A stretch of DNA of 64,000 bases, from assembly GCF_900112815.1 (NCBI RefSeq), contig NZ_FOND01000017.1, positions 1 through 64,000 on the forward strand, written 5' to 3'. The notes beneath the pieces are model-generated. The model was not told the DNA's origin. It did not search any database and saw only the letters and a program-made list of their open reading frames with translations. Below, in pieces: positions 1-64,000 of this stretch; the first letter of the stretch is position 1, and each line of letters opens with the position of its first letter. Made by a program: the position numbers and the translations under genes. The DNA is from Blastococcus tunisiensis (lineage in GTDB: Bacteria; Actinomycetota; Actinomycetes; Mycobacteriales; Geodermatophilaceae).

Positions 1-276
1 CGTGGACCCCGACCGGCCAAGGCGGCGGCCGATCGCCCGCAGGGATTCCCCCCGTTCCAGACCGCAGGCGATTTCCTCCCGCTCGGCCAGGTCCAGATAT
101 CGGCCGGTCGGCTCGCTCAGTTCGACAGGTGACACCCCGCCACACTCACGGAACCACCGAAATCCACGCGCCTGCGACACGCCTGATCGCTTCGCCGCGG
201 CAACGGTCGGCAGCCCGTCCCGGATCCCGGTCCAGAACGCCCGCCGCTGATGCTGGAGCTCCGCCGTCCTCGCCAT
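1..276 (-). CDS. IS30-family transposase, N-terminal part (cut by window edge)
   Basis: Reading leftward from an ATG at 276, the frame stays open for 92 codons to the edge of the window. The translation begins MARTAELQHQRRAFW and later has LAEREEIACGL followed by GESLRAIGRRLGRSGST. This is the characteristic N-terminal helix-turn-helix block of IS30-family transposases, which is usually followed by STVSRE. The DDE catalytic domain would lie outside the window. A GGGG-rich stretch just before the ATG may act as ribosome binding site. The frame is open up to base 1, so nothing here shows decay, but completeness cannot be judged. Family assignment rests on motif recognition only. Confidence 0.8.
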   Translation of the reverse strand, partial: MARTAELQHQRRAFWTGIRDGLPTVAAAKRSGVSQARGFRWFRECGGVSPVELSEPTGRYLDLAEREEIACGLERGESLRAIGRRLGRSGST

Positions 277-325
277 ACCCGACCCCCACTCAGTCAGGGT
301 GTTGCGACGACCCCCTGAGCCCGGG
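1..325 (-). mobile_element. End of an IS30-family insertion sequence
   Basis: The partial transposase gene implies that the element's end lies between its ATG (276) and about 326. The stretch at 298-316 (GGTGTTGCGACGACCCCCT) resembles the GTTGC-GACGACC ends I remember for IS30-like elements, but the second terminal repeat is outside the window so this is unverified. Immediately to the right the sequence becomes the right half of a palindromic repeat whose intact copy is at 45.7 kb. This is why the boundary is placed near 323-326. Confidence 0.5.
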
Positions 326-402
326 GACCCTGATCATGCGGCGTCCTCCCCCACGGTGGGCGGTGAGGGAGGACGCCCGACGATCAGGGAGGCTGATCGT
401 GG
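323..402. repeat. Multi-hairpin intergenic repeat, copy 1 (left hairpin halved)
   Basis: After GGGACCCTGATCATG (right half of a palindrome) come two hairpins: GGCGTCCTCCC (340-350) with GGGAGGACGCC (367-377), and ACGATCAG (380-387) with CTGATCGT (393-400). The same order and near-identical sequence occur at 45706-45796, where the first palindrome is complete. Here its left half is replaced by the IS30-like end. The repeat ends 5 nt before the stop of the minus-strand gene at 408, so it could also terminate that transcript. Confidence 0.75.
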
Positions 403-407
403 CGTGG

Positions 408-833
408 TCAGCCGTCGAGGGAGGGGCCGGTCTCGTGGCGGGGGTGGCCGGCGGTGCGCTCGCGCTGCTTCATCCGCGCCTCGTGGACGTGCCGGTCGCC
501 GCCGGCCAGCTCGTCGCGGGCACGCGCGTCGAGGCCGCGGAAGGTCGTCCAGTAGTTCGCGTCGTAGTCCTCGACGATCTGGAACGTCCACCGGTCGGCG
601 ATCACGTTGCGGCCGACCAGGTCGCGGTCCAGGTCGGCGGCGAGGTCGGTGTGCCCGGCCTCGCGGAGCAGCTCGACGGCGTCCTGGAGCAGCAGGTCGG
701 CCTTGCCGGTCAGCTGGTGGAAGCCGTAGAGCAGGCCGCGGGCCTGCTCGACGGTCTCCAGGGCCTCCGAGAGCTTGCCGAGCCCCTCGACGGTCGTGTC
801 GTCGAGGTCGGGGCGGGTCCGGTCGTCCGTCAC
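408..833 (-). CDS. Hypothetical protein, 141 aa
   Basis: The GTG start at 833 gives a 141-residue soluble, highly charged protein beginning MTDDRTRPDLDD. I see no signal peptide, membrane segment or catalytic motif that I recognise. The middle (residues about 60-100) alternates Asp, Arg and aromatic residues (DRDLVGRN, VEDYDANYW), which suggests a compact helical fold, and the last 30 residues are Arg/His/Glu-rich. It lies 36 nt downstream of the TetR gene at 870-1529 on the same strand and is probably cotranscribed. Codon use (strong G/C at third positions) fits a real gene. Function unknown. Confidence 0.7.
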   Translation of the reverse strand: MTDDRTRPDLDDTTVEGLGKLSEALETVEQARGLLYGFHQLTGKADLLLQDAVELLREAGHTDLAADLDRDLVGRNVIADRWTFQIVEDYDANYWTTFRGLDARARDELAGGDRHVHEARMKQRERTAGHPRHETGPSLDG

Positions 834-869
834 GCCCCCATCCTGCGGGGCTGCGCGATCAGCCGCCCG

Positions 870-1529
870 TCAGGCCCGGCCCTGTGCGATGGCGATCAGG
901 CGCTCGGCGAGCCGCCGGCCGTGCGACGCCGGGCCGTCCGGGCCCAGCAGGCCACCGGAGAGGTACATGCCGTCGATGATCAGGTGGAGCTGGGCCGCGA
1001 GGTCCTCGCCGTGGCCCGGGGCGACCTGCTCCGCGAGCCGCTCCAGCCGGCTGTAGAGCTCGAACTTGTAGTCGGCGGCGGCGCTGCGCGCAGGGTGCTC
1101 CGGGTCGTCGTACTCGCTGCTGACGTTGTTGAACGGGCAGCCGCGGAAGCCGGTGCGGGTCACGTCGCGCTCGACGGCGTCCACGACCGAGAGCAGGGCT
1201 GCCCGCGGGTCGCCCTGCAGCCGCACCAGTTCGGCGTCGATGAAGGCGAGGAGGGTGGCCGCCTTGCGCGAGAGGTAGGCCCCGACGAGGTCGTCCTTGC
1301 TCTTGAAGAGCCGGTAGACCGTCATCTTGCCCAGGCCGGTCTCGCGGACGAGCTCGTCCATGCCGACGCTGCGCGAGCTGCGCCCGGCGAAGAGCCGCTC
1401 CGCGGTGTCCAGCACGATCGCCTGGCGCTCGGCACGGCTGCGACGGACCGGGGCTCCCGAGTCGGCGGAGGTTCCGGTGGCGTCGGCAGCGAGGTGCAGG
1501 GCGGCGGTCACGCAGCGATCGTGCACCAC
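870..1529 (-). CDS. TetR-family transcriptional regulator
   Basis: A 219-residue protein with an N-terminal helix-turn-helix at about residues 35-80 (DTAERLFAGRSSRSVGMDEL, then GLGKMTVYRLFKSKDDLVGAYL), typical of TetR repressors. The C-terminal ligand domain contains GFRGCPFNN, which I recall from AcrR/QacR-like members with a conserved cysteine. The ligand cannot be read from sequence. The start is uncertain: GTG 1529, or GTG 1511 giving 213 residues. The gene is followed by the 141-aa gene at 408-833, a possible cotranscribed target. The region upstream (1530-1732) holds no other gene on either strand that I trust. Confidence 0.85.
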   Translation of the reverse strand: MVHDRCVTAALHLAADATGTSADSGAPVRRSRAERQAIVLDTAERLFAGRSSRSVGMDELVRETGLGKMTVYRLFKSKDDLVGAYLSRKAATLLAFIDAELVRLQGDPRAALLSVVDAVERDVTRTGFRGCPFNNVSSEYDDPEHPARSAAADYKFELYSRLERLAEQVAPGHGEDLAAQLHLIIDGMYLSGGLLGPDGPASHGRRLAERLIAIAQGRA

Positions 1530-1692
1530 CTGCGTGACGGAGCAGTTCGCGGCACGCCGACCGACGTAGCGCTGGGTGACGAGAGGTCCACGGGTTTGCC
1601 GAGGCGGCGGGGGGCGCTGAGACCGATGTGGCTACGCACCGTCACGACGCGGCCTGCGGTGACCACCCCGCCCGGGGCCCGCGCGGGCGCGC

Positions 1693-1718
1693 GGGGGCCG
1701 GGGGCCGGGGGCCGGGGG
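1693..1718 (+). other. Candidate G-quadruplex: four G5 runs spaced by CC
   Basis: The plus strand has four runs of five G separated each time by CC (runs at 1693-1697, 1700-1704, 1707-1711 and 1714-1718). This fits the classic four-tract G-quadruplex rule with very short loops. It lies 14 nt beyond the 3' end of the small minus-strand frame at 1733-1870 and upstream of the TetR gene. It may instead be simple-sequence slippage in a GC-rich genome. Confidence 0.5.
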
Positions 1719-1732
1719 AAGCGTGCTGCCGT

Positions 1733-1870
1733 TCAGTTCCGCCGGATGCGGCGGGGGTTGGCCAGCATGCGGGCCACGGTCGTCGCGGCCGCCTCGGGGC
1801 TGCCCGAGCCCTCCGTCTGGGCCTCGGTGGAGTCGTCGGATACTCGTACGTCGCTCTGGTTGTCCGCCAT
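1733..1870 (-). CDS. Small hypothetical protein, 45 aa
   Basis: An ATG at 1870 opens a 45-codon frame on the minus strand, translated MADNQSDVRVSDDSTEAQ, then a short Gly/Ser/Ala stretch, then TTVARMLANPRRIRRN. The N-terminal half is acidic and probably disordered and the C-terminal end is strongly basic. Third codon positions are almost all G or C, as in neighbouring genes, which argues for coding. No clear Shine-Dalgarno sequence is visible, and I recognise no family. It stands alone between the TetR gene (870-1529) and the F420-type oxidoreductase gene (1993-3009), all on the same strand. Confidence 0.5.
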   Translation of the reverse strand: MADNQSDVRVSDDSTEAQTEGSGSPEAAATTVARMLANPRRIRRN

Positions 1871-1992
1871 GGGTCCAGCCTGCCCGCAGCGGGCGGCCCG
1901 GGAAACGCCCGGAGGCGTGATCTCGCCCCACCGGTGGTGAGAGATCGCTCACGTACGCCCAGGTCGGAGGGGGTGTTCGGGCCGTCCCCGGG

Positions 1993-3009
1993 TCAGCGGA
2001 ACGACTCCACCAGGGGGGTCCAGAGGTCCAGCGGCGCAGGGTAGGACGCGTACACGCTGAAGCGGTCGACCAGCCCGTCGTAGCGCCGGCGCACGGCGGC
2101 CCCGACGTCGGCGGGCTCGGCGACGACGGCGAACGTCGCGAGGACCTCGTCGTCGACCAGGTCGCGCATCGCCGTCCACTTGTCCTCCCGCCGGCTCACC
2201 GAGAGGCCGTGCAGCTCGTCGGCGAGGGACTCCCAGCCGTGCAGCTCGAGGACCGGCCGGTAGGCCGGGGTGCTCCCGTAGAAGGCGATGGTGGCCTTGA
2301 CGGCGGACGCGGCCGCGGCCATCTCCGCCTCGTCGCGGCCGGAGACCACCAGTCCGGGCAGGGTCACCGCGACGTCGGCCCGGCCCCGGCCGGCCGACGC
2401 CAGGCCCTCGTCGAGCGCCGGGAGCGTCCGCTCGTGCAGGTAGCGCTCGGTGGTGAAGCCGTGCACCAGCAGCCCGTCGGCCACCTCTCCCGCCAGCCTG
2501 GTCATCAGCGGCCCCACCGCCGCGAGGTACACCGGCGGGGCGCCCCACTCGTGCGCCGGTGGCGAGAACATCGGCGTCATCAGGGTGTGCCGGTAGAACT
2601 CGCCCTCGAAGCGCAGCGGGGTGCCCTCCTGCCAGGCGTCCCAGATGGCGCGCAGCGCGCCGACGAACTCGCGCATCCGGGCGGCCGGCGCGCTCCAGGG
2701 CATGGAGAAGCGGCGCTCCACGTGCGGCTTGATCTGGGTGCCCAGGCCGAGCACGAACCGGCCCCGGGTGTAGCGCTGCAGGTCGTGCGCCGTCGTGGCC
2801 AGGGTCATCGGGGAGCGGGCGAAGGCCACCGCGATGGCTGTGCCGACCTGCAGCCGTCCGGTCGCCTGGCCGGCGGCAAACAGCTGGAGGAACGGGTCGT
2901 GGTCGACCTCGGAGGCCCACAGCGCCGCGTAGCCGCGCTCCTCCAGGTCGCGGGCGGTGCCCGCGATGTCGTCCATGCCGGTCGAGAGCAACGCCGCGTC
3001 GAGGAGCAC
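1993..3009 (-). CDS. LLM-class F420-dependent oxidoreductase (TIGR03617-like)
   Basis: A 338-residue luciferase-like TIM-barrel flavin/F420 enzyme. Hallmarks: LEERGYAALWASEVDHDPF near the start, GTAIAVAFARSPM, GRFVLGLGTQIKPHVERRF, MPWSAPAARMREF and LAAVGPLMTRLAGEVADGL. These match what I remember of the MSMEG_2256-type F420 oxidoreductases (TIGR03617). The substrate is unknown. The GTG at 3009 was chosen because the alternative GTG at 3072 would place the palindrome at 3055-3070 inside the coding region. The gene is divergent from the TetR gene at 3076, and the shared intergenic palindrome suggests repression by it. Confidence 0.85.
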   Translation of the reverse strand: MLLDAALLSTGMDDIAGTARDLEERGYAALWASEVDHDPFLQLFAAGQATGRLQVGTAIAVAFARSPMTLATTAHDLQRYTRGRFVLGLGTQIKPHVERRFSMPWSAPAARMREFVGALRAIWDAWQEGTPLRFEGEFYRHTLMTPMFSPPAHEWGAPPVYLAAVGPLMTRLAGEVADGLLVHGFTTERYLHERTLPALDEGLASAGRGRADVAVTLPGLVVSGRDEAEMAAAASAVKATIAFYGSTPAYRPVLELHGWESLADELHGLSVSRREDKWTAMRDLVDDEVLATFAVVAEPADVGAAVRRRYDGLVDRFSVYASYPAPLDLWTPLVESFR

Positions 3010-3054
3010 GGGCGGCAGCCTGCCGTACCGGGGTGGACGCTGGCCAGGGGTACC

Positions 3055-3070
3055 GACCGTCCGTACGGTC
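3055..3070. promoter_or_regulatory. Palindromic operator, site 1 (TetR-type)
   Basis: GACCGTCCGTACGGTC has 6-bp perfect arms (GACCGT/ACGGTC). Its reverse complement, GACCGTACGGACGGTC, differs at one base from the site at 3809-3824. It lies between the divergent oxidoreductase and TetR starts, a classical position for autoregulation by a TetR repressor. Confidence 0.7.
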
Positions 3071-3075
3071 ACGTC

Positions 3076-3810
3076 GTGGTCGCCCGCCCGCTCCCGCCCG
3101 GTGGATCCACCGGGCCACGCCGTGACAGCCGGCGCGCCGACATCCTCGCGGCCTTCACCCGCGCCGTGGCCGAGCGTGGCTACGACGGGACGAACTTCGG
3201 CGACCTGGCGCTGGAGCTGGGGATCAGCAAGGGCACGATCGTGCACCACTTCGGCACCAAGGACCGGATGCTGCGCGAGCTGCACGAGGGCTACATGCGC
3301 CGGCGGCTGGCCGAGGTGCAGGTGGTGTGGGCACGGCTGACCGGTCCGGCCGAACGGCTGGCCGCCTTCGTCCACCTCGGCGTGCGCTACCAGGTCGTCG
3401 ACCGCACCGCGACGGTGGCGTTCCAGCGGGAGGTGCTGCGCTTCGCCGCCGAGCCGGGGATGGAGACGTCGCAGTCGCTCCGCGGCGAGTACCGGGAGCT
3501 GGTGGAGCGGGTGCTCGCCGAGGGCACCGCCGCGGGGGTGTTCCGCCCCGGCGACGACCGGCTCCGCACCCTCCAGCTGTTCGGTTCGGTGCACTGGATG
3601 TGGACCTGGTTCGACCCGGCGGGCCCGCGCGAGGTGGCCGACGTGGCGGCGTCGTTCGTCGAGACGTTCCTCGCGGGGGTGCTGGTGGACCGGGCGCGCG
3701 CTGCCACGCTGGCCGATCGGTCCGGTCTGGTGGCGCAGGTGGTCGCCGAGGCGGTGGCCGCAGGTCGCGCCGAGGGGCTTGACGGCGACGCAGGTCACAC
3801 CCCAGGCTGA
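3076..3810 (+). CDS. TetR-family regulator of the acyl-CoA operon
   Basis: From a GTG at 3076 the protein has 244 residues. The N-terminal DNA-binding domain reads RRADILAAFTRAVAERGYDG, then LALELGISKGTIVHHFGTKD, a canonical TetR helix-turn-helix at about residues 18-65. The remainder is the helical ligand and dimer domain. The gene has a palindrome on each side (3055-3070 and 3809-3824) with almost identical sequence. I infer that it represses itself, the divergent F420-type oxidoreductase and the downstream operon. By analogy with AtuR/KstR-type regulators the inducer may be an acyl-CoA intermediate. Other GTG starts nearby are possible. Confidence 0.85.
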   Translation: MVARPLPPGGSTGPRRDSRRADILAAFTRAVAERGYDGTNFGDLALELGISKGTIVHHFGTKDRMLRELHEGYMRRRLAEVQVVWARLTGPAERLAAFVHLGVRYQVVDRTATVAFQREVLRFAAEPGMETSQSLRGEYRELVERVLAEGTAAGVFRPGDDRLRTLQLFGSVHWMWTWFDPAGPREVADVAASFVETFLAGVLVDRARAATLADRSGLVAQVVAEAVAAGRAEGLDGDAGHTPG

Positions 3811-3826
3811 CCGTACGGGCGGTCAG
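3807..3826. promoter_or_regulatory. Palindromic operator, site 2 (TetR-type)
   Basis: CTGACCGTACGGGCGGTCAG has 7-bp arms CTGACCG/CGGTCAG around six bases. Its core (3809-3824) matches the reverse complement of site 1 at 15 of 16 positions. It overlaps the stop codon of the TetR gene and sits 22 nt before the GTG of the first operon gene at 3849, where a bound repressor would block transcription. Confidence 0.7.
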
Positions 3827-3848
3827 TCCCGTCTGTCGGGAGGTCGGT

Positions 3849-4643
3849 GTGGCGGATCAGGTGCAGGTCCTCGCCGACCTCGCCGACGAGGGCGCGGCAC
3901 TGGACGACGTGGTGGCGCACCTGGAGGACACGGCCTGGCTCACGCCCACCCCGGCGCAGGGCTGGACGATCGCCACCCAGATCGCCCACCTGACCTGGAC
4001 CGACGAGTGGGCGTTGCGCGCGCTGACCGACCCCGAGGCGTTCCGGACGGCGGCCGCCGAGGTGGCGGAGCGGCTCGACACGATGGTCGACGACGGCGCC
4101 CGGGAGGTGGCCCAGATCGCGCCGGCCCGCCTCCTGGACCGGTGGCGGGCCACCCGCGCCGCACTCGCGGGGGCCCTGGCCGGCGCCCCGGCCGGCGAAC
4201 GGCTGCCGTGGTTCGGCCCCCCGATGAGCCCGATGTCGATGGCGACCGCGCGGCTCATGGAGACCTGGGCGCACGGCCTGGACGTCACGGACGCGCTCGG
4301 CCTGCCCCCGACCGCCTCGCCCCGCCTGCGGCACGTCGCACACCTGGGGGTCCGCACCCGCGACTTCGCGTTCCGGCAGCGCGGCCTGCCGGTACCGGAG
4401 GCGCCGTTCCACGTGGAACTGACCGCGCCGGACGGGGCGACGTGGGCCTGGGGTCCCGAGGACGCCGAGCAACGCGTCGTCGGACCGGCGCTGGACTTCT
4501 GCCTCCGCGTGACGCGGCGGCGGCACCGCGCCGACCTGGCACTGGAGGCCGTCGGCCGGGACGCCGAGCGGTGGCTGGACGTGGCGCAGGCGTTCGCCGG
4601 CCCGGCCGGCGAGGAACGCCTCCCCGCCGGGGCGCAGGGGTGA
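3849..4643 (+). CDS. TIGR03084-family DinB-like (mycothiol-dependent type) protein
   Basis: A 264-residue protein with the actinobacterial maleylpyruvate-isomerase-like/DinB fold. TPAQGWTIATQIAHLTWTDEW (about residues 33-53) carries the first metal-binding His, and METWAHGLDVTDALG (about 137-151) carries the second His region. I recall this architecture from the TIGR03084 family, found beside acyl-CoA operons in actinobacteria. Family members are thought to bind a divalent metal and may use mycothiol, but the reaction is not established. It is the first gene of the operon; the next gene's GTG overlaps its stop (GTGA), indicating translational coupling. Confidence 0.8.
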   Translation: MADQVQVLADLADEGAALDDVVAHLEDTAWLTPTPAQGWTIATQIAHLTWTDEWALRALTDPEAFRTAAAEVAERLDTMVDDGAREVAQIAPARLLDRWRATRAALAGALAGAPAGERLPWFGPPMSPMSMATARLMETWAHGLDVTDALGLPPTASPRLRHVAHLGVRTRDFAFRQRGLPVPEAPFHVELTAPDGATWAWGPEDAEQRVVGPALDFCLRVTRRRHRADLALEAVGRDAERWLDVAQAFAGPAGEERLPAGAQG

Positions 4644-6361
4644 CCCGGCCGCTGCGGATCGGCAACGCCTCGGGCTTCTACGGCGACCGGCGGGCGGCCG
4701 TCCGGGAGATGCTGGACGGCGGCCCGCTCGACGTCCTCACCGGTGACTACCTGGCCGAGCTGACGATGCTGATCCTGGGCCGGGACCGGAGCGCGGACCC
4801 CTCGCGCGGCTACGCCCGCACCTTCCTGGCCCAGATGGAGGAGTGCCTGGGTCTGGCCGCCGAGCGCGGCGTGCGGATCGTCGTCAACGCCGGCGGCCTG
4901 AACCCGGCCGGGCTCGCCGGGGCGCTGCGCGACCTGGCCGCCCGGCTCGGGCTCGGCACCGCGGTGGCGTCGGTGGAGGGCGACGACCTGCTGTCGCGCG
5001 CCGGCGAGCTGGGACTCGGGACGCCGCTGACCGCGAACGCCTACCTCGGCGCCTTCGGTATCGCCGAGTGCCTCCGCGCCGGGGCGGACGTCGTCGTCAC
5101 CGGGCGGGTCACCGACGCCTCGCTCGTCGTCGGGCCGGCCATCGCCCACTTCGGCTGGGGCCGGGACGACCTCGACCCGCTGGCCGGGGCGGTCGTGGCG
5201 GGGCACGTCCTCGAGTGCGGGGCGCAGGCCACCGGCGGCAACCTCTCCGCCTTCGACGAGCACCCGCTCGAGCAGTTGCTGCACCCCGGCTTCCCGCTGG
5301 CCGAGCTCTCCGCCGACGGCTCGTGCGTGATCACCAAGCACCCCGGGACGGGCGGCGTGGTGGACCGCGACACCGTCACCGCCCAGCTGCTGTACGAGAT
5401 CGGCGGTCCCCGGTACGCCGGGCCGGACGTCGTCGCCCGCTTCGACACGATCACGCTGACCGACGACGGCGCCGACCGCGTGCGGATCTCCGGCGTCCGC
5501 GGTGAGCTGCCGCCCCCCACGACCAAGGTCTGCCTCAACTCCCTCGGCGGGCACCGCAACGAGGTCACCTTCGTGCTCACCGGCGACCGGATCGAGGCGA
5601 AGGCACGGTTCGCCCGTGCGCAGTTCGAGGCGGCCCTGACGACCCGGCCGGCGGAGCTGGTGTGGTCGACGGTCGGTGTGCAGCGGCCGGACGCCGACAC
5701 GGAGGCATCGGCCAGCGTGCTGCTCCGCTGCACGGCGCTGGACCCGTCGGCCGACGTCGTGGGGCGGGCGTTCAGCGGCGCCGCGGTGGAGATGGCGCTG
5801 GCGAGCTACCCCGGCTTCCACCTCACGGCCCCGCCCGGCAACGGCTCGCCCTTCGGCGTCTACACGGCGGCCTACGTGCCGCAGGACGCCGTTCCGCACG
5901 TCGCCGTCCTGCCCGACGGCAGCCGCGTCGACATCGAGCCGCCGACGGTGATGCGAGCGCTCGAGGAGGTGCCTCCCGGGCAGTCGGCCCCTGCCCACCC
6001 GGGTGGGCAGGGGTCGACCGTCCCGGGACCCACCCGCCGGGCGCCGCTCGGCGCGGTGGCGCGGGCGCGCAGCGGCGACAAGGGCGGGACGGCGAACATC
6101 GGCTTCTGGGCCCGCACCGACCCCGCCGCCGCCTGGCTCGCCGCCGTCCTGACGCCGGCGCGGGTGCGCGAGCTCCTCCCGGAGGCGGCCGACCTGCCGG
6201 TCACCGTGCACCCGCTGCCGAACCTGCGGGCGGTCAACGTGGTGATCGACGGCCTGCTCGGCCGTGGCGTGGCGGCCAGCGCGCGCTTCGACCCGCAGGG
6301 CAAGGCCGTCGGTGAATGGCTCCGCGGCCGCACCCTCGACATCCCGGAGGAGCTGCTGTGA
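4640..6361 (+). CDS. AtuA-like acyclic terpene utilization protein (DUF1446)
   Basis: A 573-residue protein beginning VTRPLRIGNASGFYGDR. It has the DUF1446/AtuA signatures GDYLAELTM, VVNAGGLNPAGLA, VVTGRVTDASLVVGPAIAHF and ECGAQATGGNLS. After about residue 460 comes the small AtuA C-terminal domain, with ARARSGDKGGTANIGFWAR. AtuA is needed for citronellol/geraniol catabolism in Pseudomonas, though its biochemical role is unclear. Here it overlaps both neighbours by 4 nt (GTGA) and precedes the two carboxylase subunits, as in atu and related branched acyl-CoA operons. The true substrate could be another methyl-branched acyl-CoA. Confidence 0.85.
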   Translation: MTRPLRIGNASGFYGDRRAAVREMLDGGPLDVLTGDYLAELTMLILGRDRSADPSRGYARTFLAQMEECLGLAAERGVRIVVNAGGLNPAGLAGALRDLAARLGLGTAVASVEGDDLLSRAGELGLGTPLTANAYLGAFGIAECLRAGADVVVTGRVTDASLVVGPAIAHFGWGRDDLDPLAGAVVAGHVLECGAQATGGNLSAFDEHPLEQLLHPGFPLAELSADGSCVITKHPGTGGVVDRDTVTAQLLYEIGGPRYAGPDVVARFDTITLTDDGADRVRISGVRGELPPPTTKVCLNSLGGHRNEVTFVLTGDRIEAKARFARAQFEAALTTRPAELVWSTVGVQRPDADTEASASVLLRCTALDPSADVVGRAFSGAAVEMALASYPGFHLTAPPGNGSPFGVYTAAYVPQDAVPHVAVLPDGSRVDIEPPTVMRALEEVPPGQSAPAHPGGQGSTVPGPTRRAPLGAVARARSGDKGGTANIGFWARTDPAAAWLAAVLTPARVRELLPEAADLPVTVHPLPNLRAVNVVIDGLLGRGVAASARFDPQGKAVGEWLRGRTLDIPEELL

Positions 6362-7971
6362 GCCTGTTCCGCTCGACGCTGGACGTCGGGTCGGCCGAGT
6401 TCGCCGCCAACCGGGAGGCGATGCTCGACGCCCTCGCGGCCCTGGAGGCCGAGCACGCGAAGGCACTGGCCGGTGGCGGGGACAAGGCCGTGGCCCGGCA
6501 CCGCAGGCGCGGCAAGCTGCTGCCGCGGGAGCGGATCGAGCTGCTCGTCGACCCCGGCAGCCCGTTCCTCGAGCTCTCCCCGCTGGCCGCCTGGGGCAGC
6601 GACTTCGCCGTCGGCGCCAGCGTGGTCACCGGGGTCGGCGTGGTCGAGGGCGTGGAGTGCGTCCTGATCGCCAACGACCCCACCGTCCGCGGCGGGGCCA
6701 GCAACCCGTGGACGCTGAAGAAGACGCTGCGCGCGCTGCAGATCGCCCGGGAGAACCGGCTGCCGGTGATCCAGCTGGTCGAGTCCGGCGGCGCCGACCT
6801 GCCCACGCAGAAGGAGATCTTCATCCCGGGCGGGCAGCTCTTCCGCGACCTCACCCGCCTGTCGGCGGCCGGCATCCCGACGATCGCGCTGGTCTTCGGC
6901 AACTCCACGGCCGGTGGCGCCTACGTGCCCGGCCTCAGCGACCACGTGGTGATGGTCGACGGCGGGGCGAAGGTCTTCCTCGGCGGGCCGCCGCTGGTGC
7001 GGATGGCCACCGGGGAGATCGCCGACGAGGAGGAGCTCGGCGGCGCCGCCATGCACGGCCGGGTCAGCGGGCTGGCCGACCACGTCGCCATCGACGAGCG
7101 CGATGCGCTGCGGATCGGGCGGCGGATCGTCGCCCGGCTGAACTGGCGCAAGCGCGGGCCCGCCCCGGGGCCCTCGGTCCCGCCGCGCGCCGACGAGGAG
7201 GAGCTGCTGGGCATCGTCGGCACCGACCTCTCCCGCCCGTTCGACCCACGGGAGGTGCTCGCCCGCGTCGTCGACGACTCCGACCTCGACGAGGTCAAGC
7301 CCCGGTACGGACCGAGCCTGGTCACCGCCTGGGCGCGGATCCACGGGCACCCGGTGGGTGTCCTGGCGAACGCGCAGGGCGTGCTGTTCAGCCAGGAGGC
7401 GCAGAAGGCCGCGCAGTTCATCGCCCTGGCCAACCAGAGCGACACCCCGCTGGTCTTCCTGCACAACACGACCGGCTACATGGTCGGCCGCGAGTACGAG
7501 CAGGGCGGGATCATCAAGCACGGCGCGATGATGATCAACGCCGTCTCCAACAGCCGGGTGCCGCACCTGTCGGTGCTGCTGGGTGCGTCCTACGGCGCCG
7601 GGCACTACGGCATGTGCGGACGCGCCTACGACCCCCGGTTCCTGTTCGCCTGGCCGTCGGCCAAGTCGGCCGTCATGGGGCCGGCGCAGCTGGCCGGCGT
7701 GCTGTCGATCGTCGCCCGCGCCGCCGCCGAGGCACGGGGGACGGCGTTCGACGAGGAAGGGGACGCCGCGATGCGGGCCGCCGTCGAGGCGCAGATCGAG
7801 GCCGAATCCCTGCCGCAGTTCCTCTCCGGACGGGTCTACGACGACGGCGTCATCGATCCCCGCGACACCCGCACCGTGCTGGGCCTGTGTCTCTCGGCGA
7901 TCAGCAGCCGGGAGATCGAGGGCGTCGGCGCCGGCAGGGGAGACGCCGGCTTCGGCGTCTTCCGGATGTGA
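6358..7971 (+). CDS. Acyl-CoA carboxylase, carboxyltransferase (beta) subunit
   Basis: A 537-residue carboxyltransferase with both crotonase-like halves. The N half includes RRRGKLLPRERIELLVDPGS and VFGNSTAGGAYVPG; the C half includes FLHNTTGYMVGREYEQGG, LGASYGAGHYGMCGRAY and MGPAQLAGVL. The pattern resembles methylcrotonyl-, geranyl- or branched acyl-CoA carboxylases rather than propionyl-CoA carboxylase, whose motifs differ. The enzyme would carboxylate an alpha,beta-unsaturated or methyl-branched acyl-CoA together with the biotin subunit encoded next. Its GTG overlaps the AtuA-like stop, and its own stop overlaps the next GTG. Substrate not readable from sequence. Confidence 0.9.
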   Translation: MSLFRSTLDVGSAEFAANREAMLDALAALEAEHAKALAGGGDKAVARHRRRGKLLPRERIELLVDPGSPFLELSPLAAWGSDFAVGASVVTGVGVVEGVECVLIANDPTVRGGASNPWTLKKTLRALQIARENRLPVIQLVESGGADLPTQKEIFIPGGQLFRDLTRLSAAGIPTIALVFGNSTAGGAYVPGLSDHVVMVDGGAKVFLGGPPLVRMATGEIADEEELGGAAMHGRVSGLADHVAIDERDALRIGRRIVARLNWRKRGPAPGPSVPPRADEEELLGIVGTDLSRPFDPREVLARVVDDSDLDEVKPRYGPSLVTAWARIHGHPVGVLANAQGVLFSQEAQKAAQFIALANQSDTPLVFLHNTTGYMVGREYEQGGIIKHGAMMINAVSNSRVPHLSVLLGASYGAGHYGMCGRAYDPRFLFAWPSAKSAVMGPAQLAGVLSIVARAAAEARGTAFDEEGDAAMRAAVEAQIEAESLPQFLSGRVYDDGVIDPRDTRTVLGLCLSAISSREIEGVGAGRGDAGFGVFRM

Positions 7972-9956
7972 GCGCCCCGATGATCGAGCGCGTCCTCGTC
8001 GCCAACCGCGGAGAGATCGCCCGCCGCGTCTTCCGCACCTGCCGCGACCTCGGCATCGGCACCGTGGCGGTGTACTCCGACGCGGACGCCGACAGCCCGC
8101 ACCGCGCCGAGGCCGACCGCGCCGTACGGCTCCCCGGCTCGGCGCCGGCCGACACCTACCTCCGGTCCGACCTGCTGATCGACGCCGCGCGGGCCTCCGG
8201 CGCCGACGCGATCCACCCCGGGTACGGCTTCCTGTCGGAGAACGCGGAGTTCGCGCAGGCCGTGCTCGACGCCGGCCTGGTCTGGATCGGCCCCCCGCCG
8301 GCGGCCATCGACGCCATGGGTTCGAAGGTGCAGGCCAAGGAGCTCATGGCCGATGCCGGCGTCCCCGTGCTGCCCGAGCTGGACCCGGAGACCGTCACCG
8401 ACCGCGACCTGCCGGTCCTCGTCAAGGCCAGCGCCGGCGGGGGAGGCCGCGGCATGCGCGTCGTCCGCACGCTCGCCGAGCTGCCCGGGGCGCTCGCCGC
8501 CGCGCGGGCCGAGGCCGCCAGCGCGTTCGGGGACCCGGCCGTGTTCTGCGAGCCCTACGTCGAGGCGGGCCGGCACCTGGAGGTGCAGGTCCTCGCCGAC
8601 GCGCACGGCACCGTGTGGTCCCTCGGCGAGCGGGAGTGCTCGCTGCAGCGCCGGCACCAGAAGGTGGTCGAGGAGACGCCGTCCCCGATGGTGGACGACG
8701 CCCTGCGCGCCGAGCTGTCGGCCGCCGCCGTGGCCGCCGCGAAGGCCATCGACTACGTGGGCGCGGGCACCGTCGAGTTCCTCGCGAGGAACGACGGCAC
8801 CTTCTGGTTCCTCGAGACCAACACCCGCCTCCAGGTCGAGCACCCGGTCACCGAGTGCGTGACGGGCCTCGACCTCGTCGCCGAGCAGCTGCGGATCGCG
8901 GCGGGGGAGCGGCTGGCGGCCGACCCGCCGGGGCCCCGGGGCGCCGCGATCGAGGTGCGGCTCTACGCCGAGGACCCGGGGCAGGGCTGGCGGCCGACCG
9001 GCGGCCCGGTCCGCCGGTTCGCCGTCCCTGGCGTGCGCGCCACGTTCGACGTGCCCGACCGGCCCGGCGTGCGGCTGGACCCGGGCGTCGTCGACGGCAC
9101 GACGGTGGGGACGGCGTACGACCCGATGCTGGCGAAGGTGATCGCCTGGGCCCCGACCCGGGCCGAGGCGGCCGCCCGGCTGGCCGCCGCCCTGGCCGGT
9201 GCCCGGATCCACGGGCTGACGACCAACCGCGACCTGCTGGTGCGCACCCTGCGGCACCCCGAGTTCCTCGCCGGGCGCATCGACACCGGGTTCTTCGAGC
9301 GGATCGGACTCGACGTCCTCGCCGCTCCGCTGGCCAGGCCGCGCGAGGTCGGGCTCGCCGCGCTGGCCGGCGCCCTGGCCGTGGAGGCGACCGGACGCCG
9401 GGACGCCGGCGTGCTGGCGGAGCTGCCCAGCGGCTGGCGGAACGTGCCGTCGCAGCCGCAGTGGACGGCGTTCGACGCCGCCGGGGAGACCGTCGAGGTC
9501 GGCCTCCGGCACACCCGGGGCGGGCTGCTGGTCGAGGGGCGCGACGGCCAGCATCTTGAGGACGTGGTGCTCGTCTCCGCCGGCCCGGCGGACGTCGTCC
9601 TCGAGGTGGCCGGCGTCGAGCACCGGCTGGCGGTCTCCGTCGACGGGGACGCGGTGGACGTCGACGGGGACGGCTGGGCCGTGGCCCTGCGCCTGCTGCC
9701 CCGCTTCCCCGACGCCGCCGCCGCGGTCGCGGCCGGTTCACTCGTCGCACCCATGCCCGGCACGGTCACGGCGGTGGACGTCGCGGTCGGGGACGCGGTC
9801 GCGGCCGGGCAGCGGCTCCTGGTCCTCGAGGCGATGAAGATGCAGCACCCCGTTGTGGCCGGGACCGCCGGCGTGGTGCGCTCCCTGGACGTCGTCCCGG
9901 GGGCCCAGGTGGACGCCGGCACCGTGCTGGCCGTGATCGAGCAGGAGGACCCGTGA
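7968..9956 (+). CDS. Acyl-CoA carboxylase, biotin carboxylase/BCCP (alpha) subunit
   Basis: A 662-residue fusion. The biotin carboxylase domain occupies about residues 1-450 (VLVANRGEIARRVFRTC, HPGYGFLSENAEF, KASAGGGGRGMRVV, ERECSLQRRHQKVVEE, TVEFL and ETNTRLQVEHPVTE). A linker and BT-like region follow. The C-terminal biotinyl domain carries EAMKMQHPV, with the biotinylated lysine at about residue 624. GTG 7968 was preferred to ATG 7980 because it keeps the GTGA overlap seen throughout this operon. The stop codon at 9954 is the first base triplet of a 76-bp intercistronic repeat leading to the acyl-CoA dehydrogenase gene. Confidence 0.92.
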   Translation: MSAPMIERVLVANRGEIARRVFRTCRDLGIGTVAVYSDADADSPHRAEADRAVRLPGSAPADTYLRSDLLIDAARASGADAIHPGYGFLSENAEFAQAVLDAGLVWIGPPPAAIDAMGSKVQAKELMADAGVPVLPELDPETVTDRDLPVLVKASAGGGGRGMRVVRTLAELPGALAAARAEAASAFGDPAVFCEPYVEAGRHLEVQVLADAHGTVWSLGERECSLQRRHQKVVEETPSPMVDDALRAELSAAAVAAAKAIDYVGAGTVEFLARNDGTFWFLETNTRLQVEHPVTECVTGLDLVAEQLRIAAGERLAADPPGPRGAAIEVRLYAEDPGQGWRPTGGPVRRFAVPGVRATFDVPDRPGVRLDPGVVDGTTVGTAYDPMLAKVIAWAPTRAEAAARLAAALAGARIHGLTTNRDLLVRTLRHPEFLAGRIDTGFFERIGLDVLAAPLARPREVGLAALAGALAVEATGRRDAGVLAELPSGWRNVPSQPQWTAFDAAGETVEVGLRHTRGGLLVEGRDGQHLEDVVLVSAGPADVVLEVAGVEHRLAVSVDGDAVDVDGDGWAVALRLLPRFPDAAAAVAAGSLVAPMPGTVTAVDVAVGDAVAAGQRLLVLEAMKMQHPVVAGTAGVVRSLDVVPGAQVDAGTVLAVIEQEDP

Positions 9957-10029
9957 CCGAGCTTGCGAGGGCACGCAGAGACAGAGCACCGCGCGGCACG
10001 TGTGCGACGAGCGTCAGCGAGGAGTGCAC
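9954..10029 (+). repeat. 76-bp stop-to-start intercistronic element, copy A
   Basis: It begins with the TGA stop of the carboxylase alpha gene (TGACCGAGCTTGCGAG) and ends at the base before the GTG of the dehydrogenase gene (GCGTCAGCGAGGAGTGCAC). It aligns without gaps with copies at 15386-15461 and 51979-52054, all exactly 76 bp long. The conserved 3' part AGCGAGGAG is the Shine-Dalgarno sequence of the next gene. Confidence 0.85.
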
Positions 10030-11190
10030 GTGACGCTGGACTTCGACGAGGGCGACGAGCTGCGGGCGCTCCGGGCGGCGGTGGCCGACCTCGGCTCGCG
10101 CTACGGGCAGTCCTACTTCCTGGAGCAGGCGCGCTCCGGCGGCAGCACCGACGCGCTCTGGCGGGAGGCCGGCAAGGCCGGCTTCCTGGGCGTCAACCTG
10201 CCCGAGGAGTACGGCGGGGGCGGCGGCATGGTCGAGCTGTCCCTGGTGTGCGAGGAGCTCGGCGCCGCCGGCTGCGGACTGCTGATGATGGTCGTCTCCC
10301 CGGCCATCTGCGGCACGGTGATCGCACGGTTCGGCACCGAGGAGCAGAAGCAGCGCTGGCTGCCCGGCCTGGCCGACGGCTCGTCGATCATGGCCTTCGC
10401 CATCACCGAGCCCGACGCCGGCTCCAACTCCCACGAGATCACCACCACCGCCCGGCGGGACGGCGACGAGTGGGTGCTCACCGGCCGCAAGACCTGGATC
10501 AGCGGCGTCGACCTCGCCGACGCCGTGCTCGTGGTCGGCCGGCTCGCGGACGGGCCGAAGGGCACGCTCCGGCCGGCGCTGTTCGTCGTCCCCACGGATG
10601 CGCCGGGGCTCACCGCCCAGCCGATCCCGATGGAGATCGTCAGCCCGGAGCGGCAGTTCTCCGTCTTCCTGGACGACGTCCGGCTGCCGGCCGACGCGCT
10701 GGTCGGCTCCCCCGAGTCGGGGATCGCGCAGCTGTTCGCGGGGCTCAACCCCGAGCGGGTGATGGCGGCGGCGTTCTCCCTCGGTGTCGCCCGCCTGGCC
10801 ATGCGCAAGGCCACCGACTACGCCCGCGAGCGCACCGTCTGGGGCACCCCGATCGGCGCCCACCAGGGGCTGGCCCACCCGCTGGCCGCCTGCCAGATCG
10901 AGATCGAGCTGGCCCGGCTGATGACCCAGAAGGCCGCCTGGCTGATCGACCGGGGCCGGGACGCCGAGGCGGGGCTGGCGGCCAACAGCGCCAAGTACGC
11001 CGCCGCCGAGGCCGCCGCGCGCACCGTCGACCAGGCGGTGCAGACCCACGGCGGCGCCGGGCTCGCCCAGGAGTACGGCGTCGGCGCCCTGCTCGTGGCC
11101 TCCCGGCTCAGCCGGATCGCCCCCGTCAGCCGCGAGATGATCCTGAGCTTCGTGGCCCAGCACGACCTGAAGTTGCCCCGCTCCTACTGA
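10030..11190 (+). CDS. Acyl-CoA dehydrogenase
   Basis: A 386-residue flavoenzyme of the ACAD family. It has PEEYGGGGG near residue 60, MAFAITEPDAGSNSHEITT (about 121-139, FAD contact), TGRKTWISG, and QTHGGAGLAQEYGV near the C-terminus. The canonical C-terminal catalytic glutamate of medium-chain enzymes is not evident. NPERVMAA (Glu at about 242) resembles the helix-G glutamate of isovaleryl-CoA dehydrogenase, hinting at a branched substrate. The GTG start has a strong GAGGAG (10019-10024) supplied by the 76-bp repeat. It would introduce the double bond before carboxylation, the AtuD-like role. Confidence 0.88.
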   Translation: MTLDFDEGDELRALRAAVADLGSRYGQSYFLEQARSGGSTDALWREAGKAGFLGVNLPEEYGGGGGMVELSLVCEELGAAGCGLLMMVVSPAICGTVIARFGTEEQKQRWLPGLADGSSIMAFAITEPDAGSNSHEITTTARRDGDEWVLTGRKTWISGVDLADAVLVVGRLADGPKGTLRPALFVVPTDAPGLTAQPIPMEIVSPERQFSVFLDDVRLPADALVGSPESGIAQLFAGLNPERVMAAAFSLGVARLAMRKATDYARERTVWGTPIGAHQGLAHPLAACQIEIELARLMTQKAAWLIDRGRDAEAGLAANSAKYAAAEAAARTVDQAVQTHGGAGLAQEYGVGALLVASRLSRIAPVSREMILSFVAQHDLKLPRSY

Positions 11191-11199
11191 CGACGACGT

Positions 11200-11223
11200 C
11201 GTGCTCCATCGCGGTGGAGCACG
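11200..11223. promoter_or_regulatory. Intercistronic hairpin
   Basis: CGTGCTCCA (11200-11208) and TGGAGCACG (11215-11223) form a perfect 9-bp stem with a 6-nt loop between the dehydrogenase and ligase genes. No U-tract follows. It may protect or attenuate the polycistronic mRNA rather than end it. Confidence 0.5.
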
Positions 11224-11239
11224 GAGAACCGGAGGAACC

Positions 11240-12832
11240 GTGCCCGAGCCCCGCATCCACACCAGCGAGTACCCGCCCGTCCAGACCCCCACGACGCCGA
11301 TCTGGCAGACCGTGCTGGCCGGGGCCGCCGAGCGCGGCGACCACCCCGCGCTGGTCGACGGCGTCAGCGGCCAGACGATCAGCTACGCCCAGCTCGCGCA
11401 CATGGTCGAGCGGATGGCGGCCGGGTTCGCGGAGAACGGGGTGCGGCCGGGGGACGTCGTCGCCCTGCACAGCCCCAACACCGTGCTCTACCCGGTGGTC
11501 TTCTACGCGGCCAGCCGGGCCGGCGCGACCGTGACGACGCTGAGCGCGCTCACCACCGCGAAGGACATGGCCAACCAGCTCGACGACAGCAAGGCCACCC
11601 TGGTGATCACCGTGGGCCCGCTGCTGCCGGTCGCCGTCGATGCCGCCGGCGACCGCCCGGTGTGGACCTGCGACCAGGTCGAGGGGCACCGCAGCGTCCA
11701 GGAGCTGCTCGCGAGCACCGGCCCGGTGCCGGACGTGCCGGTGGACGCCGCCGAGGACGTCGCCGTGCTGCCGTACTCGAGCGGCACCACCAGCCTGCCC
11801 AAGGGCGTGATGCTCACCCACGCGAGCATCGGGGTGAACCTGGCCCAGATCGACGTGCTGCACACCATGGGGCCGGAGGACCGGATCGTCGCCGTCCTGC
11901 CGTTCTTCCACATCTACGGCATGACCGTGTTGATGAACGTGGCCCTGCGCAAGGGGGCGACCGTCGTCGTGCTGCCGCGCTTCGACCTGGCGCAGTTCAT
12001 CGACGTCCTCGAGCAGCACCGGATCACCCGCGCCTACGTCGCGCCACCCGTCGTCCTCGCCATGGCCAAGCACCCCGCGTTCGAGGGCCGGGACTTCTCC
12101 GCCCTCACCTTCATCCTCTCCGCGGCCGCGCCGCTGGACGCCGAGCTGGGCGCGATCGCCTCCCGCCGGATGGGGGCCGAGCTCGGCCAGGCGTACGGCA
12201 TGACCGAGCTCTCGCCCGGCACCCACCTGGTGCCCGACGGCACGGCGCACGACGCGCCGGCCGGCACCATCGGCAAGCTGTTCCCGTCCACCGAGGCCCG
12301 GCTGGTGTCCGTCGAGACCGGCGAGGACGTCGGCACCGGGGAGCCCGGGGAGATCTGGATCCGCGGCCCGCAGCGGATGAAGGGCTACTTCGGCCGCCAG
12401 GAGGAGACCGACACCCTCATCGACGCCGACGGCTGGCTGCACACCGGCGACATCGGCACCGTCGACGAGAACGGCTGGTGGCACGTCGTCGACCGGGTCA
12501 AGGAGCTGATCAAGTACAAGGGCTACCAGGTGGCGCCGGCCGAGCTGGAGGCGCTGCTGCTGGCCTCCCCGGACGTGGCCGACGCCGCGGTCATCGGCGT
12601 CTACGACGAGCGGGGCGACGAGGTGCCCAAGGCCTTCGTCGTCCGGGCGCCGGGCAGCACCGCCACCGAGGACGACGTGATGGCCTTCGTCGCCGAGCGC
12701 AGCGCGCCCTACAAGCGGGTCCGGCAGCTGGAGTTCATCGAGGCGGTGCCCAAGTCGGCCAGCGGCAAGATCCTCCGCCGCGAGCTACGGGTGCAGGAGA
12801 AGGCCGCCCAGGCACAGGAACCTGTGGCCTGA
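11240..12832 (+). CDS. AMP-dependent acyl-CoA synthetase (4-coumarate-CoA ligase-like)
   Basis: A 530-residue member of the adenylate-forming family. The A3 motif YSSGTTSLPKGVMLTH lies at about residues 175-190, QAYGMTE near 317, and HTGDIGTVDENGWWHVVDR with VKELIKYKGYQVAPAELE near 400-430. The C-terminal catalytic lysine is in PKSASGKILRRELR. It ligates a carboxylic acid to CoA using ATP, the entry step of the pathway encoded upstream and comparable to AtuH. The GTG at 11240 has a clear GGAGGA. The gene abuts the convergent small gene at 12833 with no spacer. The acid substrate is unknown. Confidence 0.9.
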   Translation: MPEPRIHTSEYPPVQTPTTPIWQTVLAGAAERGDHPALVDGVSGQTISYAQLAHMVERMAAGFAENGVRPGDVVALHSPNTVLYPVVFYAASRAGATVTTLSALTTAKDMANQLDDSKATLVITVGPLLPVAVDAAGDRPVWTCDQVEGHRSVQELLASTGPVPDVPVDAAEDVAVLPYSSGTTSLPKGVMLTHASIGVNLAQIDVLHTMGPEDRIVAVLPFFHIYGMTVLMNVALRKGATVVVLPRFDLAQFIDVLEQHRITRAYVAPPVVLAMAKHPAFEGRDFSALTFILSAAAPLDAELGAIASRRMGAELGQAYGMTELSPGTHLVPDGTAHDAPAGTIGKLFPSTEARLVSVETGEDVGTGEPGEIWIRGPQRMKGYFGRQEETDTLIDADGWLHTGDIGTVDENGWWHVVDRVKELIKYKGYQVAPAELEALLLASPDVADAAVIGVYDERGDEVPKAFVVRAPGSTATEDDVMAFVAERSAPYKRVRQLEFIEAVPKSASGKILRRELRVQEKAAQAQEPVA

Positions 12833-12988
12833 TCAGGTGTCGGGGGTGTCCGCGCCCTCGCCCTGACCGGCGTCCGTGCCCTCCGCCGGCTCCTCGGGGT
12901 GCGGGGTGCGGCCGCCGGTCTCGTCGTCCCCGGGCCGGTCGCCCTCGGCGTTCTCGGACGTGTGCGGTGTGCGACCGGGCTCGGTCAT
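12833..12988 (-). CDS. Small acidic, disordered protein, 51 aa
   Basis: From the ATG at 12988 (GGAGGA sits upstream at good spacing) the frame encodes MTEPGRTPHTSENAEGDRP and continues Gly/Asp/Glu/Pro/Thr-rich to the end (GQGEGADTPDT). There are no hydrophobic or aromatic blocks, so it is predicted to be intrinsically disordered. GRTPH occurs twice (residues about 5-9 and 28-32), suggesting an internal duplication. Its stop codon directly abuts that of the acyl-CoA synthetase gene. I recognise no family; small proteins of this kind are often stress-related in actinobacteria, but that is a guess. Confidence 0.65.
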   Translation of the reverse strand: MTEPGRTPHTSENAEGDRPGDDETGGRTPHPEEPAEGTDAGQGEGADTPDT

Positions 12989-13054
12989 GGCGGGTCCTCC
13001 TCGATCCGTCGACTGCCCGGCCTGTGCCCCTCCCGTCGCCACGGAAACCCCTGC

Positions 13055-13981
13055 TCAGCCGACCGGCTCGGCCGCCGGCACCCGGGGCAGCAGCGCCTCG
13101 ACGGCCTCGGCGTCCGGGAGCGCGCCGCGGGCGCCGGGGCCGGTCGTCGACAGGGCGGCGGCGGTCACCGCGAACCGCACCGCCGCGGGCAGGTCCCGGC
13201 CGGTGGCCAGGGCCTGGGCGAGCGCGCCGCAGAAGCAGTCGCCCGCGCCGGTGGTGTCGACGGCCGCCACCGGCGGCGGGGCCTGCAGCAGGGCGGGGGA
13301 GCCGTCGCGGCGCACCAGGAGGGCGCCCCGGGCGCCGAGGGTCACCACCACGACCGGGCCGCTGATGCGGCGGGCGAGCGCGGCCAGCTCGGCGGGCGTC
13401 CGTTCGCCGGCGGCGGCCCCGGTGAGCTGCACGAGCTCGTGCTCGTTGGGGACCAGCACGTCGACGAGGGCCAGCAGCTCCTCGGACAGGGGCCGGGGAG
13501 GTGCGGGCGTCAGGACGACCCGTCCGCCGGCCGCCGCGGCGGCTCCGTGCACCGCGTCCATCGGCACCTCCAGCTGCAGCAGCAGCACGTCCGCGCGGCG
13601 GACCGGCTCGACGTCGACGTCCGCCGGCGAGAGCTCGGCGTTCGCGCCGGGGACGACGACGATCAGGTTCTCGCCGGTGCCCTCCTCCACCGGGATGGTG
13701 GCCGAGCCGGTGGGCAGGCCCGGTGTGCGCCGCACCCGGCTGACGTCCACGCGGGACCCGGCCAGCGCGGCCAGCTGCCGGTCGCCGGCCGGGTCCTCGC
13801 CGACGCGGCCGACCATGTGCACGCCCGGGCCCAGCAGCCCCGCGGCGGCGGCCTGGTTGGCGCCCTTGCCGCCGGGCGCCAGGACCGCGGAGCGGCCGAT
13901 CACCGTCTCGCCCCGGGCCGGCAGCCGGTCGACGGCGACCAGCACGTCCTCGTTCAGGCTGCCCACGACGGTGACGGACAC
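13055..13981 (-). CDS. rbsK: Ribokinase
   Basis: A 308-residue PfkB-family sugar kinase. It starts VSVTVVGSLNEDVLVAVDRLP, has the N-terminal glycine pair APGGKGANQAAAA (about residues 36-48), LVPNEHEL in the middle, and the C-terminal anion-hole and catalytic base motif DTTGAGDCFCGALA. Two adjacent cysteine-containing positions replace the more usual TF after GAGD. It phosphorylates D-ribose to ribose-5-phosphate, although other pentoses are possible. The GTG at 13981 has GGAGG eight bases ahead. No ribose transporter or RbsD is adjacent; an orphan sugar-type ABC transporter lies at 51-53 kb. Confidence 0.88.
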   Translation of the reverse strand: MSVTVVGSLNEDVLVAVDRLPARGETVIGRSAVLAPGGKGANQAAAAGLLGPGVHMVGRVGEDPAGDRQLAALAGSRVDVSRVRRTPGLPTGSATIPVEEGTGENLIVVVPGANAELSPADVDVEPVRRADVLLLQLEVPMDAVHGAAAAAGGRVVLTPAPPRPLSEELLALVDVLVPNEHELVQLTGAAAGERTPAELAALARRISGPVVVVTLGARGALLVRRDGSPALLQAPPPVAAVDTTGAGDCFCGALAQALATGRDLPAAVRFAVTAAALSTTGPGARGALPDAEAVEALLPRVPAAEPVG

Positions 13982-14039
13982 GCGGAGACCTCCGGGCTGG
14001 ACGGCGGGCCCCAAGCAGTACCAGACCGGACGGCGGGGC

Positions 14040-14522
14040 TCAGCGCCGGCGGAGGGGCTGCGCGTACCAGGTCACGGCGCCGAGCAGCGCGACGGCGCCA
14101 CAGCCGGCGAACGCCGGCCACCGTCCGAGCGCCACGTCGAGGACCAGCAGCAGGGCGCTGACGATGCCGAGCAGCAGCAGGCCCAGCCCGCAGCGCAGCG
14201 AGCGGTCGGCGAAGGCCACCAGCTCCTCCCGGCGGCCGCGCCGGAACACCATGCGGTGGAACGACACGGGCGCGATCAGGACCACCGTCGCCGCCGCGAT
14301 GCTCAGCAGCGTGATGGTGTACACGCTGGTCGCGAAGGTCCCCCGGGTGTCGAGGTCGGCGGTGAACGCGAGGGTGAGCAGGAACCCGAACAGGACCTGC
14401 ACGCCGGTCAGCACCACGCGCAGTTCCTGCAGCACGTCGCCCAGGTTCCGGTCGAGGACCTCCTCGCGGGTCTCCCCACGCGTGCGCGCGGTCTGCTCCA
14501 CCCCTGGCCGTTCGTCCGTCAC
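14040..14522 (-). CDS. DUF6328-type membrane protein
   Basis: A 160-residue protein with a charged N-terminus (GETREEVLDRNLGDVLQELR) followed by four predicted transmembrane helices (about residues 30-50, 62-82, 103-125 and 132-150). LQELRVVLTGVQVLFGFLL is the conserved signature of the actinobacterial DUF6328 family as I remember it. Function unknown. The GTG at 14522 was chosen over longer forms because the extra N-terminal residues are Arg/Pro/Ser-rich and look non-coding. It is divergent from the methyltransferase gene at 14623. Confidence 0.8.
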   Translation of the reverse strand: MTDERPGVEQTARTRGETREEVLDRNLGDVLQELRVVLTGVQVLFGFLLTLAFTADLDTRGTFATSVYTITLLSIAAATVVLIAPVSFHRMVFRRGRREELVAFADRSLRCGLGLLLLGIVSALLLVLDVALGRWPAFAGCGAVALLGAVTWYAQPLRRR

Positions 14523-14610
14523 GGGGCTGCGGTACCGCGGTCGGGGCCACCCGACACCCGGAGGCGACGAGGATCGCCTGGTGGAGTGGGGGTGCGACCC
14601 GCGCACGGGC

Positions 14611-14616
14611 TAGGTT
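14611..14616 (+). promoter_or_regulatory. -10 box TAGGTT, leaderless promoter
   Basis: TAGGTT lies exactly 6 nt before the ATG of the methyltransferase gene, so transcription would start at or next to the start codon. No Shine-Dalgarno sequence is present, consistent with a leaderless mRNA. Confidence 0.6.
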
Positions 14617-14622
14617 GCGTCG

Positions 14623-15315
14623 ATGCGCCGCAACGATCCCGCGCAGTACGACCAGCTGGCCGACGAGTGGTGGCGGCACGACGGGGAGTTCGCCGCGCTG
14701 CACTGGCTGGCCGCCTCGCGCGCCGAGCACGTCCCCCCGGCCCCGCACCCCGGTGCCGTCCTGGTCGACCTGGCCTGCGGCGGCGGTCTCATGGGACCGT
14801 ACGTCGAGCGCCTCGGCTACCGGCACGTCGGGGTCGACATCGGGATCCGCGGCCTGGAACTGGCGCGGCGGCACGGCGTGCTCCCGGTCCGCGGATCGGT
14901 TCTGGCGGTCCCGCTCGCGGACGGCTGCGCGGACGTCGTCCTCGCCGGGGAGATCCTCGAGCACGTGGAGGACGACGTGGGCGTCCTCGCCGAGTGCGCG
15001 CGGCTGCTCCGGCCCGGCGGCGCCCTGGTGCTCGACGCGCTCGCCGCGGGCCGGCTGTCGACCCTGGTCAACGTGCACCTGCTCGAGCGGGTGCCCGGGG
15101 GCCCGCCCCGCGGGCTGCACGACCCCGCGCTGTTCGTCGACCGGGAGCGCCTGCTGGCGGCGGCGGACCGGCTGGGGCTCGACCTGCGGCTGGTGGGCCT
15201 GCGCCCGTCCATGCGGCAGGCGATCGCCTGGAAGCTGGGCCGGCGGACGACGGTCGCGATGAAGCCGATCCGCTCGACGGCCGTCGTCTTCGCCGGTTAC
15301 GGGCGGAAACGCTGA
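14623..15315 (+). CDS. Class I SAM-dependent methyltransferase (UbiG-like)
   Basis: A 230-residue Rossmann methyltransferase: motif I is VLVDLACGGGLMGPYVERLG (about residues 47-66), the acidic residue ending beta 2 is in VGVDIG, and motif IV/post-I are in LAGEILEHVEDD and LLRPGGALVLD. It resembles UbiG/menaquinone-type O- or C-methyltransferases. It is immediately upstream of the type III polyketide synthase gene, and such synthase-methyltransferase pairs often make methylated alkylresorcinol/pyrone quinones in actinobacteria. It may thus methylate that product, but this is context only. Its promoter looks leaderless (TAGGTT at 14611). Confidence 0.85.
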   Translation: MRRNDPAQYDQLADEWWRHDGEFAALHWLAASRAEHVPPAPHPGAVLVDLACGGGLMGPYVERLGYRHVGVDIGIRGLELARRHGVLPVRGSVLAVPLADGCADVVLAGEILEHVEDDVGVLAECARLLRPGGALVLDALAAGRLSTLVNVHLLERVPGGPPRGLHDPALFVDRERLLAAADRLGLDLRLVGLRPSMRQAIAWKLGRRTTVAMKPIRSTAVVFAGYGRKR

Positions 15316-15340
15316 GGCGGCGGGCGGGTTGTGTGCCACG

Positions 15341-15346
15341 TACCGT
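15341..15346 (+). promoter_or_regulatory. -10 box TACCGT before a tiny leader frame
   Basis: TACCGT ends 6 nt before the ATG at 15353, the same geometry as leaderless promoters elsewhere in the window. It would drive transcription of the 11-codon leader and the type III PKS gene independently of the methyltransferase gene. Confidence 0.5.
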
Positions 15347-15352
15347 CGACGC

Positions 15353-15388
15353 ATGACGCCGAGCCCGTGCGCCCCGGAGACCCCGTGA
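15353..15388 (+). CDS. Putative 11-aa leaderless leader peptide
   Basis: ATG at 15353 opens MTPSPCAPETP and stops at TGA 15386-15388. Two things suggest translation: a -10 box 6 nt before the ATG, and the fact that its stop codon is the first triplet of a 76-bp element which elsewhere always begins at the stop codon of an upstream gene. It could be a regulatory leader peptide of the type III PKS gene or a remnant of a lost gene. Too short for family assignment. Confidence 0.35.
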   Translation: MTPSPCAPETP

Positions 15389-15461
15389 GCGAGCTTGCGA
15401 GCTCGCGCGAAGACGCAGCACCGCTGTGGTCACGGCCGACGAGCGCCAGCGAGGAGATGCC
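15386..15461 (+). repeat. 76-bp stop-to-start intercistronic element, copy B
   Basis: TGAGCGAGCTTGCGAG at the 5' end and GACGAGCGCCAGCGAGGAG near the 3' end match copies A (9954) and C (51979) without gaps over 76 bp. It runs from the TGA of the 11-codon leader frame to the base before the GTG of the PKS gene and supplies the GAGGAG ribosome binding site. Confidence 0.85.
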
Positions 15462-16490
15462 GTGACCAGCGCGGTCGTGACCGGCGTGGGGTCCGCCCTC
15501 CCGGCGACCTTCGAGCAGGACGACGTGTGGAGCGGGTACTTCGCCCGGCACTACGAGGGCGTGCGCGCCGCGCACCGGATCTTCCAGAGCGCGGGCGTGC
15601 GACGCCGGCACGCGGTGGCCAGCCCGATGGACGAGGACCTCAGCCAGTGGGGGACCGGCGCCCGCATGGAGCGCTACGTCCAGGAGGCGCTGCCGCTGGG
15701 CAAGCAGGCCGTCGCCGGGGCGCTGGACTCCGCCGGCCTCGCGCCGGGCGACGTCGGGCTGTTCGCCGTCGCCACCTGCACCGGGTACGCGACGCCGGGC
15801 CTGGACATCCGGCTGGCCAGCGACCTCGGCATGCCGGTCGGGCTGCAGCGGCTCCTGGTCGGGCACATGGGCTGCTATGCCGCGATCCCGGGCCTGGCCG
15901 CGGTCAGCGACTTCGTGACGGCCCGGTCCCGTCCGGCGGTGCTGCTGTGCTGCGAGCTGACCAGCCTGCACGTGCAGCCGGCGCAGCGGGACCTCGAGCA
16001 GGTGGTGGCGCACGCGCTGTTCTCCGACGCGGCGGCCGCCGTCGTGCTGGAGCCCGGTGCGTCGCGCGGACGCCGGGTCGCCGGGATGGTGGCGCGCACC
16101 GACGCATCGACCGCCGACCACATGACCTGGGACGTCACCGACCTCGGCTTCCGCATGGGCCTGTCGCCGCGGGTGCCCGACGTGCTGTCCCGGCACGTCG
16201 GCGGGGTGGTCGAGGAGCTGCTCGGCTCGGCCGGCCTGCGGATCGAGGACGTCGCCGGCTGGGCGGTGCACCCCGGCGGGCCGCGCATCCTCGACGTCGT
16301 CCGGGACGAGCTCGGCCTCGCCGAGGAGCAGATGGCCGCCTCGCGCCGAGTGCTGGCCGAGCACGGCAACTGCTCGTCGGCCACGGTGCTGCTGGTGCTG
16401 GAGGAGATGGCCGACGTCGACGGGCCGGTCGTGGTCATGGCCTTCGGTCCCGGCCTGACGCTGTACGCCGCGCTGCTCATGCCGGCGTGA
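15462..16490 (+). CDS. Type III polyketide synthase
   Basis: A 342-residue thiolase-fold ketosynthase with the chalcone-synthase-type triad: Cys138 in LLVGHMGCYAA, His270 in WAVHPGGPRILD, and Asn303 in HGNCSSATVL. FGPGLTLYAALL at the C-terminus matches the GFGPGL loop of the family. Such enzymes condense malonyl-CoA units on an acyl-CoA starter to form pyrones, resorcinols or tetrahydroxynaphthalene; the starter cannot be read here. The GTG at 15462 follows the 76-bp repeat with its GAGGAG. The upstream methyltransferase gene is the likely tailoring partner. Length is normal for the family. Confidence 0.88.
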   Translation: MTSAVVTGVGSALPATFEQDDVWSGYFARHYEGVRAAHRIFQSAGVRRRHAVASPMDEDLSQWGTGARMERYVQEALPLGKQAVAGALDSAGLAPGDVGLFAVATCTGYATPGLDIRLASDLGMPVGLQRLLVGHMGCYAAIPGLAAVSDFVTARSRPAVLLCCELTSLHVQPAQRDLEQVVAHALFSDAAAAVVLEPGASRGRRVAGMVARTDASTADHMTWDVTDLGFRMGLSPRVPDVLSRHVGGVVEELLGSAGLRIEDVAGWAVHPGGPRILDVVRDELGLAEEQMAASRRVLAEHGNCSSATVLLVLEEMADVDGPVVVMAFGPGLTLYAALLMPA

Positions 16491-16522
16491 CGTCGCGACA
16501 CCTCCCATGATCACCTAGGCTG

Positions 16523-16538
16523 TGTGATCCAGATCACG
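16523..16538. promoter_or_regulatory. CRP/GlxR-like binding site
   Basis: TGTGATCCAGATCACG matches the CRP-family consensus TGTGA-N6-TCACA except for the last base. It lies 23 nt before the GTG of the response regulator gene and partly overlaps the expected start site downstream of TAGGCT (16516-16521). A cAMP-receptor-type protein could therefore control this gene. Confidence 0.55.
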
Positions 16539-16560
16539 GCCATGGGGGAGGTGGTCACCG

Positions 16561-17232
16561 GTGCAGCCGTCGAACGGCCCGGTCCGGGTCTTCCTCGTCG
16601 ACGACCACGAGGTCGTCCGCCGCGGGGTGGCGGAGGTGCTGGAGGACGATCCCGGCATCTCGGTGGTCGGTGACGCCGGTTCCGTGGCGGAGGCGCAGGC
16701 ACGGGTCCCGGCCGTGCGCCCCGACCTGGTGGTCGTCGACATGCGCCTGCCGGACGGGGACGGCGCGGACCTGTGCCGTGGCCTGTGCGACCGGGTCCCC
16801 GGACTGCGCTGCCTCGTGCTGACCAGCTTCGCGGAGCAGGATGCGCTGGATGCCGCCGTCCGCGCCGGCGCCTCGGGTTTCCTGCTCAAGCAGATCCGGG
16901 GGCCGGCCCTCGTGTCCGCCGTCAAGACGATCGCCGCCGGCGGGACGCTGTTCGACGAGGTCGCGCCGCGGGGTCCACGGGTGAGCGCGCCGGCTCCGGC
17001 CGGGAGCGACCGGCTCGCCCTGCTGACCGACCAGGAGCGCACCGTGCTGGCGCTGATCGGTGAGGGGCTCACCAACCGCCAGATCGGCGCCCGCATGGGG
17101 CTGGCGGAGAAGACGGTGAAGAACTACACCAGCCACCTGCTGGCCAAGCTCGGGCTCGAGCGGCGCACCCAGGCGGCGATCCTCGCGACGGAGCTGCGCG
17201 ACCGGAGCACGGGGGAGCGCTCCGGGGGGTGA
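16561..17232 (+). CDS. DevR/DosR-like LuxR-type response regulator
   Basis: A 223-residue two-domain regulator. The receiver domain (residues 1-125) has acidic pocket FLVDDHE and phospho-acceptor Asp60 in VVVDMRLPDGDG. The LuxR-type helix-turn-helix is at about 155-215 (LTDQERTVLALIGEGLTNRQ, then KTVKNYTSHLLAKLGLERRT). The last block is strikingly close to mycobacterial DevR (DosR) helix 9/10. The partner kinase gene is convergent; the two stop codons are 3 nt apart. GTG 16561 is preceded by GGGGGAGG. A CRP-like site overlaps its promoter, and a DevR-box match lies upstream of the nearby stress protein gene. Confidence 0.88.
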   Translation: MQPSNGPVRVFLVDDHEVVRRGVAEVLEDDPGISVVGDAGSVAEAQARVPAVRPDLVVVDMRLPDGDGADLCRGLCDRVPGLRCLVLTSFAEQDALDAAVRAGASGFLLKQIRGPALVSAVKTIAAGGTLFDEVAPRGPRVSAPAPAGSDRLALLTDQERTVLALIGEGLTNRQIGARMGLAEKTVKNYTSHLLAKLGLERRTQAAILATELRDRSTGERSGG

Positions 17233-17235
17233 CGG

Positions 17236-18918
17236 TCAGGCGGGCATCGGCGCCGTCCAGCGGATCTCCGTGCCCGACGGGGAGGAGGTGCAGCGCAGGG
17301 CTCCGCCCCGCCGCTCGGCACGGTCGGCCAGGTTCGCCAGCCCGCTGCGCACGGTGACCGGGGGCAGTCCGGCCCCGTCGTCGGTGACCACCACCCGGGC
17401 GCTCTCCCGGACGTCGACGGCGACGGTGAGCCGCCGGGCCCGTGCGTGCCGCACCACGTTGGTCACCAGTTCGCGGACCACCGCCACCAGATCGGCGACC
17501 AGATCGGGCGGCAGCTCGTCGTGGTCGCAGCGGATGCGCAGGTCCGGGCGGACGTCGTGCCCGTCGGTGACCGACCGCACCACCTCGGCCAGCCGGCTCC
17601 GGAAGGCCGCCTCCGACGCGTCGCTCGCCTCGTGCAGCTCGAAGATCGAGGAACGGATCCGGGCGATCGTCCCGTGCAGGTCCTCGACGCGCTGGGACAG
17701 CGCCGCGGCGACGTCGGCGCGGTCGGACTCCACCGAGCGGCCGAGCCGGTCCAGGGAGAGGGCGGTGGCGAAGATCCGCTGGACGACGTGGTCGTGCAGG
17801 TCCCGGGCGATGCGCTCCCGATCGGCCTGGACCTGAAGGCGGCGGGCGCGCTGCTGGGAGTGCGCCAGCTCCAGCACGACCGACGCCTGGGCGGCGAACG
17901 TCTGCAGCAGGTCCCGCTCGTTCGGGCAGAAGGGCGGGCTGCCGGCCGACCGCAGGGACACGAGCAGGCCGCGGTTGCCCCCGGTGCCCAGTGACGCCAC
18001 CAGGGCAGGGCCGTAGCCCTCGGTGAGCTCCTCGACGACCGCCGCGCGGGTGCCGTCCACCGGCGCGGCACCGATGTCGTCGATCACCCGGGCCGCGCCC
18101 GTCTCGTACGCCTCGCCGAGCTGGGTCCCGGCCAGGGGCACGCGGACGCCCTCGAGGTCGTCGGCGCCCTCGCCGACCGCGGTCAGGATGGTCAGCGTCG
18201 ACCGGTCCGGGCTGGGAGCCAGGACGCCGGCGACGTCGGCGTTGGTGAGCGCCGACACCCGGGTCGACACCGCCCGGAGCACCGCCTCCGGGTCGGCGCC
18301 CGACAGCAGGGCGGTGGCCATCTCGGTGGCCGCCTGCGCCCATCGGCGGCGGATCTCGGCCTGCTGGGCCAGCCGCGCGTTCTCGATGGCCATCCCGGCG
18401 ACTCCGGCCAGCGCCTGCACGACCTCGGCGTCGGCCGGCGTGAACGGCCCACCGGTGCGCTTCTCGGTCAGGTAGAGGTTGCCGAAGACCGCCTCCCCGA
18501 CGCGGACCGGCACCCCGAGGAAGGAGCGCATCGGCGGGTGCCCGGGGGGGAAGCCCAGCGAGGCGGCGTGCTCGCCGAGGTCGTCGAGCCGGAGCGTCGT
18601 CGGCTCGGCGACCAGGAGGCCGAGGATGCCGTGGCCCTCGGGGGGCCGGCCGATGCGCTCGCGGTCGTCGTCGTCCATGCCCACGATCACGAATCGGTCG
18701 AGCCGGAGGCCGTCCGCGGTCAGTACCCCGAGCGCCCCGTAGCTGGCGTCGACGTGCCGCACCGCCGCCTGCACGATGTCGTGCAGGGTCGCCTCCAGGT
18801 GGCTGCCCGAGGCGGCGGCGCGCAGGGCGGCCGTGAGAGTCGGGACGCCCCGCGCGTCACCCTGCGAGGCGGCCGTGCTGCCGACCGGTGGGGGAGCCGG
18901 GTCGTCGGGCGGGGGCAC
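17236..18918 (-). CDS. DevS/DosT-like GAF-GAF histidine kinase, probable heme sensor
   Basis: A 560-residue soluble kinase. GAF-A (about 40-185) contains LRLDDLGEHAASLGFPPGHP, PMRSFLGVPVRV and FGNLYLTEK. Aligning these with mycobacterial DevS puts His127 at the heme-ligand position (His149 in DevS) and Tyr149 at the distal Tyr171 position. GAF-B spans about 195-355. HisKA_3 carries phospho-acceptor His375 in ERIARDLHDHVVQRIF, and the HATPase domain (about 455-560) has VRELVTNVVRHARA and DDGAGLP. It should sense redox, O2, NO or CO and phosphorylate the DevR-like regulator. GTG 18918 sits 6 nt after TACCGT, indicating a leaderless start. Confidence 0.88.
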   Translation of the reverse strand: MPPPDDPAPPPVGSTAASQGDARGVPTLTAALRAAASGSHLEATLHDIVQAAVRHVDASYGALGVLTADGLRLDRFVIVGMDDDDRERIGRPPEGHGILGLLVAEPTTLRLDDLGEHAASLGFPPGHPPMRSFLGVPVRVGEAVFGNLYLTEKRTGGPFTPADAEVVQALAGVAGMAIENARLAQQAEIRRRWAQAATEMATALLSGADPEAVLRAVSTRVSALTNADVAGVLAPSPDRSTLTILTAVGEGADDLEGVRVPLAGTQLGEAYETGAARVIDDIGAAPVDGTRAAVVEELTEGYGPALVASLGTGGNRGLLVSLRSAGSPPFCPNERDLLQTFAAQASVVLELAHSQQRARRLQVQADRERIARDLHDHVVQRIFATALSLDRLGRSVESDRADVAAALSQRVEDLHGTIARIRSSIFELHEASDASEAAFRSRLAEVVRSVTDGHDVRPDLRIRCDHDELPPDLVADLVAVVRELVTNVVRHARARRLTVAVDVRESARVVVTDDGAGLPPVTVRSGLANLADRAERRGGALRCTSSPSGTEIRWTAPMPA

Positions 18919-18924
18919 GGCCCG

Positions 18925-18930
18925 ACGGTA
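18925..18930 (-). promoter_or_regulatory. -10 box TACCGT, leaderless promoter of the DevS-like kinase
   Basis: On the minus strand TACCGT is followed after 6 nt by the GTG at 18918. No Shine-Dalgarno sequence is present, so a leaderless transcript is likely. This also decides the start codon of the kinase. Confidence 0.55.
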
Positions 18931-19003
18931 GGAGCCCCGGCCGGGCTCGGACAGCGGTTCGCGAGCGGCGGGTTCCCGTCGCGGCGCGGCGGGGGAGCGG
19001 CGC

Positions 19004-19537
19004 TCAGGCGCCACGCGCGAGCCGGTGGGTCTGGGGGCGGGGGACGGCCTGCCGGAGCAGCGTCTTGCCGTGGGCACCGACGACCACGAGGTCGGCACCG
19101 TGGGTGGCGGCGGTGAGCGCCTCGAAGACCGGCCGGTCGAGCACCGCCGTCCGGCTCCGTCCGTGCACCCCGGTCTCCGCGATCGCCCGGAGGACGTGGG
19201 CCTCCAGGCGGTCGTGCGCGGCGGCCCGGGTGCGCAGGTGCACCCGGCCGGTCCCGTCCAGCGGGCTGCCGCCGGGGTCGTCGAGCACGTGCACCGCCAC
19301 GACGGTCGCCTCCCGCCGCGCCGCCTCGCGCAGTGCCCACACCAGGGCGCCGTGCCCCGTCGGCGAGCCGTCCACCTCCACGATCAGCCACGGGTTCTGC
19401 CGGCGGGGCAGCAGCGGGGGCAGCCGCAGCGGTTCGACGCCGGCCGCGGGCTCCTCGTCGGCCCGTCCCTGCGGGGCCGGCTCCTCCGGCGTCGCGGGCA
19501 CCGGATCGGATTCCCGGGGGGAACGGATCTCGCTCAT
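19004..19537 (-). CDS. Universal stress protein (UspA-like, single domain)
   Basis: A 177-residue protein. The first 45 residues are Pro/Glu/Arg-rich and probably disordered. From about residue 55 there is a UspA fold: NPWLIVEVDGSPTGHGALVW and ALREAARREATVVAVHVLDD. Near the end, ADLVVVGAHGKTLLRQ replaces the usual G-2X-G-9X-G(S/T) ATP loop and the final glycine-Ser/Thr is missing, so ATP binding is doubtful. The gene precedes the DevS-like kinase gene on the same strand. A match to the DevR box (19574-19587) is centred 43-44 nt before the ATG, fitting activation by the adjacent two-component system, as in the mycobacterial dormancy regulon. Confidence 0.82.
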   Translation of the reverse strand: MSEIRSPRESDPVPATPEEPAPQGRADEEPAAGVEPLRLPPLLPRRQNPWLIVEVDGSPTGHGALVWALREAARREATVVAVHVLDDPGGSPLDGTGRVHLRTRAAAHDRLEAHVLRAIAETGVHGRSRTAVLDRPVFEALTAATHGADLVVVGAHGKTLLRQAVPRPQTHRLARGA

Positions 19538-19573
19538 GGCCGGAATCGTGGTGGGCGGCCCGGGGGGCTCCCA

Positions 19574-19587
19574 GGGACCAAGGGCCC
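19574..19587. promoter_or_regulatory. DevR (DosR)-box match
   Basis: GGGACCAAGGGCCC fits the core DosR consensus GGGACYWWNGNCCC at every position. It is centred about 43 nt upstream of the ATG of the universal stress protein gene. A weak -10-like ACGATT lies 6 nt before that ATG, so the box would sit near -43 relative to a leaderless start, the usual position for an activator. Confidence 0.6.
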
Positions 19588-19792
19588 GGCCCGCACCCGG
19601 AGAGAGGCGAACCGGCACCGTTCTGTTGTCATCCCGACGTGTCCACACACTGCGTGACTAGATGACCACGCTTGCGCATCGAAAGTTTCGGCGCCAGACC
19701 CTCCGACATGCACCGAAACCCGCGGTCACCCCGTGGAGGGGGGTTGTCGGGGTCGGTTCAAGGAAGGGGGTGATCGACCCGATGGTTGCGCC

Positions 19793-21838
19793 ATGAGCCC
19801 TCTCCGGCGGCTGCGGAGCGCCAGTCTCCTCACCCGCTTCGGCGTCGTGAGCCTGCTGCTCACGATCGCCCTCGGTGTCGTGCTCTCCGCCGTGCTGAGC
19901 TCCGCCATCGAGGACCGTGCCCGCCAGCAGGCGGAGGATGCCGCCCTCATGGCCGTGCGCCTGGGCTTGCAGCCCCAGCTCACCCCGGCCGACCTCGCAG
20001 GCGGTTTCGACGCCGCCCGCCTGGCGGACGTGGAGGACGTGGTCGACGACGCCGCCGAGGAACCCGGGACGGCGGGCCCCGCCCTCGCCGCGTTCGACCC
20101 GGTCGAGCTCAAGATCTTCAACCGCGACCGCACGATCGTCTACCACTCGGAGAACCCGGAACTGGTCGGCGAATCCTCCGGCTCCGGTGAGCTGGGCGCC
20201 GCGCTGGACGGCTACGTCGTCTCCGGCTTCGCCCACTCGGCCGACGACAGCGCCACGAGCGAGGACGGTGCCCACCAGCTGCTCGAGGTCTACGTCCCGC
20301 TGCAGTACGGCGGGACGGCGGGGCCGGACGGCGTCATCGAGGTCTACCTGCCCTACGCGCCGGTCGCGGCCGCGATCGCCGAGGACGTCCGCACCATGAC
20401 GATCGCGCTGGTCGCCAGCCTGACCGTCTTCTACCTCGTCGTCTTCCGCCTGATCGCCTCGGCGTCGAGGAAGCTCCGTCGCCAGACCGAGGACCTGCAG
20501 ACCTCGGCCGAGCGGGACCGCCACCAGGCCACGCACGACGCCCTGACCGGGCTGCCCAACTGGGCGCTGCTGCGCGACCGCCTCGACCAGGGCCTGGCCG
20601 CGGCCGGCCGGGCGGACGGCGAGGTCGCCCTGCTCCTGATCGACCTGGACCGCTTCAAGGAGATCAACGACACCCTCGGCCACTCGTGCGGGGACAAGCT
20701 GCTCCGCCAGGTGGGTCCGCGGCTGCGGTCGGTGCTGCGCGAGGGCGACACCGTCGCCCGGCTCGGCGGCGACGAGTTCGCCGTCCTGCTGCCCCTCGTG
20801 GACGGCGTCGCGGAGGCCGAGCAGGTGGCCGAGCGGCTGCGCGAGGCGTTGCACCGGCCTTTCGGGGTCGACGGCGTGTCCCTCGACGTGGAGGCCAGCG
20901 TGGGGATCGTCGTCTCCCCGTGGCACGGGACCGACACCGAGGTGCTGCTGCGCAACGCCGACATCGCCATGTACGTCGCCAAGGAGCTCAAGGCCGGCGC
21001 GGTGGTCTTCCAGCCCGAGGAGCACGTCACGGCCCCGGCGCGGCTCAGCGTGCTCGGTGACCTCCGCCGTGCCCTGGACGGCACCGGCGAGCTGTTCCTC
21101 CACTACCAGCCCAAGTACACCCTCGACGGCGAGCGCATCGAGGGCATGGAGGCGCTGCTGCGCTGGCAGCACCCCACCCAGGGCCTCATCCCCCCGGGCG
21201 ACTTCATCCCGGCCGCCGAGGGCACCGGCATCATCCTGCGGCTGACCGAGCACGTGCTCGGGCTCGCGCTGCGCCAGATGCGGCTCTGGTCGGACGCCGG
21301 CCACGCGGTGCCGGTGGCGGTCAACCTGTCCACCCGCTGCCTGCTCGACGCCGGCCTGCCCGACCTCGTCGGGCGGCTGCTCGCCGAGCACGGGGTGCCC
21401 GCCCGGCTGCTGCGGCTCGAGGTGACCGAGAGCGCGGTCATGGGCGACACCGCGCGCTGCACGGACGTCCTGCAGCGTCTGCACGACCTGGGCGTGAAGA
21501 TCTCGATCGACGACTTCGGCACCGGCTACTCCTCCATGGCCCACCTGCGCCGGCTGCCCGTCGACGAGCTGAAGATCGACCGCTCGTTCGTCCTCGGCAT
21601 GACCACCGCCGCACACGACGCGGTCCTCGTGCGCACCGCCATCGACCTCGGCCACAACCTGGGCCTCACCGTCGTCGCCGAGGGCGTCGAGAGGGCCGAG
21701 CACGTGACGGCGTTGCGCGCCCTGGGCTGCGACATCGCGCAGGGCTACCACTACGCCCGGCCGATGGGGGGCGAGCAGATGACCGAGCTACTGGACCGCG
21801 TCGGCAGCATCCACGAGGGGTCCGCCCGGGCCGTCTGA
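19793..21838 (+). CDS. Membrane-bound GGDEF-EAL cyclic-di-GMP enzyme
   Basis: A 681-residue protein. One membrane helix lies at about 16-38, an extracytoplasmic sensor region at about 40-200, and a second helix at about 203-225. The GGDEF domain (about 245-410) has an intact GGDEF and an RxxD inhibitory site (REGD) five residues before it. The EAL domain (about 425-675) has EALLRW, NLSTR, EVTESAVM, DDFGTGYSS, KIDRSF and EGVE, all residues needed for phosphodiesterase activity. It may both make and degrade c-di-GMP in response to an external signal. ATG 19793 lies 20 nt after AGGAAGGGGG. A perfect terminator follows. Confidence 0.9.
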   Translation: MSPLRRLRSASLLTRFGVVSLLLTIALGVVLSAVLSSAIEDRARQQAEDAALMAVRLGLQPQLTPADLAGGFDAARLADVEDVVDDAAEEPGTAGPALAAFDPVELKIFNRDRTIVYHSENPELVGESSGSGELGAALDGYVVSGFAHSADDSATSEDGAHQLLEVYVPLQYGGTAGPDGVIEVYLPYAPVAAAIAEDVRTMTIALVASLTVFYLVVFRLIASASRKLRRQTEDLQTSAERDRHQATHDALTGLPNWALLRDRLDQGLAAAGRADGEVALLLIDLDRFKEINDTLGHSCGDKLLRQVGPRLRSVLREGDTVARLGGDEFAVLLPLVDGVAEAEQVAERLREALHRPFGVDGVSLDVEASVGIVVSPWHGTDTEVLLRNADIAMYVAKELKAGAVVFQPEEHVTAPARLSVLGDLRRALDGTGELFLHYQPKYTLDGERIEGMEALLRWQHPTQGLIPPGDFIPAAEGTGIILRLTEHVLGLALRQMRLWSDAGHAVPVAVNLSTRCLLDAGLPDLVGRLLAEHGVPARLLRLEVTESAVMGDTARCTDVLQRLHDLGVKISIDDFGTGYSSMAHLRRLPVDELKIDRSFVLGMTTAAHDAVLVRTAIDLGHNLGLTVVAEGVERAEHVTALRALGCDIAQGYHYARPMGGEQMTELLDRVGSIHEGSARAV

Positions 21839-21848
21839 CCCGCGGGAC

Positions 21849-21884
21849 GGCGAAGGCCCAGGTCGATCGACCTGGGCCTTCGCC
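21849..21884. terminator. Bidirectional terminator (36-bp perfect palindrome)
   Basis: GGCGAAGGCCCAGGTCGA and its exact reverse complement form an uninterrupted 36-bp palindrome between the c-di-GMP enzyme gene (plus) and tRNA-Gly (minus). It can end transcription from both sides. Confidence 0.8.
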
Positions 21885-21890
21885 ATGCGG

Positions 21891-21961
21891 AGCGGGTGAC
21901 GAGAATCGAACTCGCACTGTCAGCTTGGGAAGCTGATGTTCTACCATTGAACTACACCCGC
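21891..21961 (-). tRNA. tRNA-Gly (anticodon CCC)
   Basis: The minus strand folds as a full cloverleaf of 71 nt: acceptor GCGGGTG/CACCCGC, D arm GTTC/GAAC, anticodon stem TCAGC/GCTGA with loop TTCCCAA, and T arm GCGAG/CTCGT with TTCGATT. The anticodon is CCC, reading GGG glycine codons. The discriminator base is U and a complete CCA is not encoded. TAGTCT upstream (about 21973-21978, minus strand) may be the -10 box. Confidence 0.93.
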
Positions 21962-22014
21962 GGACGCCCGCCAGACTACCTGGGACCGTCGGCGAGCGGG
22001 AGCGGACCCCCTGA

Positions 22015-22977
22015 TCAGCGCCGCATCTCGGCCAGGAAGCCGGTCGCCTCCGACCGCAGCTTCTCGGCCATCTGCGACAGACCCGTGGTGTCGTCGGCAC
22101 CTGGCGACAGCGACGACGACCCGTCCACCGCGGCGGTGATCCCGTCGACGAGGGCGTTCATCTCGCCCACCGTCGTCCCGACGGTCCCCATCCCCGAGGC
22201 GACCGCGTCGGCCGCCTGCCGGATCTGCTCCACCTGGGCGGTGACCCGCTCGGTGGCGCGGCCGGTCTGGTCGGCGAGGTCCTTCACCTCCGACGCGACG
22301 ACGGCGAAGCCCTTGCCCGCCTCGCCGGCGCGGGCCGCCTCGATGGTGGCGTTGAGGGCCAGCAGCCGGGTCTGGGCGGCGACGGCGTCGATCATGGCGA
22401 TGATCTCCCGGATCTCGGCCGACGACTGCGTCAGCGAGGCGATCGTCTGCTGCGCCGTCCCCACCTCGGTGCTGGCCGCCGCCGCTGCCGTGCCGAGGCC
22501 GGACGCCGACGCACTCATCTCCGTGGACGCCGTGGCCACCTGCTCCGACATCGCCAGGACGACCGACTCGAACTCGTCGGCCATGCGCAGCCGGGACGTC
22601 TGCGCCTCGATCACCCGGCCGGCCGTCTCCTGCATGGCGGCCCGCGCGCTGTTGATCGCCGTGGCGCTGGAGCGGTACGCCCCGAGCAGCCCGCGCTCCA
22701 GCAGCCGCCGGTGGAAGCGTCCCTCGGCCGCCGACGTCAGGGCCGCCGAGGACTCGCGCACGAAGGCGTCGGCGACGTCGAGCATGCGGTTCGCGGCGTC
22801 GTGCAGGGTGCGCAGCTCCGGCACCGCCTCGATCGCCGGGTCCAGATGGCTGCGGGCCTCGAGGTCGCCACGGGCGGCCGCGTCGCAGACGTCGGTGAGC
22901 GACCGGACGAAGGCGCGGTAGAGCTCGAGCTCCTCGGCGTCGGTGCGGCTCGAGGCGCGGGTTCCGCGGATGCCCAT
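22015..22977 (-). CDS. Soluble methyl-accepting chemotaxis protein
   Basis: A 320-residue receptor without a membrane segment. Residues about 15-115 form a helical N-terminal region with [20 protein letters not shown] and [14 protein letters not shown], a block I remember from PAS-linked bacterial chemoreceptors. The signalling domain (about 130-300) has the hairpin tip [20 protein letters not shown]. There is no C-terminal CheR-docking pentapeptide. The upstream gene encodes a PAS protein; the stop of that gene and this ATG are one base apart, so the two may act as a split receptor. Its Shine-Dalgarno sequence lies in the end of the PAS gene. No che genes are in the window. Confidence 0.87.
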
Positions 22978-22978
22978 G

Positions 22979-23557
22979 TCAGCGCTCCTCGCTGGAGATG
23001 ACCGACCAGACGAGCTCCTCGTAGGAACCGCCCCGCTGCTCGATCGTCTCGGCCAGCAGCCGGCTCGAGGCCGCCACGGCCGCCTTCGCCGTCGGATGCC
23101 GGCGTTCCTCGGCGAGCAGCTGGTCGTAGAGCGGGCGGATCCGGTCGACCGCGCGGGGGGAGGGCTTCCGGCGGTTGGAGTGGTAGCCGATCAGCCGGCC
23201 GTCCGGACCGTGCGACGGCGTGACGTGGGCCAGCACCCAGTAGTGGGCGCCGTCCGAGGCGAGGTTGTTGATGTAGGCGAACAGCTCCTGACCCTGGGCG
23301 AGCGTGTCCCAGAGCAGCTGGAAGACCGCCCGGGGCATCTCGGGGTGCCGGATGAGGTTGTGCGGCTGCCCCATGACGTCGCGGGCGGCGTACCCGCTGA
23401 CCCGCAGGAAGACGTCGTTGGCGTAGGTGATCACCCCGCGCGGATCCGTCTTCGAGACGATCAGCTCGTCGGCCGCGAACGTCCGTTCGACGCCGGTCGG
23501 CCGGATCGTCCGATGGGCGCCGCGCGCGGGCGGCGGCGCCGGTCGGGTGTCGAGCAC
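22979..23557 (-). CDS. PAS-domain protein (Aer-like sensor module)
   Basis: A 192-residue protein from GTG 23557, preceded by AGGAGG. A single PAS domain (about residues 25-125) has [40 protein letters not shown] and [15 protein letters not shown], the fingerprint of Aer-type PAS domains that bind FAD. After the PAS comes a short helical tail ([16 protein letters not shown]) and nothing else: no kinase, HAMP or MCP domain. It is followed after one base by the soluble MCP gene. I infer redox or energy sensing passed to that MCP. Confidence 0.85.
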
Positions 23558-23630
23558 GTTCGTCCTCCTGGTGGTCGTCCTGTCGGAGTCATCGGCAGCC
23601 GACCGTCCGGGCGGGACGTGTCGCACGGCA

Positions 23631-23669
23631 CTGCGCCCCGTCCGCGCGGGGAAGTCGGACGGGGCGCAG
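23631..23669. promoter_or_regulatory. Strong hairpin in the divergent PAS/dcd region
   Basis: CTGCGCCCCGTCCG (23631-23644) and CGGACGGGGCGCAG (23656-23669) form a perfect 14-bp stem with an 11-nt loop. It lies 73 nt upstream of the PAS gene start and 126 nt upstream of dcd. As both genes read away from it, it is not a normal terminator; it may be an operator or a structured leader of the PAS-MCP transcript. Confidence 0.5.
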
Positions 23670-23782
23670 CAGCTCCGGGCCGGCCCCGACGGGCGGCCCT
23701 CTCCCGTGGTGTCGGCACCCGCGCGGAATGGGACGAGGGCCCGCGCGGCAGGTTCCCCCGGAGAGGTGAGCGGGGCGGTCCC

Positions 23783-23788
23783 TAGACT
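23783..23788 (+). promoter_or_regulatory. -10 box TAGACT, leaderless promoter of dcd
   Basis: TAGACT lies 7 nt before the dcd ATG, with no ribosome binding site between, so the transcript is probably leaderless. Confidence 0.6.
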
Positions 23789-23795
23789 CCGCGCC

Positions 23796-24380
23796 ATGCT
23801 GCTGAGCGACCGCGACATCACCGGCGCGATCGCCGAGGGACGCCTGGGCATCGAGCCCTACGACCCGGCGCTCGTGCAGCCCTCGAGCATCGACGTCCGG
23901 TTGGACCGGTTCTTCCGCGTGTTCAACAACGCGCGGTACACCCACATCGACCCGGCGCAGCAGCAGGACGACCTCACCACCCTGGTCGAGCCCGACGGCG
24001 AGGAGCCCTTCGTGCTTCACCCGGGTGAGTTCGTGCTGGGGTCGACCCTCGAGGTGGTCTCCGTCCCGGACGACCTGGCCGCGCGCCTGGAGGGCAAGTC
24101 GTCGCTCGGTCGCCTGGGGCTGCTCACCCACTCCACGGCCGGCTTCGTCGACCCGGGGTTCTCGGGGCACATCACGCTGGAGCTGTCGAACGTGGCGAAC
24201 CTGCCGATCACCCTCTGGCCCGGCATGAAGATCGGCCAGTTGTGCCTCTTCCGGCTCACCAGCGCCTCGGAGCACCCCTACGGCTCGGCCGTGTACGGCT
24301 CCCGCTACCAGGACCAGCGGGGTCCGACCCCGTCGCGCTCGTACCGGAACTTCACCCGCGCGGAGACCCGGCGCCCCTAG
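23796..24380 (+). CDS. dcd: dCTP deaminase
   Basis: A 194-residue enzyme beginning [20 protein letters not shown]. Family motifs: [16 protein letters not shown], the catalytic region [20 protein letters not shown] (the Glu activates water) and [12 protein letters not shown]. It deaminates dCTP; actinobacterial members are usually bifunctional and go on to dUMP, and the Thr-Ala-Gly after His fits that type, but I cannot confirm bifunctionality. Length is normal. The gene is monocistronic with a leaderless start, and its TAG stop directly abuts the stop of the convergent MFS gene. Confidence 0.92.
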
Positions 24381-25715
24381 TCAGTCGCGGGGGTCGTCCC
24401 TGATCTGCGCGCTGGCCGGCGCCTCGGCCCCGGCCGACTCCAGCACCTCGGTCCGCGTGCCGGTGGCCGACCAGCCGGGGACGGACCGGTCCACCTCGTC
24501 GTCGACGTAGCGCTGGCCGGTCGCCACCCAGCCGCTCACGGCCAGGCCGGCCACGCCGGCGAGCACCAGGACGAACATGCCGGTGTAGTCCCCGGTGATC
24601 CCGCGCAGGACGCCGACCAGCAGCGGGCCGACCCCGGCGATCACGTAGCCCCAGCCCTGCGCGACGGTCGACAGCGCGGCGGTCGTCTCCGGCGTGCGGG
24701 CACGCAGGCCGATCAGGGTGAGCACCATCGCGAAGGTGCCCATGCCCAGTGCCAGCAGGCCCATCCACAGCCAGGGCGCGGTCGTCGGCGCCTGCCACAG
24801 GCCCACCCAGCCGGCGACGTAGCAGGTCAGGAAGCCCAGCAGCAGCGGCCGCTGCCACCGCGGGCGCACGGTCAGCGACGGGACGAGGGCGCTCACCGGG
24901 AGACCGACCACCGAGTTGAGGCCCAGCAGCAGCCCCGCCGTGGCCGCGCTCAGCCCGGCTTCGCGCAGGTACTGCGCGGACCAACCGATGACGATGTAGG
25001 CCTGCAGCCCCTGGATGCCGAAGAACACCGTCAGTGCCAGCGCCATCCGGCTGTGCACCAGGTCCCGCATGCGCACCGCCGCGTGGGTCGCGCGGGACGC
25101 GCCGGGGGTGGCCCGGACGGTGAGCCACACGGCCGCGGCGGCCAGGGCCGGGACCGCCCAGACCCCGAGCGCCCAGCGCCAGCCCTCGCCGGCGGCCGCG
25201 TCGGCGATCGGCTGGGCCGCCATCGCGGCCGTGGCGCCGCCCAGGCCGAGGGCCGTGCTGTAGGCGCCCACCAGCAGCCCGGTCCGGCCGGGGAAGTACC
25301 GCTTCACCAGGCCGGGGAGCAGCACGTTGCCCAGCGCCCCGCCGATCATCGCGACCGCCGTGCCGGCCAGGAAGAGCGGGAAGCCGCCGGCGAGGCTGCG
25401 CAGGACCAGCCCGGCCGCCATCGCCAGGAGGGCACCGGCCAGGACGTGGGAATCCCGGAACCGGGCCGACAGCGGGGGCCCGGCGAAGCCGATCACGGCG
25501 AAGCACAGCACCGGCATGGACGTGATCAGCCCGGCGAGGCCGCTGGAGATGCCCAGCCCCCGTTCCAGCTCCCCGAGCACCGGGCCGACGCTGGTGACCG
25601 CCGTCCGCAGGTTGAGGCCGGTGAGGACGATCGCGAGCCCGATCAGCGCGAGGCCGCGGCGGTGGTCGGTGCCGGGGCGGACGCCGCCGGCGGCGGGCGG
25701 GGCGGTGCGGGTCAC
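24381..25715 (-). CDS. MFS transporter, CynX/NimT-like
   Basis: A 444-residue membrane protein with about 12 helices. The N-terminal pattern LNLRTAVTSVGPVLGELERG is typical of the CynX/NimT (YycB) branch of the major facilitator superfamily, whose members export or import cyanate, nitroimidazoles or similar small molecules. GGATAAMAAQPIADAA and RYFPGRTGLLVGAYSTALGL fit the helix 4-5 region. The last 45 residues are hydrophilic. The GTG at 25715 was chosen because GGAGGA lies upstream; the spacing is long (about 12 nt), so the start is uncertain. Substrate unknown. Confidence 0.8.
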   Translation of the reverse strand: MTRTAPPAAGGVRPGTDHRRGLALIGLAIVLTGLNLRTAVTSVGPVLGELERGLGISSGLAGLITSMPVLCFAVIGFAGPPLSARFRDSHVLAGALLAMAAGLVLRSLAGGFPLFLAGTAVAMIGGALGNVLLPGLVKRYFPGRTGLLVGAYSTALGLGGATAAMAAQPIADAAAGEGWRWALGVWAVPALAAAAVWLTVRATPGASRATHAAVRMRDLVHSRMALALTVFFGIQGLQAYIVIGWSAQYLREAGLSAATAGLLLGLNSVVGLPVSALVPSLTVRPRWQRPLLLGFLTCYVAGWVGLWQAPTTAPWLWMGLLALGMGTFAMVLTLIGLRARTPETTAALSTVAQGWGYVIAGVGPLLVGVLRGITGDYTGMFVLVLAGVAGLAVSGWVATGQRYVDDEVDRSVPGWSATGTRTEVLESAGAEAPASAQIRDDPRD

Positions 25716-25798
25716 GTCGCACGATGGTCCTCCGTGCGCGGCTGTGACCTGCGTCCGGGTCGTGAGCCGGCGTAACGATCCCCCGCCCGGGGAACGAC

Positions 25799-25833
25799 GA
25801 CGGCGCGCGCCCCCGAGGGGGACGCGCGCCGTC
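25799..25833. terminator. Terminator downstream of the Fe-S reductase gene
   Basis: GACGGCGCGCG and CGCGCGCCGTC, with an inner CCCCC/GGGGG pair, form a very stable hairpin 57 nt beyond the stop at 25890. It separates this gene from the MFS gene further along the same strand. Confidence 0.7.
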
Positions 25834-25889
25834 ATGGCCCTGTCCAGAGGCTCGTCCCGAGCCTGCGAGGGGTGAGGGGGGCGGGGTCC

Positions 25890-28184
25890 TTACTCGTGCT
25901 CCGTCGCCGCCGAGCCCTCGCCGACCGGGTCGGGGCCGGCCTTCGTGCCGACGTCGGGACCGGACGCCTCACCCTGGGCGCCGACGCCCACCGGGGTCAT
26001 CGACCGCAGCAGGATCTGGCTGACGTCGAGGACCTCCACGTGCTCCCCGGCCTCACCGTTCTGCTTCTTCGACGTCAGCGCGTCGCTGAGCATCGTGATG
26101 CAGAACGGGCAGGCGGTGGAGATGACGTCGGGGTCGAGCTCGAGGGCCTCCTCGGTGCGCTCCATGTTGATCCGCTTGCCGATCTTCTCCTCCATCCACA
26201 TGCGCGCGCCGCCGGCGCCGCAGCAGAAGCCGCGGTCCTTGCAGCGGTGCATCTCCTGGGTGGACAGGCCCTGGACGGAGTCGAGGATCTCCCGCGGCGG
26301 CGTGTAGACCTTGTTGTGCCGGCCCAGGAAGCACGGGTCGTGGTAGGTCACCTTGCGGTCGACCGGCGTGACCGGGGTCAGCCGGCCCTCCTCGACCAGC
26401 TGGCCGAGCAGCTGGGTGTGGTGCACCACCTCGTACTCGCCGCCGAGCTGCGGGTACTCCCGGCCGAGGGAGTTGAAGCAGTGCGGGCAGGTGGCCACGA
26501 TCTTGCGCATCCCCGGCACGCGGCCCTCGAAGACGCCGTCGAGCACCTCGATGTTCTGCTGCGCCTGCATCTGGAAGACGAACTCGTTGCCCAGGCGCCG
26601 GGCCGGGTCGCCCGAGCAGCTCTCGCCGTCACCGAGGACGGCGAACTCGACGCCGGCGATGTTCAGCAGCTCGGCGACGGCCTTGGTGACCTTCTTGGCG
26701 CGGTCGTCGACGGCGCCGGCGCAGCCGACCCAGAACAGGTACTCGATGTCGTAGTCGAGCGGCCCGTCGGCGACCTTGACCTCGAAGTCCAGTTCCTTCA
26801 TCCAGTCGTTGCGGGCGCTGGCCTGCATGCCCCACGGGTTGCCGCGGTTCTCGATGTTCTTCAACATCACGCCGGCCTCGGACGGGAAGTTGGACTCGAT
26901 CAGCACCTGGTAGCGGCGCATGTCCATGATGTGGTCGACGTGCTCGATGTCGACCGGGCACTGCTCGACGCAGGCGCCGCAGCTGGTGCAGCTCCACAGC
27001 ACGTCGGGGTCGATGACCCCGGCCTCCTCGAGGGTGCCGACCAGCGGGCGGTGCGCCTGGGCGTCGTTGGTGCCCTCCACCCGGGCGTAGCCCGACGCCC
27101 AGACCTGCTCGTCGCTGGGCTTGAGGACGTCGTAGTCCGGCGCCGTCTCCGACGCGGTCTTCTCGCCCAGCAGGTAGGGGGCCTTCGCGTAGAGGTGGTC
27201 GCGAAGATCCATGATCACCATCTTCGGGCTGAGCGGCTTGCCCGTGTTCCACGCCGGGCACTGGCTCTGGCACCGCCCGCACTCGGTGCAGGTGGTGAAG
27301 TCCAGCATCCCCTTCCAGGTGAAGTCCTCGATCTTCCCGCGGCCGAAGACGTCGTCCTCGCCCGGATCCTCGAAGTCGATGGGCTTGCCGCCGCTCGTCA
27401 TCGGCTGCAGCGGGCCGAGCGCGACGCTGCCGTCGTCCTCGCGCTTGAAGTAGATGTTGAAGAAGGCGCTGAACCGGTGCCAGGCGACACCCATGTTCAG
27501 GATCCGGCTGATCACGACCAGCCAGGTCAGGCTCACCACGATCTTGACGAACGCGACGACCGTCAGCAGGTCGGGGCTGTCCGGGAGGATCGTGGCCAGG
27601 GCGCCGGAGATCGGGTGCGACCAGGCCGGGGCGTCGGTGAGGTCGCTGGAGACCTTGAGCGCGCGGATCAGCAGGATGGCGACGCCGACGGTGAGGACGA
27701 CGGCCTCGACGAAGTAGCCGCGACCCTCGTTGGTGCCGGCGAAGCGGCTCCTCCGGCCCTGGCGGCGCGGGTGGTCCTTCTGGCGCCGGTAGATCAGGTA
27801 CAGGATGCCGACGATCGTGCCGGTGCCGATGATGTCGGCGAACAGGTTCCACAGGGACCACTCGCCGATCAGCGGCAGGTGGAAGGCCGGGTTCCAGACC
27901 TCGCCGAACGCCTCGACCAGGGTGAGGAACAGGCCGTAGAAGCCGACGAAGACGAACCAGTGGGCGGCGCCGATGGCCGACCACTTGAGCATCCGGGTGT
28001 GCCCCAGCGACTCGATGGCGAGGGTCTTCAGCCGGCTCTTCACCGGGCCGAACCGGGTGCCGTCGGGCTGACCGGTGCGGATGATCCGCACCATCGCCCG
28101 GACGGCCCGGTAGGCCATCACGGACGAGACGATCAGGAACAGGACGCTGATCGTGCCCAGGACGATCTGCAGTGGGCCCGTCAT
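25890..28184 (-). CDS. Membrane Fe-S oxidoreductase (heterodisulfide reductase-like, Rv0338c type)
   Basis: A 764-residue fusion. The N-terminal 260 residues hold about six membrane helices with NarI-like features. Two 4Fe-4S ferredoxin motifs follow, CTECGRCQSQCP and CTSCGACVEQCP. Then come two CCG domains: CSGDPARRLGNEF with CPHCFN, and GFCCGAGGARMW with CPFC. The tail is Gly/Ala-rich. It is the actinobacterial homologue type of mycobacterial Rv0338c, an essential Fe-S reductase thought to pass electrons between flavoproteins and the quinone pool. ATG 28184 has GGAGGA seven nt upstream. The 299-nt region upstream has one palindrome (28313-28330). Confidence 0.88.
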   Translation of the reverse strand: MTGPLQIVLGTISVLFLIVSSVMAYRAVRAMVRIIRTGQPDGTRFGPVKSRLKTLAIESLGHTRMLKWSAIGAAHWFVFVGFYGLFLTLVEAFGEVWNPAFHLPLIGEWSLWNLFADIIGTGTIVGILYLIYRRQKDHPRRQGRRSRFAGTNEGRGYFVEAVVLTVGVAILLIRALKVSSDLTDAPAWSHPISGALATILPDSPDLLTVVAFVKIVVSLTWLVVISRILNMGVAWHRFSAFFNIYFKREDDGSVALGPLQPMTSGGKPIDFEDPGEDDVFGRGKIEDFTWKGMLDFTTCTECGRCQSQCPAWNTGKPLSPKMVIMDLRDHLYAKAPYLLGEKTASETAPDYDVLKPSDEQVWASGYARVEGTNDAQAHRPLVGTLEEAGVIDPDVLWSCTSCGACVEQCPVDIEHVDHIMDMRRYQVLIESNFPSEAGVMLKNIENRGNPWGMQASARNDWMKELDFEVKVADGPLDYDIEYLFWVGCAGAVDDRAKKVTKAVAELLNIAGVEFAVLGDGESCSGDPARRLGNEFVFQMQAQQNIEVLDGVFEGRVPGMRKIVATCPHCFNSLGREYPQLGGEYEVVHHTQLLGQLVEEGRLTPVTPVDRKVTYHDPCFLGRHNKVYTPPREILDSVQGLSTQEMHRCKDRGFCCGAGGARMWMEEKIGKRINMERTEEALELDPDVISTACPFCITMLSDALTSKKQNGEAGEHVEVLDVSQILLRSMTPVGVGAQGEASGPDVGTKAGPDPVGEGSAATEHE

Positions 28185-28483
28185 GTGTTTTCCTCCCCCG
28201 CGCGCCGTGGTGGCGCCGGCTGACTCCCGTCCACCACGCGGCGGCGGCGAAGCTGTGGTCGGTGCACGCGGACGCGACTGCCCGCAGCCGCACGATAGCG
28301 GGCGCGGAACGAGGCTACTCGTCGGTAACCAAGCGCAGGGCGGAACCGTGATCAACCGCGGCCACCGCCGGTGGTCCCGACCGGGACGAGCCACCGGTAC
28401 CGCGCTGCGGGGGCCGCTACCTCGTCAGGAGTCGGTACCCGCGACAACACGGCGGTCGCCGACCGGATCGCCCCCTCGGGACA
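28185..28483. other. Intergenic region upstream of the Fe-S reductase gene
   Basis: About 300 nt between two minus-strand genes, with no convincing reading frame in either direction. It holds the Fe-S reductase promoter area and the palindrome at 28313-28330; no terminator-like hairpin clearly follows the gene that ends at 28484. Confidence 0.6.
28313..28330. promoter_or_regulatory. Inverted repeat GGnTAC-N6-GTAnCC
   Basis: GGCTACTCGTCGGTAACC is an interrupted palindrome (GGnTAC/GTAnCC) 129 nt upstream of the Fe-S reductase ATG. Such TTAC/GTAA-type palindromes are bound by FadR-like TetR regulators of lipid metabolism in related organisms; that link is from memory and not tested here. Confidence 0.4.
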
Positions 28484-29482
28484 TCAGCCGGTCCGGTGTA
28501 CTCCGCGTTCCCGCGGCGTCGCCGTGAACCGCCGGTTCGTGGGCCCGGCCCTGCCGAGCAGGCGGCGGAGGTGCGCCTCGGTCGCCGGCCATCGCGAGCC
28601 GACGTCGGCGTCGACGATCCGGGCGACGCCGATGTCGAGCGCACGGACGTCGTCCTCGCGTCGCTTCTCTTCCCACAGCACCTGTTCGGGTGACCGGCCA
28701 CGCCACGGGTCGGTGTACTTGATCCGACCGTCGAACTCGATCGCGACCGCGGCGGCCTCGTACCAGGCGTCGGCGACCGCGACCAGTCGCCCGTCGACCC
28801 GGATCTCCACCTGGAGGTCGTCCGGCGCGAGCCCGGCACCGATCAGGCGCAGCCGGCCGCGTGTCTCCAGCGGCGACTCCGCGCGCCCGTCGGCGAGCGT
28901 CAGAGCGCGTTCCGCCCGACGTCCCCCGGGCCAGAGCCGGGCTCGCGCCACGGCGGAGGTGAGACTGTCACGCGTGGTCCTGCCCTTCAGGAGGGCGGCG
29001 TCGATCGCCACGACGGCGTCCTCCAACGGCCACTCGCGCGCGCCGTCGACCAGCGTGCGAGCCGGAGTGGTCAGACGGAACGAGCCCAGCGTGCTGATCT
29101 CGTCGGCTTCCAGAGGTGATCGCGTCACCCGGAACCCGCGGCCGGCGCGGTTGTGATGGGGATCGGTGAGGCGGATGTCGCCACCTGAGCGCCGGTCCAC
29201 GTGAAGGCCGGAGAGACGGGCGGCCGAGGTGTGGCTGAGGGCCGTGGAGCGCCGGTCGGTGGACAGCAGGACCGCCAGGCAGTCGAGCTGGTAGCGGCGC
29301 CCGGCAGCCTCCACGTCCGCGAGGGTGTCGGCGGGGACGTAGATGCCGCGGCGAAGCCGCTTCCACTGTCCGGAGGAGCACAGCCTGCGGACCTCCTCGA
29401 CCTGGTACCCGGCGCGGTAGGCGTCGGTGGCCGTGACGAGGCCGCACTGCCGGTCGGCGGCGGCGCGCAGGAGCGGATGCAT
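28484..29482 (-). CDS. AbiEi antitoxin-like protein with DUF559/Vsr-like C-terminus
   Basis: A 332-residue protein. The N-terminus has a winged-helix with the AbiEi-type pattern ATDAYRAGYQVEEVRRLCSS and WKRLRRGIYVPAD (about 18-55). The middle has SHTSAARLSGLHV and TTPARTLVDGAREWPLEDAV. The C-terminus has AVAIEFDGRIKY and LWEEKRREDDVRALDIGVAR (about 245-290), resembling a PD-(D/E)XK nuclease core (EFDG...EK). No AbiEii-like toxin gene is adjacent, so it is an orphan. A distant paralogue lies at 61235-62104. It is divergent from dnaK. The ATG at 29482 is my best start; the function is not established. Confidence 0.75.
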   Translation of the reverse strand: MHPLLRAAADRQCGLVTATDAYRAGYQVEEVRRLCSSGQWKRLRRGIYVPADTLADVEAAGRRYQLDCLAVLLSTDRRSTALSHTSAARLSGLHVDRRSGGDIRLTDPHHNRAGRGFRVTRSPLEADEISTLGSFRLTTPARTLVDGAREWPLEDAVVAIDAALLKGRTTRDSLTSAVARARLWPGGRRAERALTLADGRAESPLETRGRLRLIGAGLAPDDLQVEIRVDGRLVAVADAWYEAAAVAIEFDGRIKYTDPWRGRSPEQVLWEEKRREDDVRALDIGVARIVDADVGSRWPATEAHLRRLLGRAGPTNRRFTATPRERGVHRTG

Positions 29483-29658
29483 CGGGGAAGTCTGGTCGTG
29501 ACGGTCGAGGCTCTCGACCGCCTTGTGGACAACCTCCCCGGTACCGCGGTGCAGGTACGTCGACCGCGGCAGAGCGGTGTAGTGGCCCAGGCGGCGCGGT
29601 ACCCGACGGGCTGAACGTGGGTGCTCCTCGAGAGCGGCGGCATTTTCGTCCCGCCCCC

Positions 29659-29684
29659 GGAACAGGAGCCGACTGGCTGCCGTT
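29659..29684 (+). promoter_or_regulatory. SigH/SigR-type promoter of the dnaK operon
   Basis: GGAACA (29659-29664), exactly 17 nt, then GTT (29682-29684) matches the SigH/SigR consensus (GGAAY about 17 nt before GTT). The same GGAACA-N17-GTT occurs before clpB. In mycobacteria SigH controls both genes. Confidence 0.7.
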
Positions 29685-29700
29685 AGGGTGGGCAGGAAAG

Positions 29701-29719
29701 TTGAGCGGACCCCGCGCAA
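29701..29719. promoter_or_regulatory. HAIR element (HspR operator) of the dnaK operon
   Basis: TTGAG, nine bases, then CGCAA matches the HspR inverted repeat (TTGAG-N9-CTCAA) except for one base. It lies just downstream of the predicted SigH-type start, so HspR could block elongation or initiation. The HspR gene is fourth in this operon, giving autoregulation. Confidence 0.65.
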
Positions 29720-29785
29720 GATGCGGTCGCCGGCTTCCACCGGACCAGGCACCACCCGCACACGAACGGAAGAGAGGCCATCCCC

Positions 29786-31653
<1,868 letters not shown>

Positions 31654-31657
<4 letters not shown>

Positions 31658-32367
31658 GCGAGCGGAACGAGGAAGCGCCGCGGGTCGTCATCCGCGACAA
31701 GCGGCGCATCGATCCGACCACCGGGGAGGTGCGGGTGCCGGCCGGCGACCAGCCGGCCGGCACCGGCCCCGCTCCCACCGCCGCCCGAGAGGAACAGATG
31801 AGCGAGCACGAGACGCCGGTCGCCGAGGAGTCGGCCCCGGCTCCGCAGGCCGCCCCGGCCACACCGCCCCCCGCGGCCACTGCGGGCGACCTGGAGAAGC
31901 AGCTGGCCGAGCGGACCGAGGACCTGCAGCGGGTCACGGCCGAGTACGCCAACTACCGGCGACGGGTCGACCGCGACCGGTCACTGGTGGTGGACCAGGC
32001 CGCCGAGCGGTTCGCGGTCCAGCTGTTCCCGATCGTCGACGACATCGAGCGGGCGCGGGACCACGACGAGCTCACCGGTGGCTTCAAGCTGGTGGCCGAT
32101 CGGATCCTGGGCCTGCTCGAGGGCCTGGGGGTGGAGGCGTTCGGCACGGCCGGCGACCCGTTCGACCCGGCGCTGCACGAGGCGGTCCTGCACGACACGT
32201 CGCCCGAGGTCGGCGTCCCGACGGCGACCACGGTCCTGCGGCAGGGTTTCCGTCGCGGCGACCGCGTCCTCCGGACGGCGATGGTCGGGGTCTCCGAGCC
32301 CGAGCACCCGGCGCCGGCCGCGGAACCGGCGGCGGAGCCCGCGCCGGACGAGCCGGCCCAGAACTGA
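31654..32367 (+). CDS. grpE: Nucleotide exchange factor GrpE
   Basis: A 237-residue protein. The N-terminal 80 residues are charged and Pro/Ala-rich and include [17 protein letters not shown], an extension I recall in actinobacterial GrpE; this favours GTG 31654 (4-nt overlap with dnaK) over ATG 31798, though the latter has its own GAGAGG. From about residue 88 comes a coiled coil ([30 protein letters not shown]). The C-terminal beta domain (about 155-215) has [14 protein letters not shown] and [20 protein letters not shown]. It releases ADP from DnaK. Confidence 0.95.
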
Positions 32368-32395
32368 CCCGACGGAGACCGAGAGGGGGCGCCCG

Positions 32396-33616
32396 GTGAG
32401 CACCCGGGACTTCATCGAGAAGGACTACTACGCCGCGCTGGGCGTCCCCAAGGACGCCGATGCGCCGGCGATCAAGAAGGCCTACCGCAAGCTGGCCACG
32501 GAGCTGCACCCGGACAAGAACCCGGGCAACGCCGAGGCCGAGGCGCGCTTCAAGGACGTGTCCGAGGCCTACGACGTGCTGTCGGACCCCACCCGGCGGG
32601 CGGAGTACGACGAGGCCCGCCGCCTGTTCGGGGCGGGTGGCTTCGGGGCCGGCGGCCGTCCGGGCGGCTTCCCCGGCGGCTTCCCGGGCGGGAGCGGCGG
32701 CGGTCAGCCGTTCGACCTCGGCGACCTCTTCGGCGCGGCGGGTGGTGCCGGCCCGGCCGGGGGGCGCGGGGCCGGTGGGCTCGGCGACATCCTCGGTGGG
32801 CTGTTCGGCGGCGCCGGTGGCGCGCGCGCCCGGAGCCAGGCGGCGTCCGGACCCGCCCGCGGTCAGGACGTCGAGACCGAGGCGACGCTCTCCTTCGACG
32901 AGGCGGCGCTCGGCGTCACCGTCCCGCTGCGGATGCAGAGCCCGGGCACCTGCCCGACCTGCAGCGGCAGCGGGGCCAAGCCGGGCACCAGCCCCCACAC
33001 CTGCCCGGTGTGCCAGGGGGCCGGCGTCACCAGCCGGAGCCAGGGCGCGTTCGCCTTCTCCGAGCCCTGCCGCAACTGCCGCGGCACCGGCTCGGTGGTC
33101 GACGACCCCTGCCCGACCTGCGCCGGCAACGGGGTCACCACGCAGACCCGCACGATCACCGTCCGGATCCCGGCGGGGGTCAGGGACGGCCAGCGCATCC
33201 GGCTGGCCGGCAAGGGTGCCCCGGGACGCCGCGGCGGTCCGGCCGGTGACCTGTTCGTCGTCGTGCACGTGGCCGAGCACGAGCTCTTCGGGCGCAAGGG
33301 CGAGGACCTGACGCTCACCGTGCCGATCACCTTCGCGGAGGCCGCGCTGGGGACGACGCTGACCGTGCCCACGCTCGACGGCAACGTCTCGCTCAAGGTG
33401 CCGGCCGGCACCGCCAGCGGGCGCACGCTCCGGGTCCGGGGGCGCGGGGTGCCCGGCAAGGGGCGGTCCGGTGACCTGCTGGTCACCCTCGAGGTGGCCG
33501 TGCCGTCGCGGTTGACACCGGCCCAGCGCAAGGCGGTCGAGAGCCTGGCCGAGGAGATGAGCGAGGACCCCCGGCCGCAGATCACCGCCGCGGTGCAGGC
33601 GGGAGGTGCGCGGTGA
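32396..33616 (+). CDS. dnaJ: Chaperone DnaJ
   Basis: A 406-residue type I Hsp40. The J domain (about 8-75) has the HPD triad in [11 protein letters not shown] Gly/Phe-rich region follows (about 78-150). The zinc domain has all four CxxCxGxG repeats: [24 protein letters not shown] and CPTCAGNG. The C-terminal substrate domains end near residue 390. It delivers substrates to DnaK and stimulates ATP hydrolysis. This is the DnaJ1 type found with hspR in actinobacteria. GTG 32396 follows GAGAGGGGG. The stop overlaps the hspR GTG. Confidence 0.96.
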
Positions 33617-34050
33617 GCAGCCACTCCGACGGCGTCCGGGCCGTGGCCGAGGACGCCCCGGTCTTCGTGATCTCGGTGGCGGCCGAGCTGGCCGGCATGC
33701 ACGCGCAGACGCTGCGCCAGTACGACCGGCTGGGTCTGGTCAGCCCCGGCCGGACGCCGGGCGGCGGGCGCCGCTACAGCCCGCGGGACGTGGCGCTGCT
33801 CCGCGAGGTGCAGCGGCTCTCCCAGGAGGACGGCGTCAACCTGGCGGGGATCAAGCGGATCATCGACCTGGAGTCGCAGGTCGAGGCGCTGCAGGCGCGG
33901 GTCCGCGAGCTGCTCGAGGCCATCGACCTCGCCGAGGCCCGGCGCATGGCGGCGGAGGCCGCCGTGCCCGCCGGCTACCGGCGTGACCTGGTGCCGCGGA
34001 GCCGCCCGAGCTCGGCGCTCGTCGTCTGGCGCCCGCGAGGCGGACGGTGA
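33613..34050 (+). CDS. hspR: HspR, MerR-family heat-shock repressor
   Basis: A 145-residue regulator. The MerR helix-turn-helix at about residues 18-85 reads [40 protein letters not shown], then a wing with [21 protein letters not shown] short coiled coil follows ([20 protein letters not shown]). This order is the HspR type, and its place after dnaJ with a 4-nt overlap is the classical arrangement. It binds HAIR sites with DnaK as co-repressor. Candidate HAIR sites lie before dnaK (29701) and clpB (37939). The stop overlaps the GTG of the MarR gene that follows. Confidence 0.93.
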
Positions 34051-34505
34051 CCGAGTCGCACGAGGCCTTCGTCCGGCTGGAGCGCGAGGTGGGGCTGCTG
34101 CTGCGCCGGGCACGGGCCATCTCCGCCCGGCTCGCCGGTGAGCTGCACCCCGACCTGGACGGCGCGGCCTACGGGCTCCTGGCGCTGCTGCAGGACTCCG
34201 GTCCGCTCCGGGCCAGCGAGGTCGTGGCCCGACTGGGTCTCGACAAGAGCACCGTCAGCCGACAGGTGGCGCACCTGGTGGACCTCGGGCTCGTCGACCG
34301 CAGCGCCGATCCCGTCGACGGCCGGGCGCAGGTGCTGACGCCGTCGGCCGAGGGCTCGGCCCGCCTCTCCCGCATCCGGGACGTGCGGCGGGCCCGGTGG
34401 GAGTCCGATCTGGAGGACTGGCCGGCCGCCGACGTGGCCCAGCTCGCGGAACTGCTGGGCCGGCTGAACCGGCTCGGGGAGGCGCGCGAGGCCGCCGGCC
34501 CCTGA
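34047..34505 (+). CDS. MarR-family regulator (chaperone operon)
   Basis: A 152-residue MarR protein whose GTG overlaps the hspR stop by 4 nt. The winged helix (about 55-110) has LRASEVVARLGLDKSTVSRQ, VAHLVDLGLVDRSADPVDGR and AQVLTPSAEG, the usual recognition helix and wing. No reactive cysteine of the OhrR type is present. It should be cotranscribed with the heat-shock genes, which is unusual. It is followed by another MarR gene (34612) with its own promoter and a large palindrome, to which this protein might also bind. Confidence 0.88.
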   Translation: MTESHEAFVRLEREVGLLLRRARAISARLAGELHPDLDGAAYGLLALLQDSGPLRASEVVARLGLDKSTVSRQVAHLVDLGLVDRSADPVDGRAQVLTPSAEGSARLSRIRDVRRARWESDLEDWPAADVAQLAELLGRLNRLGEAREAAGP

Positions 34506-34548
34506 GCCGGTGAGAGCCGGATCACGGGGCGTCGGCCGGGTGACTGGT

Positions 34549-34588
34549 TGTAGACCGCAACCAAACTGCTATATGGTTGCGGTCTACA
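34549..34588. promoter_or_regulatory. MarR operator: 15-bp perfect inverted repeat
   Basis: TGTAGACCGCAACCA (34549-34563) and TGGTTGCGGTCTACA (34574-34588) are perfect inverted arms with a 10-nt AT-rich spacer (AACTGCTATA). It lies 23 nt before the MarR gene at 34612. TTGTAG (34548-34553) and TATATG (34570-34575), 16 nt apart, could be the -35 and -10 boxes, so binding would cover the promoter. Confidence 0.8.
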
Positions 34589-34611
34589 CCTAGTCACCCC
34601 CGAGGATCCCC

Positions 34612-35100
34612 ATGACCATCAGTCCCGAGACGCGGGACCGGCTGACGGCGAGCATCGCCCAGCTCGTCCGCACCGGGCGGCAGGTCAGCACCCGGGCCGC
34701 CGCCCAGCTCTACGGAGAACTGCCCTCCTTCGGCTGGGCGCTCCTGCTGCCCCTGGAGCGCGACGGCGCCCAGCGCTGCAGCTCGCTCGCGGCGCACGCC
34801 GGGATCGACGTCTCCGTCGCCAGCCGCCAGGTGGCGGCCCTCGAGCGGGACGGCCACGTCGAGCGGCGTCCCGACCCGGACGACGGCCGGGCCAGCCTGC
34901 TCAGCATCACCGAGCGCGGATCGCTGGCCCTCGCGGCGACCCGTGCCCTGCGCGCGGACTGGGCCCTCGGTGCGCTGAGCGCCTGGGACGAGACCGACGC
35001 CCGCCTGCTCAGCGACCTGCTCGACCGGCTCGTCGCCGACCTGGAGCCGTTCGCCGGGCACCGTCCCGCGGCCGGGACGGCCGTCCCCGCCCCCCGATGA
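34612..35100 (+). CDS. MarR-family regulator of the efflux gene
   Basis: A 162-residue MarR protein (MTISPETRDRLTASIAQLVR). The winged helix includes LAAHAGIDVSVASRQVAALE and RDGHVERRPDPDDGRASLLS (about 63-105). It is directly upstream of an EmrB/QacA-type efflux gene, whose first possible ATG overlaps the stop (ATGA), and downstream of a 15-bp perfect inverted repeat. This is the standard arrangement of an autoregulated MarR-efflux operon induced by the exported compound. The compound is unknown. Sequence similarity to the MarR protein encoded just upstream suggests an old duplication. Confidence 0.9.
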   Translation: MTISPETRDRLTASIAQLVRTGRQVSTRAAAQLYGELPSFGWALLLPLERDGAQRCSSLAAHAGIDVSVASRQVAALERDGHVERRPDPDDGRASLLSITERGSLALAATRALRADWALGALSAWDETDARLLSDLLDRLVADLEPFAGHRPAAGTAVPAPR

Positions 35101-35159
35101 CCACCCCGCTCCCGACCGTGCGCCCGTCCCGCCGGACCGACCTTCCCCCCAGGAGAACC

Positions 35160-36776
35160 GTGAGCAGCACCATCCAGCGCCCCGGCACCGTCGCGGCGCC
35201 CGAGCCTGCGGCCGACACCGCCCCGGCCGAGCAGCAGGGCCAGATGACGCACCGGGAGATCCTCTCGGCGCTGTCCGGGATGCTCCTGGCGATGTTCGTG
35301 GCGTTCCTGTCCTCGACCGTCGTCTCCAACGCCCTGCCGACCATCATCACCGAGCTGCGCGGGTCGCAGAGCCAGTACACCTGGGTGGTCACCGCGACGC
35401 TCCTGGCCTCGACGGCGTCGACGCCGATCTGGGGCAAGCTCGCCGACCTGTTCAGCAAGAAGCTGCTGATCCAGCTCTCCATCGTCATCTTCGTCGTCGG
35501 CTCGATGCTGGCCGGGCTGTCGCAGTCGGTGGAGACGCTGATCGCCTGGCGGGTGCTCCAGGGGCTCGGCCTGGGCGGCCTGCAGGCGCTGGTGCAGATC
35601 GCGATGGCGGCCATGATCAGCCCGCGCGAGCGCGGCCGGTACGCCGGTCTGCTGGGCGGCGTGATGGCCGTCGCCACGGTCGGCGGCCCGCTGCTCGGCG
35701 GTCTGCTCGTGGACACCAGCTGGCTGGGCTGGCGCTGGTGCTTCTACGTCGGCGTCCCCTTCGGTCTGGTCGCCCTCGTGCTGCTGCAGCGCACCCTGCA
35801 CCTGCCGGTGACGAAGCGGACGGTGCACATCGACTACCTGGGTGCGGCCTTCCTGGCCGCCGGCGTCTCGGCCCTGCTGATCTGGGTGACGCTGGCCGGC
35901 AACAGCTTCGCGTGGGCCTCTACCGAGACGGCGCTGTTCCTCGCCGGCGGCGGCGCGGCCGTCATCGCCTTCGTCGTCACCGAGCTGAAGGCCACGGAGC
36001 CGATCGTGCCGCTGCGGCTGTTCCGCGACCGGACGACGACGCTGGCCATCATCGCCAGCATCGCGATCGGCGTGGCGATGTTCGGCTCGTCGGTCTTCCT
36101 CGGCCAGTACCTGCAGATCTCCCGCGGCTACTCGCCGACCGTGGCCGGCCTGCTGACCATCCCGATGGTCGCCGGCCTGCTGCTGTCCTCGACGGTGTCC
36201 GGCATCCTGATCACCAGGACCGGCCGCTGGAAGCGGTTCCTGGTGGCCGGCTCGGTGCTGGTCGTCGTCGGCTTCGCGCTGCTCGGATCGGTCGACCACG
36301 AGACGGACATGGTGCTGCTGAGCAGCTTCCTCTTCGTGCTGGGCGTCGGCATCGGCATGACGATGCAGAACCTCGTCCTCGCCGTCCAGAACACCGTGGC
36401 GGCGACGGACCTGGGCGCCGCGAGCTCCGCGGTGGCCTTCTTCCGCAGCCTCGGGGGCACCGTCGGCGTCTCGGTGCTGGGCGCGGTCCTGTCCACGCGC
36501 GTCGGTGACCTGATCCGCGGCGGCCTGGCCGACGTGCCCGGCGCCGCCGCGGCCGCGGGCTCCGGCGAGATCGGCCTGGCGAACCTTGCCGACGCCCCGC
36601 CGGCGATCCAGACCCTGATCCGGGTCAGCTACGGCGACGCCACCGGCCGGATCTTCGTCATCTCCGCGGTGATCGCCGTGGTCGCGATGGGGGCGATCGT
36701 GCTCATCCGGGAGATCGCTCTCAGCACGCAGAGCGGCGAGGCGCGGCTGCGCGAGGAGTCGGCAGAGCGCGTCTGA
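35160..36776 (+). CDS. MFS drug efflux transporter (EmrB/QacA, DHA2 type)
   Basis: A 538-residue transporter with about 14 membrane helices. Motifs: FLSSTVVSNALPTII (helix 1), WVVTATLLASTASTPIWGKL with LADLFSKKLL (motif A), WRVLQGLGLGGLQAL (motif B), GGVMAVATVGGPLLGGLLVD (motif C). This is the proton-driven DHA2 multidrug family. GTG 35160 was chosen because AGGAGA lies just ahead; ATG 35097 would overlap the MarR stop and add 21 disordered residues, and could be used through coupling. A strong terminator follows at 36784. Probably controlled by the upstream MarR protein. Confidence 0.9.
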   Translation: MSSTIQRPGTVAAPEPAADTAPAEQQGQMTHREILSALSGMLLAMFVAFLSSTVVSNALPTIITELRGSQSQYTWVVTATLLASTASTPIWGKLADLFSKKLLIQLSIVIFVVGSMLAGLSQSVETLIAWRVLQGLGLGGLQALVQIAMAAMISPRERGRYAGLLGGVMAVATVGGPLLGGLLVDTSWLGWRWCFYVGVPFGLVALVLLQRTLHLPVTKRTVHIDYLGAAFLAAGVSALLIWVTLAGNSFAWASTETALFLAGGGAAVIAFVVTELKATEPIVPLRLFRDRTTTLAIIASIAIGVAMFGSSVFLGQYLQISRGYSPTVAGLLTIPMVAGLLLSSTVSGILITRTGRWKRFLVAGSVLVVVGFALLGSVDHETDMVLLSSFLFVLGVGIGMTMQNLVLAVQNTVAATDLGAASSAVAFFRSLGGTVGVSVLGAVLSTRVGDLIRGGLADVPGAAAAAGSGEIGLANLADAPPAIQTLIRVSYGDATGRIFVISAVIAVVAMGAIVLIREIALSTQSGEARLREESAERV

Positions 36777-36783
36777 CCCGGTT

Positions 36784-36861
36784 GCCCCGCCGGCGGAGGA
36801 ACCTGTGCACACGTCCTGGCTGATCCAGGCGCATGCACAGGTTCCGCTGCCGGTGCGGGGC
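36784..36861. terminator. Long convergent terminator
   Basis: GCCCCGC and GGAACCTGTGCA on the left pair with TGCACAGGTTCC and GCGGGGC on the right, and an inner CCTGG/CCAGG pair caps the structure. It lies between the efflux gene (plus) and osmC (minus) and overlaps the osmC stop codon. Confidence 0.7.
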
Positions 36862-37301
36862 TAGTTCTCCAGGGCCGCGTCGAGGGTGATCTCGTCGACG
36901 CCGGCCAGCGCCTTGCTGACCGGGCAGCCGACCTTCGCCGCCTGGGCCGCCTGCTCGAAGCCCGCGGCGTCCAGGCCCTCGACCTCGCCGCGCACCGTGA
37001 GCGCGACCGTCGTGATGTGCGGTGCGCCGTCCTTCTGGCCGAGCGTCACCTCGGCGGTGATCTCCAGCGCCGTCGGGGTCCCGCCGGCCTTGTCGATCTC
37101 GTTGGAGAGGGCCATGGCGAAGCAGGACGAGTGCGCGGCGGCGATGAGCTCCTCGGGACTCGTCGTCCCCCCGGCCTCCTCGGCGGCCCGCTTCGGGAAG
37201 GACACCTCGTAGGTGCCGACCTTCGAGCTGGTGAGCTCGACCTGGCCGGATCCGTCCTGCAGGGTGCCGTTCCAGGCGGTGCGTGCGGTGCGAGTGGGCA
37301 T
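36861..37301 (-). CDS. osmC: OsmC-type peroxiredoxin
   Basis: A 146-residue protein with the two catalytic cysteines of the OsmC/Ohr fold: Cys60 in SPEELIAAAHSSCFAMALS and Cys126 in KVGCPVSKALAG. The overall pattern is the OsmC subgroup (TIGR03562) rather than Ohr. It reduces organic hydroperoxides. The gene for an OhrR-like sensor lies 85 nt upstream on the same strand, so peroxide induction is likely. GGAAGAAGG precedes the ATG at 37301. Confidence 0.92.
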   Translation of the reverse strand: MPTRTARTAWNGTLQDGSGQVELTSSKVGTYEVSFPKRAAEEAGGTTSPEELIAAAHSSCFAMALSNEIDKAGGTPTALEITAEVTLGQKDGAPHITTVALTVRGEVEGLDAAGFEQAAQAAKVGCPVSKALAGVDEITLDAALEN

Positions 37302-37386
37302 GGTCCTTCTTCCGTGCCGGGCGCCGCCCGCTCCTGGACGGCGCGTCGACGCAGCCCTTACCCGCTGACGTGCGGGGTCAACGCGT

Positions 37387-37842
37387 TCAGCAGACGGCCT
37401 CGCCGCGGTTCACCCGCTCGGTGAGCAGACGGAGGCGCTGCATGAGCTCGTCGAACTCGCCGCTGTCGAAGCCGATGGCGCCGATCATCTCCTGGGAGAT
37501 CCCGAACGCCTTGTCCTTGAGCGCGCGGCCCTCGTCGGTCAGCGCGATGGCGACCGAGCGCTCGTCCTCGACGCGGCGGTGCCGGGTGACCAGACCGGCC
37601 GCGGTCAGCCGCTTCAGCAGCGGGGAGAGGGTGCCGCTGTCCAGCGCCAGGCGGGACCCGAGCTGACCCACGGTCTGGTGGTCGGACTCCCAGAGCAGCA
37701 TCATGACCAGGTACTGCGGATAGGTGAGGCCGAGAGCGTCGAGCATCGGTCGGTAGCGCGCCGTCACGGCCCGGGAAGCGGCGTACAGCGCGAAGCACAG
37801 CTGGTCGTCGAGTGCGACGCTCGGTGCCGGCAGGGCGGTCAT
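37387..37842 (-). CDS. ohrR: OhrR-like organic peroxide sensor (MarR family)
   Basis: A 151-residue MarR protein with the diagnostic N-terminal cysteine, Cys16 in [17 protein letters not shown], and [13 protein letters not shown], both typical of OhrR. The winged helix has [20 protein letters not shown] second cysteine is the very last residue (Cys151); in two-cysteine OhrR proteins a resolving cysteine forms the disulfide, but its position here is unusual. Oxidation of Cys16 should release DNA and induce osmC downstream. A TTGACC/TAAGGG pair in the 85-nt spacer could be the osmC promoter. Confidence 0.9.
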
Positions 37843-37938
37843 GGGGCGAGTCTAGGTGCCGGAAGGCGCCATGCCACCGTCCCGGCGCAGTCCGGGGCCC
37901 CGTCGAGGGGTTCCGGCCCGGGACCGGGCATGCAAGGG

Positions 37939-37957
37939 TTGAGCGGAACAGACTCAA
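37939..37957. promoter_or_regulatory. HAIR element (HspR operator) of clpB
   Basis: TTGAG, nine bases, CTCAA: a perfect match to the HspR inverted repeat. The arms extend by one pair (G37938/C37958). It covers the -35 hexamer of the SigH-type promoter, so HspR would directly exclude RNA polymerase. Confidence 0.8.
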
Positions 37958-37970
37958 CTTGTGCGTCGTT
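37945..37970 (+). promoter_or_regulatory. SigH/SigR-type promoter of clpB
   Basis: GGAACA (37945-37950), 17 nt, GTT (37968-37970). This is the same hexamer and spacing as before dnaK. The start would be near 37976, giving a leader of about 70 nt before the ATG at 38046. Confidence 0.75.
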
Positions 37971-38045
37971 GCACGGATCGACCAGGCGGCCACCGGTCCC
38001 CTCCGGTGGTCGATCGATCCAGCCGAGAGGAAGGCGTCCCCGACC

Positions 38046-40631
<2,586 letters not shown>

Positions 40632-40640
40632 GACGGGCCC

Positions 40641-40675
40641 GACCGGCCCGCCCGATCCCCTGGACCGGACGGGCC
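40641..40675. terminator. Terminator after clpB
   Basis: CCGGCCCG (40641-40648) and CGGGCCGG (40668-40675) form an 8-bp GC stem 10 nt after the clpB stop. No U-tract, as usual in such genomes. Confidence 0.55.
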
Positions 40676-40822
40676 GGCGCGCTGCCGCAGCCACCCACCG
40701 GGCGCGCCGGCCGGGCCGCGGCCGCCTGACCCGACCGGGCGACAGCGGGCGGCGCGGCGATGGCGGCCGAACGCGGGGGTCCACCATGATCGGCAGGAAT
40801 CGACACGTCCGGGAGGCCGAAG

Positions 40823-41488
40823 ATGACGTCAGGACAGAGCGGTCCGCACGGGGACCCCGACCAGCAGGGGCAGGGTGGGCCTCCGCAGGGCTGGAACGCC
40901 CCGCCGTCCCAGCCGCCGTACGGGCAGCAGCAGCCGGGGCAGCCGCCCTACGGGCAGCAGTACCCGGGGTACGCCCCGGCGCCGTCGGCACCCACCGGGT
41001 ACGGGGCGCCGCCCCCGATGGAGCGGCCGACCACCGTCCGCGCCGGCATCGGGGCGCTGGTGGCGAGCCTCGTGCTCGGGCTGATCTCGGCGATCGTGAC
41101 GTTCTCCGACCTCGACGGCCTGATCGAGGAGACGCTGCGCCAGTCGACCGACCCCGCGATCACCGAGGACCTCGCCCGCACGGGCATCCTCATCGGCGTC
41201 GTCATCACGCTGATCATCCTGGGGCTGCAGGCGCTCTTCATCTGGTTCGCCTGGCAGGGGCGCAACTGGGCGCGGATCGTCATCTGGGTGCTCGGCGGCA
41301 TCAGCGTGGTCTTCGGCCTGGTGGGCCTCGCGGCCGGCACCGGCGGGCAGGCCACCAGCGGTTTCGCCACCTCGCTGGGCTGGTTCCAGCTGATCCTGAC
41401 CGCCGTCGGCATCGTGGCACTGGCGCTCAAGCCGTCCAACGACTGGTACCGCTTCCGCGGCTGGCAGCGGGCGAACGGCCAGGGCTGA
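40823..41488 (+). CDS. Proline/glutamine-rich membrane protein
   Basis: A 221-residue protein. The first 75 residues are Gly/Pro/Gln/Tyr-rich, with PPYGQQ repeated (QPPYGQQQPGQ, then QPPYGQQYPGY), and are probably disordered in the cytoplasm. Four membrane helices follow (about 75-97, 120-145, 150-172 and 182-202). Such Pro-rich N-termini are common in actinobacterial membrane proteins of unknown role. A convergent gene (41537) encodes a second four-helix protein that also responds to no known family, and a shared terminator separates them. GGGAGG precedes the ATG. Confidence 0.75.
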   Translation: MTSGQSGPHGDPDQQGQGGPPQGWNAPPSQPPYGQQQPGQPPYGQQYPGYAPAPSAPTGYGAPPPMERPTTVRAGIGALVASLVLGLISAIVTFSDLDGLIEETLRQSTDPAITEDLARTGILIGVVITLIILGLQALFIWFAWQGRNWARIVIWVLGGISVVFGLVGLAAGTGGQATSGFATSLGWFQLILTAVGIVALALKPSNDWYRFRGWQRANGQG

Positions 41489-41494
41489 CCGGAT

Positions 41495-41532
41495 CGTCGT
41501 CGGTGGCTCCGCGGACGGAGCCACCGACGACG
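41495..41532. terminator. Convergent bidirectional terminator
   Basis: CGTCGTCGGTGGCTCCG (41495-41511) and its exact complement (41516-41532) form a 17-bp stem with a 4-nt loop between two convergent genes. Confidence 0.85.
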
Positions 41533-41536
41533 GCCG

Positions 41537-42001
41537 TCAGCCGGCGGAGCGCAGCGGCGGCACCCACTCCCGGGTCCCCCGGGCGAGCAGACCCGCGACG
41601 GCCGCGATCGAGAGGGCCAGCAGCAGCAGAGACGCGATCGTGATGTCGCCGGCGACGAGCTGGAAGAGGGTGAGCACGACCAGCAACCCGCTGGCCGCCA
41701 GCCCCGTCCACCGCGCCCAGGGCTGCCGGCGGGGGAAGAACCACGCGGACAGCGCCAGCACGAGGCCGAGCACCACGTTCGGGATCAGGGACGACAGCAC
41801 GAACTGCCGGGCCGCGTCGCGGCCGACCTCGGCGGCCTCCGCGACGCGGTCGACGGCGTCGTCGAAGCCGGACCAGAGCAGTGCGCCGTTGGTCAGCAGC
41901 AGCGCCGCGACCACGCCCATGGCGATGGCGGCGACCCGCACGGACGGCGGCAGGACGGGGCGCGCGGCAGGTCCTCCCGCAGGGGTCTGATCGGTCGGCA
42001 C
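41537..42001 (-). CDS. Four-helix membrane protein, 154 aa
   Basis: From GTG 42001: a short Pro-rich N-terminus (TDQTPAGGPAARPVLPPSVR), then four membrane helices (about 22-42, 70-88, 96-118 and 120-140) with short loops. SAWFFPRRQPWARWTGLAAS between helices two and three is a positively charged cytoplasmic loop of a type seen in small actinobacterial membrane proteins. Function unknown. It is divergent from the molybdopterin oxidoreductase gene at 42116 and convergent with the gene ending at 41488. The long upstream extension of the frame is rejected as non-coding. Confidence 0.7.
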   Translation of the reverse strand: MPTDQTPAGGPAARPVLPPSVRVAAIAMGVVAALLLTNGALLWSGFDDAVDRVAEAAEVGRDAARQFVLSSLIPNVVLGLVLALSAWFFPRRQPWARWTGLAASGLLVVLTLFQLVAGDITIASLLLLALSIAAVAGLLARGTREWVPPLRSAG

Positions 42002-42115
42002 CGCGCCAGGGTGCCAGACCTCCTCCCCGGCGGGCCGCGTCGGCCACAGCCGGTTGTGCCCCAGATGATTTCTCCCGATCGAATCCGGTCCGGGGGTGGC
42101 GCACGAAGACCCGGT

Positions 42116-43789
42116 GTGACCACTTCCCTCCAGGACCCGGCGCCGGCCGCGGACGAGCGCTCCGAGCGGCCCCCCCGGCGCCGTGTCCTGGCCGCGCTCG
42201 CCGGCCTGCTGGCCGCCGCGGTGGCGCTCGGTGCGGCGGAGCTGGCCGCCGGGCTCGTGGGGCCGGTCTCCTCGCCGGTGATCGCCGTCGGCGACGCGGC
42301 CATCACCCTCACGCCCGAGCCGGTGAAGGCGTTCGCCATCCGCACGTTCGGCGAGGACGACAAGATCGCCCTGATCGTCGGGATGCTGGTCGTCATCGCC
42401 GGCTACGCCGTGCTCGTCGGGTTGCTCGGACTGCGCAACCGGCGGCTCGGCGTCCTCGGGATCGCCGTCTTCGGGGCCGTCGGCGTCCTCGCCGCCCTCA
42501 CCCGGCCGGCGGGGGCGCCGCTGGACGCCCTTCCCTCGCTGCTCGGCGCCACGGCCGGGACCGTCGCCCTGCTGGTCCTGCTCGCGCCGCTGACCGCACC
42601 GGTCGCCGGCCCGTCCGGGGAGCGGCCCGCGCCGACGTCCGGCGGGCATGCCGACGAGCGGATCGTGGAGCGGCTGCGGGACGTCCTCGGCTCGACCGAC
42701 CGCAAGGGCGCCGGCCTCGACCGGCGGCGCTTCTTCCTCACCAGCGGTGTCGCCCTCGGCGCCGCGGCCGTCACCGGGGGCGGTGGCCGGCTGCTCCAGC
42801 GGCGCTTCGACGTCGCGGGGGACCGGGCCGCGCTGACCCTGCCGGCCCCCGCCTCCCCGGCGGCCGCGCTGCCCGCCGGCGCCGACCTCTCCGACGAGGT
42901 CGACGGGCTGACCCCGCTGTTCACCGCCAACGGCGAGTTCTACCGGGTCGACACCGCGCTCAGCGTCCCGCGCATCCGTCCCGCCGACTACCGGCTGGAG
43001 CTGGCCGGGATGTTCGACTCCCCGCGCAGCTACACCCTCGCCGACCTGTTCGAACGCGACGACCTGATCGAGCGCGACATCACGCTGACCTGCGTCTCCA
43101 ACGAGGTGGGCGGCGGGCTGGCCGGCACCGCGCGCTGGATCGGCGTCCCCCTGGCCGCCCTGCTGGAGGAGAACGGCATCCGCACCGGCAGCGATCAGCT
43201 GCTGTGCCGTTCCGAGGACGGCATGACGATCGGCGCCCCGACCCGCAGCGCGCTCGAGGTCGAGGACGCGATGCTGGCGTTCGGGATGAACGGCGAGCCG
43301 CTCCCGGTCGAGCACGGCTTCCCGGTGCGGATGCTGATCCCCGGCCTGTACGGCTACGTGTCGGCCTGCAAGTGGCTGGTGCGCATCGAGGCCACCACCT
43401 TCGACGCCGTCGACGCCTACTGGACCGAGCGCGACTGGGCCGCCGAGGGGCCGATCAAGATCGCGTCCCGGATCGACACCCCCGCCCCGCTGCGCGAGTT
43501 CCCGGCCGGCCGCCGCGCCATCGCCGGCGTGGCCTGGGCCCAGACCCGCGGCATCGCCTCGGTCGAGGTGCGCGTGGACGACGAGGACTGGGCCGAGGCC
43601 GAGCTCTCCCCGCAGGTCGACGCCGACCTGTGGCGCCAGTGGGTGCTGCCCTACGACTTCGCGCCCGGCCGGCACTCGGTGACCGTGCGGGCCACGAGCG
43701 CCGACGGCGAGCGGCAGACCGAGGAGCGCGCCGCGCCCTTCCCCGCCGGATCCAGCGGCTGGCACTCCATCCAGGTGGTCGCCGGCTGA
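42116..43789 (+). CDS. Membrane-anchored molybdopterin-dependent oxidoreductase
   Basis: A 557-residue protein. The N-terminal third has about five membrane helices (about 22-50, 80-105, 108-125, 138-158 and another near 210-230 following DRRRFFLTSGVALG, which looks like a twin-arginine motif placed internally). From about residue 265 there is a sulfite oxidase-type domain: the conserved Mo-ligand cysteine is in LTCVSNEVGGGLAG, and GYVSACKWLVRIE and WTERDWAAEGPIKIASRIDT follow. The last 100 residues resemble the Mo-co dimerisation domain. The enzyme probably acts outside the membrane; the substrate is unknown. GTG 42116 was chosen from the first coherent hydrophilic start. Confidence 0.85.
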   Translation: MTTSLQDPAPAADERSERPPRRRVLAALAGLLAAAVALGAAELAAGLVGPVSSPVIAVGDAAITLTPEPVKAFAIRTFGEDDKIALIVGMLVVIAGYAVLVGLLGLRNRRLGVLGIAVFGAVGVLAALTRPAGAPLDALPSLLGATAGTVALLVLLAPLTAPVAGPSGERPAPTSGGHADERIVERLRDVLGSTDRKGAGLDRRRFFLTSGVALGAAAVTGGGGRLLQRRFDVAGDRAALTLPAPASPAAALPAGADLSDEVDGLTPLFTANGEFYRVDTALSVPRIRPADYRLELAGMFDSPRSYTLADLFERDDLIERDITLTCVSNEVGGGLAGTARWIGVPLAALLEENGIRTGSDQLLCRSEDGMTIGAPTRSALEVEDAMLAFGMNGEPLPVEHGFPVRMLIPGLYGYVSACKWLVRIEATTFDAVDAYWTERDWAAEGPIKIASRIDTPAPLREFPAGRRAIAGVAWAQTRGIASVEVRVDDEDWAEAELSPQVDADLWRQWVLPYDFAPGRHSVTVRATSADGERQTEERAAPFPAGSSGWHSIQVVAG

Positions 43790-43914
43790 CCGGCCACCCC
43801 ACAGACTCGTCCCCGGCAGCTGCCGGAGACGCGATCCCGGACCGCGACCGCGGCCGGTGCACTCCCCGCCCGCGACAATGCGGTCGCACGGACAGGACAA
43901 AGGAGCACCACCTC

Positions 43915-44583
43915 GTGAAGAACAGCATGCTCACCCGCGGCGTCCTCCTCACCGCCGTCTCCACGCTCGCCATCACGCTGAGCGCCTGCGGCTCGGACGA
44001 CTCCGCCGAGGACACCGGCGCGGCCGCCGACACCAGCAGCAGCATGGAGAGCTCGGAGACCACCGACAGCGCGACGCCGGTGTCCGACGAGCCGTTCGGC
44101 GAGGGCTGCGCCGCCGTTCCCGCCGAGGGCGAGGGCAGCTTCACCGGGATGACCGACGACCCGGTCGCCACCGCCGCCAGCAACAACCCGGCGCTGTCCA
44201 CCCTGGTGCAGGCCGTCACCGCCGCCAACCTCGGCGACACGCTGAACACCACCGACGACATCACCGTGCTGGCCCCGGCCAACCCGGCGTTCGAGGCGGT
44301 TCCCGCGGACGCGCTGAACGGCCTGCTGGCCGACACGGCGGCGCTGACCACCGTGCTCACCCACCACGTCATCCCGGGTCGCCTGGCCCCCGACGAGCTG
44401 GCCGGCACGCACACCACGCTGAACAACGACGAGGTCACCATCGAGGGCTCGGGCGAGGACTTCTCCATCGCCGCCGAGGGCACCGTGACGCAGATGGAGG
44501 CCTCGGTGATCTGCGGGAACGTGCAGACCGCCAACGCCACCGTCTACATCATCGACCAGGTGCTGGCCCCGGCCGCGTCCTGA
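43915..44583 (+). CDS. Fasciclin-domain lipoprotein
   Basis: A 222-residue exported lipoprotein. A signal peptide (VKNSMLTRGVLLTAVSTLAI) ends in the lipobox LSAC, with the acylated Cys at residue 25. A Ser/Thr/Asp-rich linker follows (about 26-65). A single FAS1 domain (about 80-222) has TDDITVLAPANPAFEAVP, TVLTHHVIPGRLAPDEL and TANATVYIIDQVLAP, close to mycobacterial MPT70/MPT83-type proteins. It likely mediates adhesion or surface interactions. The GTG has AAAGGAG nine nt upstream. Downstream is a terminator. It follows the molybdopterin oxidoreductase gene after 125 nt, with a CCGGCAGCTGCCGG palindrome between. Confidence 0.9.
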   Translation: MKNSMLTRGVLLTAVSTLAITLSACGSDDSAEDTGAAADTSSSMESSETTDSATPVSDEPFGEGCAAVPAEGEGSFTGMTDDPVATAASNNPALSTLVQAVTAANLGDTLNTTDDITVLAPANPAFEAVPADALNGLLADTAALTTVLTHHVIPGRLAPDELAGTHTTLNNDEVTIEGSGEDFSIAAEGTVTQMEASVICGNVQTANATVYIIDQVLAPAAS

Positions 44584-44592
44584 TCCAGGCGC

Positions 44593-44628
44593 AGGGCCGT
44601 CGCCCGACTGCGGTCGAGCGGCGGCCCT
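44593..44628. terminator. Convergent terminator (fasciclin/tspO)
   Basis: AGGGCCGTCGC and GCGGCGGCCCT pair with one mismatch, between the fasciclin gene (plus) and the TspO gene (minus). Confidence 0.65.
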
Positions 44629-44643
44629 CCTGCACGTCCGGGG

Positions 44644-45099
44644 TCAGTTGCGCCGTGCGATGGCGACCGTCAGGGCCGTCGCGAACGCCGTCCACGCGGC
44701 GTACGGCACCAGGACGGCGCCCGCCGGCCGGCTCACCCGGGCGGCCCGGCGGACCAGGTCGACCGTCGAGACCGTGAGGGCGGCGCTCTCCGCGGCGGCG
44801 AGCCACGGCCGGTGCGCGCGGAAGAACACCGGCGTCCAGGCGGTGTTCAGGACGAGGTCGGCGGCGTAGGCGCGACCGAACGAGGGGCCCGACCCCTTCG
44901 CGAGCGCCTCGCCGGAGGCCCAGGCGATGCCGGCGTAGAGGCCGGTCCAGACGATGCCGAAGGCCCGCGGTGGCGGGTACCAGGCCGGCTTCTCCAGGTT
45001 CTGGAACCAGCGGCTGTCCGGATCGGTGGCCAGCCCTCCGACGAGCGCGGCGGCGAGCGGCCCGGCGGCGGCGAGCAGGCGGGTGCGGCTGATCGGCAT
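44644..45099 (-). CDS. TspO/MBR family membrane protein
   Basis: A 151-residue five-helix protein with TspO hallmarks: WFQNLEKPAWYPPPRAFGIV, then WTGLYAGIAWASGEAL, NTAWTPVFFRAHRPWLA and PYAAWTAFATAL. TspO binds porphyrins and is linked to stress and tetrapyrrole control; the role here is not clear. It is divergent from pyrE, with 33 nt between starts. Start ATG 45099 gives the family's usual length. Confidence 0.9.
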   Translation of the reverse strand: MPISRTRLLAAAGPLAAALVGGLATDPDSRWFQNLEKPAWYPPPRAFGIVWTGLYAGIAWASGEALAKGSGPSFGRAYAADLVLNTAWTPVFFRAHRPWLAAAESAALTVSTVDLVRRAARVSRPAGAVLVPYAAWTAFATALTVAIARRN

Positions 45100-45119
45100 G
45101 CACCGATCCTGGGCCTCAG

Positions 45120-45125
45120 TAGGGT
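45120..45125 (+). promoter_or_regulatory. -10 box TAGGGT, leaderless promoter of pyrE
   Basis: TAGGGT lies 7 nt before the pyrE ATG at 45133; no Shine-Dalgarno sequence in between. Confidence 0.6.
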
Positions 45126-45132
45126 CGGACGC

Positions 45133-45690
45133 ATGCAGAGCGACCCCGTCCCCGCGCACCCCGACCGTGACCGGCTGCGCGAGCTGATCGTCGAGCTCGC
45201 CGTGGTGCACGGGAAGGTGACGCTCTCCTCGGGGCGCGAGGCCGACTGGTACATCGACATGCGCCGGCTCACGCTGCACCACGAGGGCGCCCCGCTGGTC
45301 GGTCGCGTGATGCGGCAGCTGACCCGGGACCTGCGCTACGACGTCGTCGGCGGGCTGACCCTGGGCGCCGACCCGGTGGCCACGGCGATGCTGCACGCGG
45401 CGTCGGACGGCGAGGGCTTCCTCGACGCCTGCGTCGTCCGCAAGGCGGGTAAGGCGCACGGCCTGCAGCGGCGGATCGAGGGCCCGGACGTCGAGGGCCG
45501 CGCCGTGCTGGTGGTCGAGGACGTCTCCACCACCGGCGGCAGCCCGCTCACCGCGGCCGAGGCGCTGCAGGAGGCCGGTGCGGAGGTCATCGGGGTCGCG
45601 GTCATCGTGAACCGGGGCGCGCGCGAGGCCGTCGAGGCCGCCGGCTTCGAGTACCGCGCGGCCTTCGAGCTCGCCGACCTCGGCCTGTAG
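45133..45690 (+). CDS. pyrE: Orotate phosphoribosyltransferase
   Basis: A 185-residue PRTase: KVTLSSGREADWYIDMRRLT near the start, GGLTLGADPVATAMLHAA, the flexible loop with RKAGKAHGLQRRIEG, and the PRPP-binding motif VLVVEDVSTTGGSPL (about 127-141). It makes OMP from orotate and PRPP in pyrimidine synthesis. It is monocistronic, away from other pyr genes, with a leaderless start. A multi-hairpin repeat begins 15 nt after its stop and may serve as terminator. Confidence 0.93.
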   Translation: MQSDPVPAHPDRDRLRELIVELAVVHGKVTLSSGREADWYIDMRRLTLHHEGAPLVGRVMRQLTRDLRYDVVGGLTLGADPVATAMLHAASDGEGFLDACVVRKAGKAHGLQRRIEGPDVEGRAVLVVEDVSTTGGSPLTAAEALQEAGAEVIGVAVIVNRGAREAVEAAGFEYRAAFELADLGL

Positions 45691-45705
45691 AAGACCCCGC
45701 GCCCC

Positions 45706-45796
45706 CGCTCCATGATCAGGGACCCTGATCATGGAGCGTCCTCCCTCACCGTGGGACGTGGGGGAGGACGCCGCACGATCAGGGAACCTGATCGTG
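45706..45796. repeat. Multi-hairpin intergenic repeat, copy 2 (complete)
   Basis: Three hairpins in a row. The first has 16-bp perfect arms, CGCTCCATGATCAGGG (45706-45721), centre A, and its complement (45723-45738). The second pairs GCGTCCTCCC with GGGGAGGACGC, with a bulge. The third is CACGATCAGG (45774-45783), GAA, CCTGATCGTG (45787-45796). The last two and half of the first recur at 323-402. It lies between pyrE and a flavin oxidase gene. Confidence 0.85.
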
Positions 45797-45812
45797 GCCG
45801 GGGCCCAGGTCG

Positions 45813-45818
45813 TACGGT
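45813..45818 (+). promoter_or_regulatory. -10 box TACGGT, leaderless promoter of the glycolate oxidase-like gene
   Basis: TACGGT is 6 nt before GTG 45825 and directly abuts GTG 45819. The spacing rule seen at other genes here favours 45825 as both transcription and translation start. Confidence 0.55.
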
Positions 45819-45824
45819 GTGACG

Positions 45825-47246
45825 GTGACCACTCAGTGGGGAACCGAGCTGCGCGACGCGCTCGGCGCCGACAGCGTCCTCACCGACCCCGACGTCACGG
45901 CGTCCTACGCCCGCGACCAGGCGATGCTCGCCCCGGCGGGCACGCCCGCGGCGGTCGTCCTGCCCCGGTGCACCGAGGACGTCGCCGCCGTCATGCGCAT
46001 CGCCACCCGGCACGGCGTCCCCGTCGTCCCGCGCGGCGCCGGATCGGGGCTGGCCGGGTCCAGCAACGCCGTGGACGGCGCGATCACGCTGGTGATGACC
46101 CGCATGGACGCCGTCCTGGAGGTCTCGCCGGCCGACCGGCTGGCCGTCGTCCAGCCCGGCGTGGTGAACAAGTCGCTGCGCGACGCCGTCGCCGGGGCGG
46201 GCCTGTTCTACCCCCCGGACCCCTCCAGCTACGACTGGTGCACCATCGGCGGCAACCTCTCCACCAACTCCGGCGGCCTGTGCTGCGTGAAGTACGGCGT
46301 CACCACCGACTACGTGCTGGGCCTGGAGGTCGTGCTCGCCGACGGGCGGGTGCTGCGCACCGGCCGGCGCACCGTCAAGGGGGTGGCCGGCTACGACCTC
46401 GCCCGGCTCTTCGTCGGCTCCGAGGGCACGCTCGGGGTGATCACCGAGGCGACCCTCGCGCTGCGCCCGGCGCCCCGAAGGCCGGTCACCCTGGCCGCCA
46501 CCTTCGCGACGACGGCACAGACCGGGCAGGTGGTCGAGCAGGTGGTGACCACCGGCCTGGTGCCCAGCCTGCTCGAGGTCATGGACAACACCTGCATCTG
46601 CGCCGTCGACGACCTGCTCAAGGCCGACCTCGACCGCACCGCCCGCGCCCTGCTGGTCGCGCAGTCCGACGCCGGCGGGGAGGCCGCCGCGGAGGAGATC
46701 GAGGCCCTCGCCCGGCTGTGCCGCGAGGCTGGCGCGGAGTTCGTGCACACCACCGACGACCCCGCGGAGGGTGACCTGCTGCTGGCGGCCCGCCGGATGG
46801 CGCTGCCGGCACTGGAGCAGCTGGGCAGCACGCTGATCGACGACGTCGCCGTGCCGCGCTCGCGGATCGCGCAGTTCCTCGACGGCTGCGACGCCATCGC
46901 CGCCGGCCGGGCGCTCACCATCGGCGTCGTCGGGCACGCCGGCGACGGCAACATGCACCCGACCATCTGCTTCGACCCCGCCGACGCCGACCAGCGGGAA
47001 CGTGCCTTCGCGGCGTTCGACGACATCCTGGAACTGGGGCTGTCGCTCGGCGGCACGATCACCGGTGAGCACGGGGTGGGTGCGATCAAGGTCGACTGGC
47101 TGGAGCGCGAGATCGGGCCGGTGGCCCTCGACGTGCACCGGGCGATCAAGGACGCGCTGGACCCGGCCGGGCTGCTCAACCCGGGCAAGGTGTTCCGGCG
47201 TGCGGCCGTCCGGGACCTGGCCGCCGTCGCCGACCTGGGCGGGTGA
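45825..47246 (+). CDS. FAD-linked glycolate/D-lactate oxidase (GlcD-like)
   Basis: A 473-residue flavoprotein of the vanillyl-alcohol oxidase fold. The FAD-binding half has RGAGSGLAGSSNAVDG (about 63-78), PDPSSYDWCTIGGNLSTNSG and VGSEGTLGVITEATLALRP. The C-terminal half has VGHAGDGNMHPTICFDP (His residues near the flavin), TGEHGVGAIK and DPAGLLNPGKVF. This is the GlcD/Ldh family that oxidises 2-hydroxyacids such as glycolate or D-lactate. No GlcE/GlcF partners are adjacent. The next gene encodes an NAD(P)/FAD disulfide-reductase-type enzyme. The start 45825 was chosen from the leaderless promoter. Confidence 0.88.
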   Translation: MTTQWGTELRDALGADSVLTDPDVTASYARDQAMLAPAGTPAAVVLPRCTEDVAAVMRIATRHGVPVVPRGAGSGLAGSSNAVDGAITLVMTRMDAVLEVSPADRLAVVQPGVVNKSLRDAVAGAGLFYPPDPSSYDWCTIGGNLSTNSGGLCCVKYGVTTDYVLGLEVVLADGRVLRTGRRTVKGVAGYDLARLFVGSEGTLGVITEATLALRPAPRRPVTLAATFATTAQTGQVVEQVVTTGLVPSLLEVMDNTCICAVDDLLKADLDRTARALLVAQSDAGGEAAAEEIEALARLCREAGAEFVHTTDDPAEGDLLLAARRMALPALEQLGSTLIDDVAVPRSRIAQFLDGCDAIAAGRALTIGVVGHAGDGNMHPTICFDPADADQRERAFAAFDDILELGLSLGGTITGEHGVGAIKVDWLEREIGPVALDVHRAIKDALDPAGLLNPGKVFRRAAVRDLAAVADLGG

Positions 47247-47285
47247 TGACCTGACGGTGTCGGCCGCAGGTGCCAGGCTGGCCCC

Positions 47286-48638
47286 ATGAGCACCGAGCGG
47301 TTGGTCGTCATCGGCGGCGACGCGGCGGGCATGTCGGCGGCCGCGCAGGCCCGGCGCCTGCGGGACGCCGGTGACCTGGAGATCGTCGTCCTGGAGCAGG
47401 GTGACGTCGTCTCCTACTCCGCCTGCGGCATCCCGTACTGGGTGGGCGGGCAGGTCGAGGACCGGGACGCGCTGATCGCCCGCACGCCGGCGGAGTTCGC
47501 CGCCCGCGACATCGCCGTGCACACCCGCACGCGGGCGGTGGAGATCGACGCGGGCGCCGGGAAGGTCGTGACCGACGCCGGCGAGCGGATCGGCTACGAC
47601 CGCCTGCTGATCGCCACCGGCGGGCGGCCGAACCGGCCGCCGATCCCCGGCCTCGACGCGCCCGGTGTGTACGGCGTGCACCGGCTGGACGACGGTGCCG
47701 CGATCCGGGCCGCCCTGGACGCCGGCGCGCGCCGGGCCCTGGTGCTGGGCGGCGGCTACATCGGGCTGGAGATGGCCGAGGCCCTGCAGCGGCGCGGGCT
47801 GGAGGTCACGGTCGTCCTCGCCGACCCGCTGCCGATGCAGCTCCTCGACGCCGACATGGCCGAACGGGTGTGCGCCGGCATGGGGGCCATGGGCATGGAG
47901 ATGCACCCCGACCAGGCGGTCCGGGAGATCCTGGTCGACGAGGCCGGCCGCGCCCGGGGCGTGCGGACCGACGCCGGCAGCTACGACGCCGACCTGGTCG
48001 TGCTCGGTCTCGGCATGGGGCCGGAGGTGGCGCTGGCCGAGCAGGCCGGAATCCGGCTGGGCACCACCGGCGCCATCGCCGTCGACCGCACCCAGCGCAC
48101 CCGCTCGCACCCGGAGATCTACGCCGCCGGCGACTGCTCGCAGACCTTCCACCGGGTCACCGGCGAGGCCACCCACGTCGCGCTCGGCACCCACGCGAAC
48201 AAGCAGGGCCGGGTGGCCGGGTCGGTCATCGGCGGGCGGGCGGCCCGCTTCGCCGGGGTCCTGGGCACGGCCCTGACCAAGGTGGGGGACCTGGAGGTCG
48301 CCCGCACCGGGCTGTGCACCACCGAGGCCGAGCAGGCCGGGTTCGACTACCGCACCGACACGATCGAGGCGACGACGAGGGCCGGCTACTACCCGGGCGC
48401 CGAGGACATCGCGATCAAACTGCTGACCGAGGCCGGGTCGGGGCGGCTGATCGGGGCCCAGATCGTGGGCGGCCCCGGTTCCGGCAAGCGGATCGACGTG
48501 CTGGCCGCCGCCATCTGGGCCGGGATGACCGCCGAGGACCTCGCCGGCTCGGACCTCTCCTACGCCCCGCCCTTCTCGCCGACCTACGACCCGGTCGTGG
48601 TGGCGGCGCGGGTGGTCAGCCGCATCGAGCAGGGCTGA
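47286..48638 (+). CDS. CoA-disulfide reductase-like FAD/NAD(P) oxidoreductase
   Basis: A 450-residue pyridine nucleotide-disulfide oxidoreductase. FAD motif: VVIGGDAAGMSAAAQ at about 7-21. A single active cysteine, Cys47, sits in SYSACGIPYWVGG, the position used by CoA-disulfide and NADH peroxidase/oxidase enzymes. NAD motif: LVLGGGYIGLEMAEAL. Second FAD motif: IYAAGDCSQTFH. The dimerisation domain is complete. It may reduce CoA disulfide, polysulfide or another low-molecular thiol disulfide; mycothiol producers often carry such enzymes. CAGGCT lies 6 nt before the ATG, so the start may be leaderless. Confidence 0.87.
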   Translation: MSTERLVVIGGDAAGMSAAAQARRLRDAGDLEIVVLEQGDVVSYSACGIPYWVGGQVEDRDALIARTPAEFAARDIAVHTRTRAVEIDAGAGKVVTDAGERIGYDRLLIATGGRPNRPPIPGLDAPGVYGVHRLDDGAAIRAALDAGARRALVLGGGYIGLEMAEALQRRGLEVTVVLADPLPMQLLDADMAERVCAGMGAMGMEMHPDQAVREILVDEAGRARGVRTDAGSYDADLVVLGLGMGPEVALAEQAGIRLGTTGAIAVDRTQRTRSHPEIYAAGDCSQTFHRVTGEATHVALGTHANKQGRVAGSVIGGRAARFAGVLGTALTKVGDLEVARTGLCTTEAEQAGFDYRTDTIEATTRAGYYPGAEDIAIKLLTEAGSGRLIGAQIVGGPGSGKRIDVLAAAIWAGMTAEDLAGSDLSYAPPFSPTYDPVVVAARVVSRIEQG

Positions 48639-48685
48639 GCGGGACGGGACGGTGTCGTCGGGGTCGGTGGGCGGGGGTTGAGCTA

Positions 48686-49315
48686 GTGGCCGACCGGAAG
48701 TACGGCGTCGAGCCGCCGCCCACGGAGACCGAGGTGCGGCAGGCCGACTGGTACGGCGAGGACATCTCCGGGCAGGAGCACACCCGGGTGGCCTTCGTCG
48801 GCGTCGACCTCACCGAGACCACCGACGACGGCGCCGTCTTCACCGAGTGCACGTTCCGCGACTGCCGGTTCAACCTGTCGCGGCACAGCGAGGCCGCCTT
48901 CCTGAACTGCACCTTCACCGGCTGCTCGTTCTTCCAGGCGTCCTTCACCGGGTGCAAGCTCGTGGGCTCCATGTTCGACCGGTGCAGCTTCGACCTCATG
49001 ACCGTGACCGGCGGCGACTGGTCCTTCGTCGGGCTCCCCGGGGCGGACCTCTCGCGGGCCACGCTGACCGGCGCGCGGATGCGGGAGGCCGACCTGGTCG
49101 GGGCCCGCGCCGTGGGGGCGACGCTCCGGCACCTGGACCTGTCCGCGGCCTGGTTCCACGGGACCGACCTCAGCGGGGCGGACCTGCGCGGCTCGGACCT
49201 GTCGGCGCTCGACCCGCGGACCGTCGAGCTGGCGGGCGCGGAGGTCGACGTGACGCAGGCGGTCGTGCTGGTGACCGCTCTGGGGCTGCGCGTGCGCCCC
49301 GACGTCCCGGAGTGA
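48686..49315 (+). CDS. Pentapeptide repeat protein
   Basis: A 209-residue protein made of A(D/N)LXX-type pentapeptides: early repeats FTECTFRDCRFNLSR and FLNCTFTGCSFFQASFTGCK with many cysteines, later repeats GADLSRATLTGARMREADLV and GTDLSGADLRGSDLSALD. The repeats form a right-handed quadrilateral beta-helix of about six to seven coils. Family members include MfpA-type gyrase protectors, but the cysteine-rich coils here differ and no role can be assigned. GTG 48686; no strong Shine-Dalgarno sequence is seen. It follows the CoA-disulfide reductase-like gene by 47 nt. Confidence 0.88.
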   Translation: MADRKYGVEPPPTETEVRQADWYGEDISGQEHTRVAFVGVDLTETTDDGAVFTECTFRDCRFNLSRHSEAAFLNCTFTGCSFFQASFTGCKLVGSMFDRCSFDLMTVTGGDWSFVGLPGADLSRATLTGARMREADLVGARAVGATLRHLDLSAAWFHGTDLSGADLRGSDLSALDPRTVELAGAEVDVTQAVVLVTALGLRVRPDVPE

Positions 49316-49377
49316 GCGGTCCAGCGGAATACTGACGCCCGAGCAGCGCCGAGCATCGACGACGAGGAGTGCCCCGC

Positions 49378-50412
49378 ATGCCCATCGCGACCCCCGAGGT
49401 CTACGCCGACATGATCCGCCGGGCCAAGGAGGGCGGGTTCGCCTACCCGGCCATCAACTGCACGTCCTCGGAGACGGTCAACGCGGCCCTCCGCGGGTTC
49501 GCCGACGCCGGCAGCGACGGCATCATCCAGTTCTCCACCGGTGGTGCGGAGTTCGGCTCGGGCACCCGGGTGAAGGACATGGTCACCGGCGCGGTGGCCC
49601 TGGCGGAGTTCGCCCACGTCGTCGCCGAGAAGTACCCGGTGAACGTGGCGCTGCACACCGACCACTGCCCCAAGGACAAGCTCGACTCCTACGTGCGGCC
49701 GCTGATCGCGCTGTCCAAGGACCGGGTGGACGCCGGTCAGGAGCCGCTGTTCCAGTCGCACATGTGGGACGGCTCGGCGATCGAGCTGACCGAGAACCTG
49801 GACATCGCCGAGGAGCTGATGGAGCGCTCCGCGGCGGCGAAGATCGTCCTGGAGCTCGAGATCGGCATCGTCGGTGGCGAGGAGGACGGCGTCGTCGCGG
49901 AGATCAACGAGAAGCTCTACACCGCCGACGGCGACTTCCTGCGGACGGCGCAGCAGCTGGGCCTGGGGGAGCGGGGCGTGTACCTGCTGGCCGCCACGTT
50001 CGGCAACGTGCACGGCGTCTACAAGCCCGGCAACGTCAAGCTGCGCCCCGACGTGCTCGAGCGCGGCCAGGCGCTGGTGGCGAAGGAGTTCGGTCTCGGC
50101 GAGGGCGCGAAGCCGTTCAACCTGGTGTTCCACGGCGGCTCCGGGTCCGCGCCGGAGGAGATCCGCGAGGCGCTGTCCTACGGCGTGGTGAAGATGAACG
50201 TCGACACCGACACCCAGTACGCCTTCACCCGCCCCATCGCCGGCCACATGTTCGGCAGGTACGACGGCGTCCTGAAGATCGACGGGGAGGTCGGCGACAA
50301 GAAGGCCTACGACCCGCGCAGCTACCTCAAGGCCGCCGAGGCCGGGATGGCCGCCCGCGTGGTGCAGGCGTGCGAGGACCTGCTGTCGGCCGGCCAGTCG
50401 GTGGCCGGCTGA
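49378..50412 (+). CDS. fbaA: Class II fructose-bisphosphate aldolase
   Basis: A 344-residue zinc-dependent aldolase: PATPEVYADMI-like N-terminus, AYPAINCTSSETVNAALRGF, the zinc site in ALHTDHCPKDKLD (His at about 95 and 98), EIGIVGGEEDGV, NVHGVYKPGNVKLRP, FHGGSGSAPEEI and MNVDTDTQYAFTRP. It cleaves fructose-1,6-bisphosphate in glycolysis and runs backward in gluconeogenesis. GAGGAG (49364-49369) precedes the ATG at 49378. Its stop overlaps the ATG of the DUF3151 gene (TGATG), a neighbourhood seen with purA in many actinobacteria. Confidence 0.95.
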   Translation: MPIATPEVYADMIRRAKEGGFAYPAINCTSSETVNAALRGFADAGSDGIIQFSTGGAEFGSGTRVKDMVTGAVALAEFAHVVAEKYPVNVALHTDHCPKDKLDSYVRPLIALSKDRVDAGQEPLFQSHMWDGSAIELTENLDIAEELMERSAAAKIVLELEIGIVGGEEDGVVAEINEKLYTADGDFLRTAQQLGLGERGVYLLAATFGNVHGVYKPGNVKLRPDVLERGQALVAKEFGLGEGAKPFNLVFHGGSGSAPEEIREALSYGVVKMNVDTDTQYAFTRPIAGHMFGRYDGVLKIDGEVGDKKAYDPRSYLKAAEAGMAARVVQACEDLLSAGQSVAG

Positions 50413-50834
50413 TGAGCTCCTCCCACGGGAACCTGCTGGGCGAGCCGCCGGCCACGCTGCTGCCCCCCACGCCCGAGGCCGATGCCGAGCTGGCCGAGGG
50501 GGCGACGGCCGCCGAGGTCGTCGCCCACCACCCCACGGTGAGCTCGCTCTGGGCGACGCTGGCCGAGGAGGCGCTCGGCCGGGCGGAGCGGACCCTCCCG
50601 GACACGATCGAGGCGTACGCCTATGCCCGGACCGGCTACCACCGGGGGCTGGACGCGCTGCGCCGCAACGGCTGGAAGGGCTACGGGCCGGTGCCGTGGT
50701 CGCACGAGCCCAACCGCGGGTTCCTGCGCTGCGTGACGGTTTTGGCCACGGCCGCCGAGGCCATCGGGGAGCACGACGAGCACCAGCGGTGCATCCAGCT
50801 GCTGCGTGACTGCGACCCGACCCTGGCGCCCTGA
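50412..50834 (+). CDS. DUF3151-family protein
   Basis: A 140-residue protein with NLLGEPPATLLP at the N-terminus, VVAHHPTVSSLWATLAEEAL, AYAYARTGYHRGLDALRRNG and WKGYGPVPWSHEPNRGFLRC. These are the conserved blocks of the actinobacterial DUF3151 family as I recall it. Mostly helical and soluble. Function unknown; its steady linkage to fba and purA is conserved. Its ATG overlaps the stop of the aldolase gene, so it is translationally coupled. Confidence 0.87.
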   Translation: MSSSHGNLLGEPPATLLPPTPEADAELAEGATAAEVVAHHPTVSSLWATLAEEALGRAERTLPDTIEAYAYARTGYHRGLDALRRNGWKGYGPVPWSHEPNRGFLRCVTVLATAAEAIGEHDEHQRCIQLLRDCDPTLAP

Positions 50835-50975
50835 TCCTCACTTTCGGTAACCTGCGGTCCGGGCGTTACGGCGTCCTGGCCTGCGGTTCCGTGCTCAGGT
50901 TTGCTGGATGATCGTGGTGGCAATCACTGTCCGTGCACGGCGTCACTCCGGCGCCCGCCCGAACGGAGACAGCAC

Positions 50976-51119
50976 ATGGAATTCATCCTGTGGATCCTCG
51001 CCGTCGTACTGGTGATCGCGGGCATCGTCGCGATCGTCCGCAAGCAGCTGCTGTGGGGGGTCGTCCTCATCGTGGTGGGCCTGCTGGTCGGGCCCGGTGG
51101 GGTCAGCATCCTGAGTTGA
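50976..51119 (+). CDS. GPGG-motif small membrane protein, 47 aa
   Basis: MEFILWILAVVLVIAGIVAI begins the first of two membrane helices (about 3-21 and 26-41), joined by the positively charged turn VRKQL. The C-terminus is GPGGVSILS, the motif that gives its name to a family of tiny actinobacterial membrane proteins. Function unknown. CGGAGA lies 8 nt ahead of the ATG. It is monocistronic and followed by a strong terminator. Confidence 0.85.
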   Translation: MEFILWILAVVLVIAGIVAIVRKQLLWGVVLIVVGLLVGPGGVSILS

Positions 51120-51123
51120 CCGC

Positions 51124-51153
51124 GCCCCGGGCCCCTCTCGCGGGGCCCGGGGC
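51124..51153. terminator. Convergent terminator
   Basis: GCCCCGGGCCCC (51124-51135) and GGGGCCCGGGGC (51142-51153), perfect 12-bp stem with a 6-nt loop, between the GPGG protein gene and the ABC ATPase gene. Confidence 0.8.
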
Positions 51154-51978
51154 TCAGCGGTCGCCGAGCTCGGAGTGCAGCGCCGTCAGCGCCTCGGTGA
51201 GGGCGTTGAACTCCTCGCCGCCGGCCATCAGCCGCATGAGGTCGGCGGCGTCGACGTCGTCCCGGGTCAGCAGGCCGGCGACCGAGCCGTGCGCCAGCAG
51301 CAGGAACCGATCACCGACCAGGTGCGCGTAGCGCGGGTTGTTGGTCACCAGCAGGACCGCGAGGCCCTGGGTGCGGGCGGCGACGATCGCCTGCAGCAGG
51401 AGTGTCTGCTGGTTCACCGTCAGCGGTGCCGTCGGCTCGTCGACGATCAGCGCCCGCGCCCCGAAGTGCATGGCCCGCGCGATCGCGAGGCTCTGGCGGG
51501 CGCCGGCCTGCAGCGTGCTGGCCGGCTGGTCGGGGTCCAGGTGAGTGACCCCCACGCGGGCCATGGCCCGGACGGTGGTCTCCCGCGCCTTCTCGACGTC
51601 CAGCCGGCGCAGCGGCCCGACCCCGCGGGTGGGTTCGGCGCCCAGGAAGAAGTTGCGCCAGATCGACAGCAGGGGCGCGACCGCGAGGTCTTGCCAGACG
51701 GTCGCGATCCCGGCCGCGCGGGCCTGCCGCGGCGAGCGGAAGCGGACCGGCTCCCCGCTCAGGAGCAGTTGCCCCTCGTCGTGCGGCCGCAGCCCGGAGA
51801 GCACCGAGACCAGGGTGGACTTGCCCGAACCGTTCTCCCCGAGGACGCAGGTGATCTCCCCGGCCGGCAGCGTGACGCTCACCCGGGACAGCGCGGCCAC
51901 GCTGCCGAAGTGCACGCTGAGCCGCTGCAGTTCCAGCTCCGGCAGGTGCGGGGCGGCGCGGTGGACGGGCTCGGTCAC
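51154..51978 (-). CDS. ABC transporter ATP-binding protein (sugar type), degenerate signature
   Basis: A 274-residue single ATPase domain. Walker A GENGSGKST (residues 47-55), Q-loop in ATVWQDLAVAP, Walker B ALIVDEPTAPL, and a switch asparagine replacing the usual His (LLVTNNP). The ABC signature, normally LSGGQ, reads LQAGARQ. In ribose/xylose-type (CUT2) transporters the C-terminal half of the tandem ATPase is similarly degenerate, but here only one half-length domain is encoded. It pairs with the permease gene upstream. The GTG is preceded by the GAGGAG of 76-bp repeat copy C. Activity may be weak or need a second subunit. Confidence 0.85.
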   Translation of the reverse strand: MTEPVHRAAPHLPELELQRLSVHFGSVAALSRVSVTLPAGEITCVLGENGSGKSTLVSVLSGLRPHDEGQLLLSGEPVRFRSPRQARAAGIATVWQDLAVAPLLSIWRNFFLGAEPTRGVGPLRRLDVEKARETTVRAMARVGVTHLDPDQPASTLQAGARQSLAIARAMHFGARALIVDEPTAPLTVNQQTLLLQAIVAARTQGLAVLLVTNNPRYAHLVGDRFLLLAHGSVAGLLTRDDVDAADLMRLMAGGEEFNALTEALTALHSELGDR

Positions 51979-52054
51979 GGGCGCTCCTCGCTGGCGCTCG
52001 TCACACCCGTGTCCGTGGGTGCTCTGTTCCCCCGTGACCTCGCGAGCTCGGTCA
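51979..52054 (-). repeat. 76-bp stop-to-start intercistronic element, copy C
   Basis: On the minus strand it starts with the TGA of the permease gene (TGACCGAGCTCGCGAG) and ends just before the GTG of the ATPase gene (GACGAGCGCCAGCGAGGAG then CGCCC). It is again exactly 76 bp and aligns without gaps with copies A and B. Confidence 0.85.
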
Positions 52055-53110
52055 CGACCGGGGCACCGCCTTCAGCCGGCGGCGCACGACCCCGGTGGCC
52101 AGGAGCGCCACCAGCAGCAGGACGCCGAGCAGCGCGCGGAACCACAGCGGGTCCCACCCGCTGAGGACGATGCCCTCCCGCGAGACGGCGTAGAGCAGCG
52201 CGCCCACGGAGGCGCCGATCGCCGAGCCGTACCCCCCGGTGAGCAGGCAGCCGCCGAGGACCGCCACCACGATGAAGTCGATCGCCGTGGTCAGGACCGG
52301 GGAGCCGATGCCGACCGAGCCGAAGCGGACCAGCCCCAGCGTGCCGATCAGCCAGCCGGCCGACGCGGTGAGGCCGAAGAGCACGAGCGTCGTCCGCTGG
52401 ACCGGCACCCCCAGCTGGCGGGCCGCCGTCCGGGCTCCCCCGCTGGCGAAGACGGCGTTGCCGAAGCGGGTGCGCCACAGCGCCCAGGTCGCCACCAGGG
52501 TGACCCCGAGCCACCAGAGCAGGGACACGCGGAAGCGGCCGTCACCCACCTGCAGCGTGGAGCCGAACACCGCGACGGCGGACTCCCAGCCCGGGGCCTC
52601 GTCCACCCCGGCGACCCGGCCCGACCCCGTCACGGCGAGCGCGCCGGCCTGGGAGACCCCCTGCAGGACGAGGAACGTCGCCAGGGTCACCAGGAAGCTC
52701 GGCAGCCCGGTGTTCACCACCAGGAACGCGTTGACCAGGCCGACGGCCAGGGCCGCCGCCAGGGAGACCAGCAGCGCCGGCCAGATGTCCCACCCCGCGT
52801 GCTGGACCAGCAGTGCCGTGAGCAGCGGGCTGGCCACGGCGACGACGCCCACCGACAGGTCGAACTGGCCGGCGATGAGCAGCAGTCCCACGGCCACCCC
52901 GCCGATGCCCAGCAGCGCCGCCGTGTCCAGGACGCCGGCCAGCCCGCCGGTCGTGAGCAGCGCCGGCGCCTGCAGGCCGAACACCACCGAGACGACGAGC
53001 AGGGCGACCAGTGCGGGCAGGCTCGGCCGCGCGAGCGCCCGCCCGAGCAGCCGGCGGCCGGTCGAGGGGGCGGGCGACGCCGTCGACGTGGGCAGCCGGG
53101 TGCTGGTCAC
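52052..53110 (-). CDS. ABC transporter permease (CUT2 sugar type)
   Basis: A 352-residue membrane protein with about nine to ten helices. LLIAGQFDLSVGVVAVASPL is the RbsC/XylH-type signature (normally GGIDLSVG). AFLVVNTGLPSFLVTLATF and VLGGCLLTGGYGSAIGASVG are the other conserved blocks. This is the family importing ribose, xylose, galactose or similar compounds. No periplasmic binding protein gene is nearby; the ribokinase gene is 38 kb away. The GTG at 53110 was chosen for GCGAGG ahead; GTG 53134 is possible. The stop begins 76-bp repeat copy C. Confidence 0.87.
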   Translation of the reverse strand: MTSTRLPTSTASPAPSTGRRLLGRALARPSLPALVALLVVSVVFGLQAPALLTTGGLAGVLDTAALLGIGGVAVGLLLIAGQFDLSVGVVAVASPLLTALLVQHAGWDIWPALLVSLAAALAVGLVNAFLVVNTGLPSFLVTLATFLVLQGVSQAGALAVTGSGRVAGVDEAPGWESAVAVFGSTLQVGDGRFRVSLLWWLGVTLVATWALWRTRFGNAVFASGGARTAARQLGVPVQRTTLVLFGLTASAGWLIGTLGLVRFGSVGIGSPVLTTAIDFIVVAVLGGCLLTGGYGSAIGASVGALLYAVSREGIVLSGWDPLWFRALLGVLLLVALLATGVVRRRLKAVPRS

Positions 53111-53250
53111 CGGCAGGCCTCGCGACGGAGCCACAGCCCGGTCAGGGCACGGGACGACGGCAGCGGGACCTCCTCGGCGGGCGGATGGAGGACAGTCTCC
53201 ACGACGCGGCCCGACCCGTGCAGCGGCCCGCCGCGAGCGGGGCCGGGCGG

Positions 53251-55244
<1,994 letters not shown>

Positions 55245-55251
55245 GTCGTCT

Positions 55252-55268
55252 GTCGTCCTCCGGACGAC
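55252..55268. terminator. Weak hairpin after purA
   Basis: GTCGTCC, loop TCC, GGACGAC, 8 nt after the purA stop. The 197 nt between it and the convergent gdpD stop hold no gene that I can support. Confidence 0.45.
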
Positions 55269-55465
55269 ACCGCGGCCAGGAGCCGTCCCCTGCTGAGCTG
55301 AGCTGTTGCCGACCGCTCCTCGGGGAGGCCTCCGGCCCCCGTCGTCGCGGCCGTCTCGCGGGAGCGGCTCTCGCCGGGTTCCGCGGCTCCGAGCCCGCCT
55401 GGCTTGGTCCTCGCGGCTTCTCGCCCCTTCTCTGGGGACCCTTCGGGCCCCCGTCGGCGGGGCGG

Positions 55466-56494
55466 TCAGACCGCGGCGGGGGTGCGGGTCTGCAGTTCGG
55501 CGACGGCTGCGGCGGCGTGCTCGGGGGAGTCGGTGATCAGGCCGTCGACGCCGAGCGACAGCAGCTGCCGCGCGATGCCGACCGCGTCACCGTGCGCCTC
55601 GGGGATCGTGCCGATGCGCAGGTGCTCGGGCAGGTAGGCGTTCTCCGCCCGGAGCGTCCAGGTGAACACGGTGAGCGCCGCCCGGTGTGCCTCGGTCACC
55701 AGCGAGGAGGTCCCGCGCACCGGGTGGACGCCGCGGAGCACCCGCTCCACGCTGGGGGCGATGCCCTGGGCGTAGGTGGAGATCTCCCGCAGCCCGGCCC
55801 GGGTGACCATGCGGTCGCCTTCGGCGTGGTTGTTCACCAGCTGGACGATCTCCGGACCGTCGTCGCCCAGGCGGCCGCGCAGCTCCCGCAGCAGGGCCGC
55901 GTCGAAGGCCTGCAGCACCACCGGCCCCTGCGGGCCGGCCGCGTCCAGCCGGCGGAGCTCCTCGGCGACGAGTTCACCCATGGGCAGGGCCGGTTCGGCG
56001 GCCGTGCCGGGGTGCTTGAGCTCGGCGAGCACCCGGATCCGGCGCTCGGCCGTCGACCGGGCACGGGCCAGGTCGACGACCTCGGCGAGGGTCAGGATCC
56101 CGAACCGGCCGTCGTAGGCGGTGTTCAGCGGGCGGAGATCGGGCATCCGCTCCACGGCCCGCAGGGTGCGCAGCTCGTCGAGGGTGAAGTCCTCGGTGAA
56201 CCAACCGGTGCAGGGCGCCCCGTCGACCTCCCGGGTCGTGCGGCGGCCGGCGAACTCGGCGCGGTCGGCGACGTCGGTGGACCAGGAGAGCTCGCTCTCG
56301 TGGCGGACGACGAGGGCGCCGTCCCGGCTGAGGACGACGTCGGGCTCGACCAGCTCGGCGCCGAGGTCGATGGCCAGCTCGTAGCTGGCCGCCGTGTGCT
56401 CGGGGCGGTAGGCGGGGGCACCGCGGTGCCCGACGACGACAGGACGGGGAAGGCGGGTCGCTGGTCGTGCTGCCAGCGACTCGGTCGCGCGCAT
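55466..56494 (-). CDS. Glycerophosphodiester phosphodiesterase
   Basis: A 342-residue TIM-barrel enzyme. The N-terminal active-site block is VVVGHRGAPAYRPEHTAASY (catalytic His), followed by AELVEPDVVLSRDGALVVRH (Glu/Asp metal ligands and second His), and ILTLAEVV and VLAELKHPG further on. Near the C-terminus, VDGLITDSPEHA is typical. It hydrolyses glycerophosphodiesters to glycerol-3-phosphate and an alcohol. No signal peptide is evident with start ATG 56494 (GTG 56503 would add three residues). It is convergent with purA and divergent from rsgA. Confidence 0.9.
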   Translation of the reverse strand: MRATESLAARPATRLPRPVVVGHRGAPAYRPEHTAASYELAIDLGAELVEPDVVLSRDGALVVRHESELSWSTDVADRAEFAGRRTTREVDGAPCTGWFTEDFTLDELRTLRAVERMPDLRPLNTAYDGRFGILTLAEVVDLARARSTAERRIRVLAELKHPGTAAEPALPMGELVAEELRRLDAAGPQGPVVLQAFDAALLRELRGRLGDDGPEIVQLVNNHAEGDRMVTRAGLREISTYAQGIAPSVERVLRGVHPVRGTSSLVTEAHRAALTVFTWTLRAENAYLPEHLRIGTIPEAHGDAVGIARQLLSLGVDGLITDSPEHAAAAVAELQTRTPAAV

Positions 56495-56598
56495 GTCCGC
56501 CACGAAACCTTGATCGGATGGCCGCGGGGTGAACTGAAGCAGACGAGTCGCACACAATTCGCATGACGTCCCGCTGACCAGGGCGGCACCATGCGCCC

Positions 56599-57621
56599 GT
56601 GACCGATCTCTCATCGCTGGGCTGGGACCGCACCGGGACGCCACCGCCCGGCGCCGAACCGGGCCGCGTGGCGCGCGTCGACCGAGGCCGGCTGACCGTG
56701 CTGACCGCCCAGGGCGCGCGCCGGGTGGTGCCGGGAGCTGCCCTCCACGCCGCCGACGGCACCGGTCCCGCGGTGGGCGACTGGGTGGCGCTGCGGGGTG
56801 AACTGGCCGTCGAGATCCTCCCCCGGACGAGTGCCTTCGTCCGCACCGTCGCCGGCCGCACGTCGGCCGCGCAGGTCGTCGCTGCCAACATCGACCTGGT
56901 GCTCGTGGTCGACGCGCTGACCGGCGGGGCGCGGCTGCGCCGCATCGAGCGCTACCTCGCGGTGGCCTGGAGCAGCGGGGCCACCCCGGTCGTGGTCCTG
57001 ACCAAGGCCGACCTCTGCGCCGACGTCGCCGCGGTGGTCGGCGCCGTCCGGGAGGACGCGCTCGGTGTCGAGGTGCTGCCGGTCAGCTCGGTGACCGGGG
57101 ACGGCCTGGCCGCGGTCCGCGACCTGCTCCGCCCCGGCCGGACGGCGGCGATGGTGGGGCCCTCCGGGGTCGGCAAGTCCAGTCTGGCCAACGCGCTGGC
57201 CGGCCGGACGGTGGCGGGGACCCGGGAGATCCGCGGGGACGGTCGCGGGCGGCACGCCACGACCGCCCGCGAGCTGCACCTGCTGCCCGGCGGTGGCCTG
57301 CTGGTCGACACCCCCGGGATGCGGGAGCTGGGGCTGCGCGACGACGCCGAGGGGATCGCGACCGCCTACGCCGACGTCGGGGAGCTCGCGGCCGGGTGCA
57401 GGTTCCGCGACTGCGGCCACTCGGGGGAACCGGGGTGCGCGGTCGCCGCCGCGATCGACGACGGGCGGCTCGATCCCGCCCGGTTCACCGGGTGGCGGAA
57501 ACTCGAGGCCGAGGCACGCCGGCAGCGGTTGCGCGTCGACGCACGCGCCCGGGCCGAGGAGCGGGCCCGGCTGCGCACGCTGCACCGCGCACGCCGGGAG
57601 CAGCCGAACAGGTCCCGCTGA
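56599..57621 (+). CDS. rsgA: Ribosome small-subunit GTPase RsgA (YjeQ)
   Basis: A 340-residue circularly permuted GTPase. An N-terminal OB-fold (about 15-90). The GTPase motifs appear in permuted order: VVLTKADLC (G4), then GPSGVGKSSLANAL (G1), then GRGRHATTAREL (G2 region) and LVDTPGMREL (G3). The zinc site at about 262-275 has CRFRDCGHSGEPGC. RsgA helps mature the 30S subunit. A long Arg-rich C-terminal tail may bind rRNA. GTG 56599. It precedes purD by 23 nt, but purD has its own leaderless promoter. Confidence 0.94.
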   Translation: MTDLSSLGWDRTGTPPPGAEPGRVARVDRGRLTVLTAQGARRVVPGAALHAADGTGPAVGDWVALRGELAVEILPRTSAFVRTVAGRTSAAQVVAANIDLVLVVDALTGGARLRRIERYLAVAWSSGATPVVVLTKADLCADVAAVVGAVREDALGVEVLPVSSVTGDGLAAVRDLLRPGRTAAMVGPSGVGKSSLANALAGRTVAGTREIRGDGRGRHATTARELHLLPGGGLLVDTPGMRELGLRDDAEGIATAYADVGELAAGCRFRDCGHSGEPGCAVAAAIDDGRLDPARFTGWRKLEAEARRQRLRVDARARAEERARLRTLHRARREQPNRSR

Positions 57622-57632
57622 CCGCTCATCGG

Positions 57633-57638
57633 TACGTT
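57633..57638 (+). promoter_or_regulatory. -10 box TACGTT, leaderless promoter of purD
   Basis: TACGTT lies 6 nt before the purD GTG at 57645, with no ribosome binding site between. Confidence 0.6.
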
Positions 57639-57644
57639 CGCCCC

Positions 57645-58901
57645 GTGCGCGTGCTCGTGATCGGCTCCGGTGCCCGGGAGCACGCCCTGTGCGTGGCTCT
57701 GTCGTCCGACCCCGCGGTGGGCGCGCTCGCCTGCGCCCCCGGTAACGCCGGCACCCGGGCGCTCGCCGAACCGCACGTCGTCGACGTCGCCGACCCCGAC
57801 GCGATCGCCGCGCTCGCCACGGCCTGGTCGGCCGATCTCGTCGTCGTCGGCCCCGAGGTCCCGCTGGTCGCCGGTGCCGCCGACGCCGTCCGCGAGGCCG
57901 GCATCGCCTGCTTCGGCCCCTCGGCGCAGGCCGCCCAGCTGGAGGGCAGCAAGTCCTTCGCCAAGCACGTCATGGAGGCGGCCGGCGTGCCCACGGCGCG
58001 GGCCTGGCCGGTCGGCGGGCCGGCCGAGCTGGAGACGGTGCTCGACGAGGTCGGCGCCCCGTACGTCGTGAAGGACGACGGCCTGGCCGCCGGCAAGGGC
58101 GTGCTGGTCACCGGCGACCGCGCCGCCGCGGCGGCGCACGGCCGCCGGATCCTCGACGCCGGTGGCGCCGTCCTGGTGGAGGAGTTCCTGGACGGCCCCG
58201 AGGTCTCGCTGTTCGCGGTCACCGACGGGACGACGGTGCTGCCGCTGGTGCCCGCCCAGGACCACAAGCGCCGCGACGACGGCGACGGCGGCCCGAACAC
58301 CGGCGGGATGGGCGCCTACGCCCCGCTCCCGTGGGCGCCGCCCGGACTGGTCGAGGAGGTCGTGGCGACGGTGCTGCAGCCGACCGTCGACGAGATGCGC
58401 CGGCGCGGGGAGACCTTCAGCGGCCTGCTCTACGCCGGGCTGGCGCTGACCTCGCGCGGCGTCCGCGTGGTGGAGTTCAACGCCCGTTTCGGCGATCCGG
58501 AGACGCAGGTGGTGCTCCCGCTGCTGGCGACCCCGCTCGCCGGGCTGCTGCACGCCGCCGCCACGGGCACCCTCGCCGATCACCCCCCGCTGCGCTGGCG
58601 GGACGGCGCCGCGGTGACCGTCGTCGTCGCCGCCCCGGGCTATCCGGAGGCGCCCCGGACGGGCGACCCGGTGACCGGCGCGGACGGCGACGGGGTGCTG
58701 CACGCCGGGACGGCGATCTCGGCCGACGGCACCGTGCACTCCTCCGGGGGGCGGGTGCTCTCGGTGGTGGGGCTGGGCCCCGACCTGGCCGCCGCCCGGC
58801 AGACCGCCTACGAGCGGGTGGCCGGCGTCCGGCTGGCCGATGCGCACTGGCGCACCGACATCGCGCTGGCCGCCGTCGAGGGGCGGATCGCCGTCCCCTG
58901 A
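57645..58901 (+). CDS. purD: Phosphoribosylamine-glycine ligase (GAR synthetase)
   Basis: A 418-residue ATP-grasp enzyme. It begins VRVLVIGSGAREHALCVALS; then VVGPEVPLVAGAADAVREAG, GPSAQAAQLEGSKSFAKHVM, VVKDDGLAAGKGVLV (ATP-grasp lysine), and AQDHKRRDDGDGGPNTGGMG, the PurD signature. ARFGDPETQVVLPLL binds metal-ATP. It joins glycine to phosphoribosylamine, the second step of purine synthesis. The promoter is leaderless. A tiny frame and purB follow. Confidence 0.95.
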   Translation: MRVLVIGSGAREHALCVALSSDPAVGALACAPGNAGTRALAEPHVVDVADPDAIAALATAWSADLVVVGPEVPLVAGAADAVREAGIACFGPSAQAAQLEGSKSFAKHVMEAAGVPTARAWPVGGPAELETVLDEVGAPYVVKDDGLAAGKGVLVTGDRAAAAAHGRRILDAGGAVLVEEFLDGPEVSLFAVTDGTTVLPLVPAQDHKRRDDGDGGPNTGGMGAYAPLPWAPPGLVEEVVATVLQPTVDEMRRRGETFSGLLYAGLALTSRGVRVVEFNARFGDPETQVVLPLLATPLAGLLHAAATGTLADHPPLRWRDGAAVTVVVAAPGYPEAPRTGDPVTGADGDGVLHAGTAISADGTVHSSGGRVLSVVGLGPDLAAARQTAYERVAGVRLADAHWRTDIALAAVEGRIAVP

Positions 58902-58912
58902 CCGGCCTGCGC

Positions 58913-58918
58913 GAGACT
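58913..58918 (+). promoter_or_regulatory. Possible -10 box GAGACT before the purB leader frame
   Basis: GAGACT lies 6 nt before GTG 58925. It differs from the TAnnnT pattern in the first base but has the same spacing as the leaderless promoters nearby. Confidence 0.35.
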
Positions 58919-58924
58919 GGAGCC

Positions 58925-58950
58925 GTGCTGATGGCGACGAGGTGGGCCCG

Positions 58951-58954
<4 letters not shown>
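58925..58954 (+). CDS. Putative 9-aa leader peptide overlapping purB
   Basis: GTG 58925 opens MLMATRWAR and ends at TGA 58952-58954, which overlaps the purB ATG as ATGA. Together with a -10-like box 6 nt upstream this would be a leaderless frame translationally coupled to purB. It is too short to judge by codon use and may be chance. Confidence 0.3.
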
Positions 58955-60254
<1,300 letters not shown>

Positions 60255-60258
<4 letters not shown>

Positions 60259-61112
60259 TCGACCTCCCGCTCGTCGCCCGCGGCAAGGTGCGGGAGATCT
60301 ACGACGCCGGTGACGGCCGGCTGCTGCTCGTGGCCTCGGACCGCATCTCGGCCTACGACCACGTGCTGCCCACGCCGATCCCGGACAAGGGCGCCGTGCT
60401 CACCCGCTTGTCGGTGTGGTGGTTCGAGCAGCTCGCGCCCGTGCTGGCGGAGTTCGGCGCTTCGCACCACCTGGTCAGCGCATCCGAGGTGCCGGCAGCG
60501 GTGGCCGGCCGGGCGATGCTGGTCCGCCGGCTGGAGATGCTGCCGGTCGAGTGCGTGGCCCGCGGCTACCTGTCCGGGGGCGGCACCGCGGAGTACCGGC
60601 GCACCGGCTCCATCCGCGACGTCGCGCTGCCGCCCGGGCTGGTCGAGGGCTCGAAGCTGCCGGAGCCGGTGTTCACGCCGTCCACCAAGGCCGAGCTGGG
60701 GGAGCACGACGAGCCGATCGACTTCCCCCGCGTGGTGGAGCTGGTCGGCGCGGAGCGGGCCGAGCAGCTGCGCGCCCTGACCCTGGCGCTGTACCGGCGG
60801 GGCGCGGAGCTGGCCGAGGCCGCGGGGATCATCCTGGCCGACACGAAGGTCGAGTTCGGCCTCGCCGCGGGGTCGCTGGTGCTCGGCGACGAGGTGCTCA
60901 CCCCCGACTCCTCGCGCTTCTGGCCGGCCGCCACCTGGTCGCCCGGCTCGGTGCAGCCGTCCTACGACAAGCAGTACGTCCGCGACTGGCTGACGTCGTC
61001 CGGGTGGGACCGCGTCTCCCCGCCGCCGGAGCTGCCCGAGGACGTCGTCGCCGCCACCCGCGAGCGCTACGTCACCGCCTACGAACGCCTCACCGGCCAG
61101 CGCTTCACCTGA
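60255..61112 (+). CDS. purC: SAICAR synthetase
   Basis: A 285-residue enzyme beginning [20 protein letters not shown], with [65 protein letters not shown] and the C-terminal [11 protein letters not shown]. It joins aspartate to CAIR using ATP. The GTG overlaps the purB stop by 4 nt, so both are coupled. In many actinobacteria purS follows directly; here a DUF559-like gene bracketed by repeats intervenes. Confidence 0.95.
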
Positions 61113-61120
61113 CCCCAGCC

Positions 61121-61179
61121 GCCGAATCATGCGATCTCGTGGCCATCGGCGGCTGATGGCCACGAGATCGCAGGGTTCG
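61121..61179 (+). repeat. Hairpin repeat flanking the DUF559-like gene, left copy
   Basis: TGCGATCTCGTGGCCATC (61130-61147), 7-nt loop, and its exact complement (61155-61172): an 18-bp perfect stem framed by CGAA and TTCG. It starts 8 nt after the purC stop. The right copy (62118-62176) has the same orientation and differs at nine of 59 positions, including a paired T-A to A-T change in the stem. Confidence 0.85.
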
Positions 61180-61234
61180 CCCGGCCTGTGGACGGCGCCC
61201 GCCCCACGTGCCCCGGATCGGCAGGCTCCTGGCC

Positions 61235-62104
61235 ATGCCGACTCCGCCCGTGCCGCCCCGGGTCACCGGACCGATCGACCGCTCCAGGGCTGAGGCGGCG
61301 GGCGTCACCGACTGGCACCTGCGGCACCGGGAGGTCGTGCGCACGTCCCGGAACACCTACCTGCCGCACCTGGCCGGTGAACTCGACCGGGTGCGAGCAG
61401 TGCTGCTGGGCGCTCCGGAGGATGCGGTCGTCAGCCACCTGACGGCGGCACGGACCTGGGGATTCGAGGTTCCGCTGGTGCCGGACGACGGGCGTGTCCA
61501 CCTGACCGTCCGGCCGGAGGCCCGACTGCGGCACCGGCGGGACCGGAGGATCCACTTCTCGGCCGTGCCGGCCCCCGAGACCCGTCGTCGGCACGGCGTC
61601 GTGGTCACGTCACCCAGCCGGACGTGGATCGACCTCGCGGCATCGCTACCGCCGGCGGCCCTGCTCGCGGTCACCGATCAGATGCTTGCCCGGGGGTTCC
61701 CCGAGGACGAGTTCCCGGTGATCCTGCGCCGTTCGGCGGGCCGCCGCGGGGTCGCGACCGCCCGGCGCGTGGCCGAGCGCGGGAACGCGGGATCCGGCTC
61801 CCCCATGGAGTCCGTTCTCCGCTGGCTGCTGCTGGAGGCGGGCCTGCCGGAGCCGGTGCTGCAGCAGGTCGTCCGGGTGGACGGGCGGTTCGTCGGTCAG
61901 GTGGACATGGCCTGGCCGGACCGGAAGGTGCTCGTCGAGTTCGACGGCGACGTGCACCGCGAGCGGCGGGTCTTCGTCGACGACCTGCGCCGGCAGAACG
62001 GGCTGGTGCTCGCCGGCTGGACGATCCTCCGGTTCTCGTCGGCGGACGTGCTGGGTCGGCCGGAGCAGGTGCTGGCCACGATCCGCGCCGCGCTGGGGCT
62101 GTGA
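61235..62104 (+). CDS. DUF559/AbiEi-like protein with Vsr-type nuclease core
   Basis: A 289-residue protein. The N-terminal half is AbiEi-like: AAGVTDWHLRHREVVRTSRN, VSHLTAARTWGFEVPLV, VVVTSPSRTWIDLAASLPPA. The C-terminal half has LRWLLLEAGLPEPVLQQVVR, then GQVDMAWPDRKVLVEFDGDV and LRRQNGLVLAGWTILRFSS, a DUF559-like core (D...EFDG...W) of the Vsr/PD-(D/E)XK fold. Nuclease activity is plausible but unproven, and no toxin partner is encoded nearby. It lies between purC and purS, bracketed by two related hairpin repeats, as if inserted as a cassette. A paralogue is at 28484-29482. ATG 61235 has GGCAGG upstream. Confidence 0.78.
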   Translation: MPTPPVPPRVTGPIDRSRAEAAGVTDWHLRHREVVRTSRNTYLPHLAGELDRVRAVLLGAPEDAVVSHLTAARTWGFEVPLVPDDGRVHLTVRPEARLRHRRDRRIHFSAVPAPETRRRHGVVVTSPSRTWIDLAASLPPAALLAVTDQMLARGFPEDEFPVILRRSAGRRGVATARRVAERGNAGSGSPMESVLRWLLLEAGLPEPVLQQVVRVDGRFVGQVDMAWPDRKVLVEFDGDVHRERRVFVDDLRRQNGLVLAGWTILRFSSADVLGRPEQVLATIRAALGL

Positions 62105-62117
62105 CCGGCCCCGCGCC

Positions 62118-62176
62118 GCCGAACCATGCGAACTCGTGGCCATCCGCCGCCGATCGCCACGAGTTCGCATGGCTCG
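62118..62176 (+). repeat. Hairpin repeat flanking the DUF559-like gene, right copy
   Basis: CCATGCGAACTCGTGGC (62124-62140) and its exact complement (62156-62172) form a 17-bp stem, continued by a short inner stem after one mismatch. It starts 14 nt after the stop of the DUF559-like gene. Compared with the left copy, the T at 61135 is A here (62132) and its partner A (61167) is T (62164), preserving the pair. Confidence 0.85.
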
Positions 62177-62259
62177 CGGGGAGGAGCAGGCGAGACGAGG
62201 GTCACGGGCGGTCCCAGGGGCGTGAGCGCACACACAGGAGGACGGCGGACGCCGCCCGG

Positions 62260-62265
62260 TACCCT
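62260..62265 (+). promoter_or_regulatory. -10 box TACCCT, leaderless promoter of purSQL
   Basis: TACCCT lies 7 nt before the purS GTG at 62273. It gives the purS-purQ-purL unit its own promoter downstream of the inserted cassette. Confidence 0.6.
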
Positions 62266-62272
62266 CGACAGC

Positions 62273-62512
62273 GTGTCCCGGGTGGTCGTCGACGTGGTCC
62301 TCAAGCCGGAGATCTCCGACCCCCAGGGGCAGGCGGTCCTGGGAGCGCTGGGCCGGCTCGGCCACGACAGCATCCGCAGTGTCCGCCAGGGCAAGCACTT
62401 CGTGCTCGAGGTCGACGGGACCCCCGACGAGGCGGAGCTGAAGCAGATCGCCGAGACGCTGCTGGCCAACCCCGTCATCGAGGACGTCGAGCTGCACCTC
62501 ACCAAGGACTGA
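62273..62512 (+). CDS. purS: FGAM synthase subunit PurS
   Basis: A 79-residue protein, [20 protein letters not shown] then [20 protein letters not shown] and [12 protein letters not shown], the full PurS fold. It bridges PurQ and PurL in the three-subunit formylglycinamidine ribonucleotide synthase and helps channel ammonia. purQ starts 4 nt after its stop. GTG 62273 fits the leaderless promoter. Confidence 0.93.
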
Positions 62513-62516
62513 CGTC

Positions 62517-63188
62517 GTGCGCATCGGTGTTCTCACCTTCCCCGGCTCCCTGGACGACGTCGACGCCGCCCGCGCGGTGCGGCTGGCCGGAGGGGCGCCG
62601 GTCCCGCTGTGGCACGGCGACCACGACCTGAAGGACGTCGACGCCGTCGTCCTCCCCGGTGGCTTCTCCTACGGCGACTACCTGCGGGCCGGGGCCATCG
62701 CTGCCCGCTCGCCGCTGATGCAGGACGTCGTGACGGCCGCCCGGCAGGGCCTCCCCGTGCTCGGCATCTGCAACGGCTTCCAGGTGCTCTGCGAGGCCGG
62801 GCTGCTGCCCGGCGCGCTGACCCGCAACAGCCACCTGCACTTCCGCAACCGCGACCAGGTGCTGCAGGTCGAGCGGGCCGACACCGCCTGGACCGCCGAC
62901 TACGCGGCCGGTCAGCGCATCGTCATCCCGGTCAAGAACGGCGAGGGCCGGTACGTGGGGTCGCCGGCGGACCTCGACCGCCTCGAGGGCGAGAACCGGG
63001 TGGTGTTCCGCTACGTGGACGGCAACCCGAACGGGTCCAGCCGCGACATCGCCGGCGTCGCCAGCGAGAACGGCCGGGTCGTGGGCCTCATGCCGCACCC
63101 GGAGCACGCGGTCGAGGACCTCACCGGGCCGAGCACCGACGGGCTCGGCTTCTTCACCAGCATCCTGAAGGCGGTCGTGAACGCGTGA
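62517..63188 (+). CDS. purQ: FGAM synthase glutaminase subunit PurQ
   Basis: A 223-residue class I glutamine amidotransferase. It begins [20 protein letters not shown]. The nucleophile cysteine is in [15 protein letters not shown] (about residue 86), preceded by [18 protein letters not shown]. The catalytic His and Glu are in [11 protein letters not shown] near the C-terminus. It releases ammonia from glutamine for PurL. Its stop overlaps the purL GTG by 4 nt. Confidence 0.95.
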
Positions 63189-64000
63189 GCCAGGGACTGA
63201 GCGACCTCGACACCGGCCCCGGCCGGCTGGCCGACCGCCTCGACACCGTGGAGCTGGCGGCCGGCACCCCGGACGACGAGCAGCCCTTCGCCGAGCTGGG
63301 CCTGAAGGCGGACGAGTACGCGCGGATCAAGGAGATCCTCGGCCGCCGGCCCACCACCGCCGAGCTGGCCATGTACAGCGTCATGTGGAGCGAGCACTGC
63401 TCCTACAAGAGCTCGAAGGTCCACCTGCGGCAGTTCGGCGATCTCCCGCCCAGCGAGGCCCTCCTGGTCGGCATCGGCGAGAACGCCGGCGTCGTCGACG
63501 TCGGCGACGGCTACGCGGTCACCTTCAAGGTGGAGTCGCACAACCATCCCAGCTACGTCGAGCCGTACCAGGGCGCGGCCACCGGCGTCGGCGGCATCGT
63601 CCGCGACATCCTGACCATGGGCGCCCGGCCGATCGCCGTCATGGACTCGCTCCGGTTCGGCCGGGCCGACGCCCCGGACACCGCCCGCGTGCTGCCCGGC
63701 GTCGTCGCCGGGGTCGGCGGCTACGGCAACTGCCTGGGCCTGCCCAACATCGGCGGCGAGCTGCTCTTCGACGACTGCTACGCCGGCAACCCGCTGGTCA
63801 ACGCGCTCTGCGTCGGCGTCATGAGGCACGAGGACGTCCGGCTGGCCAAGGCCGAGGGTGTCGGCAACAAGGTGATCCTGTTCGGCGCGCGCACCGGCGG
63901 CGACGGCATCGGCGGGGTCAGCGTCCTGGCGTCGGAGACCTTCGACGCCGAGGGCCCGGCCAAGCGGCCCAGCGTCCAGGTGGGCGACCCGTTCACCGAG
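63185..64000 (+). CDS. purL: FGAM synthase subunit PurL, N-terminal part (cut by window edge)
   Basis: From GTG 63185 the frame is open to the end of the window (272 codons of an expected 740-770). It is the small PurL type that works with PurS and PurQ. Motifs: [15 protein letters not shown] (catalytic His region), [20 protein letters not shown] with [20 protein letters not shown] (ATP/Mg site), and [13 protein letters not shown]. It amidates FGAR to FGAM using ATP. The overlap with purQ indicates coupling. Confidence 0.95.

Follow-up and report, generated by a model that had tools for sequence, protein, structure and literature searches.

Introduction

REP and palindrome-associated elements are small, hairpin-bearing, non-autonomous repeats with a short target, and they are moved by Y1 transposases of the IS200/IS605 type. 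To our knowledge, MIRUs have been described as being without dyad symmetry, and we know of no stop-to-start rule for the BOX and RUP repeats of pneumococcus. In the passages available from PMC12548453, which cites Supply et al. 1997, MIRUs are reported as apparently mobile elements that insert at start codons and carry an internal ORF coupled at -4 nt; excerpts of PMC3914561 give a size of 46-101 bp and 41 loci, and excerpts of PMC9392950 a length of 77 bp for the MIRU repeats of senX3-regX3.

The window analysed here, i.e., the whole stretch of 64,000 nucleotides from contig NZ_FOND01000017.1 of Blastococcus tunisiensis (Geodermatophilaceae), contains three copies of a repeat that very probably is a small, non-autonomous mobile element of the MIRU kind inserting at start codons. 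A first-pass annotation of this DNA had supposed that the role of the repeat was undescribed; as far as the passages of PMC12548453 go, the start-codon insertion architecture is of a kind already known from MIRUs. A literature search over titles and the beginnings of abstracts returned no description of the present element in Geodermatophilaceae. New here are two covarying hairpins and the presence inside the unit, in direct and in inverted form, of the bases with which the following gene begins.

Three copies in the window

The three copies lie at 9954-10029 and 15386-15461 on the + strand and at 51979-52054 on the - strand; each starts with the T of TGA, ends just ahead of GTG and measures 76 nt. 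As the first-pass annotation had described, they align without a gap across the 76-nt span and share the same blocks. Similarity stops at the unit edges. In a search of the window that allowed up to 3 mismatches, the 3' block GACGAGCGNCAGCGAGGAG was found at these three places only, all with 0 mismatches (mean 0.67 matches in 100 shuffles, of which 2 reached 3 matches of any kind); the 5' block alone, at up to 3 mismatches, gave 21 matches in the window against 16.2 by chance, which is not above chance. The unit is better defined as 77 bp, from NTGA to NTGA. Within it lie a GGAG resembling a Shine-Dalgarno sequence and a frame of 26 codons that overlaps both ends by NTGA: with 77 + 1 = 78, the GTG of the left NTGA opens 26 codons, and the stop is the TGA of the right NTGA.

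Copy 1, supported by sequence, alignment and model match, occupies 9953..10029 (+), from the left GTGA up to but not including the right GTGA, and its predicted mini-ORF (9953..10033, +; VTELARARRDRAPRGTCATSVSEECT and a stop) overlaps both neighbours by GTGA. Hairpin 1 (9952..9975, +), known from family covariation, has arms 9952-9958 and 9969-9975 around GAGCTTGCGA and contains the upstream stop codon. Hairpin 2 (9997..10032, +; covariation and fold), with arms 9997-10002 and 10027-10032, includes the GTG start and encloses GGAG (10021..10024, +), the likely Shine-Dalgarno sequence of the downstream gene. Copy 2 (15385..15461, +), on the same three lines of evidence, stands before a gene that the first-pass annotation named type III PKS-like, with a predicted mini-ORF at 15385..15465 (+; VSELASSREDAAPLWSRPTSASEEMP and a stop) and, in the fold, a hairpin 2 (15427..15468, +) with 10-nt perfect arms TGGTCACGGC (15427-15436) and GCCGTGACCA (15459-15468), the second of which extends into the host gene. 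Copy 3 (51979..52055, -), again identified by sequence, alignment and model match, lies between two ABC-transporter-like genes (named by reading), with a predicted mini-ORF at 51975..52055 (-; VTELARSRGNRAPTDTGVTSASEERP and a stop) and a folded hairpin 2 at 51976..52011 (-; arms 52011-52006 and 51981-51976).

All three copies had been called intercistronic. Copies 1 and 3 do span from the stop of the upstream gene to the start of the next; copy 2 is a unit in front of a gene and not clearly intercistronic, because no more than 41 codons make up the frame ending at its TGA, and the preceding long frames of the + strand stop earlier, at 15315 and 15356.

The genome-wide family

A covariance model (R1) made from 14 own-genome copies (alignment A3) found 32 places in the own genome (G000) at E<=1, of which 27 at E<=0.002. 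The neighbouring genes, named by eye from translations, are diverse and mostly housekeeping (response regulator, exopolyphosphatase, RNase PH, cysteine desulfurase, fliQ-, lysS- and pstP-like genes, and others), in line with the unrelated neighbours remarked on earlier. Chance or composition as the origin of the copies is ruled out by the shuffle controls together with the genome-wide matches. Duplicated gene ends, named in the first-pass annotation as the simple explanation that would speak against its proposal, are ruled out as well, as the flanking genes are unrelated by reading and similarity ends at the unit. One of the 27 matches (L077, C28:272260) comprises the 5' part of the unit only and lies before an nnrE-like gene (named by reading), where the fragment may have become the N-terminus of the nnrE-like protein.

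Among 61 genomes of relatives, searched with R1 at E<=0.001 under stricter filters, 32 had matches: all 16 of the own genus, with 2 to 70 matches each, 15 of the 21 that belong to the family but not to the genus, and 1 of 24 from other families. Of 298 genomes drawn evenly from the order, 60 had matches at E<=1e-5, consisting of 47 from the own family and 13 from other families, and four own-family genomes of this draw are listed as misses. One of these 13, G169, contains 42 matches at E<=1e-4. A tandem version of the unit with a 65-bp period and without the GAGCGCCAGCGAG loop was seen in G189 (L261/L269), also of another family of the order.

Tandem arrays contain 2 to 4 units with a 77-bp period, and adjacent units share one NTGA. 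Arrays seem to grow locally, because their members, by eye, are near-identical within one array and not between arrays. Unit length was read from a non-random sample of sequence-profile hits, drawn from the own genome, the best hits of relatives, and array, orthologue and other stretches of G012 (a genome with 74 such hits); the 190 hits became 142 on deduplication and 126 when a score of 25, near-full length and distinct sequence were demanded. Much as the first-pass annotation had foreseen, placement is mostly between same-strand genes and the length is nearly fixed: the period from NTGA to NTGA is 77 in 101 of the 126 copies, 80 in 8, 76, 78 and 79 in 2 each, and 71, 74, 75, 82 and 101 in 1 each. 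The left TGA is missing in 6/126.

Position at start codons and unoccupied sites

The right NTGA is the downstream start, in that a coding frame follows the right NTG in 104 of the 107 copies without a next unit; the three failures include L058, whose 57-codon frame may be a short gene. On the left, TGA ends a coding frame in 71 of the 108 copies without a preceding unit, at least one of which (L057) was judged a false positive that looks like the shadow of an opposite-strand gene.

Orthologous sites were sought with downstream-gene pieces of 19 own loci in six congeners, and 70 stretches at 18 loci from four congeners were taken, with the hits in G010 and G011 and locus L055 left out. A profile hit is present in 18 of these stretches and absent from 52. 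The aligned start carries NTGA in 43 of the 52 hit-less sites and lacks it in 9, and some of the 52 contain other insertions or copies in decay, as at L062 in G006 and L054 in G002. At L051, G000 reads CTCGTGA-unit-GTGACCC, and three congeners read GCGTGAG, GCGTGAC and GCATGAG. In at least one congener, the unoccupied form is a GTGA, ATGA or TTGA overlap at L051, L054, L058, L061, L062, L065, L066 and L067. Unoccupied NTGA sites are the pattern that insertion at a start codon predicts, and the genome-wide family with its occupied and unoccupied orthologous sites bears out the earlier suggestion that the element is mobile or copied.

The accompanying suggestion, that the element couples genes into operons, is not supported by the comparison. 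Coupled sites without the unit already overlap by GTGA or ATGA, which shows that coupled genes can adjoin without it, and since the genes touch at these unoccupied sites, the unit separates genes that are already adjacent. The unit also occurs at start codons that do not seem to coincide with the end of any gene; L057, L068, L070, L072 and L073 were read as being without a stop-start overlap. In a crude frame test, some sites of L057, L063 and L073 nevertheless scored as having an open frame upstream, which is put down to opposite-strand genes.

Other insertions were observed beside the family. At the fhaB-pstP-like site, an old unit of constant length, its hairpins apparently decayed, is common to G000, G012, G013 and G006, and G002 (L184) has a longer insertion (~110 bp) there. 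In the G002 orthologue of L054 (L189), the gene junction is occupied by another kind of insertion, rich in GAGCG and ~80 bp long.

Hairpins

Bases around the left NTGA pair with GSTCAC in helix 1, and bases around the right NTGA pair in helix 2, enclosing GACGAGCGCCAGCGAGGAG. In alignment A3, 90.4% of cells are paired and double changes occur in 9 of 18 pairs, 0/500 shuffles being as high on either measure, and a slid-structure control gave 18 to 44% paired. In 73 units before distinct genes, 418/438 cells are paired in helix 1 and 571/730 in helix 2 (shuffled maxima 387 and 502). Single-sequence folds have z values of -0.1, -3.0 and -4.0 for copies 1, 2 and 3. Helix 2 is kept in the folds of all three window copies; helix 1 as modelled appears in that of copy 3 only, and copies 1 and 2 favour other 5'-side pairings, in copy 1 at 9952..9975.

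The strong covariation, with GGAG and the start within hairpin 2, might also be expected of a vertically inherited cis-regulatory RNA (a riboswitch or protein-bound leader), in which hairpin 2 would hide the Shine-Dalgarno sequence and start until a ligand or upstream translation opened it; in addition, arm 3 pairs with host bases past the start codon and co-varies with them at L060, L066, L067 and L072 (by eye). Such an RNA is nevertheless improbable. The genes are diverse with no evident regulon (by eye), members of the genus have anywhere between 2 and 70 copies, orthologous sites are commonly unoccupied, and the direct internal copy of host bases would be left unexplained. A known riboswitch or RNA family is ruled out, there being no Rfam match: in Rfam 15, only a tRNA is above the gathering threshold in the window, and copy 1 has nothing up to E 10.

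The own genome also has other, terminator-like repeats (L047, L048 and L050 on C38, C33 and C28 of G000, L015/L016, and L020), which share the hairpin cap CGAGC-N(2-4)-GCGAG of the unit (CCCCGAGCTTGCGAGGGG; CTCCGAGCGTCAGCGAGGAG in L015/L016). The CTCCGAGCGTCAGCGAGGAG repeat of L015/L016 is found twice, 94 bp apart, at C21:107662 and 107756.

The mini-ORF

The predicted 26-codon frame is present in 3/3 window copies and open in 92/108 first or single units, and 11/19 copies of non-77 length keep it (expected one third; binomial p 0.024). It is intact in 66/71 coupled versus 26/37 uncoupled copies (p 0.003), six of the 37 being without a left TGA by definition; among copies with a left TGA only, the comparison is 66/71 versus 26/31 and not significant (p 0.17). 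We infer that selection probably acts on the nucleotides and not on the peptide, because in our reading of the alignment the conserved bases of the unit show no preference for the first two codon positions, and a Thr-to-Ser change arises at the fifth base jointly with a change of its helix partner.

Internal bases that match the host gene

In 63 insertions before distinct genes, all with period 77 and no preceding unit, the left and the right NTGA are followed by an identical base in 43 (expected 28.2; 0/2000 shuffles), and none of the other 27 flank positions tested on these insertions came below 140/2000. The left and right N of NTGA are equal in 46/63, where 46.7 is expected, i.e., without correlation. 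Duplication of the whole NTGA is unsupported, since the two N are uncorrelated and the next base alone correlates. As for the features of classical MITEs, no end-to-end inverted repeats were seen by eye, and left-right identity exceeds composition only at the base after NTGA.

A scan of positions inside against positions outside (4234 tests, 62 copies, one array member having been dropped) gave seven position pairs with z>4. Internal positions 36 and 37 are identical to host positions 81 and 82 in 54/62 and 52/62; internal 42, 41 and 40 are complementary to host 81, 82 and 83 in 53/62, 55/62 and 45/62; internal 22 is complementary to host -1, and internal 17 to host 81, in 43/62 each. A shift-tolerant test with 1000 permutations on 82 last units before distinct genes found a direct copy (A and at least 3 host bases inside) in 45/82 (permuted mean 12.2, maximum 22; 0/1000) and an inverted arm complementary to at least 3 host bases in 44/82 (permuted mean 27.0, maximum 38; 0/1000). 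The excess of direct copies is clear for lengths between 2 and 5 bases and has faded by 6 (1/82, 311/1000); that of arms is absent at 2 (288/1000), weaker at 4 (14/82, 18/1000) and not significant at 5 (5/82, 110/1000). Permutation within G000, G012 and the rest gave 8/1000, 11/1000 and 6/1000 (arm) and 1/1000, 0/1000 and 0/1000 (copy), and with the first host base held fixed both stood at 0/1000. In 20 copies from other families, the arm was found in 11/20 (1/1000) and the copy in 9/20 (62/1000, weak).

Comparison between species, by eye, gave a divided picture. The unit at L060 looks shared by G000, G013 and G002 (CGCCGAG and GAGGTG); G002 has the host start ATGACGG with internal CGG, CCG and CATG, and the others have GTGACCG with internal CCG and CGG. 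The arm varies jointly with the host bases at L066, L067 and L072 as well, and at L059 the internal copy varies with the host and the arm does not. At L056/L113, neither arm nor copy follows the host, and at L063 both species keep ATGACG inside, which is the start of the unoccupied G013 site, their own host starts now being different. Because these two groups of loci behave differently, part of the host match looks to have been fixed at insertion and part changed later.

The match has three candidate origins: target-templated insertion, selection for a hairpin at the start codon, and palindrome-associated template switching. Insertion guided or templated by the target, in which arms and internal segment would be complementary to or copied from the first bases of the entered gene and each insertion rewritten to fit, is a tentative possibility. 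Replication template switching at the imperfect palindrome, by which functionless arms and internal copy would be continually rewritten from the host start, is rather unlikely: the direct (36-37 = 81-82) and inverted (40-42 versus 81-83, 22 versus -1) matches to outside bases and the concerted between-species differences at L060 and L059 (by reading) speak for it, but it accounts for the matching and not for dispersal to start codons, and it is at odds with the lack of co-change between L056 and L113 and with the ATGACG retained inside L063 despite changed host starts.

Search for a mobilizing enzyme

Two subterminal hairpins, a fixed orientation to a short target and target-complementary arms would also fit a kinship to IS200/IS605 or REP elements, the unit being a non-autonomous relative whose arms serve as guide sequences for the cleavage sites. 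This relationship is disfavoured and very unlikely, as no Y1 transposase (PF01797) was found in 16 genomes, comprising the own genome, 12 congeners with copies and 3 genomes from elsewhere in the family; the control of the PF01797 search was positive in 5/14 named genomes. A larger autonomous element with the same ends was looked for in the own genome by the right-end pattern at <=1 mismatch, and none was among the 20 places found, of which 17 are units that R1 finds and 3 (L015, L016, L020) the other terminator-like repeat. A search for named relatives on plasmids and phages gave nothing convincing. A haloarchaeal Natrinema plasmid (NZ_CP082248.1:96781-96804) has 24 bp identical to the left end of L271 (E 0.02), which may be by chance or convergent.

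Discussion

On the preferred reading, a mobile repeat of the MIRU kind, the unit, presumably carried by transposition, would insert at the NTGA beginning a gene, very often the 4-nt overlap of coupled genes. The left NTGA would still supply the TGA stop of the upstream gene, and the right NTGA would supply the downstream NTG start, now preceded by the GGAG of the element itself. Because ribosomes could run from gene to mini-ORF to gene via the 26-codon frame, the insertion would be nearly neutral in its consequences.

The element resembles MIRUs in size class, its usual 77 bp being that of the senX3-regX3 repeats (excerpts of PMC9392950), in insertion at start codons in gene orientation, seen here in the 104/107 right-end frames and the unoccupied sites, and in an internal ORF that overlaps the downstream gene at -4 nt, in the present element as predicted from its sequence (both MIRU traits from passages of PMC12548453). 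It is likewise interspersed, with tandem copies in varying number. It differs from MIRUs in occurring in other host families, in having two covarying hairpins, and in its host-matched internal bases, for which the passages of PMC12548453, PMC3914561 and PMC9392950 describe no MIRU counterpart. A sequence profile from 19 copies of five families (R2) had no match in a Mycobacterium-like genus, g19 (0/17 genomes at E<=0.001), and matched 4/4 genomes of another genus in its family. From PE proteins, g19 is inferred to be Mycobacterium: it is the genus richest in them, with at least 6 matches in 14/17 genomes and 1 or 2 in the remaining 3. By this indirect comparison, through the g19 genomes, the element seems to be distinct from MIRUs as a sequence family. 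Since the architecture agrees and the profile finds nothing in g19, it is filed as MIRU-like in every architectural point tested, and not as a MIRU by descent.

With REP elements it shares its small size, hairpins, non-autonomy and short target, and differs in its start-codon position, GGAG and mini-ORF and in the absence of Y1 transposase from the 16 genomes searched. By description only, it may be likened to BOX and RUP of pneumococcus as a small interspersed chromosomal repeat (PMC3049150).

These results would extend MIRU-type elements to another bacterial group, and, as occupied and unoccupied sites are cleanly distinguished, the proposed insertion at start codons can be put to a comparative test. 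For annotation, stop-to-start gaps made of 77-bp units, and N-termini like that of the nnrE-like protein at L077, may be insertion scars. The host-base match offers a handle on how enzyme-less repeats of this kind choose or fit their targets. Target-guided or target-templated insertion, if true, would amount to a novel way for an enzyme-less repeat of under 80 bp to recognise its target.
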